64,000 nt of DNA from Aquamicrobium aerolatum DSM 21857. Lineage in GTDB: Bacteria > Pseudomonadota > Alphaproteobacteria > Rhizobiales > Rhizobiaceae. Location: NCBI RefSeq assembly GCF_900113935.1, contig NZ_FORF01000011.1, positions 62,001-126,000 of the forward strand, read 5' to 3'. Position numbers and translations under genes: made by a program. Under the pieces are notes generated by a model that saw only the letters and a list, made by a program, of their open reading frames with translations, was not told where the DNA came from and did not search any database. The first letter of the stretch is position 1, and each line of letters opens with the position of its first letter. Positions 1-64,000 of this stretch are shown here, in pieces.

Positions 1-1
1 C

Positions 2-544
2 AACAGTGCCATCTGCGGCCCCAACGATACGGTGCTGATCCCGCGCGGCGCGCAAAAGACCGACTGGGAAGTCGAGCTCGGCGTCGTCATCGGCAAGGGC
101 GGCAAATATATCGACCAGGCCGACGCCCTTGCCCATGTCGCCGGCTATTGCGTCGTCAACGACGTGTCCGAGCGGGACTTTCAGATGAACCGTGGTGGCA
201 CGTGGGACAAGGGCAAGGGCTGTGACACATTTGGGCCGGTTGGTCCGTGGCTGGTCACCCGCGACGAGATCGCCGATCCGCAGAACCTGGCGATGTGGCT
301 CGACATCGATGGCCAGCGCTGCCAGGACGGCTCGACCCGAACGATGATCTTCGATGTCGCCAGCCTTGTCAGCTATGTCAGCCAGTTCATGTCGCTGCAG
401 CCGGGTGATCTCATCTCGACCGGCACGCCCCCCGGCGTCGGCATGGGCATGAAACCGCCACGCTTCCTTGCGCCCGGCAACATCATGGAACTCGGCATTG
501 AGAGGCTCGGCACCCAGCGGCAAAGAGTTGAGGCCGACCGATAG
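2..544 (+). CDS. Fumarylacetoacetate hydrolase (FAH) family protein, 5' end outside window
   Basis: The 3' part of a FAH-superfamily gene; the open frame runs in from the window edge, so the start is missing. Family members are metal-dependent lyases, isomerases or hydrolases of 2-oxo acids. Seen here: WEVELGVVIG with the acidic metal ligands, WDKGKGCDTFGPVGPW, and the C-terminal LQPGDLISTGTPPGVGMG that closes the FAH fold. These resemble 2-hydroxyhepta-2,4-diene-1,7-dioate isomerase/ureidoglycolate lyase-type members, but the substrate cannot be read from sequence. The C-terminal tail is short and basic. It is followed by a tRNA on the opposite strand, so it is the last gene of its unit. Confidence 0.85.
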   Translation, partial: NSAICGPNDTVLIPRGAQKTDWEVELGVVIGKGGKYIDQADALAHVAGYCVVNDVSERDFQMNRGGTWDKGKGCDTFGPVGPWLVTRDEIADPQNLAMWLDIDGQRCQDGSTRTMIFDVASLVSYVSQFMSLQPGDLISTGTPPGVGMGMKPPRFLAPGNIMELGIERLGTQRQRVEADR

Positions 545-659
545 CGTCGCCCTCTTCCACGCCATCGCGCCCTGATGGGCAATCTGCCTGGCGCAATCGT
601 CTTGACGATTGTGCGGCCGACCGCCGGGCATGTTTAGCAGAGTGATCTTGTTGGGGATA

Positions 660-680
660 TCCGGAGTGCACATCTCCGGA
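660..680 (-). terminator. Hairpin downstream of tRNA-Leu (possible terminator)
   Basis: A 7-bp perfect stem (TCCGGAG / CTCCGGA) with a 7-nt loop lies about 8 nt beyond the CCA end of the tRNA. There is no clear U tract, so this could be a processing or termination structure. Weak call. Confidence 0.35.
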
Positions 681-687
681 AAGAGAA

Positions 688-772
688 TGGTGCCCAGGAG
701 AGGACTCGAACCTCCACGCCTCGCGGCACACGGACCTGAACCGTGCGCGTCTACCAATTCCGCCACCTGGGC
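688..772 (-). tRNA. tRNA-Leu (anticodon CAG)
   Basis: An 85-nt class II tRNA read on the minus strand. The acceptor stem GCCCAGG pairs with CCTGGGC, followed by discriminator A and an encoded CCA. The anticodon stem is CACGG/CCGTG with loop TTCAGGT, giving anticodon CAG for leucine CUG codons. The variable arm is long, as expected for Leu, and the T arm has TTCGAGT. It lies downstream of gpmA on the same strand, separated by a hairpin. Confidence 0.97.
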
Positions 773-916
773 AAGTGACCGCGTGAACAGCTTCGAAGGG
801 CTCGAAGCGAAGGTTCATGCGTGGTGCGCCGCCGATGTAAGCGGCAGCGCGCATTGTGTCAATGGGTATCTGGCGACAAAGTCTGCAATTGCGAAAAATC
901 CCTGCACAGCTGTGTT

Positions 917-939
917 GCCGCGCTCGTGAAGAGCGCGGC
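917..939 (-). terminator. Hairpin after gpmA
   Basis: A 9-bp GC-rich perfect stem (GCCGCGCTC / GAGCGCGGC) with a 5-nt loop sits about 10 nt beyond the gpmA stop codon on the minus strand. The poly-U tail is poor. It is the likely 3' end of the gpmA transcript. Confidence 0.5.
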
Positions 940-948
940 GCAGCCGGG

Positions 949-1569
949 TCAGCCGGCCAGCACTTCTTTCGAGGCAACCGTCGAATCTGCGTTCAGGCGG
1001 TAGATGATCGGCACACCCGTCGCGAGCTCGACATTGATCACCTCTTCGCGCGAAAGGCCTTCCAGCGCCATGATCAGCGAGCGCAGCGAATTGCCGTGAG
1101 CGGCAACCAGAACGGTCTCGCCGCGCAGCACGTGCGGCTGGATCGTGTGCATGTAATAGGGCCAGACGCGCGCGCCGGTATCGCGCAGGCTCTCGCCGCC
1201 GGGCGGAGGCACGTCATAGGAGCGACGCCAGACATGGACCTGATCCTCGCCCCACTTGGCGCGGGCATCGTCCTTGTTGAGCCCCGAAAGCTCGCCATAG
1301 TCGCGCTCATTGAGCGCTTCGTCGCGCACGGTGTCGAGATCAGACTGGCCGACGGCGTCGAGAATGTGCTGGCAGGTCAGCTGGGCGCGGCTGAGGGTTG
1401 AGGTGTAGGCAATATCGAACTTCAGCTCGCGGGCAGCCAGACGGGCGCCAGCGGCTTTTGCTTCACTGTGGCCGAGTTCGGTCAGGCTGGGATCGCGCCA
1501 GCCGGTGAAGAGATTCTTGAGGTTCCACTCACTTTGGCCGTGACGGACGAGGACCAGCGTTCCGGACAT
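949..1569 (-). CDS. gpmA: 2,3-bisphosphoglycerate-dependent phosphoglycerate mutase
   Basis: Interconverts 3- and 2-phosphoglycerate in glycolysis and gluconeogenesis (cytosol). The protein is 206 aa. It begins with [12 protein letters not shown], the RHG motif carrying the phosphorylated histidine, followed by [13 protein letters not shown]. The second catalytic histidine is in [13 protein letters not shown] (about residue 155). It is shorter than the roughly 250-aa E. coli enzyme, as is usual in rhizobia. It is the last protein gene of the minus-strand run dapB-gpmA, with 35 nt between the two, so co-transcription is likely. Confidence 0.96.
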
Positions 1570-1604
1570 GCAGCAATACTCCGTTAGACGAATGGGATCA
1601 GAAT

Positions 1605-2413
1605 TCAGGCGCCGATGCCGAGCACGTCGCGCATGGAATAAAGGCCTGGCTTGCGCTCATGCGCCCAAAGGGCCGCCTTGACCGCGCCACGGGCAAACAG
1701 GCCGCGATCTTCGGCATGGTGCGACAGGACCAGACGTTCGCCGGCTCCCGCCAGGATCACCGAATGGTCGCCGACGACCGAGCCGCCGCGCAGGGAGGCA
1801 AAGCCGATGGTGCCCTCTTCACGCGCGCCGGTGATGCCATCGCGTCCGCGCACCGAGGCTTCCGACAGAACGACCTTGCGCCCGGCGGCAGCAGCTTCGC
1901 CCAGAAGGATGGCGGTGCCGGATGGCGCATCGACCTTGTGCTTGTGGTGCATCTCGACGATCTCGATGTCGAAATCGGCGGCGTTCAGCGCACGGGAAGC
2001 CTGTTCCACCAGCGCGGCCAAAAGATTGACGCCAAGGCTCATATTGCCGGATTTGACGATCGGCGCATGACGCGCTGCCGCAGCGATCTTGGCGTCGTCT
2101 TCTGACGTGCAGCCCGTGGTGCCGATGATGTGGGCAATGCGGGCCTGCGCGGCATAGCCGGCAAACTCGATTGTCGCCGCCGGGGTGGTGAAGTCAAGGA
2201 CACCATCTGCTGTTGCAAAGGTTGCGAGCGGATCGTCCGAAATCGCCACGCCGAGCGGGCCAACGCCGGCGAGCGTACCGGCATCCTCGCCGATCAGGGG
2301 CGAGCCGCTGCGCTCGACAGCGCCGACCAGCGTTGCGCCTTCGGTTTCATGAATGGCGCGAACCAGCGCGCGGCCCATGCGCCCACCAGCTCCGACGACA
2401 ACCAGACGCATGC

Positions 2414-2417
<4 letters not shown>
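1605..2417 (-). CDS. dapB: 4-hydroxy-tetrahydrodipicolinate reductase
   Basis: Reduces hydroxy-tetrahydrodipicolinate with NAD(P)H in the lysine and meso-diaminopimelate pathway. The protein is 270 aa. The N-terminal Rossmann motif is [12 protein letters not shown]. The signature [18 protein letters not shown] (about residues 152-169) holds the catalytic His and substrate-binding residues. The start overlaps the stop of the upstream ABC transporter by 4 nt, which indicates translational coupling. Confidence 0.97.
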
Positions 2418-4222
<1,805 letters not shown>

Positions 4223-4337
4223 CTTTGCGTCTGAAGCCAAACCACTGGTTTCCGAAACTGGTTCCTGTGCGTCTGGCTATGCCCTGTCGGGCCATCGGGT
4301 GCAATCGTCAATTGCCGGGCAGGTCGTCGCAATCGCG

Positions 4338-5339
4338 TCAGCCGTGCCGCCAGTGCCGCCCTGATGTGTCGACGCCAAAGCGCTGCGGCGTGCTGGCAAA
4401 TGCGCCCAGCCCGCGCAGCGCGGCCAGCGGTTCGGTGATGACATAGACCGGAATGTCGGCGATCATCTGGCTATGCGGAGCCTTGTCATTGAACGCTTCG
4501 CGGAAGCGCCCGCTCTTCAGCGTCGGCACGATCTTCTGGGCGATGCCACCGGTCAGGAACACGCCGCCCTTACTGGAAAAGATCAGCGCGAGGTCACCGG
4601 CAAGGCGGCCAAGGCAGGTGACGAAGATATCGAGCGCTTCCTGCGCCTGCCGGTCGGTGCCGTCCATCGCGGCGGAGGTTACCTGCGCCGGCAGGTTGAA
4701 GCCGGCGCTGACGCCGTCAGCTGCGCACACGGCCCGGTAGATATTCACCAGTCCGCGCCCGCACAGCATCTGCTCGGCCGAAATGCGGCCCTCGATGGTT
4801 TCGATGCGCGGAAAAACCTGCAGGTCGCGCGCGGTGCGGGGGCCGATATCGACATGGCCGCCTTCGCCGGGGATCGGGATCCAGATGTCGTTTGAATGAA
4901 CCAGACCGGCAACGCCCAGCCCGGTGCCCGGTCCCAGAACGACCCGGCGGCTGTAGGGCTCAGGCTCGCCGCCGCCGATCTTTTCCATCTGGTCGGGCCC
5001 GAGCGCCACCACGGCCAGAGCCTGCGCCTCGAAATCGTTGAGAACGATGATTTCATCAAGCCCGAGCGTTTCGAACATCTGGCGTGGACGCACCACCCAG
5101 GCGCTGTTGGTCAGCGCGATCTCGTCCCCTTCGACCGGCGCGGCAATCGCCAGCACTGCCGAACGCGGCATCACCGGGGTCTGATCGAGGACGATGGCGC
5201 GGATCGCTTCATCGAGGGTTTCGAAGCTGGCGCTGACAATCGTCGGAAATTCCAGTGGTTTGCCCGATGGCTCGGTCAGGATCGCAAACCGGGCGTTGGT
5301 GCCGCCAATGTCGCCGATGAGAACTGGAAATGTCAGCAT
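4338..5339 (-). CDS. glk: Glucokinase
   Basis: ATP-dependent phosphorylation of glucose to glucose-6-phosphate. The 333-aa protein has the phosphate 1 motif GDIGGTNARFA at residues 9-19, the VLNDFEA loop with the catalytic Asp, the glucose-binding VVLGPGTGLGVAGLV, and FLTGGIAQ in the C-terminal lobe. It lacks the zinc-binding CXCGXXGC motif of ROK proteins, so it belongs to the bacterial group-B glucokinases. It is 30 nt downstream of mgsA on the same strand. Confidence 0.95.
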   Translation of the reverse strand: MLTFPVLIGDIGGTNARFAILTEPSGKPLEFPTIVSASFETLDEAIRAIVLDQTPVMPRSAVLAIAAPVEGDEIALTNSAWVVRPRQMFETLGLDEIIVLNDFEAQALAVVALGPDQMEKIGGGEPEPYSRRVVLGPGTGLGVAGLVHSNDIWIPIPGEGGHVDIGPRTARDLQVFPRIETIEGRISAEQMLCGRGLVNIYRAVCAADGVSAGFNLPAQVTSAAMDGTDRQAQEALDIFVTCLGRLAGDLALIFSSKGGVFLTGGIAQKIVPTLKSGRFREAFNDKAPHSQMIADIPVYVITEPLAALRGLGAFASTPQRFGVDTSGRHWRHG

Positions 5340-5369
5340 GGTGTCGGCGGTCCGATCTGTTGTGCGTGC

Positions 5370-5753
5370 TCAGTGTGCCTCGTGCGCCTGCAGCACCATC
5401 CGGGCCGTCGCGACGTTCAGCGCGATGGGAATATCATAGTGCACGGCAAGTCGCATCAGTGCCTTGACGTCGACATCGTGGGGCATCGGTGTCAGCGGGT
5501 CGACGAGGAAGATGACCGCGTCAATCGCGCCTTCGGCGATCAGCGCGCCGATCTGCTGGTCACCGCCAAGCGGGCCGCTCCGCAAGGCGCGCACCTTGAG
5601 CTTGGGATAGGCATCGCTGATGCGATGGCCGGTGGTTCCGGTCGCCACAATGTCGCAGCGTTCCAGCAAGGGCAGGTACGCAGCGCAGAATTGAACCAGA
5701 TCGTCCTTCTTGGCGTCGTGTGCGATCAACGCAAGGCGCAGCCTGTCAGCCAC
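5370..5753 (-). CDS. mgsA: Methylglyoxal synthase
   Basis: Converts dihydroxyacetone phosphate to methylglyoxal and phosphate, a bypass that relieves sugar-phosphate stress. The 127-aa protein begins [14 protein letters not shown] and contains [15 protein letters not shown] with the catalytic Asp, then [17 protein letters not shown]. It is shorter than the 152-aa E. coli enzyme but covers the core. The start is GTG, with AGGA 5-8 nt upstream supporting it. It neighbours glk, so sugar entry and overflow are encoded together. Confidence 0.94.
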
Positions 5754-5822
5754 TTCATCCTACCAGTCTGTGATTAAATCGATTAGCATCGTCTTAGGGT
5801 GCCGTAACGCGACCTGTCAAGA

Positions 5823-6851
5823 TCAGTTGCCGGGCCTGCCAAACGGAAGCGGGATGCTGCTCTCGGGCGTGGGTGCAAAGGCGCTGGCCGAAACCGGCGA
5901 ACTGGCAGCCGCGGCGGCGAGGGTCCGTCCGCTCCCGGTCACCGTCACCAGCGCTTCCGATGCTGGCGCCGGCGCGGCGGCAACTGCCTGGCAAGCTGCC
6001 GGCAATGCGGAAAGGCGCATCACGTCGCGAGCGCGTGGCTTGGCGGGGCCGGTGGCCGGCTTCCACGGCTCGTCAGTGAACCACCAGGCCAAGGAGGCAT
6101 CGCAGCCGTCGCTCTTGGGCACTGCCTCCTGCTTTTTGCAGCCGTTCGATCCGGCCGGGCAGGCGATACGCACGTGAAAATGCGCGTCATGGCCCCAGAT
6201 CGGGCGCACCTTGCGCAGCCAGGAGCGATCTCCTGTCACCGTGTCGCACAGCTTCTTCTTGATGCCCGGGTGAACCAGCACGCGCTCGACATTCGGATAG
6301 CTGGCGGTGCGTTTCAACACCGCTGCATGGGCGGGCGTCCACTTGCGGTCGTCAACATAAAGCGATTTGGGCTTGAGCAGAGAGACGAATTCCATCGTCT
6401 CGCGCTGTGCCTTGGTCAGGCGCTGCCCGGCAGGCATCGGCACAAACCAGATATCGGCGTCGAGCCCGATCTGGTGGGAGGCGTGGCCCGACAGCATCGG
6501 CCCGCCGCGTGGCTGCGAGATATCGCCAAGCAGGAGCCCCGGCCAGCCGTCCTGAACCGCTTCGCGCGACAGGCGCTCCAGCGTGGCGATCATTTCCGGG
6601 TGACCCCAGCGGCGGTTGCGCGACAGCCGCATTGCCTGCCAGTTTGGCCCGTCCTCGGCGATCGCGACGCCGCCGCCGAAGCAGCCTTTGGAGTAGGTGC
6701 CGTGAGCGGCCGCCTGCGACAAGGCCGGCAGGCGCTGCGCACCAAACACTTCTTTCGCCAAGGGATCGGCGCTGGCGGGAGCCGCCGTCAGCATGGCTGC
6801 AACGCCACCAAGGGCGAGCACGGTGCGCCGGATCGACGATTTCACAAACAT
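5823..6851 (-). CDS. mepA: Penicillin-insensitive murein endopeptidase
   Basis: A periplasmic zinc LAS-family peptidase that cuts D-Ala-mDAP cross-links in peptidoglycan. The signal peptide is clear (basic start, hydrophobic core, cleavage near APASA-DP). Zinc-site motifs are HASHQIGLDADIW and WGHDAHFHVRIACP. A cysteine-rich C-terminal half and an Ala/Pro-rich tail follow the catalytic core. The ATG at 6851 is chosen because GGAG lies about 8 nt upstream and the signal peptide then begins correctly; a frame extension upstream to 6887 is less likely. It is 342 aa. Confidence 0.93.
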   Translation of the reverse strand: MFVKSSIRRTVLALGGVAAMLTAAPASADPLAKEVFGAQRLPALSQAAAHGTYSKGCFGGGVAIAEDGPNWQAMRLSRNRRWGHPEMIATLERLSREAVQDGWPGLLLGDISQPRGGPMLSGHASHQIGLDADIWFVPMPAGQRLTKAQRETMEFVSLLKPKSLYVDDRKWTPAHAAVLKRTASYPNVERVLVHPGIKKKLCDTVTGDRSWLRKVRPIWGHDAHFHVRIACPAGSNGCKKQEAVPKSDGCDASLAWWFTDEPWKPATGPAKPRARDVMRLSALPAACQAVAAAPAPASEALVTVTGSGRTLAAAAASSPVSASAFAPTPESSIPLPFGRPGN

Positions 6852-6909
6852 GCAAGAAACTCCGATCAAACGCCCCCGCACGATCACGCCAAGCTTGCGG
6901 ATGGCACGG

Positions 6910-7812
6910 TTAATGGCTTCCTAACAATACGCGATTGCCACCACGATAAGTTCCGTCGGCCCACATTGCCTGAAGCGCCGTGCGATAGTCAGGATACACG
7001 AATCTATACCCTTCCGCTTTCAGTGCATCGTTGGCGGCGCGCTTGGTTTCTTCGTAGAAGGATCGTCCCATCGGCGACAGATCGGCATCCTCGAATGCAA
7101 TTTCAGGGGGAGGCGCAACGCCCATCAAGTCCGCCGCGAAGGTGACGACATCTTCTGCCGGTGCAGGAAGATCGTCGCTGAAATTATAGACGCCTCCGCG
7201 ATTGCCCTGCGCCAGAAGCAAGGTTGCGCCTGCAATGTCGTCGACATGAATGCGATTGAACACCTGTCCCGGCTTGATGATCCGCCGCGCCGTGCCGCTT
7301 TCCAGATTGGCCAATGCGTTGCGACCCGGACCGTAAATTCCCGCAATGCGCATGATGGCGACGGGGACGCCGATTTCGCGCCCCAGCGCCTGCCAGGCAA
7401 GTTCGGCATCGAGGCGTTGGCGCGAGTGTCGCGACACCGGATCGCAGATCGCGTCCTCGCTGATCCAGCGTCCCTCATGATCGCCATAGACGCTCAACGT
7501 CGAGTAATAGCCGATCCAGCGCAGGTGCGGCATTGCGGTTGCAATCGCCGCGCGCGCGACAGCCAGAACCGGATCATCGCCGTTGGGGGCGATCGATATC
7601 AGCACATGCGTCGTCCGCTTCAGCTCTTCGACAAGATCACCGCTTGCCGTGGATCCATCAAACACAAACGGCGCGATTCCACCGCCTTGCAACGCGGAAA
7701 AATTCTCCGCCCTGCGTGTCGTGCCGGCAATGTGGGCGCCGTCGCGCCGGGCCAGCGCCGCGAAAGCCTTTGCACTGTATCCGGCGCCGAACAGGAAATA
7801 GCGGGATGTCAT
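6910..7812 (-). CDS. NAD-dependent epimerase/dehydratase family protein (YeeZ-like)
   Basis: A 300-aa extended/atypical SDR with N-terminal nucleotide-binding [13 protein letters not shown]. The segment [15 protein letters not shown] holds the usual active-site Ser/Tyr area, and [13 protein letters not shown] and [11 protein letters not shown] are typical of sugar-nucleotide epimerase relatives. The real substrate is unknown. Its start overlaps the queG stop by 4 nt, so it is translated coupled to queG. Confidence 0.8.
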
Positions 7813-8978
7813 GGCAAGACCTCTTCTTTGTAACTCTCAGGCGCGCCGAACTCGGCCAGCACTTCGGCATCGGTTTCCAGCAACATCATGTCGCGCGTGT
7901 CGGCCTCGAACTCGGTTGCCGACAAAAGGCGCGACAAGGCCCACACCGCAGCCCCACGCACCAGCGGCGAAGCATCGCCCAGAAGCGTCCTGACTTGCGG
8001 CACCAGCGCCATCTCGCCCGAGTTTCCCGCTGCGATCAGCACATTGCGAATGAAGCGATCGCGCCCGATGCGTTTGACCGGCGAGCCTGAAAACAGCGCG
8101 CGAAAACCTGCATCGTCGAGGCCGATCAGGTCGGCGATCCTTGGCTCGCGCAGGTCTTCCCGCGCCACCAGCTTGGCTTCCGATGCGGTGCGGGCAAACT
8201 TGTTCCACGGGCAGGCGGCAAGGCAGTCGTCGCAACCATAGATGCGGTTGCCGATCGCTTCGCGGAATTCGTGCGGGATCGGTCCCTTGTTCTCGATGGT
8301 CAGGTAAGAGATGCAGCGCCGCGCGTCGATCTGGTACGGGGCGGGAAACGCCCCGGTCGGGCAGGCATCGAGACAGGCGCGGCACGAGCCGCATTGCCCG
8401 CGTGGATCAGGCGCATCGGCGGCAAGGTCCGCCTCGGTGAAGATCGAGGCGAGAAACAGCCAGGAGCCGAAATCACGGCTCACCAGATTGGTGTGCTTGC
8501 CCTGCCAGCCGATCCCAGCAGCTTCCGCCAGCGGCTTTTCCATCACCGGTGCGGTGTCGACAAACACTTTCACCTGCGCGCCGGTTCGCGCGGCAAATTT
8601 CTGCGCCAGTTCCTTCAGCTTGCCCTTGATGACGTCGTGATAATCGCGATGGCGGGCATAGACGGAAATCGCGGCGCGATCCTTGCGCTGCAAGAGCGCG
8701 CGTGGATCGTGGTCCGGGCCGTAATTCATCGCCAGCATGATGACGGAGCGCACGTCGGGCCACAGGCTGCGCGGATCGCCGCGCCGGTCGGCGGTCTCGG
8801 CCATCCACTCCATCGACCCATGGCGCTGCGCCTCGATGAACTCGTGCAGTCGCCCGTATGCGAGCGGTGTTGCGCCCGGCTTGGTGATGGAGATAACGTC
8901 GAAGCCAAGCTTTTCCGCTTCAGCGTTGAGAAAACCCCGAAGCCGGTCCTGCTGGACTGGGCTCAGGTCGCAGGCCAT
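7809..8978 (-). CDS. queG: Epoxyqueuosine reductase
   Basis: A cobalamin-dependent iron-sulfur enzyme that performs the last step of tRNA queuosine synthesis (epoxyqueuosine to queuosine). The 389-aa protein has two ferredoxin-like clusters, [17 protein letters not shown] and [16 protein letters not shown], and the conserved [16 protein letters not shown] region. A C-terminal HEAT-like segment ([11 protein letters not shown]) follows. The start codon overlaps the stop of the upstream GST gene by one base (TGATG), an operon-like junction. Confidence 0.95.
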
Positions 8979-9670
8979 CAGAAATCCAGATCGGCGTAAT
9001 GCGAGGTCGGGGTTAGGCCCCGCACCCGATCGGCCAGCAGCGGGCGGAAGGAGGGACGCGATTTCATGCGCGTGTACCAGTCCTTGGCCGCCGGATATTC
9101 CGACCAGTTGATCTCGCCGAGATAGTCGAGCACGGACAGTGAAGCCGCCCCGGCCATGTCGGCATAGGTGAGGCGCGCGCCGGCGAGCCAGTTGCGGGTT
9201 CCGGCCAGCCAGTTGGTGTATTTCATGTGCTGGCGGACATTGGCGCGTGCGGCGCGCAGGGCCGTCGAATCGGGCGAGCCGCCGCCAAATTCTGCGCCCA
9301 TTACCGGCTTCAGGACGCGCTCGCGCACAAGGTGGCGAACGACGTCCGCCTCCATCTTCACCAGATACCAGTCGACCAGCCTGCGGATTTCCGCGCGCAC
9401 GAACGGGTCTTCGGCAAAAAGCCGCCGGTCGCGCTTCAGAACGCCCCGCGTCTCATCGAGATATTCGGCGATCACCGTTGCCCCGACAATCGGCGTGTCG
9501 CCCTCGGCCAGCAGTACCGGCAAGGTCGCGGCGGGGTTGAGCGAAAGGAACTCCCGGCGGCGCAGCCAGGGCTTTTCCTCGATCAGAGCAAGTTCCTCCC
9601 CGTACTCCCCGAAGGAGACGCGGACAAAACGGCAATTGGCAAATAGCGGGTGATGAAACAGGGTCAGCAT
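8978..9670 (-). CDS. Glutathione S-transferase family protein
   Basis: A 230-aa GST-like protein. The thioredoxin-fold N-terminus is [18 protein letters not shown], with [11 protein letters not shown] (cis-Pro loop) and a helical C-terminal domain ending near [14 protein letters not shown]. The active-site position is HPLFANC rather than a clear Ser/Tyr/Cys motif, so catalytic class is uncertain. The ATG at 9670 is preferred over an upstream TTG at 9706 because the fold begins there. It is first in a queG-containing unit. Confidence 0.85.
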
Positions 9671-9826
9671 GGTTTCGTGGAGAACAGAACGTTCTGGCCT
9701 TTTCAAGGCGGCGCAGTTAAGTCTCGAACCCGTTTTTGAGTCGAGCGCGAGGGTGTCACGACCTATAGGCGCTCAACTATTTCCTGACAAGCAACCCCTC
9801 TTCGCCAACGTCCGGGAGTCGCGAGC

Positions 9827-10633
9827 ATGAGCGAACAGACCATCGTCGGAGCAGCAATTCTCGGCATCGTCGAGGGGCTGACGGAATATATTCCGGTCTC
9901 TTCAACGGCGCATATCCTGCTGCTGGGTCATTTTCTCGGCTTCGAATCGACCGGCAAGGTTTTCGAGGTGGTGATCCAGCTTGGCGCTGTGCTGGCGATG
10001 CTGACGCTTTATTTCTGGCGGCTGTGGGACATGGTTGTGAAGCTGCCGTCGGATCGCTCTACCCAATTGTTTGTACTCGGCATTCTGATCGCCTTTCTGC
10101 CTGCCGCAATCATCGGCGTGATGGCGCATGGCTTCATCAAGAACGTGCTTTTCGAGACACCGATTCTCATCTGCGTCATGCTGATTCTGGGCGGTTTCAT
10201 CCTGTTGTGGGTCGATCAGCGCAAGGTCGAGCCGAAATATACCGACGCGGCGGCATTTCCACTGTCGGTCTATCTGAAAATCGGCCTGTTCCAGTGTCTT
10301 GCAATGATTCCAGGCACTTCGCGGTCGGGCGCGACCATCGTCGGGGCGCTGCTTTCGGGGACCGACAAGCGTTCGGCGGCCGAATTCTCGTTCTTTCTTG
10401 CCATGCCGACCATGGCGGGGGCGTTTGTCTACGACCTCTACAAGAACTGGCACATCCTGTCGCCCGACGATCTGCCGATCATAGGGACCGGCTTTGTCTT
10501 CGCCTTCATCGCGGCGGTGCTGGTGATCCGCAAACTGCTCGATTACGTCTCGCGCAAGGGATACACGCTGTTTGCCTACTGGCGCATACTGGTCGGCGCG
10601 CTCGGCCTTATCGGATTGATCTTGTTGGGATGA
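9827..10633 (+). CDS. uppP: Undecaprenyl-diphosphatase
   Basis: An integral membrane phosphatase that recycles undecaprenyl diphosphate to the monophosphate lipid carrier for peptidoglycan and other glycans; also called BacA for bacitracin resistance. The 268-aa protein shows the two family motifs: [14 protein letters not shown] near the N-terminus and [19 protein letters not shown] around residues 163-181. About seven to eight hydrophobic segments are present. It is a monocistronic unit on the plus strand followed by a very strong hairpin. Confidence 0.97.
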
Positions 10634-10637
10634 TAAG

Positions 10638-10669
10638 GCGCGCGGGTTCGTGGCCCCGAACCCGCGCGC
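10638..10669 (+). terminator. Strong hairpin after uppP
   Basis: A perfect 13-bp stem (GCGCGCGGGTTCG pairing with its complement) with a 6-nt loop begins 5 nt after the uppP stop codon. There is no U run, but stability alone makes it a likely transcript end or 3' stabiliser. Confidence 0.6.
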
Positions 10670-10971
10670 GCGCTCCCCGCAGCGCGTATAGGTCAGATAT
10701 CAACTTCCCTGTACAGGGTATAATGCTCATGTAATTGATCGCGAATCACAAGTTCGCAAGGCTGCCGTAGGGGAATTACCCACAGGTGGATGAGTTTCGT
10801 CGTTTTCCGAAAGTGGATACGTTTTACATCCTCTTGGTTTTATTATGGAAATTCCCTGTTTTCGGGCATTTTCAGAGCAGCGTTCAGCCAGAATTTGTCC
10901 AAAACATTTTCAAGCTGCAAAACTGATGTGAAAATTTGTCCGGATTTCCATGTTCATTGTTTTCCAGCGCC
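10670..10971. other. Unassigned AT-richer intergenic stretch
   Basis: About 300 bases without a convincing gene, clearly more AT-rich than the surrounding DNA. It holds a 12-bp palindrome CCCTGTACAGGG at 10707-10718, a DnaA-box-like TTACCCACA at 10776-10784 (one mismatch to TTATCCACA) and runs of T. A 99-codon frame crosses it but has no family likeness, no good ribosome binding site, and runs through the next gene's terminator. It lies between two convergent genes, so a promoter is not required here. Confidence 0.4.
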
Positions 10972-11010
10972 AAAAAAGAATGTCCGCGCCGGGCATGACG
11001 CGGACATTCT
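10972..11010 (-). terminator. Rho-independent terminator of the NDUFA9-like gene
   Basis: A 12-bp perfect stem (AGAATGTCCGCG with its complement) and 10-nt loop; on the minus strand it is followed by a run of T. It sits about 25 nt beyond the stop codon of the gene ending at 11035. Confidence 0.85.
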
Positions 11011-11034
11011 TACATCATTGATGATAGCTGCGCG

Positions 11035-12009
11035 TCAGGCCGCGTTGGGTCGTGTGAACTGGCCTGCCTTGCGGTACTGCCACAGATAGGAAGGCAGGAT
11101 CGCATCGGCGGCTTGCGGATCAATCCCTATGGCAGCGAAATCGCGACCTTCGCTGATCGCCTCGGCCGAGACGACATTGTCGCTCTTGAGCATCGTGACC
11201 TGATCGCGGGTCAGCAGCGGATTGGGCAGGATGCCGAGCAGGGAGCCCATCAGTCCGGCGACCGGCCATGGCAGCGAGACGAGCAGACGCTTGCGGTCGA
11301 TGACGGCGAGCATGTCTTTCATCAAAGTGCGGAAGGTCTTCACTTCCGGCCCACCCAGCTCATAGATGCGGCCGCCTTCGACCTGACCGTCGACGGCGCG
11401 CGCGATCGCCTCAGCGACGTCCACGACATAGACCGGCTGCATGCGCGTTTCGCCACCGCCAATCAGCGGCAATGCCGGCGAAAGGCGGGCGATCGAGGCA
11501 AAGCGGTTGAAGAAGCTGTCGTCGGGTCCGAAGATGATCGACGGCCTGAAGATGACAGCGTCCGGCAGGGTCTCCAGGACGGCCTGTTCGCCGCGCGCTT
11601 TGCTGCGGGCATAGGCGGCTTCCGACTGCGCATCGGCGCCGAGGGCGGAGAGGTGAACAAGTTTTGCACCTTCAGCGCGGGCGGCTTCGGCAACTGCGCG
11701 TGCGCCAAAGCCCTGCACGGCCTCGAAGGTCTGGCGTCCGCTTTCGTGGAGGATACCAACCAGATTGATAACGTAGTCGGCGCCCTGGACGGCACGGTCG
11801 ACCGACCAGCGCACCCGCAGATTTGCCTGCACTGCCTGAATCTGACCGACATTGCCGAGCGGCAGCAAATGGCCTGCCAGATGCGGATTGCGCACCGCAA
11901 CGCGCACGCGATAGCCGCGACGCGCAAGCGCACGCACGACATATCGTCCGACAAAGCCCGATCCACCGAACACGGTGACGAGCGGCGGGACCTTGGAAAT
12001 GGCGGTCAT
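11035..12009 (-). CDS. Complex I NDUFA9 subunit-like NAD(P)-binding protein
   Basis: A 324-aa atypical SDR. The dinucleotide-binding motif is VFGGSGFVGRYVVRAL at the N-terminus, followed by RGYRVRVAVRNP. Later come YVINLVGILHESGRQTF, RPSIIFGPDDSFFNRFA and MQPVYVVDVAEAI, which are characteristic of the bacterial relatives of the mitochondrial complex I accessory subunit NDUFA9/39 kDa. Its role in bacteria is not settled; quinone or respiratory-chain maintenance has been suggested for the family. A CGGAG ribosome binding site precedes the ATG. Confidence 0.88.
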   Translation of the reverse strand: MTAISKVPPLVTVFGGSGFVGRYVVRALARRGYRVRVAVRNPHLAGHLLPLGNVGQIQAVQANLRVRWSVDRAVQGADYVINLVGILHESGRQTFEAVQGFGARAVAEAARAEGAKLVHLSALGADAQSEAAYARSKARGEQAVLETLPDAVIFRPSIIFGPDDSFFNRFASIARLSPALPLIGGGETRMQPVYVVDVAEAIARAVDGQVEGGRIYELGGPEVKTFRTLMKDMLAVIDRKRLLVSLPWPVAGLMGSLLGILPNPLLTRDQVTMLKSDNVVSAEAISEGRDFAAIGIDPQAADAILPSYLWQYRKAGQFTRPNAA

Positions 12010-12183
12010 CTCTGGCTCTCCGATTGCCTCTTCTGCCGCTTCTTAGTCGTTTCGCAGCCAAAGGCAAAGGGTGCTGTTGGTCGCGGAAAGGGTGACCTTG
12101 GTCCGTTTATGCTTCCACTTGGCCGTCTTGCAAGTTAGAAACGCCCCCGGCCTTGTGCTTGCACCGTAAGAAAGAGGAACACC

Positions 12184-13602
12184 ATGCGATTTTGGACGCT
12201 GGCGGCAATCGCCGTCGCCATCGGCATTATTTTGCCAGACCCCGCCTTTGCAGCGGAGGCCTTGCCGGGGGCGACGATGTCGTTGCTTTGGGCGTTGCCC
12301 TTTGCCGGCATACTCTTGTGCATCGCCACCGGGCCGTTGTTCTTCCCGCATGTGTGGGAGCATCATTATGGCAAGATCGCTGCGGGCTGGTCACTTCTGG
12401 TGATGGTGCCATTGCTGATGGCGTTCGGCTTCGGCGCGGCGAGCGGCGCGGTGCTGCATGCGATGCTGCTCGAATACATGTCGTTCATCATCCTTCTGTT
12501 TGCGCTTTTCACCATTTCCGGCGGCATTCTGGTGTCCGGCAATCTGCACGGCACACCTCTGGTCAATTCGGCAATTCTGCTGATCGGTGCGCTGCTCGCA
12601 TCGGTGGTCGGCACCACGGGTGCGTCGATGATCCTGATCCGTCCGATCATCCGCGCCAACGACAATCGCCGGCACAATGTGCATGTCATCGTTTTCTTCA
12701 TTTTCCTGGTGTCGAATATCGGCGGTTCGCTGACGCCACTGGGCGATCCGCCGCTCTTCCTCGGCTTCCTGCGCGGTGTCGATTTCTTCTGGACCGCCTC
12801 GCATATGCTGGCGCCCGCAGCCGTGATCGGGCTCATCGTACTGGTGGTGTTTTTCCTGCTGGACAGCTGGCTTTACAAGCGTGAGGGCGCTCAGGCCCCG
12901 ATTGCGGATCCGACGCCGGATTCACGCCTTCGTCTGCGCGGCCTGGTCAACCTGCCTTTGCTGGGCGGTGTCATTGCCGCGATCCTGATGTCCGGCATGT
13001 GGAAGCCCGGCATCGGCTTCACCATTCAGGGCGTGCATCTGGAGCTTCAGAACCTGCTGCGTGATGCGATCATTCTGATCCTGGCGCTGGTGTCGCTGGT
13101 GGTGTCGAGCAAGGAATATCGTGAAGCCAACGGCTTCAACTGGCATCCGATCCTCGAAGTCGCCAAATTGTTCGCTGGCATCTTCATCTGCATCATTCCG
13201 GTAATCGCCATCCTGCAGGCCGGACTTGACGGCGCCTTCGCGCCGCTGGTGTCGCTGGTGACCGCCGCCGATGGCAGCCCGAATGACGCGGCCTATTTCT
13301 GGATGACCGGCATCCTTTCGTCGTTCCTCGACAATGCACCGACCTATATCGTGTTCTTCGAGATGGCCGGCGGCGATCCGCAGGTGTTGATGACGACGAT
13401 GTCGCGCACGCTGGTGGCGATTTCGGCAGGTGCCGTGTTCATGGGAGCCAACACCTATATCGGCAACGCACCCAATTTCATGGTCTATGCCATCGCGCGC
13501 AGCCAGGGCGTCAACATGCCGTCCTTCTTTGGCTACATGGCCTGGTCCTGCGTGGTGCTGCTGCCGATCTTCGTGCTGGTGAGCTTCCTGTTCTTCATGT
13601 GA
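12184..13602 (+). CDS. Sodium:proton antiporter, NhaD/CitMHS-type
   Basis: A 472-aa membrane protein with a likely signal-anchor or cleavable leader (ending near PAFAAE) and about 12 hydrophobic segments. Conserved stretches include NIGGSLTPLGDPPLFLGFL and SSFLDNAPTYIVFFEMAGG, which form the ion-transport core of the NhaD family, and GANTYIGNAPNFMVYAIA near the end. Expected role: Na+/H+ exchange at the inner membrane. GAGGAA lies 7 nt before the ATG. The gene diverges from the NDUFA9-like gene across 174 nt. Confidence 0.9.
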   Translation: MRFWTLAAIAVAIGIILPDPAFAAEALPGATMSLLWALPFAGILLCIATGPLFFPHVWEHHYGKIAAGWSLLVMVPLLMAFGFGAASGAVLHAMLLEYMSFIILLFALFTISGGILVSGNLHGTPLVNSAILLIGALLASVVGTTGASMILIRPIIRANDNRRHNVHVIVFFIFLVSNIGGSLTPLGDPPLFLGFLRGVDFFWTASHMLAPAAVIGLIVLVVFFLLDSWLYKREGAQAPIADPTPDSRLRLRGLVNLPLLGGVIAAILMSGMWKPGIGFTIQGVHLELQNLLRDAIILILALVSLVVSSKEYREANGFNWHPILEVAKLFAGIFICIIPVIAILQAGLDGAFAPLVSLVTAADGSPNDAAYFWMTGILSSFLDNAPTYIVFFEMAGGDPQVLMTTMSRTLVAISAGAVFMGANTYIGNAPNFMVYAIARSQGVNMPSFFGYMAWSCVVLLPIFVLVSFLFFM

Positions 13603-13618
13603 GGCCTGCGGGCCTCAC
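13599..13618. terminator. Hairpin between convergent genes
   Basis: An 8-bp perfect stem (GTGAGGCC / GGCCTCAC) with a 4-nt loop overlaps the stop of the antiporter and precedes the end of the convergent acyltransferase-like gene. It could serve both strands; no clear U tract. Confidence 0.45.
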
Positions 13619-13626
13619 GCAGCTGC

Positions 13627-14499
13627 TCACGCTCCATTCAGCAGCCCGGCAGGGGGGATGAACACGAGTTCTGAAAAAGTCAGGTCAATCGTCTCGGCGT
13701 CGTGGGCGCCGAGAACCTGGACGGGCGGTGAGCGCGTCCAGAACAGGGACGGCGGGAAGCCGTCCTTGCTGTCCCCATCGAAATCCATGAACAGATATCC
13801 GCGCGCCAGTAGATGCCGCGCCAACGCGCCGGCCGCATCGCGCAACAATGCGCGTGAAGGCGCAAGGATCACCCGCGCACCTGCAACGCCCTTGCGCCGG
13901 CCCGGTGCGAGAATGACCGGATGCAGCGCAGCCTGCCATTCAACGATCAGAGCGACGCAGCCAAGCGCTTTATGGGCGGCGAGCAGGTCACGCAGGCGCG
14001 TATCAAGTTGCGCGGCTGCCGCGCTACCGAGCGTATGGATACGAACGTGTGGCGAGGGCCGCAGAGCCGCCGGCAGCAGCGGCACGATCACCATGCCTCC
14101 CGCCTGATCGACAAAACCGATCTTGCGGTTGAGCTCGCGCATCACCGGCGAGGCGGTCAGGTCGAGATAGGTTGCGGTGGTCTGTGCCATCAGGCGCTTG
14201 AGGACCAGCGGTGTGCGCCATTCTTCACCGGGGCGCATGTAGAAACAGGCGAGATTGAAGATTGTCGATGGCGGCTGGGCAAAGGCGTGGCGCTCTGCGG
14301 GGATGGCAAGGCAGATGCCAAGATCGCCACGTGACGCGGTGACAATCGAGCCGATCGCATGCTCGCCGCGTCGTTCGACATAGTCGAAGATCCGCGTCAC
14401 GCTGTCTTTCCATGTCGTCTCGGCCAGAGCCGGGAAACCTTCGGCAAGCAGCGACGTCGCAAGTGCCGAATCGTCGCGCGTGATGGGGCGGAGCTTCAT
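13627..14499 (-). CDS. GNAT-like acyltransferase, third gene of adenylation-carrier cassette
   Basis: A 290-aa protein. The first ~150 residues read like a GNAT fold: opening MKLRPITRDDSALA, a central ACFYMRPGEEWRTPLV, and NRKIGFVDQAGG in the place of the usual Y/N-KxGF end motif. The remaining ~140 residues (with YLFMDFDGDSKDGFPPSLFW) are an extra domain I do not recognise. Its start overlaps the carrier protein stop by 4 nt. By context it may transfer or accept the carrier-bound acyl/aminoacyl group; this is inference, and no substrate is known. Confidence 0.6.
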   Translation of the reverse strand: MKLRPITRDDSALATSLLAEGFPALAETTWKDSVTRIFDYVERRGEHAIGSIVTASRGDLGICLAIPAERHAFAQPPSTIFNLACFYMRPGEEWRTPLVLKRLMAQTTATYLDLTASPVMRELNRKIGFVDQAGGMVIVPLLPAALRPSPHVRIHTLGSAAAAQLDTRLRDLLAAHKALGCVALIVEWQAALHPVILAPGRRKGVAGARVILAPSRALLRDAAGALARHLLARGYLFMDFDGDSKDGFPPSLFWTRSPPVQVLGAHDAETIDLTFSELVFIPPAGLLNGA

Positions 14500-14756
14500 C
14501 CGGGACGCGGTCCCGGCTGTGCCTCGATCATCTCTTCGAGCGAATGCAGGGTGTCGATGCGCGAGATGTCGAAATCCTCGTCGGAGAGGTCGACGCCATA
14601 TTCGCTCTCAAGCTGGATCAGCACTTCTGTCGCTGCAAGCGAATCCAGAAGACCGGATGAAAACAGCGGATCGTGCTCGCCTGCCGGACCCAGCTTCCGC
14701 TCGGCCAGAATCTGCAGGATGGTTTCGCGCACACTGGCGCTTGCGTATTGCGTCAT
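14496..14756 (-). CDS. Acyl/peptidyl carrier protein
   Basis: An 86-aa acidic helical protein. GLLDSLAATEV (residues 35-45) holds Ser39, the expected phosphopantetheine attachment site, followed by LIQLESEYGVDLSDEDFD typical of carrier helix III. It is closer to DltC/NRPS carriers than to the fatty-acid AcpP. Its start overlaps the stop of the upstream adenylation gene by 4 nt and its stop overlaps the next gene, so the three proteins are made in a coupled series. Confidence 0.88.
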   Translation of the reverse strand: MTQYASASVRETILQILAERKLGPAGEHDPLFSSGLLDSLAATEVLIQLESEYGVDLSDEDFDISRIDTLHSLEEMIEAQPGPRPG

Positions 14757-16360
14757 GGCTTGCCCTCCGACGTGTGTTCCAGATTGCGCGCGGTTGCAGG
14801 CGCGGCCTGCTCGTGCACGAGACGGTCGATCAGCGCGCGCCTGTCGACCTTGCCATTGATGTTGACGGGCAGGGTGGCGACGACATGGACCGGCTCGGGA
14901 ACCATGTAGCGTGGCAGCGTCGTCAACAGCGCATCCGTGATCTGTTCAGGCGTGAGGGCGCTGGTGCAAAAGCCGACGAGCCCCTGCGGCACGCCGTCGA
15001 GCAGCGGCCAGGCAACGACGGCAACGCCATCGCTGTCGCAGGCGCGGCGCAAATGTGCCTCGACTTCCTCAAGCTCGATCCGGTTGCCCTTGACCTTGAC
15101 CTGATTGTCGGTGCGCCCGAGGTGATGGAAGACGCCGTTTTCGTCGCGCATGCCAAGATCGCCGGTCAGATACCAGCGCTGGCCATCAAGGATGCAGAAA
15201 CGCGCATCCTGCTCCGGCGACGCGTTGAGATAGCCCTGCGCCAGCTGTGGGCCGGAGAGGGCGATCTCGCCCGGAAGGCCATCCGGGACGGGCTTTTGCT
15301 GCGCATCGAGGATCGCGACCGTCATCGTCTCATAGGGCGTTCCGATGGCAAGGATGCCGCGCTCGCCGGTGGTCAGCGGCGGCTCGGTCAGCGTATGGCG
15401 CATGCAGATGACGGTGCCCTCCGTCGGGCCGTAGATGTTTTCGACCCGCCCGCCGACGGTTGCGTCGGCCCACGCTTTGGCAAGCGATGCCGGCAGCGGT
15501 TCGCCACAGAAGATCGACAGGCGCAGATGCGGGAAGATGCCGGGCTTGAGCGCGCCGGCCTTGCGCATCGTGGCCGCAAGCGTGGGCACAGACATCCAGA
15601 CGGTGATGTCGCGGGCGCGCAGGAAGCGCGCTGGGGCCAGCATGTCGAGCGGCGTCAGGATATGCAGCGACGCGCCAGCCTCGGCGGCGAGGAACAGATT
15701 GTGGACGGAAAGATCGAAGGTGAGGTCGCAGGTTTCCGCCAGACGGTCGTCGGGCGTCAGCTGCGTCCATGGGCGGCTCTCTTCGACGTAGCTGGCAAGG
15801 GAGCCGGCCGAGATCATCACGCCCTTGGGCGTTCCGGTCGTGCCGGAGGTGAAGATGATATAGGCCAGGTCGTCGGGGCCGACCGGGACAGGCTGCGCGA
15901 GCGGTTGTGCGTCCATCTCGCCGAAGCGGGTGATGGTCTGGCCGGGAACGGGGCTGAGCGGCGCTGCCTTATCGGCGACGACGATGATGGCGGGGGCAGA
16001 TGCCAGCACGGCTTCGGTGAGCAGCGAGGCACCATTGGCGTCAACGATCAGTGCGTCGAGATCGAGCACGCCGAGCAATTCGGCGATGCGCTGCGGCGGC
16101 CATTTGAGGTTAAGCGGGACATAGGCGGCGCCAGCGATGGCGGCGGCGAGCACGCCTGCATAGGCTTCGACGCTGCGGGTGCCAAGAATGCCGACACGCT
16201 TGGGCCGGCCAGATGCCGATAGATGCCCCGCCAGCTGCGCGGCCTGCGAGTACATCTGGCCATAGCTGAAGCTGTTCAAAGAATCGGCAAGGAACAGATG
16301 TTCCGGAAAGCGAAGAGCTGAGCTTACAAAGCCACTCGCAATATTGTAATCGTCAGCCAT
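14753..16360 (-). CDS. Stand-alone amino-acid adenylation enzyme (DltA/NRPS A-domain type)
   Basis: A 535-aa AMP-forming ligase. Core motifs in order: A3 TSGTTGTPKG (171-180), A4 TFDLSVH (214-220) with Asp216 in the position that grips the substrate amino group in GrsA and DltA, A5 YGPTEG (310-315), A7 YLTGD (397-401), A8 GRTDNQVKVKGNRIELEE (415-432) and A10 NGKVDRR with Lys504. Retention of the Asp suggests an amino acid, not a fatty acid, is activated and loaded onto the neighbouring carrier protein. AGGAG lies about 6 nt before the ATG. No condensation or thioesterase domain is nearby, so this is not a complete NRPS. Confidence 0.85.
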   Translation of the reverse strand: MADDYNIASGFVSSALRFPEHLFLADSLNSFSYGQMYSQAAQLAGHLSASGRPKRVGILGTRSVEAYAGVLAAAIAGAAYVPLNLKWPPQRIAELLGVLDLDALIVDANGASLLTEAVLASAPAIIVVADKAAPLSPVPGQTITRFGEMDAQPLAQPVPVGPDDLAYIIFTSGTTGTPKGVMISAGSLASYVEESRPWTQLTPDDRLAETCDLTFDLSVHNLFLAAEAGASLHILTPLDMLAPARFLRARDITVWMSVPTLAATMRKAGALKPGIFPHLRLSIFCGEPLPASLAKAWADATVGGRVENIYGPTEGTVICMRHTLTEPPLTTGERGILAIGTPYETMTVAILDAQQKPVPDGLPGEIALSGPQLAQGYLNASPEQDARFCILDGQRWYLTGDLGMRDENGVFHHLGRTDNQVKVKGNRIELEEVEAHLRRACDSDGVAVVAWPLLDGVPQGLVGFCTSALTPEQITDALLTTLPRYMVPEPVHVVATLPVNINGKVDRRALIDRLVHEQAAPATARNLEHTSEGKP

Positions 16361-16496
16361 ATCCGCTCCTGTACCCTGATCAGGAATTGCCTCCCCCCGG
16401 ACAAATCTTGGCGTCCACGAAAAAGACCTGGCGCGAAAGTCGCGTCATCTCGGGACTGCTTGGCATCACTGATACAAGACAGGGCTTGCGATTTTG

Positions 16497-16901
16497 CTAA
16501 TGCGCGCGACATGCGGCGCAATGTCCGCGAATTTCGACGATCGTCTTCTCTGTCTGGAAGTCGTTGGCCGCTGACCAGGCGCCCAGACGTTCGCGGATGG
16601 CGTCATCGGTGAACTCGTTGACCTGGCCGCAATCGCCGCAGATTGCAAAGGCGATCATGCCGTGGCCGTGGCAATCTGGATGAGCACAGGCAATGAACGC
16701 GTTGAGCGATTCAAGGCGATGGACGAGGCCGCTCGCCAGCAGCTTGTCGAGCGCGCGATAGACCTGAAGCGGCGCGCGGAAGCCTTCATCGCGCAGGCGG
16801 TCGAGGATGGTGTAGGCTGACAGCGGTCCTTCGGCCTGGGTGAGCGCGCCGAGGACCAGCGACTGGTTGCGGGTGAGTTCGCGCGGAGCAGCGGTGGTCA
16901 T
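16497..16901 (-). CDS. zur: Zinc uptake regulator, Fur family
   Basis: A 134-aa Fur-family repressor expected to bind Zn(II) and shut off znu genes. The winged-helix N-terminus includes LRDEGFRAPLQVYRALDKL. Cysteine pairs for the structural zinc are CAHPDCHGH, ICGDCGQ and GHCAACRAH at the C-terminus. It is encoded at the end of the znuC-znuB unit and overlaps znuB by 4 nt. Assignment as Zur rather than Fur or Mur rests on this context. Confidence 0.93.
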   Translation of the reverse strand: MTTAAPRELTRNQSLVLGALTQAEGPLSAYTILDRLRDEGFRAPLQVYRALDKLLASGLVHRLESLNAFIACAHPDCHGHGMIAFAICGDCGQVNEFTDDAIRERLGAWSAANDFQTEKTIVEIRGHCAACRAH

Positions 16902-17710
16902 GACAGCGGCCTTTCGGTTTGCCGGCTGCGTGCAAGCGGCAGCAGGCTGAAAAGAAACAGCACAAGGGCGGCGACGACAATCGACGGACCGGATGGCGTG
17001 TCGAATTCGAGCGAGCCGAACAGTCCGCCGATGACGGCAACCGCGCCCAGCAGCGCACCAATCACCGCCATCTGCTCGGGCGTGGCGGCAAAGCGGCGGG
17101 CAGTGGCGGCGGGGATGATCATCAGCGCGGTGATCAGCAGCACGCCGACAAGCTTCATCGCGATGGCGATGACGAGCGCCATCATCAGCATGAAGACGAG
17201 ACGCGAGCGGTCGGGGGAAAGCCCCTCGGCTTCTGCCAGTTCCTCATTGACGGTGGCGGCCAGAAGCGCGCGCCAATAAAGCGCCAGAACGGCCAGCACC
17301 AGCGCCCCGCCGCCCCAGATCAGCGCGATGTCGAGACGCGACACCGACAGGATGTCGCCGAAGAGGAAGCCCATCAGGTCGATGCGCACCCACGACATGA
17401 AGGCGATGGTGACGAGGCCGAGCGCGAGCGTTGCGTGCGACAGGATGCCAAGCAGCGAGTCGGTCGACAGCGAGCCGCGCTTTTGCAGGGCGAGCAGCGA
17501 GAGAGACGCAAGGACGGCAACGATGAAGACGCCAACCGTGAGGTTGATCTCGAACAGGAAGCCGAGCGCAACGCCGAGCAGCGCCGAATGGGCCATCGTG
17601 TCGCCGAAATAAGCCATCCTGCGCCAGACGATCAGGCAGCCGAGCGGGCCGGTGGTGAGCGCAAGGCCGATGCCGGCGATCAGCGCGCGGCTGAAGAAAT
17701 CATCGAGCAT
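16898..17710 (-). CDS. znuB: Zinc ABC transporter permease
   Basis: A 270-aa inner-membrane permease with about eight hydrophobic segments. ABC-3 family features include MAYFGDTMAHSALLGVALG and VGVLLITALMIIPAATAR. The start is set at the ATG at 17710 (protein MLDDFFSRALIAG...); the open frame extends upstream only through the His-rich 3' end of znuC in another frame. It overlaps znuC by 11 nt. Confidence 0.93.
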   Translation of the reverse strand: MLDDFFSRALIAGIGLALTTGPLGCLIVWRRMAYFGDTMAHSALLGVALGFLFEINLTVGVFIVAVLASLSLLALQKRGSLSTDSLLGILSHATLALGLVTIAFMSWVRIDLMGFLFGDILSVSRLDIALIWGGGALVLAVLALYWRALLAATVNEELAEAEGLSPDRSRLVFMLMMALVIAIAMKLVGVLLITALMIIPAATARRFAATPEQMAVIGALLGAVAVIGGLFGSLEFDTPSGPSIVVAALVLFLFSLLPLARSRQTERPLS

Positions 17711-18560
17711 GGTGGTGCTCCGCATGGTCGTGGCCATCATGGTCATGCTCATGATGGTGGCCATCCTCGGGGTGGCAATGGGCGGTGATCGAGCCATCGG
17801 AATGCTGCACGCGCCCGTCTGGTAGATGGGTGTGGTCGTGATCGTGACGATAGACGGCAAGCGTGCGCGCGGCGCGGGTGCCCCCGAAAAGATGCTGGTA
17901 TTCGGGGCTGGCAGCGACGGATTGCGGCGTGCCGCGGCAGCAGACATGACCGTTGAGGCAGATCACCGTGTCGGTGGCCGCCATGACGACATGCAGGTCG
18001 TGCGAGATCAGCAGGATGCCGCAGCCGGTCTCATCGCGGATGCGCCCGATGAGGTCGTAAAGCGCGACTTCGCCGGCAAGATCGACACCCTGCACCGGCT
18101 CGTCGAGGACGAGCAGGTCGGGCTTGCGCAGCATCGCGCGGGCGAGCAGCGCGCGCTGGAACTCGCCGCCGGACAGCGCCTGGACGTCGGATTTTCCCAG
18201 ATGCGGGATGCCGACGGAGGTCAGCGCGGCCTCGATCTCGGCCGTCGAGCGCCGCTCGGTGAGCGTCATCAGTCGATTGACGCTGAGCGGCAAGGTCCAG
18301 TCGATCGACAGCTTCTGCGGCACGTAGCCGATCTTGAGGCTGGGCTTGCGCGTCACGGAGCCTTCGTCGGGGCGGATTGCGCCGACGGCAGTGCGGGCGG
18401 TCGTGCTCTTGCCCGAGCCGTTGGGTCCGATGAGCGTGACGATCTCGCCGCGCGCGACGTCGAACTCGACATTGCGCACCAGCCAGCGCCCGGCGCGCTG
18501 GACACCAATGCCATGCAGGCTGACGAGAGGTGTTCGATCGGATTTCGGGGTGTTCTTCAT
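17700..18560 (-). CDS. znuC: Zinc ABC transporter ATPase with histidine-rich tail
   Basis: A 286-aa ATPase: Walker A GPNGSGKST, signature ALSGGEFQRALLARA, Walker B LLVLDEPVQGVD and the switch LISHDLHV. Beyond the normal ATPase end there is a tail of roughly 50 residues dense in His, Asp and Glu (HDHDHTHLPDG, then HHHEHDHDGHDH), probably metal-binding. It is the first gene of znuC-znuB-zur and diverges from znuA across about 100 nt that hold the Zur operator. Confidence 0.94.
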   Translation of the reverse strand: MKNTPKSDRTPLVSLHGIGVQRAGRWLVRNVEFDVARGEIVTLIGPNGSGKSTTARTAVGAIRPDEGSVTRKPSLKIGYVPQKLSIDWTLPLSVNRLMTLTERRSTAEIEAALTSVGIPHLGKSDVQALSGGEFQRALLARAMLRKPDLLVLDEPVQGVDLAGEVALYDLIGRIRDETGCGILLISHDLHVVMAATDTVICLNGHVCCRGTPQSVAASPEYQHLFGGTRAARTLAVYRHDHDHTHLPDGRVQHSDGSITAHCHPEDGHHHEHDHDGHDHAEHHHAR

Positions 18561-18605
18561 CGCTTATGTCCGGGGTTGCCAAATGCATATCGCACACGTT
18601 ATAGC

Positions 18606-18630
18606 ATTACACAATGTAATACCATTACAT
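18606..18630. promoter_or_regulatory. Overlapping inverted repeats, predicted Zur operator
   Basis: Between the divergent znuC and znuA starts there are two perfect inverted repeats sharing one half-site: ATTACA-CAA-TGTAAT (18606-18620) and ATGTAAT-ACC-ATTACAT (18614-18630). AT-rich palindromes of this kind between znuA and znuC are typical Zur sites. One site here could control both directions. Repression by Zn-Zur is inferred from family knowledge and position. Confidence 0.8.
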
Positions 18631-18663
18631 CTCCCGGCACTCTTTCTTGGACGGAACATGCTC

Positions 18664-19680
18664 ATGAAACATTCGCGCCCCCTCGCACTCGCTTTTGCCG
18701 CCACAGCGGCGCTTTGCACCACGCCCGCTTTGGCGCTGGACGGCGTCGTGACCTCGATCAAGCCGGTGCATTCGCTGGTGGCGGCGGTGATGGAAGGGGT
18801 CGGAACCCCGCATCTGATCGTGCGCGCAAGCGGCTCCGAACATGCCTATTCGTTGCGCCCTTCCGATGCAGGTGCCTTGCAGGATGCGCGGCTGATCTTC
18901 TGGATCGGACCGCAGATGGAGACATTTCTGAAGACACCGATCGAGACGCTGGGAGAAAAGGCCGAAGCGGTTGAACTTGCCGCCATCGAAAGCCTGACCT
19001 TGCTGCCGCAACGCGAAGGCGGCCCTTTCGAAGCCCATTCGCATGGCGAACACGCGCATGAAGGCGAACATGACCATGACGACCACAAGGATGGGCACAA
19101 GGATGGGCACGATCACGCCCATGACCACAATCATGACCACGAGCACGATCACGCGCATGGCGAGCATGATCTGCATTTCTGGCTTGATCCGCTCAACGCC
19201 AAGGTGATGCTGGGCGAGATCGAGCAACGACTGCGCGCCGCCGATCCGCAGAACGCGCAGGCCTACAAGGAAAATGCGCAGGCCTATGCGGCCAAGCTCG
19301 ACGCGCTGGTCGGCGAGGTGGACGCGGCGCTGGCGCCGGTGCGCGAAAGGCCGGTGATCGTGTTTCACGATGCCTACCAGTATTTCGAGCAGCGTTTCGG
19401 CGTGAACGTCGTCGGCTCGATCACCGTCAACCCGGAGATCGCGCCGGGCGCGCAGCGTGTGTCGGACATCAAGGCGCGGATCGCGGAGCTTGATGCTGCC
19501 TGCATCTTTTCCGAACCGCAGTTCGAGCCGCGTCTGGTCGGTGTGGTGGCGGAAGGCACCAAGGCCCGGACCGGGGTGCTCGACCCGCTGGGCGCGGAGC
19601 TTGAAGACGGGCCGCAGCTTTATCTTGATCTCATCCGCAACATGGCAACATCGTTCACCACCTGCCTTGCTGAAGGGTGA
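18664..19680 (+). CDS. znuA: Zinc ABC transporter substrate-binding protein
   Basis: Periplasmic zinc-binding protein of 338 aa with a clear signal peptide (MKHSRPLALAFAATAALC, cleavage near ALA-LD). Cluster A-I metal-site histidines fit SEHAYSLRPSD and DLHFWLDP. Between them is a long loop very rich in His and Asp (roughly residues 120-165), the hallmark of ZnuA over manganese-binding paralogues. The DNA of this loop has short coding repeats. The ATG at 18664 is preferred to that at 18658 for spacing from GGA. Ends in IRNMATSFTTCL with a Cys typical of ZnuA. Confidence 0.95.
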   Translation: MKHSRPLALAFAATAALCTTPALALDGVVTSIKPVHSLVAAVMEGVGTPHLIVRASGSEHAYSLRPSDAGALQDARLIFWIGPQMETFLKTPIETLGEKAEAVELAAIESLTLLPQREGGPFEAHSHGEHAHEGEHDHDDHKDGHKDGHDHAHDHNHDHEHDHAHGEHDLHFWLDPLNAKVMLGEIEQRLRAADPQNAQAYKENAQAYAAKLDALVGEVDAALAPVRERPVIVFHDAYQYFEQRFGVNVVGSITVNPEIAPGAQRVSDIKARIAELDAACIFSEPQFEPRLVGVVAEGTKARTGVLDPLGAELEDGPQLYLDLIRNMATSFTTCLAEG

Positions 19681-19692
19681 TGCTGTGCGGTT

Positions 19693-20256
19693 TCAGGTGC
19701 GGGTGCGCAGCTGCCCCTCATAGTCGCCCTTGCCGATGGGCACGCCTTGCGTTCGCAGAATGTTATAGGCGGTGACGGCGTGGAAATAGAAGTTGGGCAT
19801 GGAGTAGGTCAGGAGCAGCGTTTCTGCGGTCATGGGTAGCCTGCGGGCCGCCCAGGCCGAGGACGATGCGTGGTCGGGATCGACGGGACGGAAGATGTCG
19901 ATGTCCAGCGTCTTTCCGGACCAGCTGTCCACCTCGGTGCGGTCAAGCGCTTCAAGCGTCGTGATGGCTTCGCCAATAAGATCGCGCAGCTTGGAAAACG
20001 GCACCGGCCCGACGAGCGGCGGCGGCTCGAATGCGCCGGTGCGGATCGCGTCCAGCCCCCATACGGCGTGGTTGCGCAGCGCTTCGATCTGGAAATGGAA
20101 GGGCGCCATATCAGGATAAAGGCGCGCGTGGACGAATGCGTCAGGGCCGGTGCCGGTGGCCGCGCCATGAAGCGCGGCGCGCTCAAGTACACCGGCAAGC
20201 GCGCGCAGCGTTTGCAGGAAAGTCGGGACGCTGAGTTCGTAAAGGGAGATTGCCAT
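19693..20256 (-). CDS. DUF1993 family protein
   Basis: A 187-aa protein of unknown function. Recognised by the opening SLYELSVPTFLQTLRAL, HARLYPDMAPFHFQIEAL and the end MPNFYFHAVTAYNILR with GKGDYEGQL, which match my memory of DUF1993 (DinB-like helical bundle with potential metal-binding His). The ATG at 20256 follows an in-frame GTG at 20259. It converges with znuA. Confidence 0.8.
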   Translation of the reverse strand: MAISLYELSVPTFLQTLRALAGVLERAALHGAATGTGPDAFVHARLYPDMAPFHFQIEALRNHAVWGLDAIRTGAFEPPPLVGPVPFSKLRDLIGEAITTLEALDRTEVDSWSGKTLDIDIFRPVDPDHASSSAWAARRLPMTAETLLLTYSMPNFYFHAVTAYNILRTQGVPIGKGDYEGQLRTRT

Positions 20257-20307
20257 CACACGCGCTCCCTGGGGGCTTGCCGCTGCAATTTAACGCATAA
20301 GGCGACG

Positions 20308-21339
<1,032 letters not shown>

Positions 21340-21428
21340 GGGACGACCTCGCAGTGACGCGCAGACTATGCCGCGCGAGGGAGGTGATGCAAGGTGGCGC
21401 GAGCGAGTTGCCATTGCGTCGCGGTGTT

Positions 21429-21454
21429 AAAAAAAACCCCGCCGGATGGCGGGG
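21429..21454 (-). terminator. Rho-independent terminator of csbD-like gene
   Basis: On the minus strand: CCCCGCC, 4-nt loop, GGCGGGG, then eight T. It is 25 nt beyond the CsbD-like stop. Classic intrinsic terminator. Confidence 0.9.
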
Positions 21455-21478
21455 CTGGGGTAAGGGTAGTGAGAGAGA

Positions 21479-21676
21479 TCAGCCGCGGCGCAGCCAGTCG
21501 TCGATCTCGCGGTCGCTTTCTTCCTGGGCCTTGCCGTAGCGTTCCTGGATGCGGCCGGCCAGTTCCTGGCGCTTGCCCTTGATGACGTCGAGATCGTCGT
21601 CGGTGAGCTTGCCCCATTGCTGCTGGACCTTGCCCTTGAACTGTTCCCAATTACCTTCGATCTGATTCCAGTTCAT
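21479..21676 (-). CDS. CsbD family stress-response protein
   Basis: A 65-aa small hydrophilic protein: MNWNQIEGNWEQFKGKVQ, WGKLTDDDLDVIKGKR, then AGRIQERYGKAQEE. This is the full CsbD-like domain, a family induced by general stress in many bacteria; molecular role unknown. AAAGGA lies about 7 nt before the ATG at 21676. It has its own strong terminator and stands alone. Confidence 0.93.
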   Translation of the reverse strand: MNWNQIEGNWEQFKGKVQQQWGKLTDDDLDVIKGKRQELAGRIQERYGKAQEESDREIDDWLRRG

Positions 21677-21804
21677 GTCGCGTCCTTTCATTCTGGTCGG
21701 GACGTTGGCGTCCCTTGCAAAATCCCAACGCAACGAGACGGGCAGGGGTTCCTCAAAAAAAATATCAGCTGCGCGGTGGGCCGTTTGAGGACAGCGCAAA
21801 AGAA

Positions 21805-21828
21805 AACCGCCGGATTGCTCCGGCGGTT
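21805..21828 (-). terminator. Rho-independent terminator of rpsA
   Basis: A 10-bp perfect stem (AACCGCCGGA / TCCGGCGGTT) with a 4-nt TTGC/GCAA loop, then a T-rich tail on the minus strand, about 27 nt after the rpsA stop. Confidence 0.8.
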
Positions 21829-21855
21829 TCCAATTTTTCAGCAGTGAAAGGACGA

Positions 21856-23553
21856 TCAGTCCTTGGTGTTCTGCTTCTTCAGTGCCGCGCCGAGGATGTC
21901 GCCCAGCGACGCGCCGGAGTCGGTCGAGCCGTACTGTGCGACTGCTTCCTTCTCTTCAGCGATTTCCAGCGCCTTGATCGAGACCTGCAGCTTGCGGGTC
22001 TTCTTGTCGAAGACGATGACGCGTGCATCGACCTTCTGGCCGACCTGGAAGCGCTCTGGACGCTGCTCGTCACGGTCACGCGACAGATCCGAACGCTTGA
22101 TGAAGCTTTCCAGATCGTGGTCGACGAGACGGACGTCGAGGCCGCCGTCCTTCACATCGGTGACTTCACAGGTAACGATCGCACCCTTGCGCAGTTCGCC
22201 CGAGGTTGCGGCTTCACCGATCGAGTCACGCGACAGCTGCTTGATGCCGAGCGAGATACGCTCCTTCTCGATGTCGACATCGAGAACCTGCGCCTGAACC
22301 ATGTCGCCACGGTTGTACTCTTCGATGACCTGCTCGCCAGGACGGTTCCAGTCGAGATCCGACAGGTGAACCATGCCGTCGACGTCGCCCTCGAGGCCAA
22401 TGAACAGGCCGAACTCGGTCTTGTTCTTGACTTCGCCTTCGACGATCGCACCAGCCGGGTGGTTGCGTGCGAACGCTTCCCATGGGTTCTCGAGCGTCTG
22501 CTTGAGGCCCAGCGAGATGCGGCGCTTCTGCGGGTCGACTTCCAGAACGACCACGTCGACTTCCTGAGTCGTCGACAGGATCTTGCCCGGATGGACGTTC
22601 TTCTTGGTCCACGACATTTCGGAAACGTGGATGAGGCCTTCGATGCCCGGCTCCAGCTCGACAAATGCACCATAGTCCGTGATGTTGGTCACGGTGCCGG
22701 TGATCTTCTTGCCGATCGGGAACTTGGTGCCGATGTCCTGCCACGGATCCGACTCGAGCTGCTTCATGCCGAGCGAGATGCGGTGGGTTTCCTGGTTGAT
22801 GCGGATGATCTGCACCTTGACCGTCTGACCGATGTTGAGGATTTCGGTCGGATGGTTGACGCGGCGCCATGCCATGTCGGTGACGTGCAGCAGACCGTCG
22901 ATGCCGCCGAGGTCAACGAACGCACCGTAGTCGGTGATGTTCTTGACGACGCCTTCAACGACCTGACCTTCTTCGAGGTTCTGGACGATTTCCGAACGCT
23001 GCTCGGCACGGCTCTCTTCGAGCACGGTGCGGCGCGACACGACGATGTTGCCACGACGGCGATCCATCTTGAGGATCTCGAAGGGCTGTGCGTTGTGCAT
23101 CAGCGGGGTGACGTCGCGGATCGGACGGATGTCGACCTGCGAACGCGGCAGGAAGGCAACTGCGCCATCCAGATCGACGGTGAAGCCACCCTTGACCTGG
23201 TTGAAGATGACGCCTTCGACGCGCTCACCAGCGTTGAACTTGGCTTCGAGACGGACCCAGCTTTCCTCGCGGCGAGCCTTCTCGCGCGACAGCATGGCTT
23301 CGCCCAGCGCGTTTTCGATGCGCTCGACGTAAATTTCGACTTCGTCACCCGCCTTGAGTTCCTTGGCCTGAGCGCCGAACTCCTTGAGCGGAACACGACC
23401 TTCTACCTTCAGGCCGACGTCGATGATCGCCATGTCTTTTTCGATGGCGGTGATGAGGCCCTTGACGACCGAACCTTCAGCGGAATGCTCGGCCGAGAAC
23501 GACTCGTCGAGAAGGCTGGCGAAATCGTCACGGGTTGGGTTGGATTGCGACAT
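21856..23553 (-). CDS. rpsA: 30S ribosomal protein S1
   Basis: 565-aa RNA-binding protein needed for initiation on structured or weak-SD mRNAs. Six S1 (OB-fold) repeats are visible; repeats 3-6 carry the recurring DYGAFVDLGGIDGLLH / DYGAFVELEPGIEGLIH type motif and following HVSEMSW or HVTDMAW. Starts with MSQSNPTRDDFASLL after AGGAG. It lies downstream of cmk on the same strand, the standard cmk-rpsA order. Confidence 0.97.
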   Translation of the reverse strand: MSQSNPTRDDFASLLDESFSAEHSAEGSVVKGLITAIEKDMAIIDVGLKVEGRVPLKEFGAQAKELKAGDEVEIYVERIENALGEAMLSREKARREESWVRLEAKFNAGERVEGVIFNQVKGGFTVDLDGAVAFLPRSQVDIRPIRDVTPLMHNAQPFEILKMDRRRGNIVVSRRTVLEESRAEQRSEIVQNLEEGQVVEGVVKNITDYGAFVDLGGIDGLLHVTDMAWRRVNHPTEILNIGQTVKVQIIRINQETHRISLGMKQLESDPWQDIGTKFPIGKKITGTVTNITDYGAFVELEPGIEGLIHVSEMSWTKKNVHPGKILSTTQEVDVVVLEVDPQKRRISLGLKQTLENPWEAFARNHPAGAIVEGEVKNKTEFGLFIGLEGDVDGMVHLSDLDWNRPGEQVIEEYNRGDMVQAQVLDVDIEKERISLGIKQLSRDSIGEAATSGELRKGAIVTCEVTDVKDGGLDVRLVDHDLESFIKRSDLSRDRDEQRPERFQVGQKVDARVIVFDKKTRKLQVSIKALEIAEEKEAVAQYGSTDSGASLGDILGAALKKQNTKD

Positions 23554-23636
23554 AGATGCTCCTGAAATGCCCTGACCGTTGCCGGTCCTCCGGGCGCGCG
23601 CCGTGGTTTGCGTTTCGAAAGGTCCGCCTCACATCG

Positions 23637-23670
23637 CGATCCGAGCTTCGGATCGACCGCCCTTTCGGGC
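23637..23670 (-). promoter_or_regulatory. Two hairpins in the rpsA leader
   Basis: Between cmk and rpsA (226 nt): an 8-bp stem CGATCCGA / TCGGATCG with a 3-nt loop (23637-23655) and next to it GCCC-TTTC-GGGC (23659-23670). They would lie roughly 85-120 nt before the rpsA start codon in the transcript. They might be a leader control element (S1 autoregulation is known in E. coli) or a cmk processing site; the sequence alone does not decide. Confidence 0.35.
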
Positions 23671-23779
23671 AATTCCGGCGCATGACAATGCTGGCGGGCC
23701 GGTGCAAGTCCTTGGCACAAAAGCGCCGTACTCTGCTTCCCGAAGCGGGAAAAGTGTACGTCGCTCGATGCTGCAGGTC

Positions 23780-24424
23780 TTATTTCCGGGAAGCCATGGC
23801 CGTTTCGACCAGCGTTTTCGCTGCCTGGAAGGCCGTCTCTATATCCATTTCGCTCGTATCGAGCAAGTGCGCGTCGTTGGCAGGACGCAGAGGCGAATCA
23901 GCGCGGCCCATGTCGCGCGCATCACGCTTTTCGATGTCGGCCAGAATCTGCGCAAATTCGGCGCTGCCGCCACGCGCCTCGATCTCGGCGAGGCGGCGTT
24001 GCGCGCGCACCTGGGCGGTGGCAGTGACATAGAGCTTCACGTCCGCATCCGGGCACACGACGGTGCCGATATCGCGACCGTCGAGCACGGCGCCGGGGAG
24101 GGTGCGGGCAAATTCACGCTGCTTTTCAACCAGCGCCTGGCGCACAGCCGGAATGACGGCGACTTGCGACGCTGCTTCGCCAATCGCGTGCTGGGACAGG
24201 ATCTCGCGATCCATCTCGCCCAGATCGAGCTGGCGCGCCGCGGTCTCGGCTGCCGACGCGTTCTGCAATGGCAGGCCATAGGTGAGCATGCGGTGGGCGA
24301 CGGCGCGGTAGGTCAGGCCGGTGTCGAGCAGATTGAGATGGAAATGGTCGGCCAGCCGGCGCGCCATGGTGCCCTTGCCCGCGCCAGCGGGGCCGTCAAT
24401 GGCGATGATGAACGGGTCGGACAT
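23780..24424 (-). CDS. cmk: Cytidylate kinase
   Basis: Phosphorylates CMP and dCMP using ATP. The 214-aa protein opens [19 protein letters not shown] (P-loop), with [11 protein letters not shown] for nucleotide binding, [20 protein letters not shown] and [13 protein letters not shown] in the lid region. The ATG at 24424 is preferred to an in-frame TTG two codons upstream. It is followed by rpsA. Confidence 0.96.
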
Positions 24425-24432
24425 CGGCAATC

Positions 24433-25137
24433 CTATACGGAGCGCATCAGGCCGCCGTCGATGCGGATGTTCTGGCCGGTGATGTAGGAGGATTTTTCGG
24501 AGGCGAGAAAGAGGACGAGGTCGGCGACTTCGTCGGCCTTGCCATAGCGCTGCATCGGCACCGCGTCGCGCCGCGCCTCGACTTCCGGCAGGCTGTCGAT
24601 CCAGCCCGGCAGGACATTGTTCATGCGCACGCTGCGCGCGGCGTAATTGTCGGCGAAGAGCTTGGTGTAGGCGGACAGACCGGCACGGGCGACGGCGGAG
24701 GTCGGGAACATCGCGCTCGGCTCATCGATCCAGGCGGTCGAGATGTTGACGATCGAACCGCTGTTTTGGGCGATCATCACCGGGGCGACGTGGCGGACCG
24801 CACGCACGACATTCATGAAATAGACGTCGAGGCCTTCGTGCCACTGCGCGTCGGTGATGTCGAGCAGCGCGCCCTTGGGGCCGTGGCCGGCGCCGTTGAC
24901 CAGCACGTCGATGCGGCCGAAACGATCCATCGTCATGTCGGTGAAGCGCTGCAAATCGTCCGGCGAAAGGTTGGAGCCGGTGAAGCCGAGGCCGCCAAGA
25001 TCCTTGGCCAACGCCTCGCCCTTGCCGGACGAGGACATCACGGCAACGCTGTAACCGTTTTCAGCAAGCTTGCGCGCCGATGCGGCACCCATGCCGCTGC
25101 CGCCGCCGACGATCATTGCAACCTTGGTGTCAGTCAT
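24433..25137 (-). CDS. SDR family oxidoreductase with altered catalytic motif
   Basis: A 234-aa FabG-like short-chain dehydrogenase. Cofactor motif [18 protein letters not shown] is intact, as are NGAGHGPKG and C-terminal [18 protein letters not shown]. However, where classical SDRs have YxxxK the sequence reads [11 protein letters not shown], so the catalytic Tyr and Lys appear replaced by Phe and Ala. I recall rhizobial relatives with the same FPTSAV segment, so this may be a subfamily trait. Reaction unknown. It sits just before cmk (8 nt apart), likely co-transcribed. Confidence 0.82.
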
Positions 25138-25163
25138 GGTCTCGCCTTTCGCGTATGCCTGTC

Positions 25164-25222
25164 GATGAGAGAGTAGGGGAATAGGCGGTTAAGGGAAGAG
25201 GGGAGTAGGCAGTAGGCAGGGG
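25164..25222. repeat. Purine-rich imperfect repeat tract (GGAGTAGGC / GGGGAATAGG type)
   Basis: A low-complexity spacer between the SDR start and the aroA stop, built from degenerate 7-8 nt units such as GGGAGTAGGCAGTAGGCAG. On the other strand it reads as CCTACTGCCTACTCCCC. A related pyrimidine tract occurs at 30221-30258. Function unknown. Confidence 0.5.
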
Positions 25223-26883
<1,661 letters not shown>

Positions 26884-27270
26884 GTGGCTAACCCCGATCT
26901 CGGCACCAAACGCATCTGCCCCGAAACGGGCCGCAAATTCTACGATCTCAACAAGGATCCGATTGTCTCTCCCTATACGGGCCAGAGCTATCCACGTTCC
27001 TTCTTCGACATCACCACCAAGATGTCCGTCGTCGCAGACGAGGAAGACGAAGAAGAGAAGGAAGTCGATCTGGAGGATGAGGGCGCCGAGCTGGTGTCTC
27101 TTGAAGACGCCGACGACGAAGCGAAGGGCGAAGAGATTCCGCTCGACGATGACGATGACGATGTCGACCTTGGCGACGACGATGACGACACCTTCCTGGC
27201 CGATGACGAGGACGATGAGGACGACGTCACCGGCATGATCAGCGTCGGCGACGACGACGACGAAGGTTAA
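26884..27270 (+). CDS. TIGR02300 family protein with acidic tail
   Basis: A 128-aa conserved alphaproteobacterial protein of unknown function. The N-terminal domain (GTKRICPETGRKFYDLNKDP, then SPYTGQSYPRSFF) is strongly family-like with a possible small metal site. The last ~80 residues are mostly Asp and Glu. The GTG at 26884 (protein MANPDLGTK...) is preferred since GAGG lies 5 nt upstream and homologues begin there; an ATG at 26872 is the alternative. Confidence 0.88.
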   Translation: MANPDLGTKRICPETGRKFYDLNKDPIVSPYTGQSYPRSFFDITTKMSVVADEEDEEEKEVDLEDEGAELVSLEDADDEAKGEEIPLDDDDDDVDLGDDDDDTFLADDEDDEDDVTGMISVGDDDDEG

Positions 27271-27300
27271 TTGAAGAAACACCTCGAAAGAGGCTTGATC

Positions 27301-27333
27301 TTAGAGGCGGCCAGGGTTAGAAGCCGCCTCTAA
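27301..27333 (+). terminator. Hairpin after TIGR02300 gene
   Basis: An 11-bp perfect stem TTAGAGGCGGC / GCCGCCTCTAA with an 11-nt loop lies 30 nt beyond the stop codon and 34 nt before tRNA-Ala. No poly-U follows. Confidence 0.5.
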
Positions 27334-27367
27334 CACCGGTGCAGCACCCCAGCCGCATCGGTCTGAT

Positions 27368-27443
27368 GGGGCCATAGCTCAGCTGGGAGAGCGCCTGCAT
27401 GGCATGCAGGAGGTCAGCGGTTCGATCCCGCTTGGCTCCACCA
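27368..27443 (+). tRNA. tRNA-Ala (anticodon GGC)
   Basis: 76 nt including encoded CCA. Acceptor GGGGCCA pairs with TGGCTCC, including the G3:U70 wobble that marks alanine tRNAs. Anticodon stem CCTGC/GCAGG with loop ATGGCAT gives anticodon GGC. T loop GGTTCGATCCC. It is an isolated tRNA gene. Confidence 0.97.
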
Positions 27444-27628
27444 AATTCTACCCTCCCTGTTACGACCCGATTTGATCCGCCAGAACCATGAATTGTGCCG
27501 TATGGCGCGCCTTTCCGCGCGGCGTGCAAGGCCTTCTGGCATAAGCCGACAAAATATCGATAAATTGCATGGCAGGCATGCAGGAATGTTGGTTGTCCGA
27601 ATCGGCCCGTCTGGGTAGGAAGCAGTCA

Positions 27629-27740
27629 CTGACGTTCTACCTCCTCCCAGAACGTCGGTATCGAATGCGGCGAACCTCCTCCCTTGCCGCATTGCAGATT
27701 AGACCCGCTGCACCTCCTCCCGCAGCGGGTCTTATCATTT
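27629..27740 (+). ncRNA. Small RNA with three anti-Shine-Dalgarno hairpins (alpha-r14/'cuckoo'-like)
   Basis: Three consecutive hairpins in the gap between tRNA-Ala and a FAH gene. Hairpin 1: GACGTTCT / AGAACGTC, loop ACCTCCTCCC (27631-27656). Hairpin 2: AATGCGGC / GCCGCATT, loop GAACCTCCTCCCTT (27664-27693). Hairpin 3: an 11-bp stem AGACCCGCTGC with loop ACCTCCTCCC (27701-27732), followed by TATCATTTCT as a likely terminator tail. All three loops display CCTCCTCCC, which contains the CCTCCT of the 16S rRNA 3' end. From memory this matches the rhizobial alpha-r14/NfeR1 or cuckoo sRNA type, trans-acting regulators that pair with ribosome binding sites. The 5' end and promoter were not located. 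Confidence 0.85.
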
Positions 27741-27805
27741 CTGCACCCTATAGCCGGCAGATGCGGCTTTCCTTACAAATTGCTGTACCGGTTTGCGATG
27801 AAGCT

Positions 27806-28492
27806 TCAGGCAATCGTCGTCGTCAATGCGCCGAGATTTTCGATCTCGACGACGCAGACATCGCCGCGCTCCAGCGCGCCGACCCCGGCAGGCGTGCCGG
27901 TATAGACGAGGTCGCCTGGCTGAAGGCGGATCGAGGCCGACAAGATCGCGATGATTTCCGGCACCGACCAGATCAATTCCGAAAGATCGCCGCTCTGGCG
28001 CAGGCTGCCATTGACCGAGAGGCGGATGAAGCCCTGTGAAGGATGGCCAATGGTTGCGACGGGGATGACCGGGCCGCAAATGGCGGAATTGTCAAAACCC
28101 TTGCCCCAATCCCATGGCCGCCCCGCCTTCTTGGCTTCGGCCTGGCGGTCGCGCCGTGTCAGATCGTTGCCAATGGCGTAGCCCCAGACATGGGCAAGCG
28201 CGTCGGCGGCATGGATATCAGCACCACCGCGCCCGATGGCAACGACCAGTTCTGCTTCATGATGAAGGTCATCCGTGTCCGGCGGGTAGGGGATCGTGGC
28301 GCCGTCGTCGACCAGCGCATCAGCCGGCTTGGTAAAGAAAAACGGCGGCTCGCGGTTCGGATCGCCGCCCATCTCATGTGCGTGGGCGGCATAGTTGCGC
28401 CCGACACAGAAGATGCGTCGCACCGGGAATCGGGATGTGGAGCCGGCTGTCGCGACGGATGGAACCGGAGGCGGGGCAAAAACGTAGTCCAT
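27806..28492 (-). CDS. FAH family protein, fumarylpyruvate hydrolase-like
   Basis: A complete 228-aa FAH-domain protein. IFCVGRNYAAHAHEMGG, DDLHHEAELVVAIGRGG (acidic metal ligands), and LQPGDLVYTGTPAGVGAL are diagnostic. It most resembles fumarylpyruvate hydrolase/acylpyruvate hydrolase members by length and the RNYAAHA motif, but there are no aromatic-catabolism neighbours to support a pathway. AGGAAA lies before the ATG at 28492; it diverges from gnd. Confidence 0.88.
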   Translation of the reverse strand: MDYVFAPPPVPSVATAGSTSRFPVRRIFCVGRNYAAHAHEMGGDPNREPPFFFTKPADALVDDGATIPYPPDTDDLHHEAELVVAIGRGGADIHAADALAHVWGYAIGNDLTRRDRQAEAKKAGRPWDWGKGFDNSAICGPVIPVATIGHPSQGFIRLSVNGSLRQSGDLSELIWSVPEIIAILSASIRLQPGDLVYTGTPAGVGALERGDVCVVEIENLGALTTTIA

Positions 28493-28686
28493 GAAACTTT
28501 TCCTGTAAGCCTGTCGATAGCCAATTGGACGCGTTTTCGCGGCGCGCGCAAGGGGGCCGCAGCCGGGCCGAAAATCCGGGGCAGCCCGGCTGCATGGCTG
28601 CCATGCGAGGGAGGTTGTTGACGCGGTCTTGTGCAGGAGAGCATCATTCAAGGCACCTGCCAGAGTTGCATGCGGAGGAACGATCC

Positions 28687-30111
28687 ATGTCAAAAGCGGA
28701 AATAGGCCTCATCGGGCTCGGTGTCATGGGCTCGAACCTTGCCCTGAACATTGCCGAGAAGGGCTACCCGGTCGCCGTCTATAATCGCACGACATCGCGC
28801 ACCGGCGCTTTTTTCGAAAACGCCCATGGCCTGCGTGAAAATGTCGTTCCCTGCTCAACGCTGGAAGAGCTGGTTGCGCAGATCAAGCCGCCGCGCCCGA
28901 TCATTCTGATGGTGCAGGCCGGCAAGGCGGTGGACGAGCAGATCGCCGCGCTGCGCGGGCTGCTGTCGAAGGACGACATCATCATCGACGCTGGCAACGC
29001 CAATTTTCGCGACACGATCCGCCGTTTTGAGGAAATGGCGGGATCGGGCCTCACCTTCATCGGCATGGGCGTTTCCGGCGGCGAGGAGGGCGCGCGCCAC
29101 GGCCCCTCGATCATGGTCGGCGGCAAGCAGGAAGCCTATCAGCGGGTCGAAAAGATTCTGACCTCGATTGCCGCGCGCTTCGAGGGCGAGCCGTGTTGCG
29201 CCTGGCTCGGCGAGGGTGGCGCGGGCCACTTCGTCAAGACGATCCACAACGGCATCGAATATGCCGACATGCAGATGATCGCTGAGATCTACGGCATCCT
29301 GCGTGACGGATTCGGCATGGAAGCGGGCGACATCGGTGCACTTTTTGCCAAGTGGAACGAAGGCCGGCTCAATTCCTATCTGGTGGAAATCACTGCTGAA
29401 GTGTTGAAGACCCAGGACGCGGACACGATGCGTCCGATCGTGGATGTGATTCTCGATCGAGCCGGGCAGAAGGGCACCGGACGCTGGTCGGCGATCGAAG
29501 CGCAAATGATGGGCGTGCCGGCAACGGCGATCGAATCGGCGGTGGCAGCACGCAGCCTTTCGGCGGAAAAGACGCTGCGGCGCGCAGCCTCGGCAGCCTA
29601 TGGCAAGCCCAACAAGCCGGACGCGACGACACCTGACGCCGCCTTTATCGACGATCTGGAGCTGGCATTGTTTGCCGGCAAAATAGCAGCCTATGCGCAA
29701 GGTTTCGCCGTGATGGGAGAAGCCTCGGCGGAGTTCAAATGGAACCTGCCAATGCCGACGATCGCGCGCATCTGGCGCGCTGGCTGCATCATCCGTTCGC
29801 AGTTCCTCGGCACCCTGGCCCAGTCGTTCGAAGCCGATGCGGAGGCAGAAAACCTGCTGCTGATCAAGGATTTCGTCGGCATGATGCAGGAAGCACAGCC
29901 CTCCTTGCGGCGCATCGTGGCGCATGCGGCGCTCGGCGGGCTGCCGGTGCCGGCATTGTCGGCGGCGCTCGGTTATTTCGACTCGTTCCGTCAGGCGCGC
30001 GGCACCGCTAACCTGATCCAGGCGCAACGCGACTTCTTTGGCGCCCATGGGTTTGAGCGCATCGACCGGGAAGGCGAAGATTTCCACGGGCCGTGGGCGC
30101 TGGTTTCCTGA
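28687..30111 (+). CDS. gnd: 6-phosphogluconate dehydrogenase (decarboxylating)
   Basis: Oxidises 6-phosphogluconate to ribulose-5-phosphate with CO2 release and NADPH formation. The 474-aa protein has IGLIGLGVMGSNLALNIAE (cofactor fold), MGVSGGEEGARHGPSIMVG with the substrate-binding Ser-Gly-Gly, and GAGHFVKTIHNGIEYADMQ with catalytic Lys and Asn. C-terminal YFDSFR...RDFFGAHGFERID is typical. GGAGGAAC precedes the ATG at 28687. Its product is the substrate for rpe encoded 2.5 kb downstream. Confidence 0.97.
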   Translation: MSKAEIGLIGLGVMGSNLALNIAEKGYPVAVYNRTTSRTGAFFENAHGLRENVVPCSTLEELVAQIKPPRPIILMVQAGKAVDEQIAALRGLLSKDDIIIDAGNANFRDTIRRFEEMAGSGLTFIGMGVSGGEEGARHGPSIMVGGKQEAYQRVEKILTSIAARFEGEPCCAWLGEGGAGHFVKTIHNGIEYADMQMIAEIYGILRDGFGMEAGDIGALFAKWNEGRLNSYLVEITAEVLKTQDADTMRPIVDVILDRAGQKGTGRWSAIEAQMMGVPATAIESAVAARSLSAEKTLRRAASAAYGKPNKPDATTPDAAFIDDLELALFAGKIAAYAQGFAVMGEASAEFKWNLPMPTIARIWRAGCIIRSQFLGTLAQSFEADAEAENLLLIKDFVGMMQEAQPSLRRIVAHAALGGLPVPALSAALGYFDSFRQARGTANLIQAQRDFFGAHGFERIDREGEDFHGPWALVS

Positions 30112-30143
30112 CGGGCTGAACGATTTGCGGGTCTTGGGGGTGC

Positions 30144-30184
30144 GTCCTTCGAGGCTCGCTGACGCGCGCACCTCAGGATGAGGA
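30144..30184. repeat. Short palindromic intergenic repeat of rhizobial type
   Basis: The sequence GTCCTTCGAGGCTCG, a short centre, then CACCTCAGGATGAGGA has imperfect dyad symmetry. Very similar elements are scattered between genes in Rhizobiales genomes (RIME/REP-like class), as I recall. It follows gnd and may act as an mRNA 3' structure. Confidence 0.6.
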
Positions 30185-30220
30185 TGGTAGCGCGCGATAA
30201 ACTGTTGCTGCGCCTGCCCA

Positions 30221-30258
30221 TTACCTATTCCCTTACTCCCTTCTTCCCCTATTCCCGC
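30221..30258. repeat. Pyrimidine-rich repeat tract (CCTATTCCC type)
   Basis: Degenerate 7-8 nt units (CCTATTCCCTTACTCCC, TTCTTCCCCTATTCCC) just before the aldo-keto reductase gene. It resembles the complement of the tract at 25164-25222. Function unknown. Confidence 0.45.
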
Positions 30259-30316
30259 AGCCACCTCTCCTGCGCTATGTTCGCTCCTGAATGCTGATGG
30301 CGTGAAAGGATATGGT

Positions 30317-31363
30317 ATGAGCTGGCATCCTGCGGACGACCGCTACGAGACGATGCGGTACAACCGGTGCGGGCGCTCCGGATTGAAACTGCCGGCGATC
30401 TCGCTGGGCCTGTGGCACAATTTCGGCCATGACCGGCCGCACCAGCTCAAGCGCGATCTGTGCCGCCGCGCCTTCGACCTCGGCATCACCCATTTCGATC
30501 TTGCCAACAATTATGGCCCACCGCCCGGCTCTGCCGAAGAAGCGTTCGGCGAGATCTTGCGCACCGACTTTGCCGGTTATCGCGACCAGCTGATCATTTC
30601 GTCGAAGGCCGGCTACGACATGTGGCCGGGGCCGTATGGCGAATGGGGGAGCCGCAAATATCTGCTCGCCTCGCTCGACCAAAGCCTCAAGCGGCTCGGC
30701 GTCGACTATGTCGACATCTTCTATTCGCATCGTTTCGATCCCGAAACGCCGCTGGAAGAGACGATGATGGCGCTCGATCAGGCGGTGCGCTCGGGCAAGG
30801 CGCTTTATGTCGGGCTGTCGTCCTACAATTCGAAGCGCACCCGCGAGGCTGCCGAAATTCTCAAGCAGCTGGGCACGCCCTGCCTGATCCACCAGCCGTC
30901 CTATTCAATGCTCAATCGCTGGGTCGAGGAAGACGGCCTGCTCGACACGCTGGACAATCTGGGCATTGGCTCGATCGTGTTCTCGCCGCTGGCGCAGGGC
31001 ATGCTGACCGACAAATATCTTGGTGGCATCCCCGAAGGCGCGCGCGCCGGACAGGGCAAGTCACTGCGCCCGACCCATATCAACGCCGAAAATCTCGGCA
31101 AGATTTCAGCCCTCAATGACATCGCCAAAAGCCGCGGCCAGACGCTGGCGCAGATGGCGCTGGCCTGGGTGCTGCGCGGCGGACGGGTGACGACGGCGCT
31201 GATCGGGGCGAGCCGCCCCGAGCAGATCGATGATTGCGTTGCGGCGCTGAAGAACCTTGATTTCACCGAGGCGGAGCTGGCGGAAATCGACACCTATGCC
31301 AAGGATGCCGGGATCAATCTGTGGGCGGCATCTGCCGAACGGCCCGGACCGCCGCGCAAGTAA
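30317..31363 (+). CDS. L-glyceraldehyde 3-phosphate reductase (YghZ-type aldo/keto reductase)
   Basis: A 348-aa NADPH-dependent aldo-keto reductase. The opening MSWHPADDRYETMRYNRCGRSG and SLGLWHNFG are typical of YghZ/Gpr. Catalytic tetrad positions: FDLANNYGP (Asp, Tyr), SSKAGYDMWPGPYG (Lys) and DIFYSHRFDP (His). YghZ detoxifies L-glyceraldehyde 3-phosphate and methylglyoxal in E. coli. AAAGGA before the ATG at 30317 supports this start over a GTG at 30302. It precedes a sugar isomerase by 46 nt, probably in one operon. Confidence 0.9.
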   Translation: MSWHPADDRYETMRYNRCGRSGLKLPAISLGLWHNFGHDRPHQLKRDLCRRAFDLGITHFDLANNYGPPPGSAEEAFGEILRTDFAGYRDQLIISSKAGYDMWPGPYGEWGSRKYLLASLDQSLKRLGVDYVDIFYSHRFDPETPLEETMMALDQAVRSGKALYVGLSSYNSKRTREAAEILKQLGTPCLIHQPSYSMLNRWVEEDGLLDTLDNLGIGSIVFSPLAQGMLTDKYLGGIPEGARAGQGKSLRPTHINAENLGKISALNDIAKSRGQTLAQMALAWVLRGGRVTTALIGASRPEQIDDCVAALKNLDFTEAELAEIDTYAKDAGINLWAASAERPGPPRK

Positions 31364-31409
31364 CAGCGCGGCCTTCACGGGTGAGGATGTTTTGGGAGGA
31401 ACACATCAC

Positions 31410-32477
31410 ATGACCACTGCGCCAGCGACCATGAAGGGGCCGGGAATTTTCCTGGCCCAGTTTGTCGGCGATCAGGAACCGTTCAACTCGCTGCCGTCGA
31501 TCGCGGCCTGGGCGGCAGGGCACGGCTACAAGGGCATCCAGTTGCCCAGCGGCGAGCCGAAGCTGTTCGATCTCGAGCGGGCGGCAGAGTCGAAGGATTA
31601 TTGCGACGAGATCAAGGGCGTGTGCGCTGAGGCGGGCGTCGAGATCACTGAACTGTCATGCCATTTGCAGGGGCAGCTGGTGGCAGTGCATCCGGCCTAT
31701 GACGCGCAGTTCGATGCCTTCGCCCCGGCGCATCTGCACGGCAACCCCAAGGCACGGCAGGAATGGGCGGTCGATCAGGTCAAGAAGGTGGCGCGCGCCT
31801 CACGCAATCTCGCACTGCCAGGGGCGGTCGGCTTTACCGGCGCGCTGGCGTTTCCCTATCTTTATCCGTGGCCGCAGCGCCCGGCAGGGCTGGTAGAAGA
31901 GGCCTTCGCCGAGCTTGGCCGACGCTGGAAGCCGATCCTCGAAATCTATGAAGAGTGCGGCTGCGATCTCGGCTTTGAAATCCATCCCGGCGAAGACGTT
32001 TTCGATGGCGCGACCTTCGAGATGTTCCTCGACGCGGTCGGCGGGCACAAGCGCTGCATGATCAATTACGATCCGTCGCACTTCCTGTTGCAGCAGCTCG
32101 ACTATCTTGCCTTCATCGACATCTATCATGAACGGATTTCGGCGTTTCACGTCAAGGACGCCGAGTTCAACCCGACCGGCAGGCAGGGCGTTTATTCCGG
32201 CTATCAGGGCTGGACCGAGCGCGCGGGTCGCTTCCGTTCGCTGGGCGATGGGCAGGTCGATTTTTCCGGCATCTTTTCCAAGCTGGCGCAGTATGGCTAC
32301 GACCGCTGGGCGGTGCTGGAATGGGAATGCTGTCTGAAGCACCCGGAGCAGGGGGCCGCGGAGGGCGCACCGTTCATCGATGCCCACATCATTCAGGTGA
32401 CTGACAAGGCGTTTGACGACTTTGCCGGTGGCAGCACGGATCGCGCGGCGTTGCGCAGGATGATGGGAATCGCCTGA
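31410..32477 (+). CDS. Sugar phosphate isomerase/epimerase (xylose isomerase-like TIM barrel)
   Basis: A 355-aa AP-endonuclease/xylose isomerase-like protein. Likely metal ligands are in LGFEIHPGEDVFDG, INYDPSHF, AFHVKDAEF and VLEWECCLKHP. The substrate is unknown; relatives next to YghZ and dehydrogenases act in inositol or rare-sugar breakdown. A strong GGGAGGA (31394-31400) precedes the ATG, which is complementary to the loops of the small RNA at 27.6 kb. An earlier in-frame start at 31257 inside the upstream gene is rejected. Confidence 0.88.
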   Translation: MTTAPATMKGPGIFLAQFVGDQEPFNSLPSIAAWAAGHGYKGIQLPSGEPKLFDLERAAESKDYCDEIKGVCAEAGVEITELSCHLQGQLVAVHPAYDAQFDAFAPAHLHGNPKARQEWAVDQVKKVARASRNLALPGAVGFTGALAFPYLYPWPQRPAGLVEEAFAELGRRWKPILEIYEECGCDLGFEIHPGEDVFDGATFEMFLDAVGGHKRCMINYDPSHFLLQQLDYLAFIDIYHERISAFHVKDAEFNPTGRQGVYSGYQGWTERAGRFRSLGDGQVDFSGIFSKLAQYGYDRWAVLEWECCLKHPEQGAAEGAPFIDAHIIQVTDKAFDDFAGGSTDRAALRRMMGIA

Positions 32478-32572
32478 CCGATGACGACCGGACAAGTGCT
32501 GCCGCTGTGTCGAAACACTCGACTTTGCGGCGCGCACGGGTTAGGGGGCGCTGAGATCAACGAGGCTGCGCC

Positions 32573-33259
32573 ATGACTTCTCCGACACTCATCGCTCCAT
32601 CCGTGCTGTCTGCCGATTTCTCGCGACTTGGCGAGGAAGTGGAGGCGGTGGTTGCCGCTGGCGCCGACTGGATCCATCTCGACGTGATGGACGGACATTT
32701 CGTGCCGAACATCACCTTCGGGCCGCAGATCATCAAGTCGATCCGGGGCCGCACCGACAAGATCTTCGACTGCCATCTGATGATCACGCCTGCCGATCCG
32801 TATCTGGCGGCATTCGCCGATGCTGGCTGTGACATCATCACGGTGCATGCCGAAGCCGGCCCGCATCTCGACCGCTCGCTGCAGGCGATCCGTGCGCTGG
32901 GCAAGAAGGCGGGCGTGTCGCTCAACCCGTCGACGCCGGAATCGGTGATCGAATATGTGCTCGACCGGCTCGATCTGGTGCTCTTGATGACGGTCAATCC
33001 CGGCTTTGGCGGCCAGGCCTTCATTCCGTCGGTGGTCGAGAAGGTGCGCCGGGTCAAGGCGATGATCGGCGACCGTCCGATCGACATCCAGATTGACGGC
33101 GGTGTGACGCCGGAAACCGCGCCGTTGGTCGCCGCAGCAGGCGCCAACGTGCTGGTTGCAGGCTCGGCGGTGTTCAAGGGCGGCTCGACCGAGGCCTATG
33201 CCAGGAACATCACGGCGATCCGCAACGCTGCCGATCTTGCCACCGGCAGCGCTGTCTGA
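32573..33259 (+). CDS. rpe: Ribulose-phosphate 3-epimerase
   Basis: Interconverts ribulose-5-phosphate and xylulose-5-phosphate (pentose phosphate pathway; also Calvin cycle). The 228-aa TIM barrel has [35 protein letters not shown] (metal His and Asp), [13 protein letters not shown] and [11 protein letters not shown]. All catalytic residues appear present. It lies at the end of a plus-strand group including gnd and converges with the chemoreceptor gene. Confidence 0.97.
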
Positions 33260-33269
33260 TCGACGCGCG

Positions 33270-34712
33270 TCAGACCGAATAGCCGATCCGAAGGCCGCCC
33301 CAGTGGCGGCCTTTGACGTAGATCGGCGCCGACACGTCCTTCATCAGCATGAAATTGCCGCCGCCCATGTCGCGCCGATAGGTCTGCAGCAGGAAGGGGC
33401 GGGTGTTGCGCCCGGCACCAAGGCCGGTGCGGTCGGTGAACATGCGCCGGTTGCGGCAATGGGCAAGGTTCCACGCCGGATCGTCGCCCTGCGGCTGCGA
33501 ATAGACCAGATTATGCGTTGGAATATAGCCGTTGCGGTCGATCGACACGCAGAATACGACGCGCGAATTCATGTCCAGCACCGGCTCCTGAACGGGCGGC
33601 AGGCAGGCGTCGGTGAAGGCCGTGAAGCGGGTCAGCACCTGCTGCGGGTTCGAGCCCGGCACCGGGCGATAATTTTCATCGAACAGCTCGCTCATGCCGA
33701 TCCGGCCCGCGTCGACCGCAGCTTCGAAGATCGCCGAGATTTCGGCAGACCGCGCCTTGCACATTTCAATCAGTGGCGTGTCCGGGGTCTCGATGTCGGA
33801 ACTGGCAATGAAGAGGATGAAATCCTCCGAGATGTCGAGGATGGCCTGTGATCGCTCGGCGGCGGAAGCAAGCTTGGCGTCGGATTCCTTCGTCATGCGG
33901 ACAATGGAATGGAGGTGTTCGCGAACCTTGTCGCTGGCCTCGATATTCTTGCGCACCGGGTCTGCCATCTGGTCGATATTGTCGGCGAGATGCTCGACGG
34001 TCGTGACCAGCGACTGGATCGTGCGGGTGGATTCACTGGCGCGTGCGGAGGCCTCGATCGCCGCCTCGGCGGTCGACACGTTGGTCTGAGCCGTGGCGCT
34101 GAGCTCGGTCAATGTGCCCTGCAGTGCGACGAGACTTGATTCATTGCGCTTGGCGGCACTGCCAATCTGGTCGGCGAGCGCCTTGATCGCGGTGCCGATG
34201 ACGGCAAAGCCCTTGCCGGCCGTGCCAAGCCGCGCCGCTTCGATCGAGGCGTTGATGGCGACCAGCTGGGTTTCGCGAGCGATTTCGTTGATCGATGCGC
34301 TGACATCGCTCACCAGCTTGATGGTTTCGGTGACGCGATCCAGCGCCGCGGAAAATCCCATCACGCCGTCGCTGAGCGAGCGCATGTTGCTGACCGCATC
34401 ATCGAGCGTTCCGGCCACCGCATCAGCGCTTGCCGACAGGATCGAACGCGTCTGCGAGGCGGAAGTGCCCACTTCTTCCATGGACGCGGCAAGGCGCGAA
34501 TTTGCCTCGCCGGTCTCGCGTGCCGAACGCACGACGTCGCGCAAGGTCTCGATCTGGTTGCGGCCAAGATGGCCGAGATCGTCAATGATGCCGACAATAT
34601 CGGCGATCTCGATGCCGAGTCTGCTGGCGCGTTCCCCGATCGCGCTCATGTCGACATCATGATGGTGTGGAGCGTCGTCTTCGGCGACGGCGCGCAGCGG
34701 TACAATGTTCAT
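33270..34712 (-). CDS. Soluble methyl-accepting chemotaxis protein with C-terminal sensor domain
   Basis: A 480-aa protein with no membrane segment. Residues ~30-300 are the MCP signalling coiled coil; the CheA/CheW tip matches TQLVAINASIEAARLGTAGKGF (tip core around 148-169). The C-terminal ~180 residues (RVVFCVSIDRNGYIPTH, CRNRRMFTDRTGLGAG, GRHWGGLRIGY) resemble a Cache-like or related ligand-binding fold placed after, not before, the signalling domain. It probably senses a cytoplasmic ligand and reports to CheA. A GGGGAG site precedes the ATG. No che genes are in the window. Confidence 0.87.
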   Translation of the reverse strand: MNIVPLRAVAEDDAPHHHDVDMSAIGERASRLGIEIADIVGIIDDLGHLGRNQIETLRDVVRSARETGEANSRLAASMEEVGTSASQTRSILSASADAVAGTLDDAVSNMRSLSDGVMGFSAALDRVTETIKLVSDVSASINEIARETQLVAINASIEAARLGTAGKGFAVIGTAIKALADQIGSAAKRNESSLVALQGTLTELSATAQTNVSTAEAAIEASARASESTRTIQSLVTTVEHLADNIDQMADPVRKNIEASDKVREHLHSIVRMTKESDAKLASAAERSQAILDISEDFILFIASSDIETPDTPLIEMCKARSAEISAIFEAAVDAGRIGMSELFDENYRPVPGSNPQQVLTRFTAFTDACLPPVQEPVLDMNSRVVFCVSIDRNGYIPTHNLVYSQPQGDDPAWNLAHCRNRRMFTDRTGLGAGRNTRPFLLQTYRRDMGGGNFMLMKDVSAPIYVKGRHWGGLRIGYSV

Positions 34713-34837
34713 CCGGTTCTCCCCCCACGGATCTTGGGGGGAGAGAATTGATGCATCAGCTTAATTTCGCGTTAACTAAAATAGTCTTCGCAGCTGCAGT
34801 CGAGCCAAGGATTTCCCTGCATCTTGCTGAAATATTG

Positions 34838-37777
34838 CTAGTGCGCTTCGTCCCAGTTTCTTGCAGCGCGCGCATCGACATGCAGCGGAACCTTCATGGC
34901 AACGGCGGGCATGGCCGCGTTTTCCATGACGGTGCGGATCACCGGGATCGCGGCTTCCACTTCCAATTCCGGCGCTTCGAAGATCAGTTCGTCGTGAACC
35001 TGCAGCAGCATCTGCGTCTGCGTCAGGCCAGCGCTTTGCAGCGCATCTTCGATCCGCGTCATGGCACGGCGGATGATGTCGGCGGCTGAACCCTGAATCG
35101 GCGCATTGATCGCGGCGCGCTCGTTGAAAGCGCGGATCGACGGGTTGGAGGCGCGGATTTCGGGATAGTTGACGCAGCGGCCAAAGATCGTCTCGACATA
35201 GCCGTTCTCGCGCGCCGCCGCCTTGGTGGCTTCCATATAATCGCGGATGCCGGGGAAGCGCTCGAAATACTTCTTGATGTAGGCGCCGGCTTCCTCGCGC
35301 GGGATCGACAGCTGGTTGGCAAGGCCGAAGGCCGAAATGCCATAGATGATGCCGAAATTGATCGCCTTGGCGCGGCGGCGCACTTCGCCGGGCATGTTTT
35401 CGAGCGGCACGCCGAACATTTCCGACGCTGTCATCGTGTGGATGTCGATGCCGTCGGCAAAGGCCTGACGCAATTGCGGAATGTCGGCGATGTGAGCGAG
35501 CACGCGCAGCTCGATCTGGCTGTAGTCGGCCGAAATCAGCAGATTGCCCGGCTCGGCGATGAAGGCGGTGCGGATCTTGCGCCCTTCAGCGGTGCGAACA
35601 GGAATGTTCTGCAGGTTCGGATCGGATGAGGACAGGCGGCCGGTCGTCGTCGCAGCCATCGCATAGGAAGTGTGGACCCGATGGGTCTGCGGGTTGATAA
35701 AACCGGGCAGCGCGTCGGTATAGGTCGATTTCAGCTTGGTCAGCTGGCGCCAGTCGACAATCTTGCGCGGCATTTCGTGCCCTTCGGCGGCCAGTTCCTC
35801 AAGGATCTGGGCCGAGGTTGCCCATTGGCCGGTCTTGGTCTTGGTGCCGCCCGGAATGCCGAGCTTGTCGAACAGAATTTCGCCCAGCTGCTTGGGTGAG
35901 CCGACATTGAACTTCTCGCCCGCAAGCGTCTGGATCTCGTCTTCGAGCGCTGCCGCGCCTTGCGCCAGATCACCGGAAAGACGGCTGAGGATCTGCCGGT
36001 CAATCGAGATGCCGCGCTGTTCCATGCGGGCAAGCACTGGCGTCAGCGGACGCTCAAGGCGCTCATAGACCGAAACGAGGCCGTCTTGCGCGAGACGCGG
36101 CTTGAACACCCGCCACAGGCGCAGGACGATCTCGGCGTCTTCGGCGCCATAGGCGGTGGCTTTGTCGATCTCGACCATGTCGAAGCTGACCGCGCTCTTG
36201 CCCGAGCCGCAGACATCCTTCAGCGTCATCGGCGTGTAGTCGAGCCAGCGCTGCGCCAGAGAATCGATGCTGTGGCTGGCGGCCATGCCGGCGTCGAGCG
36301 CATAGGACATCAGCATCGTGTCGTCGAACGGGGCAATGTCGATGCCATGGCGCTGCATGACGACGAGGTCGAACTTCAGGTCCTGCGCGATCTTGAGGAC
36401 GGCGCGGTCTTCCAGAAGCGTGCGCAGCTCCGCCAAAGCCTCGCGCACGGGGATCTGACCTTCGACGGTCCCGCCGCCCAGAAGATCGCCAGCGCCCGAT
36501 TTGTGCGCCAGCGGCACATAGGCCGCCTTGCCTGGCTCAAGCGCCAGCGAGAAACCGGCAAGCTCGGCGCGCATCGGATCGAGCGAGGTGGTCTGGGTGT
36601 TGAAAGCAACCAGGCCGGTGTCGCGCGCGGCGGCGATCCATGCGCGCAAGGTGGCGATGTCGCGGATGGCGATAGCGGCGGCGGGATCGATGGCGCTTGC
36701 GCGCGCCTCGGTCTTGCGGAACGCGACAAGGTCGGCCGGCGTCATCACGCCGGGCGCATTTTGCGCTGGTGCGCTGGCGGCTGCCGCGTCGGGTGCTGAA
36801 GCAGACGGAGCAACGTCGAGGTCCGGGCCATGGGCTTCAGCGACAGAAGCCACGGCGACATGGGCTGCCTCGATCTGCGCGGCGTCGGTACCGGTGACGT
36901 CGGCGACGCGGCGCGTCAGCGTGGTGAACTCCATCGCCTTGAGGAAGGAGATCAGCTTTGGCCCGTTCGGCGGCTGGAGCGTCATCGTGTCGAGCGGGTC
37001 GATGTCGACGATGTCGTTCTTCAGGCGCACCAGCTCGCGCGACAGAAGCGCCTTGTCGCGGTTTTCGATCAGCGTTTCGCGGCGCTTGTTCTGCTTGATC
37101 TCGGAGGCGCGGGCGAGCAGCGTGTCGAGGTCGCCATATTCCTCCAGAAGCTGGGCGGCGGTCTTCTGGCCGATGCCCGGAACGCCCGGAATGTTGTCGA
37201 CCGAGTCGCCCATCAGCGCCTGCAGGTCGATCATTTTCTCCGGCGGCACGCCCCATTTCTCGATGACTTCGGGGACGTTGATCTCCTTGTCCTTCATCGG
37301 GTCGTAAAGCGACACCGAACCATTGACGAGCTGCATCAGATCCTTGTCCGAGGAAATGATGGTCGTCTCGCCGCCAGCCTCCGTGGCAAGGCGCGCATAG
37401 GTGGCGATGATGTCGTCGGCTTCATAGCCTTCCATCTCGATGCAAGGCAGGTCGAAGGCGCGGGTCGCCTCGCGGATCAGCCCGAATTGCGGGATCAGAT
37501 CCTCGGGCGGGGCCGAACGGTTGGCCTTGTATTCGGGATAAAGATCCTTGCGGAAGGTCTGCGACGAATAGTCGAAGATCACCGCGAAATGGGTCGGGGG
37601 CTCGCCGACATCGGTGTCGCGCGCATTCTGCATCAGCTTCCACAGCATGTTGCAGAAGCCGGCAACGGCACCGACCGGCAGGCCGTCGCTCTTGCGCGTC
37701 AGCGGCGGGAGGGCGTGATAGGCGCGGAAGATGTAGCCCGAGCCGTCAACGAGGAAGAGATGATCGCCATTTTTCAT
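34838..37777 (-). CDS. polA: DNA polymerase I
   Basis: 979 aa. Order: 5'-3' exonuclease (LFLVDGSGYIFRAYHALP, SSDKDLMQLV, MGDSVDNIPGVPGIG), an Ala-rich linker, 3'-5' exonuclease, then polymerase with ISADYSQIELRVLAHIA (motif A), RRRAKAINFGIIYG (motif B) and LQVHDELIFE (motif C). In the proofreading domain the first motif reads FNTQTTSLDP instead of the usual DTE, so both carboxylates (E. coli D355, E357) are Asn and Gln, while the other two (in LKFD and YGAED) remain. The ATG at 37777 fits homologues (MKNGDHLFLVDG); an ATG at 37813 is an alternative. Confidence 0.96.
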   Translation of the reverse strand: MKNGDHLFLVDGSGYIFRAYHALPPLTRKSDGLPVGAVAGFCNMLWKLMQNARDTDVGEPPTHFAVIFDYSSQTFRKDLYPEYKANRSAPPEDLIPQFGLIREATRAFDLPCIEMEGYEADDIIATYARLATEAGGETTIISSDKDLMQLVNGSVSLYDPMKDKEINVPEVIEKWGVPPEKMIDLQALMGDSVDNIPGVPGIGQKTAAQLLEEYGDLDTLLARASEIKQNKRRETLIENRDKALLSRELVRLKNDIVDIDPLDTMTLQPPNGPKLISFLKAMEFTTLTRRVADVTGTDAAQIEAAHVAVASVAEAHGPDLDVAPSASAPDAAAASAPAQNAPGVMTPADLVAFRKTEARASAIDPAAAIAIRDIATLRAWIAAARDTGLVAFNTQTTSLDPMRAELAGFSLALEPGKAAYVPLAHKSGAGDLLGGGTVEGQIPVREALAELRTLLEDRAVLKIAQDLKFDLVVMQRHGIDIAPFDDTMLMSYALDAGMAASHSIDSLAQRWLDYTPMTLKDVCGSGKSAVSFDMVEIDKATAYGAEDAEIVLRLWRVFKPRLAQDGLVSVYERLERPLTPVLARMEQRGISIDRQILSRLSGDLAQGAAALEDEIQTLAGEKFNVGSPKQLGEILFDKLGIPGGTKTKTGQWATSAQILEELAAEGHEMPRKIVDWRQLTKLKSTYTDALPGFINPQTHRVHTSYAMAATTTGRLSSSDPNLQNIPVRTAEGRKIRTAFIAEPGNLLISADYSQIELRVLAHIADIPQLRQAFADGIDIHTMTASEMFGVPLENMPGEVRRRAKAINFGIIYGISAFGLANQLSIPREEAGAYIKKYFERFPGIRDYMEATKAAARENGYVETIFGRCVNYPEIRASNPSIRAFNERAAINAPIQGSAADIIRRAMTRIEDALQSAGLTQTQMLLQVHDELIFEAPELEVEAAIPVIRTVMENAAMPAVAMKVPLHVDARAARNWDEAH

Positions 37778-37893
37778 GCGGCAGGGGTAGCGCGCGGGGT
37801 CATTTCTGTCCATCTCTAAGCGCGGCTTTGCAGTGAGTTCCTGCCATGCAAGGGCATCACGACGATGTTACAGAATGGTAATGTTGAGAGCCC

Positions 37894-37899
37894 TTGAAA
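37894..37899 (+). promoter_or_regulatory. Possible -35 element for the polA-adjacent small RNA
   Basis: TTGAAA, preceded by C (CTTGAAA resembles the alphaproteobacterial -35 CTTGAC). The -10 about 17 nt downstream is poor. Its place about 35 nt before the first small stem of the RNA supports it weakly. Confidence 0.35.
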
Positions 37900-37929
37900 C
37901 GCCACTTTCACACACCAAATTCTGATGTA

Positions 37930-38073
37930 TCGGCAATTATAGCCGAGTCCGGTCCAAGGCTCGTCCCCCGCCTCACCGGACACAGCGGGAGCCTCATCCC
38001 CCTCTCCGGGCTCCCGCAATTGTTTGAGTAAAGGCCGCTGTGGTATCCCCCTCCGCCACAGCGGCTCTTTTTT
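37930..38073 (+). ncRNA. Small RNA with three C-rich-loop hairpins next to polA (alpha-r7-like)
   Basis: Divergent from polA. Hairpin A: GTCCGGT / ACCGGAC (37947-37981), 21-nt loop containing GTCCCCCGCCTC. Hairpin B: GCGGGAGCC / GGCTCCCGC (37985-38017), loop TCATCCCCCTCTCCG. Hairpin C: a 10-bp stem GCCGCTGTGG / CCACAGCGGC (38034-38065), loop TATCCCCCTCCG, followed by TCTTTTTT: a textbook intrinsic terminator. A possible -35 TTGAAA is at 37894-37899. All three loops share TCCCCC(G/T)C, complementary to G-rich ribosome binding sites. I recall the rhizobial alpha-r7 sRNA lying beside polA; that identity is from memory, not a search. Confidence 0.85.
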
Positions 38074-38241
38074 GCCTGCCGCACGGCTCGTTCCCCACAT
38101 TGAATATTCAGCTTCGACGGCGTGCAGGCTCACGCTGGCCGAAAAGATTGTTGATGCTGCCAGCGGCTGAATGGCGGCTGGGGGCTTTCCGCAGCCAATC
38201 GGCGGCGATAGGGTCACGGCAAATCATCGAAAGGCTAGCTG

Positions 38242-39627
38242 ATGTCTGTTGTTTCTCCTGTTCTTGATCAAATCGATGCCAATCTCGACGCAAGTCTGGA
38301 GCGTTTGTTTGCGTTGCTGCGGATTCAGTCGATTTCGACCGACCCGGCCTATGCCGGTCAGTGCCGGAATGCGGCGCAGTGGCTGGTGGATGACCTGACC
38401 TCGATCGGGTTCGAGGCCAGCGTGCGCGACACGAGCGGGCATCCGATGGTGGTGGCGCATCATGACGGGCCGGAGGGATCACCGCATGTCTTGTTTTATG
38501 GCCATTACGACGTTCAGCCGGTCGACCCGCTGGAATTGTGGACCGACGATCCGTTCGCCCCGAGCCTCAAGGAAGTCGAGCCGGGCCGCAAGGTGATTTT
38601 CGGGCGTGGCGCGTCGGACGACAAGGGACAGCTCATGCTGTTCGTCGAGGCCTGCCGGGCGTGGAAACAGGTGCATGGCTCGCTGCCGTGCAAGATCACG
38701 CTTTTGTTCGAGGGCGAGGAAGAATCCGGCTCGCCGTCGCTGAAGCCGTTCCTTGAAGCCAATGCGGATGAGCTGAAGGCCGATTTCGCGCTGGTCTGCG
38801 ACACCGGCATGTGGGACCGCACGACGCCATCGATCGACACCTCGCTGCGCGGGCTGGTCGGCGAGGAAATCACAATCAAGGCGGCAAACCGCGACCTGCA
38901 TTCGGGCATGTATGGCGGGGCAGCAGCCAACCCGATCCGTATCCTGACGAAGATTCTCGGCGCGGTGCATGACGACACGGGCCGCGTCACCATTCCGGGC
39001 TTTTACGACGGGGTCGAGGAAACGCCGTCGCAGATCAAGCAGTCCTGGGATGCGCTCGGCCAGACGGTCGAGGGTTTTCTCGGGCCGATCGGCTTGTCCG
39101 AATTGTCGGGTGAAAAGGGCCGCTCCCTGCTGGAGCTGGTGTGGGCGCGCCCGACGGCAGAGTTCAACGGCATCAATGGCGGCTATACCGGCAAGGGTTT
39201 CAAAACCGTGATTGCGGCGGAAGCGTCGGCGAAAGTGTCGTTCCGGCTGGTGCACAAGCAGGATCCGGACAAGATCCGCGCCGCGTTCCGCAAATTTGTC
39301 GAGGAACGTATTCCGGGCGATTGCTCGGTCGAGTTCCTGCGCCATGGCGGCTCGCCGGCGATCCAGCTGGCCTATGATTCGCCTGTCATTACCAAGGCCA
39401 AGGCGGCGTTGTCGGATGAGTGGGACAAGCCGGCTGTGCTCACGGGCAGCGGCGGCTCGATCCCGATTGTTGGCGATTTCCGTACTTTCCTTGGCATGGA
39501 ATCGCTTCTGGTCGGCTTTGCGCTGGCGGACGATTGCATTCACTCGCCAAACGAGAAATACGACCTCAATTCGTTCCACAAGGGACAGAGAAGCTGGGCG
39601 CGCATTCTTGCCGCGCTGACGGCATGA
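38242..39627 (+). CDS. M20 family metallopeptidase/dipeptidase
   Basis: A 461-aa zinc dipeptidase of the M20/M25/M40 group. GHYDVQPVDPLELWTDDPF carries a zinc His and Asp, GRGASDDKGQ the bridging Asp, LFEGEEESGSP the catalytic and metal Glu, and DDCIHSPNEKYDL the last zinc His. No signal peptide, so cytoplasmic. AAAGG precedes the ATG. Its stop overlaps a possible upstream start of the RNase D gene. Confidence 0.92.
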   Translation: MSVVSPVLDQIDANLDASLERLFALLRIQSISTDPAYAGQCRNAAQWLVDDLTSIGFEASVRDTSGHPMVVAHHDGPEGSPHVLFYGHYDVQPVDPLELWTDDPFAPSLKEVEPGRKVIFGRGASDDKGQLMLFVEACRAWKQVHGSLPCKITLLFEGEEESGSPSLKPFLEANADELKADFALVCDTGMWDRTTPSIDTSLRGLVGEEITIKAANRDLHSGMYGGAAANPIRILTKILGAVHDDTGRVTIPGFYDGVEETPSQIKQSWDALGQTVEGFLGPIGLSELSGEKGRSLLELVWARPTAEFNGINGGYTGKGFKTVIAAEASAKVSFRLVHKQDPDKIRAAFRKFVEERIPGDCSVEFLRHGGSPAIQLAYDSPVITKAKAALSDEWDKPAVLTGSGGSIPIVGDFRTFLGMESLLVGFALADDCIHSPNEKYDLNSFHKGQRSWARILAALTA

Positions 39628-39644
39628 GTGCGAAGGGCAATCCG

Positions 39645-40262
39645 ATGACAATCCGTTTCCACAAGGGCGACCTGCCTGACCTGTCCAACTACGATGTCGA
39701 TACGGTGGCAATCGACACCGAGACGCTCGGGCTCAACCCGCTGCGTGACCGGTTGTGCGTGGTGCAGATTTCGCCCGGCGACGGCACGGCGGACGTCATT
39801 CAGATTGCTGCCGGCCAGAAGCAGGCGCCGAACCTGGTGGCTCTGCTGGAAAACCCGGCCATCACCAAGCTGTACCATTTCGGTCGCTTCGATCTGGCGG
39901 TGTTGTATCACGCCTTCGGCGTCACGCAGCAGCCGGTCTATTGCACCAAGATCGCCTCACGGCTGGTGCGCACCTATACGGACCGCCACGGGCTGAAGGA
40001 TCTGTGCAACGAGCTGATCGGGGTCAGCATTTCCAAGCAGCAGCAATCTTCGGACTGGGCCGCAGAGACGCTGAGCCCGGAGCAACTCGAATATGCCGCA
40101 TCCGATGTTCTTTACCTGCATCAGCTGCGCGACAAGCTCAACGAGCGACTCGCGCGGGACGGACGCGCGCAGGAAGCGCAAAAGTGCTTCGAGTTCCTGC
40201 CGACGCGGGCCAAGCTCGATCTGATGGGCTGGGACGAACAGGACATCTTTGCCCATTCGTGA
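39645..40262 (+). CDS. rnd: Ribonuclease D (short DEDD exonuclease)
   Basis: 205-aa 3'-5' exoribonuclease limited to the DEDDy catalytic domain, without the HRDC domains of the E. coli enzyme; such short forms are common in alphaproteobacteria. Active-site motifs: VAIDTETLGLNP, YHFGRFDLAVLYHAF and YAASDVLYLHQL. A role in tRNA or stable RNA 3' trimming is assumed. Start chosen at 39645 with AAGGGC upstream; an ATG at 39624 overlapping the previous stop is an alternative. Confidence 0.9.
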   Translation: MTIRFHKGDLPDLSNYDVDTVAIDTETLGLNPLRDRLCVVQISPGDGTADVIQIAAGQKQAPNLVALLENPAITKLYHFGRFDLAVLYHAFGVTQQPVYCTKIASRLVRTYTDRHGLKDLCNELIGVSISKQQQSSDWAAETLSPEQLEYAASDVLYLHQLRDKLNERLARDGRAQEAQKCFEFLPTRAKLDLMGWDEQDIFAHS

Positions 40263-40283
40263 TGGGTTCGCGATGCTATCGAA

Positions 40284-40317
40284 AAGGCCCGGAGCTTGCA
40301 TGCTCCGGGCCTTTTTT
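40284..40317 (+). terminator. Rho-independent terminator of rnd
   Basis: A 12-bp perfect stem AAGGCCCGGAGC / GCTCCGGGCCTT with a 6-nt loop and a run of six T. The AAAA on the left may also let it serve the convergent acyltransferase gene. Confidence 0.93.
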
Positions 40318-41414
40318 CATTCGGCGGCGGTGCCGGCGAGCTGGGCTTTGGCCGGTGGCCGGTCGAGATAGGCCCAGTCGGGCCGTTCGAACAGGAAGCG
40401 GCCATAGCCGGTCCACTGGATCAGCAGATAGAGGATCGCCGGTCCGGCGACGGCGGCCATGGTGACCAGCAGCGACACAACGCCAATGTCACTGATCAGG
40501 CCGGACTTGATCAGCACGACACGGCTGACCGCCATCGGTACGAAGAAGGCCAGATAGATCACGATGGAATGGAGGCCGAGCCAGGTCAGCCAGCCGGTCC
40601 ATGGCAGGCTGGTGACCAAAGTCGACACCAGCACGATTGCCATCGCGCCGGCAACGCCCAGCGCCAGCGACACGAGCGGCAAAGCGGCGATGCCCTGGCT
40701 GTAGCGGCCGATGGCGTCGGCATCGAGCAGATATTGCAGCGAGGCTGGCGCCGGCGTGAACACGAACAGCGCATTGACCAGCGCCCAGACGGCGAGCAGT
40801 GCCAGCGTCTTGCCACGGTTGGCGCTGGCCCATTCGGCGAAATCGAAGATACGGCTGGCAAGCGCATAACCGGCGTAGAAATAGACGAACCGGGCGCAGA
40901 ATTCGTCGATCACCAGCCAGCCGGTGTGGACCGGCAGGATTTCCAGAACCGCTGCGCCACCCAGCACCAGCCAGACCGGCAGGTTCTTCATCAGACGTGT
41001 CAGGATGAAGAACAGCGGCAAGAGATAGACGAACCACAGCGTGCCGAAGGGCTGGATATAGGCCCAGAGATAATCCCGCACCACCGCGCCGACGCCTTCT
41101 TCAAGCGCTGTTGCAGGTGATTTGAACACGAACTGGATGGTGAGCCAGAGCACGTAGAAATAGACGAAATGGACAACCTTGCGATCGAGATAACGCAGCC
41201 ACGGGCGGTCGATCACCAGGCCCAAAAACAGGCCGGAGATGAGGAAGAAGTCAGGCATGCGGAACGGGCGTGCAAACGACACGACCGTGTGCATGAAGCC
41301 TTCGCCGTCCATTGCGTTGCCGACGCCAAGCGTCGAATGCATCATCACCACGAAGATGATGCAGATCCCCTTGGCCGTGTCGACCCAGTCGACGCGTGTA
41401 CGCGTATTCGTCAT
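40317..41414 (-). CDS. Acyltransferase 3 family membrane protein
   Basis: A 365-aa multi-pass inner-membrane protein (about ten segments). The family N-terminus is WVDTAKGICIIFVVMMHS, with the conserved His in the first helix, and RPFRMPDFFLISGLFLG. These enzymes acylate surface sugars or periplasmic glucans (OpgC/OafA-like); the acceptor is unknown. GGGGA precedes the ATG. It is a single gene between terminator and small-protein genes. Confidence 0.88.
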   Translation of the reverse strand: MTNTRTRVDWVDTAKGICIIFVVMMHSTLGVGNAMDGEGFMHTVVSFARPFRMPDFFLISGLFLGLVIDRPWLRYLDRKVVHFVYFYVLWLTIQFVFKSPATALEEGVGAVVRDYLWAYIQPFGTLWFVYLLPLFFILTRLMKNLPVWLVLGGAAVLEILPVHTGWLVIDEFCARFVYFYAGYALASRIFDFAEWASANRGKTLALLAVWALVNALFVFTPAPASLQYLLDADAIGRYSQGIAALPLVSLALGVAGAMAIVLVSTLVTSLPWTGWLTWLGLHSIVIYLAFFVPMAVSRVVLIKSGLISDIGVVSLLVTMAAVAGPAILYLLIQWTGYGRFLFERPDWAYLDRPPAKAQLAGTAAE

Positions 41415-41665
41415 CGGCAGATCCCCAAATCGCCCTGCAGTCGCTTATCTGAATCCGATACTGGCAGAAGAAGCCGACAGAACCGTTAAATCGACACCGA
41501 TCACGCAATTGTCATCGCAGGGTCGATCCTCGCAAAGACGTTGCGCGGGTCAAGATGACTTTGGAAAAGCGATCTATTTGACGGCATTGATTGCGGCCCG
41601 GCCCCGTTCATACTGGTTTCAGCGGCACAGAACTGCTGCGCCACGTACTGAAAGGAGGCGTCATG

Positions 41666-41821
41666 ATGCAGAAAATGGTGACCCGCTTTTCCAATTTTCT
41701 GGAATGGGTGTTTGCGCCGCACCAGCCGGAAGAGATCACGCGCGCGACAACGCCGGACGAGGCGGCCCAGCGCTTTTCCCGCGAGGAAGCTTATTATTGG
41801 CTGATGCACGCGCATTGGTGA
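41666..41821 (+). CDS. Small protein, 51 aa, unknown function
   Basis: A short open frame with an ideal ribosome binding site AAAGGAGG 7 nt before the ATG. The protein (FSNFLEWVFAPHQPEE, then TPDEAAQRFSREEAYYWL) is compact with aromatic and acidic residues and no membrane segment. I do not recognise a family. The strong initiation signal and coding-like composition support it as real. An adjacent ATG at 41663 is an alternative start. Confidence 0.6.
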   Translation: MQKMVTRFSNFLEWVFAPHQPEEITRATTPDEAAQRFSREEAYYWLMHAHW

Positions 41822-41918
41822 GGAGCCGACGCAAGGGCTGTTTTGGGTGGTGCAGCGCGACGTGTGGACGGGGTCGCACATAGAAATATTCGTCGGCAAT
41901 GAAATTCGTGATCGACAA

Positions 41919-41939
41919 AGTCTACAGATTTTATAGACT
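41919..41939. promoter_or_regulatory. Inverted repeat upstream of small membrane protein gene
   Basis: AGTCTA, 9-nt spacer, TAGACT: a perfect 6-bp-arm dyad. It contains a TATAGA that could be a -10 element, so a repressor bound here would block initiation. The gene begins 23 nt further on. An Rrf2-family regulator is encoded about 60 nt beyond the small gene, on the other strand, and is a candidate ligand (inference). Confidence 0.5.
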
Positions 41940-41961
41940 AAGGAGATGGACGGAGAATTCG

Positions 41962-42120
41962 ATGTCGTATTCTGACACTAACAGAGCAAGCCGCCAGCAG
42001 TTGCGCAACAGCGCCAAAGCAGCGGTTTCCGCACCGGCGCCAGCAAGCGCGCTGACCTATCTCGTCTTCACCTTGTCGGTCGGCTTCATGATCGCGGTGG
42101 TATTCGGGGTTCTTGCCTGA
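41962..42120 (+). CDS. Small single-pass membrane protein, 52 aa
   Basis: The frame starts MSYSDTNRASRQQL with GGAG 6 nt upstream. A polar N-terminal half is followed by one hydrophobic helix (TYLVFTLSVGFMIAVVFGV) reaching the C-terminus, so it is likely a tail-anchored or small inner-membrane protein. No family recognised. An inverted repeat at 41919-41939 suggests regulated expression. Confidence 0.6.
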   Translation: MSYSDTNRASRQQLRNSAKAAVSAPAPASALTYLVFTLSVGFMIAVVFGVLA

Positions 42121-42178
42121 ACGGATGACGGGCAGGCGGTGCCTCTGACCAGAACAGGCGCTCTTTGCGCCGGCTGAT

Positions 42179-42619
42179 CTATCCCGACGGGAGCGAAAGA
42201 TCGCTTTCTTTTGCATCGCGCATCTGGGCCAGACTGCGATGGTCGAGGATCTCGGCGATGGCGCGGCGCACATCCATCATCATCCGGCGGACCTGGCAGC
42301 TGGCTTCGTCGCAATCGTGGCAGCGCTCATAGCGCGTGGCGCTGGCGCAGGAGATCGGCGCCAGCGGACCGTCAAGAACGCGTACCACGTCGCCGATCCA
42401 GATCTCATCGGGATGGCGCGCAAGACGATAGCCGCCATCCTTGCCCTTGCGGCTCTGCACGAACCCGGCATTGCGCAATTCGCCGAGAATCGCGTCGAGG
42501 AATTTTTTCGGGATGCTGTTGGTGGTGGCGATATCGTTGACCAGAGCAAGCTGTCCCTGCGGCAGGTGCGACAGATGGATCAGCGCTTTGAGCCCGTATT
42601 TGCCTTTTCTGGTCAGCAT
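42179..42619 (-). CDS. Rrf2 family transcriptional regulator, Fe-S type
   Basis: A 146-aa winged-helix regulator: LTRKGKYGLKALIHL, NSIPKKFLDAILGELRNAG and SRKGKDGGYRLAR are the Rrf2 DNA-binding core. Four cysteines in ISCASATRYERCHDCDEASC probably hold an iron-sulfur cluster, as in IscR, NsrR or RirA. Which stimulus it reads (iron, cysteine, NO) is not clear. Start at 42619 fits the family; an upstream extension to 42682 is rejected. Confidence 0.88.
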   Translation of the reverse strand: MLTRKGKYGLKALIHLSHLPQGQLALVNDIATTNSIPKKFLDAILGELRNAGFVQSRKGKDGGYRLARHPDEIWIGDVVRVLDGPLAPISCASATRYERCHDCDEASCQVRRMMMDVRRAIAEILDHRSLAQMRDAKESDLSLPSG

Positions 42620-42707
42620 ATTTGCCCGACGCCTTCTGCGTAGTCCGATGAATGCATGAGATCGCACGCCCGAACCGATCATGCGGCAGAGGCGTTAAAA
42701 AGGCGCT

Positions 42708-43139
42708 TCAGCGCTTCTTGCGTTTGCGTCCGTAGATTTCGAACCGGTGGTGCACGATCTCGTAGCCGAGACGGTGCGCGATCTCGTTCTGGAGTTCCTC
42801 GATCTTGTCGGACTGGAACTCGATGACGTCGCCGGTGTCGATGTCGATGAGATGATCATGATGCTCGCCGACGGCGGGCTCGAACCGTGATGGCCCGCCG
42901 GCAAAGGCGTGACGGTGGATCGCGCCGATCCCTTCAAGCAGTTTCATCGTGCGGTAGACCGTCGACAGGGAGATGCCGCTGTCGATGGCGACGGCGCGTT
43001 GGAAGATCTCCATCGCGTCCGGGTGGTCGCCCATATCGGCCAGAATGCCGAGGATGACGCGGCGCGGACGGGTGATGCGCACCCCTGCCTCACGCAAGGC
43101 TGCCTCGTAATCGGTAGTGTGAATCTCTGGCTCGTTCAT
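42708..43139 (-). CDS. mur: Manganese uptake regulator, Fur family
   Basis: A 143-aa Fur homologue. DNA-binding part: [18 protein letters not shown] and [15 protein letters not shown]. Metal-site residues in [19 protein letters not shown]; ends with a basic tail KRKKR. In rhizobia the Fur orthologue acts as Mur, repressing sitABCD with Mn(II). It diverges from sitABCD across 210 nt containing a long palindrome, which supports Mur over Fur. It lacks CXXC pairs, unlike Zur. Confidence 0.92.
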
Positions 43140-43247
43140 GGGGTCGACTATGCGTCAGCACGCGCTGCGATGCAAAGCAGGGTGGGCTCCTCATGTCGAT
43201 GATCCAGAACCTTCTCTGGCGCAAGACGGCCAAAAGACAGATCGCAG

Positions 43248-43276
43248 ATGCAGTTGCAAATGATTTGCAACTGCAT
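43248..43276. promoter_or_regulatory. Mur-responsive operator (MRS-like palindrome)
   Basis: A 13-bp-arm perfect inverted repeat with 3-nt centre: ATGCAGTTGCAAA-TGA-TTTGCAACTGCAT. It lies 74 nt before the sitA start and its edge overlaps TTGACA (43276-43281), a likely -35 hexamer. TGCAAAT-type palindromes are known Mur/Fur sites in rhizobia. It should give manganese-dependent repression of sitABCD. Confidence 0.88.
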
Positions 43277-43349
43277 TGACAGCGAGGCGACGCAACGATA
43301 GACAGGCTGTACCGTTGATGATTTTGATATTTCCTGCCCCGGAGTTTTC

Positions 43350-44234
43350 ATGCTTGTTCGTTCGTTGATTGCCGCGATTGCGTTGTGCGCCGGACTGTTG
43401 CCCGCCGCTGCCGCCGAGAAGATGAAGGTGGTGACGACATTCACCGTGATCGCCGATATTGCCCGCAACGTTGCCGGTGATGCGGCGGACGTCGAATCGA
43501 TCACAAGGCCCAATGCCGAGATCCACGAATATTCGCCGACACCGGGCGATCTGTTGCGCGCGCAGGATGCCGATCTGGTGCTCTATAACGGCCTTAACCT
43601 GGAGCTGTGGTTCGAGCGCTTCTTCCGCAATCTGCGCGACGTTCCAAGTGTGGTCGTCACCGAGGGGGTGGAGCCGATGGGCATTTCAGAAGGCCCCTAT
43701 AGCGGCAAGCCGAACCCGCATGCCTGGATGTCGCCCGCCAACGCGCTGATCTATGTCGAGAATATCCGCGCTGCCTTTGCCGAGCGCGACCCCGCCAACG
43801 CCGAGATCTATGCAGCCAATGCCAAGGCCTACCAAGCGCAGATCGAAGCGACCGCCGCACCGATCCGCGAGCGTCTGGGTGCGATTCCGGAGCAACATCG
43901 CTGGCTGGTGACCAGCGAAGGCGCATTCTCCTATCTCGCTCGCGATTTCGGGCTGAAGGAACTCTATCTGTGGCCGATCAATGCCGACGCGCAAGGAACG
44001 CCGCAACAGATCAAGAAAGTGATCGACCTGGTGCGTGAATATAAGATCCCCGCCGTGTTCAGTGAAAGCACGGTGTCGGCCGACCCGGCGCAACAGGTGG
44101 CGCGGGAGACCGGATCGCAATATGGCGGCGTGCTCTATGTCGATTCGCTTTCCGATGAGACCGGACCGGTGCCTACCTATCTCGACCTGTTGCGGGTGAC
44201 GACCGAAACCATCGCTGCCGGGCTTGCAAAATGA
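43350..44234 (+). CDS. sitA: Manganese/iron ABC transporter substrate-binding protein
   Basis: A 294-aa cluster A-I periplasmic binding protein with a signal peptide ([19 protein letters not shown]). Metal ligands expected in [13 protein letters not shown] (His), [14 protein letters not shown] (His), [14 protein letters not shown] (Glu) and [11 protein letters not shown] (Asp). The absence of a His-rich loop separates it from ZnuA. First gene of sitABCD; overlaps sitB by 4 nt. Confidence 0.95.
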
Positions 44235-45139
44235 ATCAGGCAGATACCAAGCCGACCGTTGCCGCCGAGGGTGCAGGTCTGGACGTGCGCAACGTTACCG
44301 CGACCTATCGCAGTGGTAACACCGCGCTGCATGATGCCTCGTTCTCGATCCCGCGTGGTACGATCACCGCGCTGGTCGGCGTCAACGGTTCGGGCAAATC
44401 GACATTGTTCAAGTCGATCATGGGCTTCGTGCCTTTGGCGCGCGGCTCGGTGTCGATCCTCGGTCAGCCGGCCGCACAGGCGCTGAAGCGCAATCTGGTC
44501 GCCTATGTGCCGCAGGCCGAGGAGGTCGACTGGAACTTCCCGATCCTCGTCGAAGACGTGGTGATGATGGGCCGGTATGGCCACATGAACTTCCTGCGCA
44601 TGCCGGCACGGCGTGATCGCGAAATGGTCGATGAAGCGCTGGCGCGGGTCAATATGAGCGACTTTCGCAAGCGCCAGATCGGCGAGCTTTCGGGCGGGCA
44701 GAAAAAGCGCGTGTTCCTGGCGCGAGCGCTGGCGCAGGAAGGACAGGTCATCCTTCTCGACGAACCCTTCACCGGCGTTGACGTGAAAACCGAAGAAGCG
44801 ATCATCACGCTTTTGGGTCAGTTGCGCGAAGAGGGGCGGGTGATGCTGGTCTCGACCCATAATCTGGGCTCCGTGCCGGAGTTTTGCGACCGGGCGGTGC
44901 TTCTCAACCGCACGGTGCTGGCATCGGGCCTGACAGCAGACACTTTCACCCGTGAAAACCTTGAAAAGGCGTTTGGCGGTGTGCTGCGCCATTTTGTGCT
45001 CGGCGGCACAGATCTGCACGACGACGCCGATGGGCGCGAGGTGACCGTCATCTCCGACGACGAACGTCCGTTCGTGCTTTATGGCGACAAGCCGCATTCG
45101 ACGAGCGGGCCTGCCGGGCAAGAGGAGAACAGGCAGTGA
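44231..45139 (+). CDS. sitB: Manganese/iron ABC transporter ATPase
   Basis: A 302-aa ATPase with Walker [10 protein letters not shown], signature [15 protein letters not shown], Walker [13 protein letters not shown] and switch [11 protein letters not shown]-terminal extension ([18 protein letters not shown]) is usual for SitB. Overlaps of 4 nt with both sitA and sitC show tight coupling. Confidence 0.95.
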
Positions 45140-45993
45140 CGCTGCTGCTGGAACCTTTCTCCTATGGCTACATGGTCAACGCCATGTGGGTGTCCGCGCT
45201 GGTCGGGGCGGTCTGTGCTTTCCTGTCGGCCTATCTGATGCTCAAAGGCTGGTCGCTGATCGGCGATGCGCTGTCCCACGCGATCGTCCCCGGCGTGGCC
45301 GGTGCCTATATGCTCGGCCTGCCATTTGCGATCGGCGCTTTCTTTTCCGGCGGGCTGGCGGCAGCTGCGATGCTGTTTTTGAGCCAGCAGACGAAGCTGC
45401 GCGAAGATACCGTGATCGGCCTGATCTTCACCTCCTTTTTCGGCCTCGGCCTGTTCATGATCTCGTTGTCGCCCGTGTCGGTGAACATCCAGACCATCGT
45501 GCTGGGCAACATCCTTGCGGTGACCCCTTCGGACACGCTGCAACTGGTGATCATCGCCGGGGTGTCGCTGGCGATCCTGATCGTCAAATGGAAGGATCTG
45601 ATGGTGGTGTTCTTTGACGAGAATCATGCGCGCACCATCGGCCTCAACCCGAACTTCCTGCGCGTGCTGTTCTTCACCCTGTTGTCGGCATCGACGGTTG
45701 CGGCGTTGCAGACGGTGGGAGCGTTTCTGGTGATCGCGCTGGTGGTAACGCCCGGCGCGACCGCCTATCTTCTGACCGACCGGTTTCCGCGCCTGATCAT
45801 CGTTTCCGTCGCGATCGGCACGGTGACGAGCTTCATCGGCGCTTATGCCAGCTATTTCATCAACGGCGCGACCGGCGGCATCATCGTGGTGTTGCAGACG
45901 CTGATCTTCCTGGCGGCCTTTGTGTTTGCGCCCAAGCACGGGATGCTGGCCGCCCGAAGGCAGGCGCGCAAGGCGCTGGAGATTGCGTCATGA
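45136..45993 (+). CDS. sitC: Manganese/iron ABC transporter permease
   Basis: A 285-aa ABC-3 permease with about eight membrane segments: [21 protein letters not shown] near the N-terminus and [17 protein letters not shown] in the C-terminal half. It pairs with SitD to form the channel. Overlaps neighbours by 4 nt on each side. Confidence 0.95.
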
Positions 45994-46823
45994 TCGACAC
46001 GCTGACCTTGCCATTCCAGTTTGCGTTCATGCAGCAGGCCTTCGTCATCGCCATGCTGGTGGCGCTGCCAATGGGGCTGTTGTCGCCGTTCCTGGTGCTC
46101 AAGGGCTGGTCGCTGATGGGTGACGCCATCAGCCATGCGGTGCTGCCCGGCGTGGTGCTGGCCTATCTGATCGGCCTGCCGCTGGCGGCGGGGGCGTTTG
46201 TCGCCGGCATGTTCTGTGCGCTCGCCGTCGGCTATCTGAAGGAGAACAGCCGCGTCAAGGAAGACACGGTGATGGGCGTCGTGTTTTCCGGCATGTTCGG
46301 ACTTGGCATCGTGCTGTTCTCGATGATCGAGAGTGATCTGCACCTGCTGCATGTACTGTTCGGCGATATGCTGGGGGTGACCTGGGGTGATGTCGCCCAG
46401 ACCGGTCTGATCGCGCTGATGGCGGCGGGGTTCGTGCTCCTGCTGCGGCGCGACCTGCTGCTGGCAGCGTTCGACGCGCAGCATGCGCGCGCCATCGGCC
46501 TGCCGGTACGCTTTCTCCACTATGGACTGCTGGCTACCCTGTCGCTGACGATTGTCGGCGCGCTGACGGCGGTGGGGATTATCCTTGCCATCGCGCTGCT
46601 GATCGCACCGGGAGCGATCGCCTTTCTGCTGACCCGCCGCTTTGAAGCGATGCTGGCGCTGTCGGCGGCGATCGCCACCGTCAGCGCCTTTGTCGGGGTC
46701 TATCTGTCGTTCTTCATCGACAGTGCACCCGCGCCGACAATCGTCGTCCTGATGGCAGTGCTTTTCATCGGCGCGTTGCTGTGGACCAAGACGCGCAGCC
46801 TCAGCCTCGCGGCGGAACGTTGA
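45990..46823 (+). CDS. sitD: Manganese/iron ABC transporter permease
   Basis: A 277-aa ABC-3 permease, paralogous to SitC: FLVLKGWSLMGDAISHAVLPG, and ILAIALLIAPGAIAFLL. Last gene of the operon; its last 23 nt overlap the 3' end of a convergent GST gene, which leaves no room for a separate terminator. Confidence 0.95.
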   Translation: MIDTLTLPFQFAFMQQAFVIAMLVALPMGLLSPFLVLKGWSLMGDAISHAVLPGVVLAYLIGLPLAAGAFVAGMFCALAVGYLKENSRVKEDTVMGVVFSGMFGLGIVLFSMIESDLHLLHVLFGDMLGVTWGDVAQTGLIALMAAGFVLLLRRDLLLAAFDAQHARAIGLPVRFLHYGLLATLSLTIVGALTAVGIILAIALLIAPGAIAFLLTRRFEAMLALSAAIATVSAFVGVYLSFFIDSAPAPTIVVLMAVLFIGALLWTKTRSLSLAAER

Positions 46824-47505
46824 GGCCAACCTGGCTGGCCGGGCGCTCCATGCAGCGCTCGAGCCATGCCAGGACGTTCGGAAAGTTCTTGAAGCCCAGC
46901 AATTCGTCCGCCTCGTAGAACACGCGCGCGGTGCGCACCCACGGGAAGATGGCGATGTCGGCGATGGTGTAGTCGTCGTCCATGATGAACTGACGCCCTT
47001 CCAGGCGCTTTTCGAGCACGCCGAGAAGACGGGTCGCCTCCTTGGTGTAGCGCTCGAGCGGGCGCTTGTCCTCGATCTCCTTGCCGGCAAATTTGTAGAA
47101 GAAGCCGAGCTGGCCGAACATCGGGCCGATGCCTCCCATCTGGAAGAACACCCACTGGATCGCCTCGAACCGCCGCGCCGGGTCGGCTGGCAGAAGCTTG
47201 CCGGTCTTCTCGGCGAGATAGACGAGGATCGCGCCGGACTCGAACAATGCCAGCGGCTTGCCGCCCGGACCGTCCGGATCGAGGATCGCCGGGATCTTGC
47301 CATTCGGGTTCAGCGACAGGAACTCGTCGGTCCAGGTCTCGTCCTTGCCGATGTGAACGCTGTGGGCCTCATAGGGCAGCCCGATTTCTTCCAGAGCGAT
47401 CGACACTTTCACGCCATTGGGGGTGGGGAAGTAATAGAGCTGCAACTTTGCCGGATCGGCGGCGGGCCAGCGCTGGGTGATCGCAAAAGCGGACAGATCG
47501 GTCAT
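46801..47505 (-). CDS. Glutathione S-transferase (YfcG/Nu-class-like)
   Basis: A 234-aa GST with LQLYYFPTPNGVKVSIALEE at the active site; the NGVK motif with Asn/Thr is typical of YfcG/YghU disulfide-bond reductases. NPNGKIPAILDPDG and ESGAILVYLAEKTG complete the thioredoxin-like domain; C-terminal DYTIADIAIFPW is the GST helix motif. GAGGTAAC precedes the ATG. It diverges from a monooxygenase-like gene across a palindrome. Confidence 0.9.
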   Translation of the reverse strand: MTDLSAFAITQRWPAADPAKLQLYYFPTPNGVKVSIALEEIGLPYEAHSVHIGKDETWTDEFLSLNPNGKIPAILDPDGPGGKPLALFESGAILVYLAEKTGKLLPADPARRFEAIQWVFFQMGGIGPMFGQLGFFYKFAGKEIEDKRPLERYTKEATRLLGVLEKRLEGRQFIMDDDYTIADIAIFPWVRTARVFYEADELLGFKNFPNVLAWLERCMERPASQVGLNVPPRG

Positions 47506-47542
47506 GTTACCTCGCAGGAAAAAGGCCGCGCAGGCGGCCGGA

Positions 47543-47563
47543 AGCTATGTCTCTCACATAGCT
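47543..47563. promoter_or_regulatory. Palindrome between GST and monooxygenase genes
   Basis: AGCTATGT, CTCTC, ACATAGCT: an 8-bp-arm perfect dyad 38-58 nt before the GST start. It could be an operator for an unlinked regulator or a leader hairpin. A second short dyad (GGCCGC / GCGGCC) is at 47524-47539. Confidence 0.45.
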
Positions 47564-47668
47564 ATCGGAGTTTTATCTGCAAGGCTGGGTTTCAGATGGA
47601 CCAGGATGAAATGAGGATTCCCCATCGCTGTGCGATGTTCTAGCGTGTCGGCATCGGAGGAATTGTTC

Positions 47669-47965
47669 ATGATCTATGTGATTGCCACGCTGACCATCAG
47701 GCCAGGTTCGCTGGAGGCGCTGCGCGAACCCGCAGCCGCCTGTATCGAAGCGACGCGCAAGGAGGATGGCTGCATCTCTTACGAGCTGTTTTCGAGCGTC
47801 ATCGACCCTGAAAAGCTGGTGTTCGTGGAAAAATGGGAGACACGCGGGGCGCTGACGGCGCATTCCAAGACCGAACACCTGTTGGCTTGGCGCGAAGCCA
47901 GCAAGCCGCATGTGATCGAGCGACACATCGAGATCGTGCATCCGGACGAGGTCGAGAATTACTGA
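47669..47965 (+). CDS. Antibiotic biosynthesis monooxygenase (ABM) domain protein, YgiN-like
   Basis: A 98-aa dimeric alpha+beta barrel protein: MIYVIATLTIRPGSLEAL, TRKEDGCISYELFSSV, LVFVEKWETRGAL and a terminal ERHIEIVHPDEV. Family members include the quinol monooxygenase YgiN; actual activity unknown. GGAGGAATT precedes the ATG at 47669. Followed at 45 nt by a GST gene on the same strand. Confidence 0.88.
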   Translation: MIYVIATLTIRPGSLEALREPAAACIEATRKEDGCISYELFSSVIDPEKLVFVEKWETRGALTAHSKTEHLLAWREASKPHVIERHIEIVHPDEVENY

Positions 47966-48010
47966 CGGGCAAGCGCCCTTGGCAGCAACCACGCATAGGG
48001 GGAATCGAAC

Positions 48011-48610
48011 ATGTGCAAGGCAATTGGGTCGCCCGGTTCGCGCCTGACGCGCGTCACCTGGATGCTGGAAGAACTCGGCCAGCAATATGAGATCGTCAAG
48101 ACAAAGCAACACACACCGGAAATGCTGCGCTACAGCGCCTCGGGCAAGGGGCCGGTGCTGGACGATGACGGTGTGGTCGTGACCGATTCAGCGGCGATCT
48201 GCGCCTATCTCGCCGACAAGCACCCGGAAAAACGCATGGGTGCGGAAAACCTCGCCGAACGCGCGCATCTCAACGCCTGGCTGTTCTTTGCCCAGTCGGA
48301 ACTGGAAGCGCCGCTGTGGAACAAGCTGAAGCATCGCATGCTGTTGTCGGCAGAAGAGCGGGTCGATGTCGGCCCGTGGACAAGCGCCGAGTTCACGCGT
48401 GAGATCCATTCGCTCGATGCGCGGCTCGGTGATCGCGAGTTTGCGATGGGCGACCGGTTTACCGCTGCCGACGTGATTCTCGGCCATTGCGGCCAGTGGG
48501 CGCGCGGCGCGCGCTTCGAGATCGATTCGCCGCGTGTGAACGCCTATTTCGACCGGGTGCTCGCGCGTCCGGCGCTGGCGCGCGCCAAGGCGCGTGAGCA
48601 GGCCGCGTAA
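48011..48610 (+). CDS. Glutathione S-transferase family protein
   Basis: A 199-aa GST. N-terminal SPGSRLTRVTWMLEELGQQY takes the active-site role, with Ser positions that could bind glutathione; ASGKGPVLDDDG and VTDSAAICAYLADKHP follow. C-terminal RFTAADVILGHCGQWARG is family-typical. GGGGGA precedes the ATG. Third GST-like gene in the window. Confidence 0.88.
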   Translation: MCKAIGSPGSRLTRVTWMLEELGQQYEIVKTKQHTPEMLRYSASGKGPVLDDDGVVVTDSAAICAYLADKHPEKRMGAENLAERAHLNAWLFFAQSELEAPLWNKLKHRMLLSAEERVDVGPWTSAEFTREIHSLDARLGDREFAMGDRFTAADVILGHCGQWARGARFEIDSPRVNAYFDRVLARPALARAKAREQAA

Positions 48611-48632
48611 AGGCTGCCAGTCCCGCGCCGTC

Positions 48633-49499
48633 TCAATTGGCGGCGGCGAGGGATGCCTTTGGCAGGTACATTTCGATCAGCTCTTCCATATGGGCGTTGC
48701 GGGCACGTGCGGTTTCGCCGCCCATCACCACGGCGACGATGCGCCGTCCGCCGCGCCCGGCGGAGGTGGCCAGGTTGAAGCCGGAGGCGCGGATGTAGCC
48801 GGTCTTCAGCCCGTCGACGCCGTCAACCCGCCCGAGCAGGTCGTTGTGGCCGCGGATGATTTTGCCGGCATAGGAAAATTCGCGATTGCTGAAATAGTGG
48901 TAGTGCTGCGGGAAGCGCTTGCGCAGAGCCGTCGACAGCACCGCCATGTCGCGCGCCGATGTGCGCTGATCGGCGTCGGGCAGGCCCGAGGCGTTGCGGA
49001 AGGTGGTCGAATTCATGCCGAGCTGGCGCGCCTTGGCGGTCATCATTTCGGCAAAACGCGCTTCGCTGTCGCCGAGATATTCGGCCACGACGGTGGCGAC
49101 ATCGTTGGCAGAGCGGACACACAGGGCCAGGATCGCGGTCTGCACATCGATATGCTGACCGGGGCGCAGGCCAAGTCTGGATGGCGGTTTGCTGGCGGCA
49201 AAGGCGGTGACCGGCAGTTGCGCCGTCGGATCGACGCGGCCGGTTTCGAGCGCCTCGAACAGCATGTACAGCGTCATCATCTTGGTCAGCGACGCCGGAT
49301 AGCGTAATTCGCGCGAATTGCGGTCGAACAAGACCTTGCCGGTGTTGGCGTCGACGACGATGGCGGCATATTTGTCGGAGGACAGCGGCGCGACTGATTC
49401 AAGCGCCGATTGGGTCGAGCAGGCAGACAGGAAAGCTGCCACAAGGACAAGCGTGAGGCCGCGCGCGACATGCGAGGCGATGCGAGAAAAGGCCAACAA
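48633..49499 (-). CDS. D-alanyl-D-alanine carboxypeptidase (penicillin-binding, lipoprotein)
   Basis: A ~288-aa serine DD-peptidase with the three PBP motifs: SLTK (in RYPASLTKMMTLYML), SAND, and KTG (GLKTGYIRASG). The N-terminus has a hydrophobic stretch ending LSACSTQS, a lipobox, so it is probably a membrane-anchored lipoprotein. The start is a TTG at 49499 preceded by GGGG; no ATG fits. It trims peptidoglycan pentapeptides; lacks the C-terminal PBP5 domain. Confidence 0.87.
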   Translation of the reverse strand: MLAFSRIASHVARGLTLVLVAAFLSACSTQSALESVAPLSSDKYAAIVVDANTGKVLFDRNSRELRYPASLTKMMTLYMLFEALETGRVDPTAQLPVTAFAASKPPSRLGLRPGQHIDVQTAILALCVRSANDVATVVAEYLGDSEARFAEMMTAKARQLGMNSTTFRNASGLPDADQRTSARDMAVLSTALRKRFPQHYHYFSNREFSYAGKIIRGHNDLLGRVDGVDGLKTGYIRASGFNLATSAGRGGRRIVAVVMGGETARARNAHMEELIEMYLPKASLAAAN

Positions 49500-49664
49500 A
49501 TATTCACCCCGATTGAGCCGACGACCACGCCCGAATCTGACGGATGATGCCTCAGCGCCCTGTCGGCCGCAATCCCGCCAGCAATGGCGAGCCGTAGACC
49601 GGCATTGCTGGCGCGGCAAGGGGAAAGGATGCGGCGCGACGGAATTTCGCCGCGCCGAAAAGGA

Positions 49665-50324
49665 TCAGGCCGTTGGCTGTTTGGTCTTGCGCAGGTAAGG
49701 CAGGATCGTCTCGTAGGAGCCGAAACGCTTGACCGCGTCTTCGTTGGACACGGCGGCGGTGATGATGACGTCGTCGCCCTGCTTCCAGTTGGCAGGCGTT
49801 GCCACCTGATGCTTGCTGGTCAGCTGGATCGAGTCGATGGCGCGCAGGATCTCGTCGAAGTTGCGGCCCGTGGTCATCGGGTAGGTCAGCATCAGCTTGA
49901 TCTTCTTGTCGGGGCCGATGACGTAGACATTGCGCACGGTGGCGTTGTCGGCAGGCGTGCGGCCTTCCGAGGAATCGCCGGCAGCGGCAGGCAGCATGTC
50001 ATAGAGCTTGGCGACCTTGAGATCTTTGTCGCCGATCAGCGGATAGTCGACGCTGAAGCCGGTGGCGGTCCTGATGTCGTCCTTCCAGCGCGCATGATCT
50101 TCGACCGGATCGACGGAAATGCCGATCAGCTTGACGCCGCGCTTGGTGAATTCGTCTGCGAGGCCGGCCATGGTGCCAAGTTCGGTGGTGCAGACCGGGG
50201 TGAAGTTCTTAGGATGCGAGACGAACACGCCCCAGCTGTCGCCCAGCCATTCGTGGAAATTGATCGTGCCCTGCGTGGTTTCGGCGGTGAAATCGGGTGC
50301 TGTATCGTTGATGCGAAGGCCCAT
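49665..50324 (-). CDS. 1-Cys peroxiredoxin (Prx6 type)
   Basis: A 219-aa peroxidase. HPKNFTPVCTTELG carries the peroxidatic Cys (residue 45); no other Cys is present, so it is a 1-Cys enzyme. GISVDPVEDHARW, and RNVYVIGPDKKIKLMLTYP with C-terminal GDDVIITAAVS match Prx6/AhpC-like family. GGGAG precedes the ATG at 50324; the frame upstream to 50426 is not needed. Protects against peroxides in the cytosol. Confidence 0.94.
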   Translation of the reverse strand: MGLRINDTAPDFTAETTQGTINFHEWLGDSWGVFVSHPKNFTPVCTTELGTMAGLADEFTKRGVKLIGISVDPVEDHARWKDDIRTATGFSVDYPLIGDKDLKVAKLYDMLPAAAGDSSEGRTPADNATVRNVYVIGPDKKIKLMLTYPMTTGRNFDEILRAIDSIQLTSKHQVATPANWKQGDDVIITAAVSNEDAVKRFGSYETILPYLRKTKQPTA

Positions 50325-50535
50325 CTGGCTCTCCCTTCTGTATGACGCCGGGTCGCCCTGCCTCAAAAGATGCAGCAGCGACCTGAAATTGAGCGGCACC
50401 GGAATATCGCGATGCACTTTCTGCAATATAGGTACTGAGGCCGCATATTTCCTCTCCCTGCGATCTAATATGGCTGGCGGAAATAGAACTTCAATCTACG
50501 CTGATGCGAGGATGTGGAACAATAGTCTGATGCGC

Positions 50536-52218
50536 CTAAGATGAACTCGACAAGCCGCTCGCAATCTGCAGTTCGCGACGTGCGCGCAGATGTTGCTTGA
50601 GGGCGGCGAGTTCCGCGGCGCTCCAGGCCGGTGGCTGCGTGACTTCGATCCACGGTTCGACATGGTGTTCGGGCGCGTAGACGTGGCCATGGCCCATCGG
50701 CGTGGTGGTCGCCAGCGCCATGTCGAGGCCCAGCTGCAAAACGCTGACGATCGGGAACCACACCAGTGAGGGTGAGACGTCCGGACCGCGTGGAAATTCC
50801 ATCCATGCCGGTTCGCGATAGGGCGCGGTGCGGTCGAAGAAGACGATCGGGTCGCTGGCATATTGCAGATAGACGATGCGCATCGGCCCCCAGCTGGCGG
50901 TGCGCGAGGCCGCCCCGCCGAACTGGTTGGCGAAACGGATCGCCGAGCCGTCGCGGAAATGTGGCAGCCATGCCGGCGAGCCCTCTTCGCGCCGCGCGGT
51001 GGCCGAGCGCCATGCCTGGGTCGAAAAGGGCGGGCCGCTCCACAATGCGCCGTGGAACGGATCGCCGATCATGTCGTAGATCTCGACTGAGCGGCTGGAG
51101 TTGAGCGCGCCGAGGCTGAGGCCGTAGAGATAGAGGCGCGGCCGCTGATCGTGCGGCAATTTCGTCCAATACTGATAGACCGTATTGAACAACGCTTCGG
51201 CGGTTTCCGCGCCATAGGCGGGCTCGATCAGCAGCGAGAGCCAGCTGGCGAGATAGGAATATTGCACCGCCACCGTGGCGACGTCGCCATGATGGAGATA
51301 CTCCAGCGTGTCCACGGCTGAGGGGTCGAGCCAGCCGGTGCCGGTCGGGGTGGCGACCACGAGAACCGAACGCTCGAAAGCGCCGACGCGCTTGAGTTCT
51401 TCCAGCGCCAGCGCAGCGCGCTCGTTGGCTGTGGGGGCGGAGTTGAGCCCGGCGAAGACGCGCAGCGGCTCCAGCGCCGGCTTGCCGGTGAAGGCGGAAA
51501 TTTCCGTTGCACTTGGCCCAGTGGCGACATAATCGCGCCCGGCGCGGCCCAACGCTTCCCAATCGAGGAGTGAAGCGGGGCTGCCGGTCTTCATCGGATC
51601 GGTCGGGCGCGCAATGTTGGATTCGATGCGGGCATCGAGATTCTGGAACGCGCGGTCAGCGGCGCGGATCGCCGACTGGAACAGGATGCCGTCGACGGCA
51701 GTCCAGACCAGGCTGACCAGAATGGCAATGCCGATGACATTGGAGACACGGCGCGGGATGTGTTTTTGCAGCCAGAGAGACAGGTGGTCAAACAGGAAAT
51801 TGAACAGGCGCGCCAGTCCGAGAAGGACCAGAAACACCAGCGCGGCGATCAGCCCGACTTCGAGCGGGCGGCTGCCTTCGACCGGCTGCATCCCCATCAG
51901 GAGGCGGACCGAATCCTGCCACTCCGAGGCTTTCCACAACACGACCAGAACGACGGCGGCGCAGAACGCAGATGCAATGCCGAGCGCCCAGCGTCTGACC
52001 CGTGCCGACGGTGCGGGCATTTCGAGATAATGCCAGACCCAGCGGGCGAAGACGCCGACCAGATAGCCGGAGGCAAAGGAAAAGCCCGACAAGGCGCCCT
52101 GCAACTGGAAGCTGCGCGGCAGGAGGCTGGGCGTCAACGAGGCGGCAAAAAACAGCGTGCCGACAAGCAGGCCGATGGTGCAGAGAGATTTGCTCAGCCT
52201 GACGAGATAGGTCTGCAC
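50536..52218 (-). CDS. Membrane alpha/beta-hydrolase (Abhydrolase_9 type)
   Basis: A 560-aa protein. The first ~190 residues have about four to five membrane helices (LTPSLLPRSFQLQGALSGF opens the domain); the C-terminal part has an alpha/beta hydrolase with nucleophile elbow LYGLSLGALNS and GDPFHGALWSGPPF. This matches the Abhydrolase_9/9_N pair of unknown substrate, as I recall. The start is GTG at 52218 and the ribosome binding site is weak. Separate from neighbours by short gaps. Confidence 0.82.
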   Translation of the reverse strand: MQTYLVRLSKSLCTIGLLVGTLFFAASLTPSLLPRSFQLQGALSGFSFASGYLVGVFARWVWHYLEMPAPSARVRRWALGIASAFCAAVVLVVLWKASEWQDSVRLLMGMQPVEGSRPLEVGLIAALVFLVLLGLARLFNFLFDHLSLWLQKHIPRRVSNVIGIAILVSLVWTAVDGILFQSAIRAADRAFQNLDARIESNIARPTDPMKTGSPASLLDWEALGRAGRDYVATGPSATEISAFTGKPALEPLRVFAGLNSAPTANERAALALEELKRVGAFERSVLVVATPTGTGWLDPSAVDTLEYLHHGDVATVAVQYSYLASWLSLLIEPAYGAETAEALFNTVYQYWTKLPHDQRPRLYLYGLSLGALNSSRSVEIYDMIGDPFHGALWSGPPFSTQAWRSATARREEGSPAWLPHFRDGSAIRFANQFGGAASRTASWGPMRIVYLQYASDPIVFFDRTAPYREPAWMEFPRGPDVSPSLVWFPIVSVLQLGLDMALATTTPMGHGHVYAPEHHVEPWIEVTQPPAWSAAELAALKQHLRARRELQIASGLSSSS

Positions 52219-52333
52219 GATGGCACCGTCCGGGTTGGGCGCGTGCTTGCTGGGGGAGGGAGGAACGCGCGGCAGGCAAGATTAGCTGCCCGCCGCCACT
52301 GCACGCAAGTGTTTGTGTTGCAGGCGCTGTCGC

Positions 52334-54169
52334 CTATTTGTCCTTGCGCTTTTGCTTGAACGGCTTGGCGCCGTCAGGCTTCGGCCCTTTTTTCGCCCAT
52401 GGCTTGCTCTCGCCCGAACCCCAATCCTTCTTCGGGTAGGAGGGGCGATCGCCGCGCGGCGCGCCATCGAACTTCTTCGACTTGTAGGGCTTCTTGCCGG
52501 CTGGCGGCTTGGCGGAATAGGAACTGCGGCCAAGCTCTGGCGCACCTTGCAGGCGCTCGAGCAGGATACCGTTCTGCAATTCGCGGTCCGGCCCGACAGC
52601 ATCGAGGAAGGCGTCGGCGGCACCGGCAGCAATCTGGATGAAGGTCTCGTCCTGCTGCATCTTGATCGCGCCGATCTCGTTCTTGGTGATCTTGCCGACG
52701 CGGCACAGCATCGGGATGATCCAGCGCGGCTCGGCGCTCTGGCGGCGACCCGCCGACAGCGAGAACCAGACGCTGTCGCCGAATTCGTCGCGCGAGCGGG
52801 CGGGGCCGGCATCGCCGTCGCGCTCTTCGCGGCGACCGGTCGGGGCGGCGAAGGCCTGCAATTCGATCAGATCTTCGGGCGCGGATTTGCCGGCGCGCGC
52901 CATGCGCACCAGCGCGGCGGCAACTTTCTGCGCGCCGTGCTTGTCGAGCAGCGTTGCGGCAAAGTCGGCCTCGTCATCAACGATGGCCTCGTCGAAGATC
53001 GGATTGGCCAGCAGACGCTCATTGTCGCGGCGGATGATCTCTTCGGCTGACGGCGGACGCGCCCATTCGGCATGGATGCGCGCGTTCTGCAACAGGCGGT
53101 CGGCGCGGCGGCGCGCGCTTGACGGGATCACCAGAACGCTGACGCCCTTGCGCCCGGCACGCCCGGTGCGGCCCGAACGGTGCAGCAGCGTTTCAGGGTT
53201 GGACGGAAGGTCGGCATGCACCACCAGTTCAAGATTGGGCAGGTCGATGCCGCGCGCAGCGACGTCGGTGGCGATGCAGACTTTCGCGCGACCATCGCGC
53301 AAGGCCTGCAAGGCATGGGTGCGCTCGTTCTGGCTCAGCTCACCCGACATCGCGACGACGGAAAAGCCGCGATTGTTGAAGCGCGCGGTCAGATGGTTGA
53401 CGGCGGCGCGGGTCGAGCAGAACACCAGCGCGTTCTTGGCATCGTAATAGCGCAGGACGTTGATGATGGCGTTCTCGCGGTCGCTCGGAGCAACGGTGAG
53501 GGCGCGATATTCGATGTCGCCATGCTGTTCGCGCTCGGCCTTGGTGGTGATGCGCACGGCATCGCGCTGGTAGCTCTTGGCAAGACGCGCAATGGAGCTT
53601 GGCACGGTGGCCGAGAACATCAGCGTGCGGCGGTCTTCCGGCGCGTTTTCAAGGATGAATTCGAGATCTTCGCGGAAGCCGAGGTCGAGCATCTCGTCGG
53701 CTTCGTCGAGGATCACGGCGCGCATCTGGCTCATGTCGAGGCCGCCACGGGTGATGTGGTCGCGCAGACGGCCCGGCGTGCCGACGACGATGTGAGCGCC
53801 CTGTTCGAGCGCGCGGCGTTCCTTGCGCATGTCCATGCCGCCAACGCAGGAGGCAATCCATGCACCGGTCGGGGCGTAAAGCCAATCGAGTTCGCGCTTG
53901 ACCTGGATCGCCAGTTCGCGCGTCGGCGCGATGACGAGGGCGAGCGGCACGCCGGCTTGCGGGAAGCGGTCGGCACCGTCAAGCAGCGTCGGGGCGACGG
54001 CGAGGCCGAACGCAACCGTCTTGCCGGAGCCGGTCTGTGCGGAAACCAGAAGATCGCTGTCGCCCAGTTCTGGGTCGATCACGGATTGCTGGACGGGGGT
54101 GAGTTCTTCGTAGCCCTTGGCTGCCAATGCGCTGGCCAGCGCTGGAACCACGCCCTGGAACTTCGTCAT
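52334..54169 (-). CDS. DEAD-box ATP-dependent RNA helicase (CsdA/DbpA-type)
   Basis: A 611-aa helicase. Motifs: Q-motif near ELTPVQQSVI, I AQTGSGKT, Ia PTRELA, II DEAD, III SAT, V TDVAARGIDL, VI HRSGRTGRAG. After the core, a DbpA/CsdA-like RNA-binding domain (GKITKNEIGAIKMQQDETF) and a Lys/Gly/Pro-rich tail. Roles in ribosome assembly or cold-shock mRNA unwinding are typical. ATG at 54169 starts the family N-terminus; weak ribosome binding site. Confidence 0.93.
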   Translation of the reverse strand: MTKFQGVVPALASALAAKGYEELTPVQQSVIDPELGDSDLLVSAQTGSGKTVAFGLAVAPTLLDGADRFPQAGVPLALVIAPTRELAIQVKRELDWLYAPTGAWIASCVGGMDMRKERRALEQGAHIVVGTPGRLRDHITRGGLDMSQMRAVILDEADEMLDLGFREDLEFILENAPEDRRTLMFSATVPSSIARLAKSYQRDAVRITTKAEREQHGDIEYRALTVAPSDRENAIINVLRYYDAKNALVFCSTRAAVNHLTARFNNRGFSVVAMSGELSQNERTHALQALRDGRAKVCIATDVAARGIDLPNLELVVHADLPSNPETLLHRSGRTGRAGRKGVSVLVIPSSARRRADRLLQNARIHAEWARPPSAEEIIRRDNERLLANPIFDEAIVDDEADFAATLLDKHGAQKVAAALVRMARAGKSAPEDLIELQAFAAPTGRREERDGDAGPARSRDEFGDSVWFSLSAGRRQSAEPRWIIPMLCRVGKITKNEIGAIKMQQDETFIQIAAGAADAFLDAVGPDRELQNGILLERLQGAPELGRSSYSAKPPAGKKPYKSKKFDGAPRGDRPSYPKKDWGSGESKPWAKKGPKPDGAKPFKQKRKDK

Positions 54170-54385
54170 GTCGATGTCTTTCGGAGTTGCGGCAGCCGGG
54201 ACGCGTCCGCGGTGCACGGTGCCGCCCAATTGTCGCAGCAGCATCTTGGTTCTTGTTTTTAAGTGCTATCGGGCGTGATGTACAGGCCGCCCCGAAGCCG
54301 GGATAGTGCCGCACATAGAGCATCGGAGCGAAAAGTGAAATGCACTTTTCGCATTACACCAATGCGCGGGCACTGAACAGCTGCC

Positions 54386-55972
54386 TCAGTCCTCGCGCAC
54401 CTGGTAGTCCTTGATCGCTGCAAAGCGGATGTCCTTCCAGCGTTCGGCTTCATAGTTGAGGCCGAATTCGTGCTGCGCCAGGAACACCGGATCGTCGTCG
54501 AGATCGCGGGCGATGTCGCCGCGATGGGACTCGATGAAGCGCTCCAGTTCCTGACGGCTGTCGGCGGAAATCCAGCGGCAGACCGAAAACCGCGCCATCT
54601 CGAAATCGACCGGCAAGCCGTACTCGATCTGCAGGCGTTCCTTCAGAACGTCGAGCTGCAGCGCGCCGACGACGCCGACGATGGCGGGTGAGCCGTCTTC
54701 CGGCGTGAACAGCTGGACGACGCCTTCCTCGGCCATCTGCTGCAGCGCTTCGCGCAGCTTCTTGGCCTTCATCGGATCGCCGAGGCGCACACGGCGCAGA
54801 ATTTCCGGCGCGAAGTTGGGAACGCCACGGAAGAGAATGTCCTCGCCCTCGGTCAGCGTGTCCCCGATGCGCAGCGTGCCGTGGTTGGGAATGCCGACGA
54901 CGTCGCCGGCATAGGCCTCGTCGGCGGTGACGCGCGAACGGGCAAAGAAGAACTGCGGCGCTGACAGCGCCATCGGCTTGCCGGTGCGCACCAGCTTGGC
55001 CTTCATGCCGCGCTGAAGCGTGCCCGAGCAGACCCGCACGAACGCGATGCGGTCGCGATGGTTGGGGTCCATGTTGGCCTGGATCTTGAAGACGAAGGAG
55101 GTCATTTTCTCTTCCGTCGCCTCGACCTTGCGGGTGTCGGCTTCTTGACCACGCGGCGGCGGCGCCCAGTCGCCCAGAGCTTCGATCAGGTCGCGCACGC
55201 CGTAATTGCGCAGCGCGGAACCGAAGAACACCGGCGTGAGGTGGCCTTCGCGAAATGCCTCCATGTCGAACGGACGGCAGGCCTCGCGCGCCAGTTCCAG
55301 TTCCTCGATGAAGGTCTCGCGCTCGTTCTGCGGCAGCAGGCCGGCGGCCCAGTTGGAATCGGGACCGGAAACCTTGGTGCGCTCCAGCTCGGAATCGGCG
55401 CGGCGGATGGCGTTGTCGGCGAGGTGATAGGTGCCGGCAAAGCTCTTGCCCTGACCGATCGGCCAGGTGATCGGCGCGGTGTCGAGCGCCAGCTTCTGCT
55501 CGATCTCGTCGAGGATCTCGTAGACGTTACGCGCGTCACGATCCATCTTGTTGACGAAGGTGACGATCGGGATGTCGCGCATGCGGCAGACTTCGAACAG
55601 CTTCAGCGTTCGCGGCTCGATACCGCGCGCGGCATCGATGACCATGACCGCACTATCGACCGCCGATAGCGTCCGATAGGTATCGTCGGCGAAGTCTTCG
55701 TGACCCGGCGTGTCGAGGAGATTGTAGACATTGTCGCCATACTCGAACGTCATCACCGAGGTGACGACGGAGATGCCGCGCTCGCGCTCGATCTTCATCC
55801 AGTCGGAGCGGGTCTGGATCTTGTCCTTCTTCGCCTTGACCTCGCCGGCAAGCTGGATCGCGCCGCCGAACAGCAGCAGCTTTTCGGTCAGCGTCGTCTT
55901 GCCCGCGTCGGGGTGGGCGATGATAGCAAATGTCCGGCGGCGGGAAACCGCCTGCGCAATCGTCTCGGCCAT
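54386..55972 (-). CDS. prfC: Peptide chain release factor 3
   Basis: A 528-aa translational GTPase that recycles RF1/RF2. G motifs: AHPDAGKTTLTEKLL, RGISVVTSVM (switch I Thr region), DTPGHEDF and NKMDRDARN. Effector region has QLDVLKERLQIEYGLPVDFE, diagnostic of RF3 over EF-G. AGGAT precedes the ATG. Confidence 0.96.
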   Translation of the reverse strand: MAETIAQAVSRRRTFAIIAHPDAGKTTLTEKLLLFGGAIQLAGEVKAKKDKIQTRSDWMKIERERGISVVTSVMTFEYGDNVYNLLDTPGHEDFADDTYRTLSAVDSAVMVIDAARGIEPRTLKLFEVCRMRDIPIVTFVNKMDRDARNVYEILDEIEQKLALDTAPITWPIGQGKSFAGTYHLADNAIRRADSELERTKVSGPDSNWAAGLLPQNERETFIEELELAREACRPFDMEAFREGHLTPVFFGSALRNYGVRDLIEALGDWAPPPRGQEADTRKVEATEEKMTSFVFKIQANMDPNHRDRIAFVRVCSGTLQRGMKAKLVRTGKPMALSAPQFFFARSRVTADEAYAGDVVGIPNHGTLRIGDTLTEGEDILFRGVPNFAPEILRRVRLGDPMKAKKLREALQQMAEEGVVQLFTPEDGSPAIVGVVGALQLDVLKERLQIEYGLPVDFEMARFSVCRWISADSRQELERFIESHRGDIARDLDDDPVFLAQHEFGLNYEAERWKDIRFAAIKDYQVRED

Positions 55973-56060
55973 GCGATGAAATCCTGTGAGATGGCCGGCT
56001 TATAACCAGATGCGCGCCGCATGTCGAACCGGAATTGCCAACGTTGTGCCGAGGCTCCGG

Positions 56061-56864
56061 TCACACTGCCAGAGCGTGCACGGGCGCGGCCATCGGCTCG
56101 AACGAGGCAACGGCGACGCTGTCCTGTGTGGCGGTGATGAAGCTGCCGGGTGGGACTGCCTGCCATTCCGGGCCGTCGCGGTCGAACGGTTCCGACACCA
56201 GACAGCGCCCCAGCCGATTGCGGAACGTGCCGGCGTAAAGCGTGGGCGCGTGGCTCATGGTCGAGTAGCGCACGGCGTAAAGCCGCTCGCCATCGGAGAA
56301 GGCTGCGGTCAGCTTGAGTGCGGGATCGGCATCGGCCCGGTCGGCTGCCGCCAGCACGCGCGCGACGGCGCGGGCGGCGGCACCATGCGGATCGTGGTCG
56401 AGACCTTCGGCGAGCATCAAAAGGAAGATCAGCTCCGAATCGGTGGTGCCATGCATCTGTGCGTAAATGTCGTCGGGCAGGCTGTCGACGAGGCGGCGGC
56501 GGATCAGCGGGAAGCAGCCGATCTGGCCGTTGTGCATGAACGACCAGCGCCCGGAGACGAACGGATGGCAATTGTTGCGGTTGGTGGCGCCGCCGGTCGA
56601 GGCGCGCACATGGGCAAGAAACAGACCCGAGCGGATCTGGCGGCACAGGCTTTTCAGGTTGCAGTCGGACCAGGCGGGCAGGACATCGCGGTAGCGTCCC
56701 GGCTCGGCGCGGTCGCCATACCAGGCAATGCCGAAGCCGTCGCCATTGGTGGCGGTCTTGGCTTCCAGCGCATGGTGGCTTTGCGCAATCAGCGATTGCC
56801 GGGGCGCGGTGACGATCTCTTCCAGAAATACCGGTTCGCCAAGATAAGCGGCCCATCTGCACAT
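56061..56864 (-). CDS. Class II glutamine amidotransferase
   Basis: A 267-aa Ntn-type amidotransferase. Cys2 of MCRWAAYLGEPVFLEE is the nucleophile; NGDGFGIAWYG, LFLAHVRASTGGATNRNNCHPF and FMHNGQIGCF form the glutaminase site. It resembles EgtC/YafJ/GlxB-type stand-alone amidotransferases; the partner is not in the window. GAGGAC precedes the ATG at 56864. It diverges from dut. Confidence 0.9.
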   Translation of the reverse strand: MCRWAAYLGEPVFLEEIVTAPRQSLIAQSHHALEAKTATNGDGFGIAWYGDRAEPGRYRDVLPAWSDCNLKSLCRQIRSGLFLAHVRASTGGATNRNNCHPFVSGRWSFMHNGQIGCFPLIRRRLVDSLPDDIYAQMHGTTDSELIFLLMLAEGLDHDPHGAAARAVARVLAAADRADADPALKLTAAFSDGERLYAVRYSTMSHAPTLYAGTFRNRLGRCLVSEPFDRDGPEWQAVPPGSFITATQDSVAVASFEPMAAPVHALAV

Positions 56865-57023
56865 GATCGCGTCCTCACTTTGTGCGCGCTGTGGATGTTC
56901 CAGTATTTGATTAAAAACGCAAGAAAAGGTGAATGCGGTGATGCGATTGCATGGACACGAATAATGCCTGATAGCAGTGATCCGTGAATTGACCCTGACG
57001 AATGCGCCAGCCATAGCAGAACC

Positions 57024-57500
57024 ATGACCGAGCATCTTTCAGTTTCCATGCCCGCTTTGGGCATTGTTCGACTTGCGCATGCCGACGGCCTTGCGCTTCC
57101 TGCCTATGAGACTGCTGGCGCGGCCGGCATAGATCTGCGCGCCGCCGTTCCGGAATCGGAAAGGCTGGTTCTGAAGGCGGGGGAGCGCGCTCTGGTGCCG
57201 ACCGGCCTGATCTTCGAGATCCCGCAGGGCTATGAAGGACAGGTGCGGCCACGCTCGGGCCTGGCGTTCAAGAACGGCGTAACCTGCCTCAACACGCCCG
57301 GCACGATCGACAGCGATTATCGCGGCGAGGTGAAGGTTCTGCTGATCAATCACGGCGATGCAGATTTCGTGATCGAACGGGGTATGCGCGTCGCCCAGAT
57401 GGTGCTGGCTCCGGTTGTCCAGCTGGCGGTGGAAGAGCGCAACCTTGCTGGCGTCACTGCGCGCGGCGAAGGCGGCTTTGGCTCGACGGGGACGGCTTGA
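57024..57500 (+). CDS. dut: dUTP diphosphatase
   Basis: Hydrolyses dUTP to dUMP, preventing uracil in DNA. The 158-aa trimeric enzyme has the five motifs: [46 protein letters not shown] and [10 protein letters not shown]. Followed by a HAD phosphatase 2 nt later; likely co-transcribed. Confidence 0.96.
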
Positions 57501-57502
57501 TC

Positions 57503-58165
57503 ATGACGGCGACACAGCCACCGAAGCTGGTGATTTTCGACTGCGACGGTGTTTTGGTGAACACCGAAGAGCGCGCCAACCGCGTTTTGGCGCAGTGGTT
57601 GAGCGAGACCGGCCTGCCGGTGACCTATGAGGACTGCCGCCGGATCTATTCAGGGCGCAGCATGAAGAGCGTGCAGGCCGAGATAGAAACGCAGGGGCAC
57701 CAGCTCGGCTTCAATCTGATGGAGCGCTGGTACGGCTCGCTCGATATGATTTTCGGAACGGATGTCGAGGCGATCCCGCATGTCGAGACCGTGCTGGACG
57801 ATCTGCGCGCGCGCAATGTGCCGTGGTGCGTTGCCTCATCCGCCAAACTGGAAAAGATGCACCTGACGCTCGGTGTGACCGGACTGATCGCGCATTTTGG
57901 CGATGTGCTCTACAGCGCCACCATGGTGGAAAACGGCAAGCCGGCCCCGGATTTGTTCCTGCATGCGGCGCGCGAGATGGGCTTTGCGCCGGAAGAATGC
58001 GTTGTGATCGAGGACAGCGTGCCGGGAACGGTGGCGGGGATCGCCGCAGGCATGAAGGTCTATTCCTATTTCGCCGATCCGTTGTCCAACAAGGATCAGC
58101 TGGCGGCGGCAGGCGGCGTCCTGTTCGACGACATGCGCGCCTTGCCGGGGCTGATGTTCGGCTGA
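57503..58165 (+). CDS. HAD family hydrolase (beta-phosphoglucomutase-like)
   Basis: A 220-aa HAD phosphatase. Motif I FDCDGVLVNTE (nucleophile Asp), motif II VASSAK, and motifs III/IV KPAPDLFLHAA and VIEDSVPGTVAG. Cap type C1 between motif I and II. Substrate unknown. The ATG at 57503 follows the dut stop directly; an in-frame TTG at 57497 is less likely. Confidence 0.9.
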   Translation: MTATQPPKLVIFDCDGVLVNTEERANRVLAQWLSETGLPVTYEDCRRIYSGRSMKSVQAEIETQGHQLGFNLMERWYGSLDMIFGTDVEAIPHVETVLDDLRARNVPWCVASSAKLEKMHLTLGVTGLIAHFGDVLYSATMVENGKPAPDLFLHAAREMGFAPEECVVIEDSVPGTVAGIAAGMKVYSYFADPLSNKDQLAAAGGVLFDDMRALPGLMFG

Positions 58166-58265
58166 GGCGAGATACGGCTGGACCAAGAAACCAGGGCAGC
58201 GTGCGCGCTGTTGCCGGAGCCGGTTTCGTGCAAGAGATTTCGCCATTCTTGGAGACGTCGACATC

Positions 58266-58883
58266 ATGACCCTTGCAGGCTTTCTTACCTATGCCGGTGC
58301 GCTGGCGATTGCGGCGGCGATTCCGGGGCCGGGCATCGTGGCGATTGTGGCGCGGGCGCTGGGGTCTGGGTTTCGCTCGTCGGTGTTCATGGCGTTCGGG
58401 CTGATACTCGGCGACCTGACCTATCTGACCGCGGTGATCAGTGGTCTGGCATTGCTCGCGCAAACCTTCGGGACGGCGTTTCTCGTTATCAAATGGGCCG
58501 GCGTTGCCTATCTCGCCTGGCTGGCCTGGACGTTCTGGTCGAGCGGGATCACGGCGGAAAAGGTCAATGCGGAGCAATCGCGCGACGGCGCTTTCGCCAG
58601 CCTGTTGTCGGGCCTGCTGGTGACGCTCGGCAACCCCAAGGTGATGGTGTTCTATGTCGCCATCACGCCGACGATCATTGATATTGCAACGATTTCTCTT
58701 GCCGATTACGGCGTGCTGATGGCGATCACGACGATGGTTCTGCTGGTGGTGCTGGTGCCATATCTGATGCTCGCTGCGAAAGCGCGCTGGTTTCTGGCGA
58801 CCCCACGGGCGCTGAAGGCGCTGAACCGATCGGCGGCAATGATCATGGCGGGTGCAGCGGCGGCGATCGCATTCCGGCAGTAA
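58266..58883 (+). CDS. LysE family translocator
   Basis: A 205-aa exporter with about six membrane segments. AAIPGPGIVAIVARALGSGF near the N-terminus and GLLVTLGNPKVMVFYVAI are RhtB/LysE hallmarks (the PGP and NPK motifs). Exports amino acids or derivatives; specificity not predictable. Confidence 0.93.
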   Translation: MTLAGFLTYAGALAIAAAIPGPGIVAIVARALGSGFRSSVFMAFGLILGDLTYLTAVISGLALLAQTFGTAFLVIKWAGVAYLAWLAWTFWSSGITAEKVNAEQSRDGAFASLLSGLLVTLGNPKVMVFYVAITPTIIDIATISLADYGVLMAITTMVLLVVLVPYLMLAAKARWFLATPRALKALNRSAAMIMAGAAAAIAFRQ

Positions 58884-59003
58884 AGCTGACTGATTTGACA
58901 TTTTCGGTTTGGCTTTTGCTGCATAGCCTCTAAAACTTAGGCATCGACCGATGGTGAGGGAGGGTGTTCACCGTCGGTCAGTGGCTCTACAGGGAGGAAT
59001 TGC

Positions 59004-59963
59004 ATGAAACATATTGCCAGGAATCTTGTCGCCGCTGGTGCCGTGGCGCTGTCATTCGGTCTGTCTTCAGGCGCGGCCAAGGCGCAGGAATTCATCAACG
59101 TACTGACGGGGGGAACCTCGGGCGTCTATTATCCGCTCGGCGTCGCGCTGTCGGAAATCTACGGCCAGCATATTCCCGGCGCACGCGCGCAGGTGCAGGC
59201 GACCAAGGCGTCGGTGGAAAATCTCAATCTGCTGCAGGCAGGGCGCGGCGAAATCGGCTTCACGCTGGGCGACTCGCTCAAGGAGGCCTGGGCCGGCAAC
59301 AAGGAAGCGGGCTTTCCCGGCAAGCTCGACAAGCTGCGCGGCATCGCCGCGATCTACCCCAATTTCGTCCAGATCGTCGCATCAAAAGAATCCGGCATCA
59401 CCTCGCTGGAGCAATTGAAGGGCAAGAGCTTGTCGGTCGGCGCACCCGCATCGGGTACCGAGCTGAATGCACGCGCGATCTTCGCGGCGGCCGGGCTGAC
59501 CTATGCCGATCTCGGCAAGCTGGAATATCTGCCATTTGCGGAATCCGTCGAGCTGATGAAGAACCGCCAGCTCGATTCGACGCTGCAATCGGCGGGTCTC
59601 GGCGTTGCCTCGCTGCGCGATCTGGCCACTTCGGTGCCGATTAACGTCGTTGCCGTGTCGCCAGAGATCGTCGAGAAGATCGGCGCGCCGTTCATTGCCG
59701 AAACGATTCCGGCGGGAACCTATGAGGGCCAGACCGAAGACGTGCCGACAGCCGCCGTCGGCAATTTCCTCGTCAGCCATGAAGGCGTGTCGGAGGAGAC
59801 CGCCTATCAGATGACCAAGCTGATGTATGAGAACCTCGACAAGATGGCGGCGTCGCACTCGGCGGCCAAGGCAATCGACGTCAACAAGGCGCTCGATGGC
59901 ATGCCGGTGCCGCTGCATCCGGGTGCAGAGCGCTACTATCGCGAGATCGGCGTTCTGAAATAA
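59004..59963 (+). CDS. TAXI family TRAP transporter solute-binding protein
   Basis: A 319-aa periplasmic receptor with a signal peptide cut near AKA-QE. NVLTGGTSGVYYPLGVALSE is the TAXI motif, with VGAPASGTELNARAIFAAAG and LHPGAERYYREIGVL. Preceded by GGGAGGA (58992-58998), a full match to the small-RNA loop at 27.6 kb. First gene of a three-gene TRAP unit. Ligand unknown (TAXI members bind glutamate, oxoglutarate and others). Confidence 0.94.
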   Translation: MKHIARNLVAAGAVALSFGLSSGAAKAQEFINVLTGGTSGVYYPLGVALSEIYGQHIPGARAQVQATKASVENLNLLQAGRGEIGFTLGDSLKEAWAGNKEAGFPGKLDKLRGIAAIYPNFVQIVASKESGITSLEQLKGKSLSVGAPASGTELNARAIFAAAGLTYADLGKLEYLPFAESVELMKNRQLDSTLQSAGLGVASLRDLATSVPINVVAVSPEIVEKIGAPFIAETIPAGTYEGQTEDVPTAAVGNFLVSHEGVSEETAYQMTKLMYENLDKMAASHSAAKAIDVNKALDGMPVPLHPGAERYYREIGVLK

Positions 59964-60041
59964 ACGGCACGCACTAGAATGCGGCTGCGCGGGAGAAGGG
60001 GGCGCAGCCGCACCTCAAAGCGAGAGAATCCGGGAGGAAAC

Positions 60042-62162
60042 ATGACCGAGGCCAACACCGCGATGGCGCAGCACGAGCAGGAGGTGCCGCACACAGCGGA
60101 AGAGCCGATCGAAGGCCTGCCGCCGGGATTTGGAACCGGGTTTCTGGGCCGGGCGGCATTCTGGATCGCGGTTGCGTTTTCGCTGTTTCAACTGTGGACC
60201 GCCGCTTATGGCACACTGCCGAGCCAGGCCGTCCGCGCCATGCATGTCGGCTTCCTGCTGCTGCTCGGATTTGCGCTGGTCGGCAATCTCGTCGCGCGCA
60301 CATCGGTCGGACAGGCCTGGTTCTGGGCTCTCGGCATTCTCGGCTTTCTCACCGGCATCTATCAATGGGTCAATTATGTCCCGCTGATCCAGCGTTCCGG
60401 CTTCCTCACGACCACCGATCTGATCGTCGGCACCATCACCATCATTCTGGTGTTTGAAGGCGCGCGTCGCCTGATGGGGCTGCCGCTGACGATCATTGCC
60501 GGGCTGTTTCTGGCCTATTGTTTCTTCGGTCAATATCTGCCCGCGCCGTTCATTCACCGCGGCTATCCGGCCGAGATGATCATCGAGCATTTCGGCTTTG
60601 GCACCGAAGGCATCTACGGCACGCCGGTTTATGTCTCGGCGGCCTATATCTTTATTTTCGTGGTGTTTGCCGCCTTTCTGGAACGCGCCGGAATGCTGGC
60701 GCTGTTCAACGATTTCGCGCTCGGTTTCGTCGGTGCATGGCGCGGCGGCCCGGCGCAGGTCAGCGTGCTGTCCTCGGCGCTGATGGGGACGATCTCTGGC
60801 TCCGGCGTCGCCAATGTGGTGGCATCCGGCCAGTTCACCATTCCGCTGATGAAGCGCTTCGGTTTCCGCCCCGCCTTTGCCGGCGGCGTCGAGGCAACTT
60901 CGTCGATGGGCGGCCAGATCATGCCGCCGGTGATGGGCGCGGTGGCCTTCATCATGGCTGAAACGCTCAACGTGCCTTACGTCGACGTCGTCAAGGCGGC
61001 GCTGATTCCGGCGGCGCTCTATTTCGGCGTCTGCTTCTGGATGGTGCATCTGGAGGCCGGCAAGGCCGGGCTCGGCGGGCTCGACAAGGCCAGCCTGCCC
61101 GACCCGTGGGCGGCGTTGCGCAAGCACTGGCCGCTGGTGCTGCCGCTCGGCGTATTGGTCTATCTGCTGTTTGCCGGCTACACGCCTATCTTCGCCGGCA
61201 CGATGGGACTGGCGCTGGTGGTGGTGCTGATCCTTGGCACGCCGCTTGCCGCCCTGATCGGGCCGTTCGCATTCCGCATGGTGTTCTGGATTGCGCTCGG
61301 CCTCGCCGCAGCCTCGTTCATGAAATATGGCATCAACATTCTCGCCGGCGTGATCGCGGCGCTGGTGCTGGCCTGCGTCTTCTTCAAGGGTGGGCGCGAG
61401 ACGCTCGGCATCTGTCGCGATTCGCTGGCCGAAGGGGCCAAGAACGCGCTGCCCGTCGGTATTGCCTGCGCCATTGTCGGCATCGTCATCGGCACCCTGA
61501 CGCTGACCGGCATTGCCTCCACCTTCATCGGTACGATCATCCGCATCGGCGAGAACAATCTGTTCCTGTCGCTGGTGCTGACCATGATCACCTGTCTGGT
61601 GCTGGGGATGGGGATTCCGACGATCCCGAACTACATCATCACCTCGTCGCTGGCCGGACCGGCACTGCTGGAACTGGGCGTGCCGCTGCTGGTCAGCCAC
61701 ATGTTCGTGTTCTATTTCGGCATCATGGCCGACCTGACGCCGCCGGTGGCGCTGGCCTGTTTTGCCGCCGCGCCAATGGCGAAAGCGTCGGGGCTGAAAA
61801 TCTCGCTGCAAGCCACCAAGCTGGCGACTGCCGGCTTCATCGTGCCGTTCATGGCGGTCTATACGCCGGCTTTGATGCTGCAGGATGCCGGGCCAATGGC
61901 GGAAGCCTGGGGCTATCCGGTGGAGGTCGTCTACATCGTGTTCAAGGCCTGTTTCGGCATCGCGCTGTGGGGCATGGCGGTGGTCGGGTTCCTCGTCGGC
62001 CGGGCGCTGTGGTGGGAACGGCTGCTCGCGTTTGCCGCGGGGGTCTCGATGATCCTTTATCTGCCCTACACGGATGAAATCGGCTTTGCGATGGGCGTGG
62101 CGGTGGTGGCACTGCATTGGATGCGCGTGCGCCGCCGTAAAACCAGCGTCGAAGTGGCCTGA
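60042..62162 (+). CDS. TRAP transporter permease, fused 4TM-12TM type
   Basis: A 706-aa fused DctQ/DctM-like permease with more than 15 membrane helices. Conserved GTISGSGVANVVASGQFTIP and EATSSMGGQIMPPVMGAVAF, LGMGIPTIPNYIITSSLAGP, and MADLTPPVALACFAAAPMA mark TAXI-type permeases. GGGAGGA (60033-60039) lies just upstream. Stop overlaps the DUF1850 start (TGATG). Confidence 0.95.
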   Translation: MTEANTAMAQHEQEVPHTAEEPIEGLPPGFGTGFLGRAAFWIAVAFSLFQLWTAAYGTLPSQAVRAMHVGFLLLLGFALVGNLVARTSVGQAWFWALGILGFLTGIYQWVNYVPLIQRSGFLTTTDLIVGTITIILVFEGARRLMGLPLTIIAGLFLAYCFFGQYLPAPFIHRGYPAEMIIEHFGFGTEGIYGTPVYVSAAYIFIFVVFAAFLERAGMLALFNDFALGFVGAWRGGPAQVSVLSSALMGTISGSGVANVVASGQFTIPLMKRFGFRPAFAGGVEATSSMGGQIMPPVMGAVAFIMAETLNVPYVDVVKAALIPAALYFGVCFWMVHLEAGKAGLGGLDKASLPDPWAALRKHWPLVLPLGVLVYLLFAGYTPIFAGTMGLALVVVLILGTPLAALIGPFAFRMVFWIALGLAAASFMKYGINILAGVIAALVLACVFFKGGRETLGICRDSLAEGAKNALPVGIACAIVGIVIGTLTLTGIASTFIGTIIRIGENNLFLSLVLTMITCLVLGMGIPTIPNYIITSSLAGPALLELGVPLLVSHMFVFYFGIMADLTPPVALACFAAAPMAKASGLKISLQATKLATAGFIVPFMAVYTPALMLQDAGPMAEAWGYPVEVVYIVFKACFGIALWGMAVVGFLVGRALWWERLLAFAAGVSMILYLPYTDEIGFAMGVAVVALHWMRVRRRKTSVEVA

Positions 62163-62524
62163 TGGCGCTGTGCGTGTTGGCGGGCGGCAAACTTGCGATG
62201 CTGGCCGCATCCGCCTTCACGCTGGCCTGGACGCATTCGATTGAAAAGACCGCGTGGGAGGAAGACTGGCAGGTGATACCTGCCGGTCTTCAGCTGGTCG
62301 AAGCGCGGGTGAAAGGCTCGGGCGCCGGCATGGAGCCGCCGCCGGACGCGCGTCTCGAGGATGGCTGGTTCGTCTGGAAGCCGGATATGCCCGCGCAAGA
62401 CAGGCTGACGCTCGCGGCATCAGGCGCGACCGGGGCTGGCTGGACGCTCTGCGCAGCGGGGGAGTGCCTGTCGCTGGGCGAAGACGCAAGCGCGCCGGTG
62501 ACGGTTCAGCTGTGCGGAGGCTGA
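62162..62524 (+). CDS. DUF1850 domain-containing protein
   Basis: A 120-aa protein with a probable signal sequence. FTLAWTHSIEKTAWEEDWQV and EARVKGSGAGMEPPPDARL are the DUF1850 core. These small proteins nearly always follow TAXI-TRAP permeases and may be accessory subunits. Overlaps the permease stop by one base. Confidence 0.9.
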   Translation: MALCVLAGGKLAMLAASAFTLAWTHSIEKTAWEEDWQVIPAGLQLVEARVKGSGAGMEPPPDARLEDGWFVWKPDMPAQDRLTLAASGATGAGWTLCAAGECLSLGEDASAPVTVQLCGG

Positions 62525-62541
62525 GGTTTTCGCCGGAACGA

Positions 62542-62691
62542 TCAGCGAAAGCTGGCTGACGGCTCAAGGCGCTTGGCGCGCGCGCATGCAGGTCCGGGTC
62601 CACGCATATAGTGGCGCTCCGGGCGATAGCTGGGCGCGATGAACTCACGTATCCCGAGGATGGTTTTCTTGATGTGAGCCAATAACTTCAT
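62542..62691 (-). CDS. Possible 49-aa protein
   Basis: A small frame starting MKLLAHIKKTILGIREF and containing PSYRPERHYMRGPGP. The ribosome binding site is weak (AGGG at 9 nt). The composition is plausible and the PERHYMRGPGP segment looks non-random, but I cannot tie it to a known family. It may be a real small gene or chance. Confidence 0.4.
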   Translation of the reverse strand: MKLLAHIKKTILGIREFIAPSYRPERHYMRGPGPACARAKRLEPSASFR

Positions 62692-62966
62692 GACCGTTGA
62701 CCCTGTCCGCCGGATGTCCCTTCCGAACTGACGCCATCCTACCGCTGATCCATGAATAAGCGGTGAACGTGTTGTTAATATCTTGCCGTTTGCGGCCCGT
62801 GGCGTGGCTGAAATGCGGGTGATTCGCGGCATTTTCGCGATTTGCGCCGATGCGTGCGGTGCTGTGCCTTTGCGGCCACAGCGCGCAACGGGCCAAAGTC
62901 AATTTTGACGCTTGCCTCGTTGCAAATATGGCTATGGTGGCGCCGTGACGAATTTGGGAGGTGAAG
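62692..62966. other. Intergenic region before thioredoxin-like gene
   Basis: With the doubtful small gene excluded, 62525-62966 is over 400 nt without a firm gene. It contains a hairpin ACCGCT / AGCGGT at 62741-62764 and AT-rich patches, one of which may hold the promoter for the thioredoxin-like gene. Nothing else recognised. Confidence 0.4.
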
Positions 62967-63527
62967 ATGGCTGCAGTGCCGCCGGTATGCGATTTCGGCT
63001 GGAAGGGAATTGATGCGATCCTGCCTGGCACCGATGGCAATGAGCATCAATTGTCAGAGCATGTCGGACCGGGTGGATTGGTGGTGGCGTTCATCTGCAA
63101 CCACTGTCCCTATGTGAAGGCCGTGATCGGCCGCATCGTGCGCGACGCCAACGACCTGCGCGGCCATGGTGTCGGCTTTGTTGCAATCAATTCCAACGAC
63201 GCCGCCGCTTACCCGCAGGATTCGTTCGAGGCGATGAAGGAATTTGCCCGCGCGCATCGCATGTCGTTTCCTTATCTGCACGATGAGAGCCAGGCGATTG
63301 CGCGCGCCTATGGCGCAGCGTGCACGCCGGACTTCTTCGGCTTCAACGCCAATATGAAGCTGCAATATCGCGGCCGTCTCGACGCTTCGCGTCGCGAGGA
63401 AGGGTCGCCGGACCTGCGCCGCGATCTCTATGAGGCGATGGTGGGAATTTCACGCAGCGGCGAGGGGCCGCGCGACCAGATTGCGTCCATCGGCTGTTCG
63501 ATCAAATGGAAGGACGGGGTCGAGTAA
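62967..63527 (+). CDS. Thioredoxin-like (AhpC/TSA) family protein
   Basis: A 186-aa redoxin. CDFGWKGIDAILPGTDG opens the fold, and FICNHCPYVKAVIGRI carries a CxxC motif followed by Pro. YGAACTPDFFGFNANMKL has the cis-Pro loop. Members of this group reduce unknown partners; no signal peptide is seen. GGGAGG lies 5 nt before the ATG at 62967. Confidence 0.88.
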   Translation: MAAVPPVCDFGWKGIDAILPGTDGNEHQLSEHVGPGGLVVAFICNHCPYVKAVIGRIVRDANDLRGHGVGFVAINSNDAAAYPQDSFEAMKEFARAHRMSFPYLHDESQAIARAYGAACTPDFFGFNANMKLQYRGRLDASRREEGSPDLRRDLYEAMVGISRSGEGPRDQIASIGCSIKWKDGVE

Positions 63528-63614
63528 GACGCTGGCGCTGTTGAACGTGCGGCTGTGGCGCTGTGGGACGACACGCAGTGCAGCCATGGTGTCGCCCTGC
63601 GGCACGGAGATATG

Positions 63615-64000
63615 ATGATGAATGCAACGCTCAACAGCGGGATTGACAGCCGCTATGCCTGGATACGGCTGGTCATCTCGGTGTTGATCGCCACGATCGG
63701 TAGTGTCGGCATGTGGTCGGTCGTCGTGGTGCTGCCTGCGGTGCAGGCGGAATTTGCGGTTGATCGCAGCGTTGCCTCGCTGCCTTACACGATGACGATG
63801 GTCGGTTTTGCCGTGGGCAATGTCTGGCTCGGGCGCATTGTCGATCGTGCCGGCATTTTCCTGCCGTTGGCGGGTGTCGCAGTGGCCTTGTTGGTTGGCT
63901 ATGTCGGCGCGGCGATGGCGCCGTCGATCTGGCTGTTTGCGCTGTTGCAGGCGGTTATCGGCTTTGGGGCATCGGCAACCTTCGGACCGCTGATCGCCGA
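63615..64000 (+). CDS. MFS transporter, 3' end outside window
   Basis: An open frame of at least 128 codons running off the window edge. Three or more hydrophobic segments are seen, with LPAVQAEFAVDRSVASLPY and GNVWLGRIVDRAG, the latter matching the MFS loop 2-3 motif (GxxxDRxG). GGAG at 63606-63609 fits starts at 63615 or 63618. Substrate unknown. Confidence 0.85.
   Translation, partial: MMNATLNSGIDSRYAWIRLVISVLIATIGSVGMWSVVVVLPAVQAEFAVDRSVASLPYTMTMVGFAVGNVWLGRIVDRAGIFLPLAGVAVALLVGYVGAAMAPSIWLFALLQAVIGFGASATFGPLIA

Follow-up and report, generated by a model that had tools for sequence, protein, structure and literature searches.

A "cuckoo" family of RNAs was reportedly described by Reinkensmeier and Giegerich in 2015. 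PMC3927594 describes RFMSmelA075 and RFMSmelA099 from S. meliloti and Rhizobiales as RNAs of three or four hairpins with variable stems and with CCUCCUCCC in the loops, and it reports that a genome has several copies of the ar14-type family and that the microsynteny of the family is fragmented. According to PMC10746234, LsrB activates NfeR1 of S. meliloti and binds its promoter at a site of the form TGCA-N6-GCAT, NtrC represses it, and the RNA silences ntrBC by means of its loops. These loops are redundant, and mutating all three of them abolishes ntrB repression in a reporter assay (same paper). NfeR1-type sRNA has salt and symbiosis phenotypes in S. meliloti according to PMC7143759, where Northern blots reliably show only one of the six copies, so that a given ar14 copy may be silent. 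From Rhodobacter sphaeroides, PMC3927594 reports homologous transcripts (RS0680a) that have two hairpins and anti-SD loops. The 3' UTR of a DUF1127 gene gives rise to the CcsR1-4 RNAs of R. sphaeroides, which need the small DUF1127 protein CcaF1 for maturation. RS0680a and CcsR are presumably the same RNAs.

The RNA analysed here lies in the window, by which we mean the whole 64 kb stretch of DNA that was searched. It is a new copy in a family of regulatory RNAs that is already well described. The initial annotation, which was made from the letters alone, nearly reproduced the published description of SmelA075 / alpha-r14 / NfeR1 (PMC3927594, PMC10746234, PMC7143759).

Structure and family of the RNA

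The locus contains the following elements:
27621..27737, + strand: ar14 (RF02344) sRNA, whole family match (cmscan)
27628..27659, + strand: hairpin 1, 11 bp, loop with CCUCCUCCC at 27640-27648 (fold, loop positions)
27664..27693, + strand: hairpin 2, 10 bp, loop with CCUCCUCCC at 27675-27683 (fold, loop positions)
27701..27732, + strand: hairpin 3, terminator-like, 11 bp, CCUCCUCCC in the loop at 27713-27721 (fold, sequence)

The Rfam model RF02344 (ar14) matched over its full length (model positions 1-123 of 123; cmscan) with 82.9 bits, where the gathering cut-off is 58.8, and an E value of 2e-13. It turned out that four Rfam matches in the window exceed their cut-offs, namely ar7, ar14 and two tRNAs. 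The covariance-model search, which had been proposed as a check, thus bears out the identity with alpha-r14/NfeR1 ("cuckoo") RNAs that had been suggested at first. The span had been given as 27629-27740; the RNA is indeed there, but the family match covers 27621-27737. Another known alphaproteobacterial sRNA, ar7 (RF02342), is found at 37928-38070 on the + strand with 106.7 bits (cut-off 60).

The minimum free energy (MFE) of 27621-27737 is -53.4 kcal/mol, while the mean of 200 shuffles is -26.73 (z -8.74), and 0 of the 200 shuffles reached the value of the RNA. In the predicted fold each of the three hairpins has a 10-nt loop in which the entire 9-mer is unpaired, and the three stems are mutually unlike, which agrees with the earlier picture of three hairpins with unrelated stems and one shared, exposed loop. 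Over the whole window, exact copies of CCTCCTCCC occur on the + strand at three sites (27640, 27675 and 27713) and nowhere on the - strand. For the third loop, CACCTCCT had been proposed; ACCTCCTCCC is exposed as claimed, but the first C of CACCTCCT (27711) takes part in a base pair of the predicted fold. Hairpin 3 had been called a perfect, terminator-like hairpin of 11 bp. It does have 11 bp, with 3 extra pairs beyond one mismatch in the predicted fold, and it resembles a terminator, but the U run on its 3' side is interrupted (UAUCAUUU, 27733-27740), so it is terminator-like and no textbook terminator. The pattern scanner, which takes loops of 3-8 nt only, reported no terminator.

Spread of the family and conservation of the loops

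To describe the spread of the family, we counted ar14 matches in related and control genomes. Among genomes sampled from the same bacterial family, with the genome of the window counted, 116 of 121 have an ar14 match at E 0.001 and 108 of 121 have one over the cut-off, while the same search gave matches in 0 of 14 control genomes. The single-genome search, run at a lax threshold (E 1), gave ar14 hits in 3 of 14 controls, none of which is over the cut-off. Among 20 relatives including the genome itself, 13 have a match at 1e-6: all 12 members of the bacterial family do, and so does 1 of the 8 others, with a score below the cut-off.

The genome of the window has 3 ar14 copies over the cut-off, at C18, C11 (the window copy) and C9; below the cut-off, there is a copy at C17 with 48.1 bits, and three weak candidates score 27, 25.2 and 17.5 bits. 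The C18 copy (L001, 96 bits) lies immediately 3' of a small DUF1127 (Pfam) gene, a location common to seven congener copies with similar flanks on both sides. This placement of L001 resembles that of the CcsR RNAs of Rhodobacter sphaeroides. The C17 copy (L004, 1501-1613), which lies about 90 nt upstream of tRNA-His, has zero exact loops: its middle loop is lost and the outer two read TCTCCTCCC, from which we conclude that ar14 copies do decay. For comparison, the congener copy L101 has three exact loops, and L100 has two plus a third loop that reads TCTCCTCCC.

To compare loops and stems, we examined 34 loci, 30 from the relatives search and the others (L004-L007) from the search of the own genome. 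In the relatives search, 34 of the 42 listed rows exceed the cut-off, and the examined set includes 27 of these 34. Of the examined loci, 27 of 34 are over the cut-off; three exact CCTCCTCCC loops occur in 24 of these 27, which is the loop figure free of selection, with the Rfam model itself rewarding the loops, and 3 of the 27 have two exact loops. None of the 7 loci below the cut-off has three. The identity and covariation analyses used the 24 of 34 loci that were chosen for three exact loops (23 distinct rows for covariation), so that loop constancy is built into this 24-row set.

In the MFE folds of these 24 three-loop copies, none of the 72 loops contains a paired base. The 12-nt flanks show a mean pairwise identity of 44/42% for hairpin 1, 36/37% for hairpin 2 and 64/74% for hairpin 3. 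The covariation analysis took its structure from the window copy, a choice that gives this pairing an advantage over the slid versions. In the three-loop alignment 76.8% of cells are paired versus 35.3-46.0% for slid pairings, the covariation score is 0.404 versus 0.169 in shuffles and at most 0.109 in slid pairings, and changes on both sides are seen in 29 of 35 pairs versus 20.9 in shuffles. One measure of the five, "further pair types", shows no excess (64 versus 61.7 in shuffles, with 151 of 500 shuffles as high). In the outer helices, the pairing of the window copy is kept in only 59% (hairpin 1) and 63% (hairpin 2) of the cells of this alignment. Generally, the stems in relatives vary and covary and the loops are mostly kept; the initial annotation had suggested such a comparison after seeing stem divergence with loop conservation among the three hairpins. 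A reading made without tools thus found a real, conserved regulatory RNA, and we regard its anatomy, its family membership and its loop/stem pattern as established.

We rejected a chance repeat and a plain terminator on the ar14 match, the fold z of -8.74 and the covariation. An ordinary intrinsic terminator, or a C-rich repeat that arose by accident and regulates nothing, would fit a GC-rich, terminator-like hairpin 3 with a tRNA gene on one side and a convergent gene on the other, but the full-length family match, the extreme z value and covariation around constant loops in relatives make such a reading extremely improbable.

Upstream box and possible promoter

Two elements were recognised upstream of the RNA:
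27566..27579, + strand: TGCA-N6-GCAT box, an exact match to the published LsrB-site form of the NfeR1 promoter
27593..27621, + strand: candidate weak -35/-10 pair, TTGTCC-N17-TAGGAA, found by eye; the start would then be near 27628

The box begins 55 nt ahead of the ar14 model start, and the window holds 4 TGCA-N6-GCAT sites in its 64 kb. Six of the 34 loci have the exact box within 200 nt upstream: in two of them, the window copy and L112, it stands at -60 to -50, and in the other four it occurs at different places in this stretch. A looser box, [T/C]GCA-N7-[C/T]ATG at 50-60 nt before the model start, is found in 11 of 12 stand-alone copies with the window copy included, a figure that is descriptive because the looser form was derived from those very sequences. 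It is found in 0 of 8 DUF1127-linked copies, and shuffles give 0.00075 per copy. The 12 stand-alone and 8 DUF1127 copies were grouped by hand and together make up 20 of the 34 loci. By analogy with NfeR1, LsrB may control the window copy via TGCA-N6-GCAT.

A consensus scan found no sigma-70 promoter upstream of the RNA. For the alphaproteobacterial form CTTAGAC-N17-CTATAT it gave no match either, and by eye there is just the weak pair listed above, whose -10-like TAGGAA is poor. Besides, the NtrC motif TGC-N11-GCA occurs at -96 and -55 of the window copy, which is weak evidence because the 64 kb hold 34 such matches.

Chromosomal position

The RNA is flanked by two genes:
27368..27443, + strand: tRNA-Ala (GGC), upstream neighbour outside the RNA (ARAGORN, Rfam tRNA)
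27806..28492, - strand: fumarylacetoacetate hydrolase (FAH)-family gene, convergent neighbour (ORF; PF01557 FAA_hydrolase, E 5.4e-60)

The gap between tRNA-Ala and an FAH gene, in which the RNA had been placed, is thus confirmed by ARAGORN for the tRNA-Ala(GGC) and by Pfam for the FAA_hydrolase gene. A FYDLN_acid gene (Pfam) adjoins tRNA-Ala in all 8 genomes of the genus that were compared, and 6 of these loci have aroA (named by reading) upstream. Beyond tRNA-Ala(GGC), the sequence differs between congeners (L137-L143 compared with window positions 27444-28500). In this comparison the 3' side of tRNA-Ala(GGC) looks like a variable site.

In about 0.9-1.3 kb behind tRNA-Ala in each of the 7 congener loci, 0 of 7 have CTCCTCC on the + strand and 0 of 7 have an FAH protein match; on the - strand, CTCCTCC occurs twice in L138 and once in L141, where an ar14 gene has three. 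Neither this tRNA-Ala nor the FAH gene was found near the other ar14 candidates (0 of 33 loci; about 1.5 kb per side, less at contig ends). When the gap DNA (27444-27740) was searched against the 7 congeners, the RNA part alone was matched, with 72-91% identity, plus one weak 33-base match. On these comparisons, the window copy stands at a place found in none of the 7 congeners examined, and it may therefore be recent or dispensable. The chromosomal position appears to be the sole unusual feature of this ar14 copy. The location beside tRNA-Ala(GGC) is, together with the box and the hint about ntrB, what little is new. A narrow literature search found nothing on a tRNA-Ala-linked anti-Shine-Dalgarno hairpin sRNA in alphaproteobacteria, and we do not claim that it is undescribed.

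The best 80 of 496 FAH relatives (from named genomes, near ones possibly absent; 11 of the 80 loci shorter than 6600 bases) have neither an ar14-like loop pair nor tRNA-Ala(GGC) nearby, and the same loop scan recovers ar14 loci in 27 of 27 cases, so the FAH neighbour is uninformative on the RNA. The best listed relatives of the FAH gene (27806-28492, - strand; near genomes possibly absent from the list) have about 63-73% identity and belong to Rhodobacteraceae, Nitratireductor and others, with some gammaproteobacterial MAGs. This gene may have come in by transfer, since it is absent from the stretches compared behind tRNA-Ala in the 7 congeners.

It is also conceivable, though rather unlikely, that the window holds a silent or decaying extra ar14 copy, produced by recent duplication or relocation, whose structure persists without useful expression. 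The position that none of the 7 congeners shares, the two other copies over the cut-off in the genome, L004 as an example of decay and the single reliably detected copy among six in S. meliloti (Northern blot; PMC7143759) all point that way, but all three loops and the stems are intact in the window RNA, and its LysR-type box stands in the register common to other stand-alone copies. Equally doubtful in our judgement is the idea that stand-alone ar14 is a mobile cassette of box, promoter, three-loop RNA and terminator that settles at variable sites, e.g. 3' of tRNA genes, and that would here have moved behind tRNA-Ala with targets other than ntrBC.

Putative mechanism and targets

We consider it very probable that the locus is a free-standing gene for a trans-acting sRNA of the ar14/NfeR1 type, about 110-117 nt long, whose loops block ribosome binding sites. 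Most likely, by analogy with its relatives, it would be a stress-responsive trans-acting sRNA that represses translation by means of redundant loops on ribosome binding sites. Transcription would start near 27628 at the gene's own promoter, probably with the aid of LsrB or another LysR-type activator at the TGCA-N6-GCAT box, and the transcript would end at hairpin 3. The three stems would serve as scaffolds, each presenting CCUCCUCCC as an open loop, and any loop could base-pair with mRNAs, several of them, at a ribosome binding site rich in GGAGG and so block their translation; there are three copies of the loop, which would therefore be redundant. The initial annotation had also proposed loops that sequester ribosome binding sites. 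This is established for the S. meliloti relative NfeR1 by reporters with mutated loops (PMC10746234), and for the window copy it would hold by analogy, the mechanism of repression being carried over from that relative.

A decoy or sponge for a partner other than mRNA, e.g. an RNA-binding protein that recognises the C-rich loops, would account for the whole 9-mer being constant in the 24 aligned copies (chosen for exact loops), where anti-SD mimicry needs 5-6 nt. CcsR maturation in R. sphaeroides depends on the DUF1127 protein CcaF1, and L001 lies directly behind a DUF1127 gene. We nevertheless hold a decoy to be very unlikely: NfeR1 loses repression of a target start region when the three loops are mutated (PMC10746234).

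The ntrC gene of the genome was found by its family model, and the likely ntrB is the histidine-kinase gene just 5' of it, with PAS, HisKA and HATPase_c domains. On its oriented locus (L144; one genome, first 468 nt scanned, inferred ATG at 356), there is no GGAGG near the likely ntrB start, from 355 nt before it to about 110 nt after it. Within the first 420 nt of L144, the most stable loop duplex has -12.6 to -13.8 kcal/mol and lies near position 88, far upstream of the inferred ATG. Because the likely ntrB start is without a nearby GGAGG, the S. meliloti ntrBC feedback may not apply here; the predicted sites do not support an ntrBC feedback loop in this genome and weigh more against it than in its favour.

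We also searched the genome for GGGAGGAGG-N2-11-ATG and found 5 sites, versus 1 for the reversed pattern. Three of the 5 GGGAGGAGG sites precede long ORFs (ABC_tran, p450 and AMP-binding in Pfam), and the other 2 of 5 precede frames of 12 and 43 codons. Candidate targets such as the ABC-transporter ATP-binding gene with GGGAGGAGG before its start are guesses and serve as leads only.

Comparison with known systems

The window copy is chiefly useful as an extra case in which to study how anti-Shine-Dalgarno sRNAs gain copies and change places in alphaproteobacteria, and it gives a hint that the ntrBC target known in S. meliloti is not universal. With RF02344 ar14 (alpha-r14; NfeR1/Smr14C2/SmelC397 of S. 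meliloti), it shares the length, the three hairpins and CCUCCUCCC in each loop; variable stems, several copies per genome and an LsrB-type box upstream are also common to both. It differs from NfeR1 in three respects. The window copy, as described from the window locus alone, stands behind tRNA-Ala(GGC) and before an FAH-family gene; compared with the published -72 to -60, its box is about 10 nt closer to the start inferred here; and the likely ntrB of this genome is without a clear pairing site. As regards CcsR1-4 of R. sphaeroides, L001 is alike in its DUF1127 linkage, whereas the window copy is without a DUF1127 gene directly ahead and probably has its own promoter. Beside RFMSmelA075 and RFMSmelA099, the window RNA is one further three-hairpin copy.
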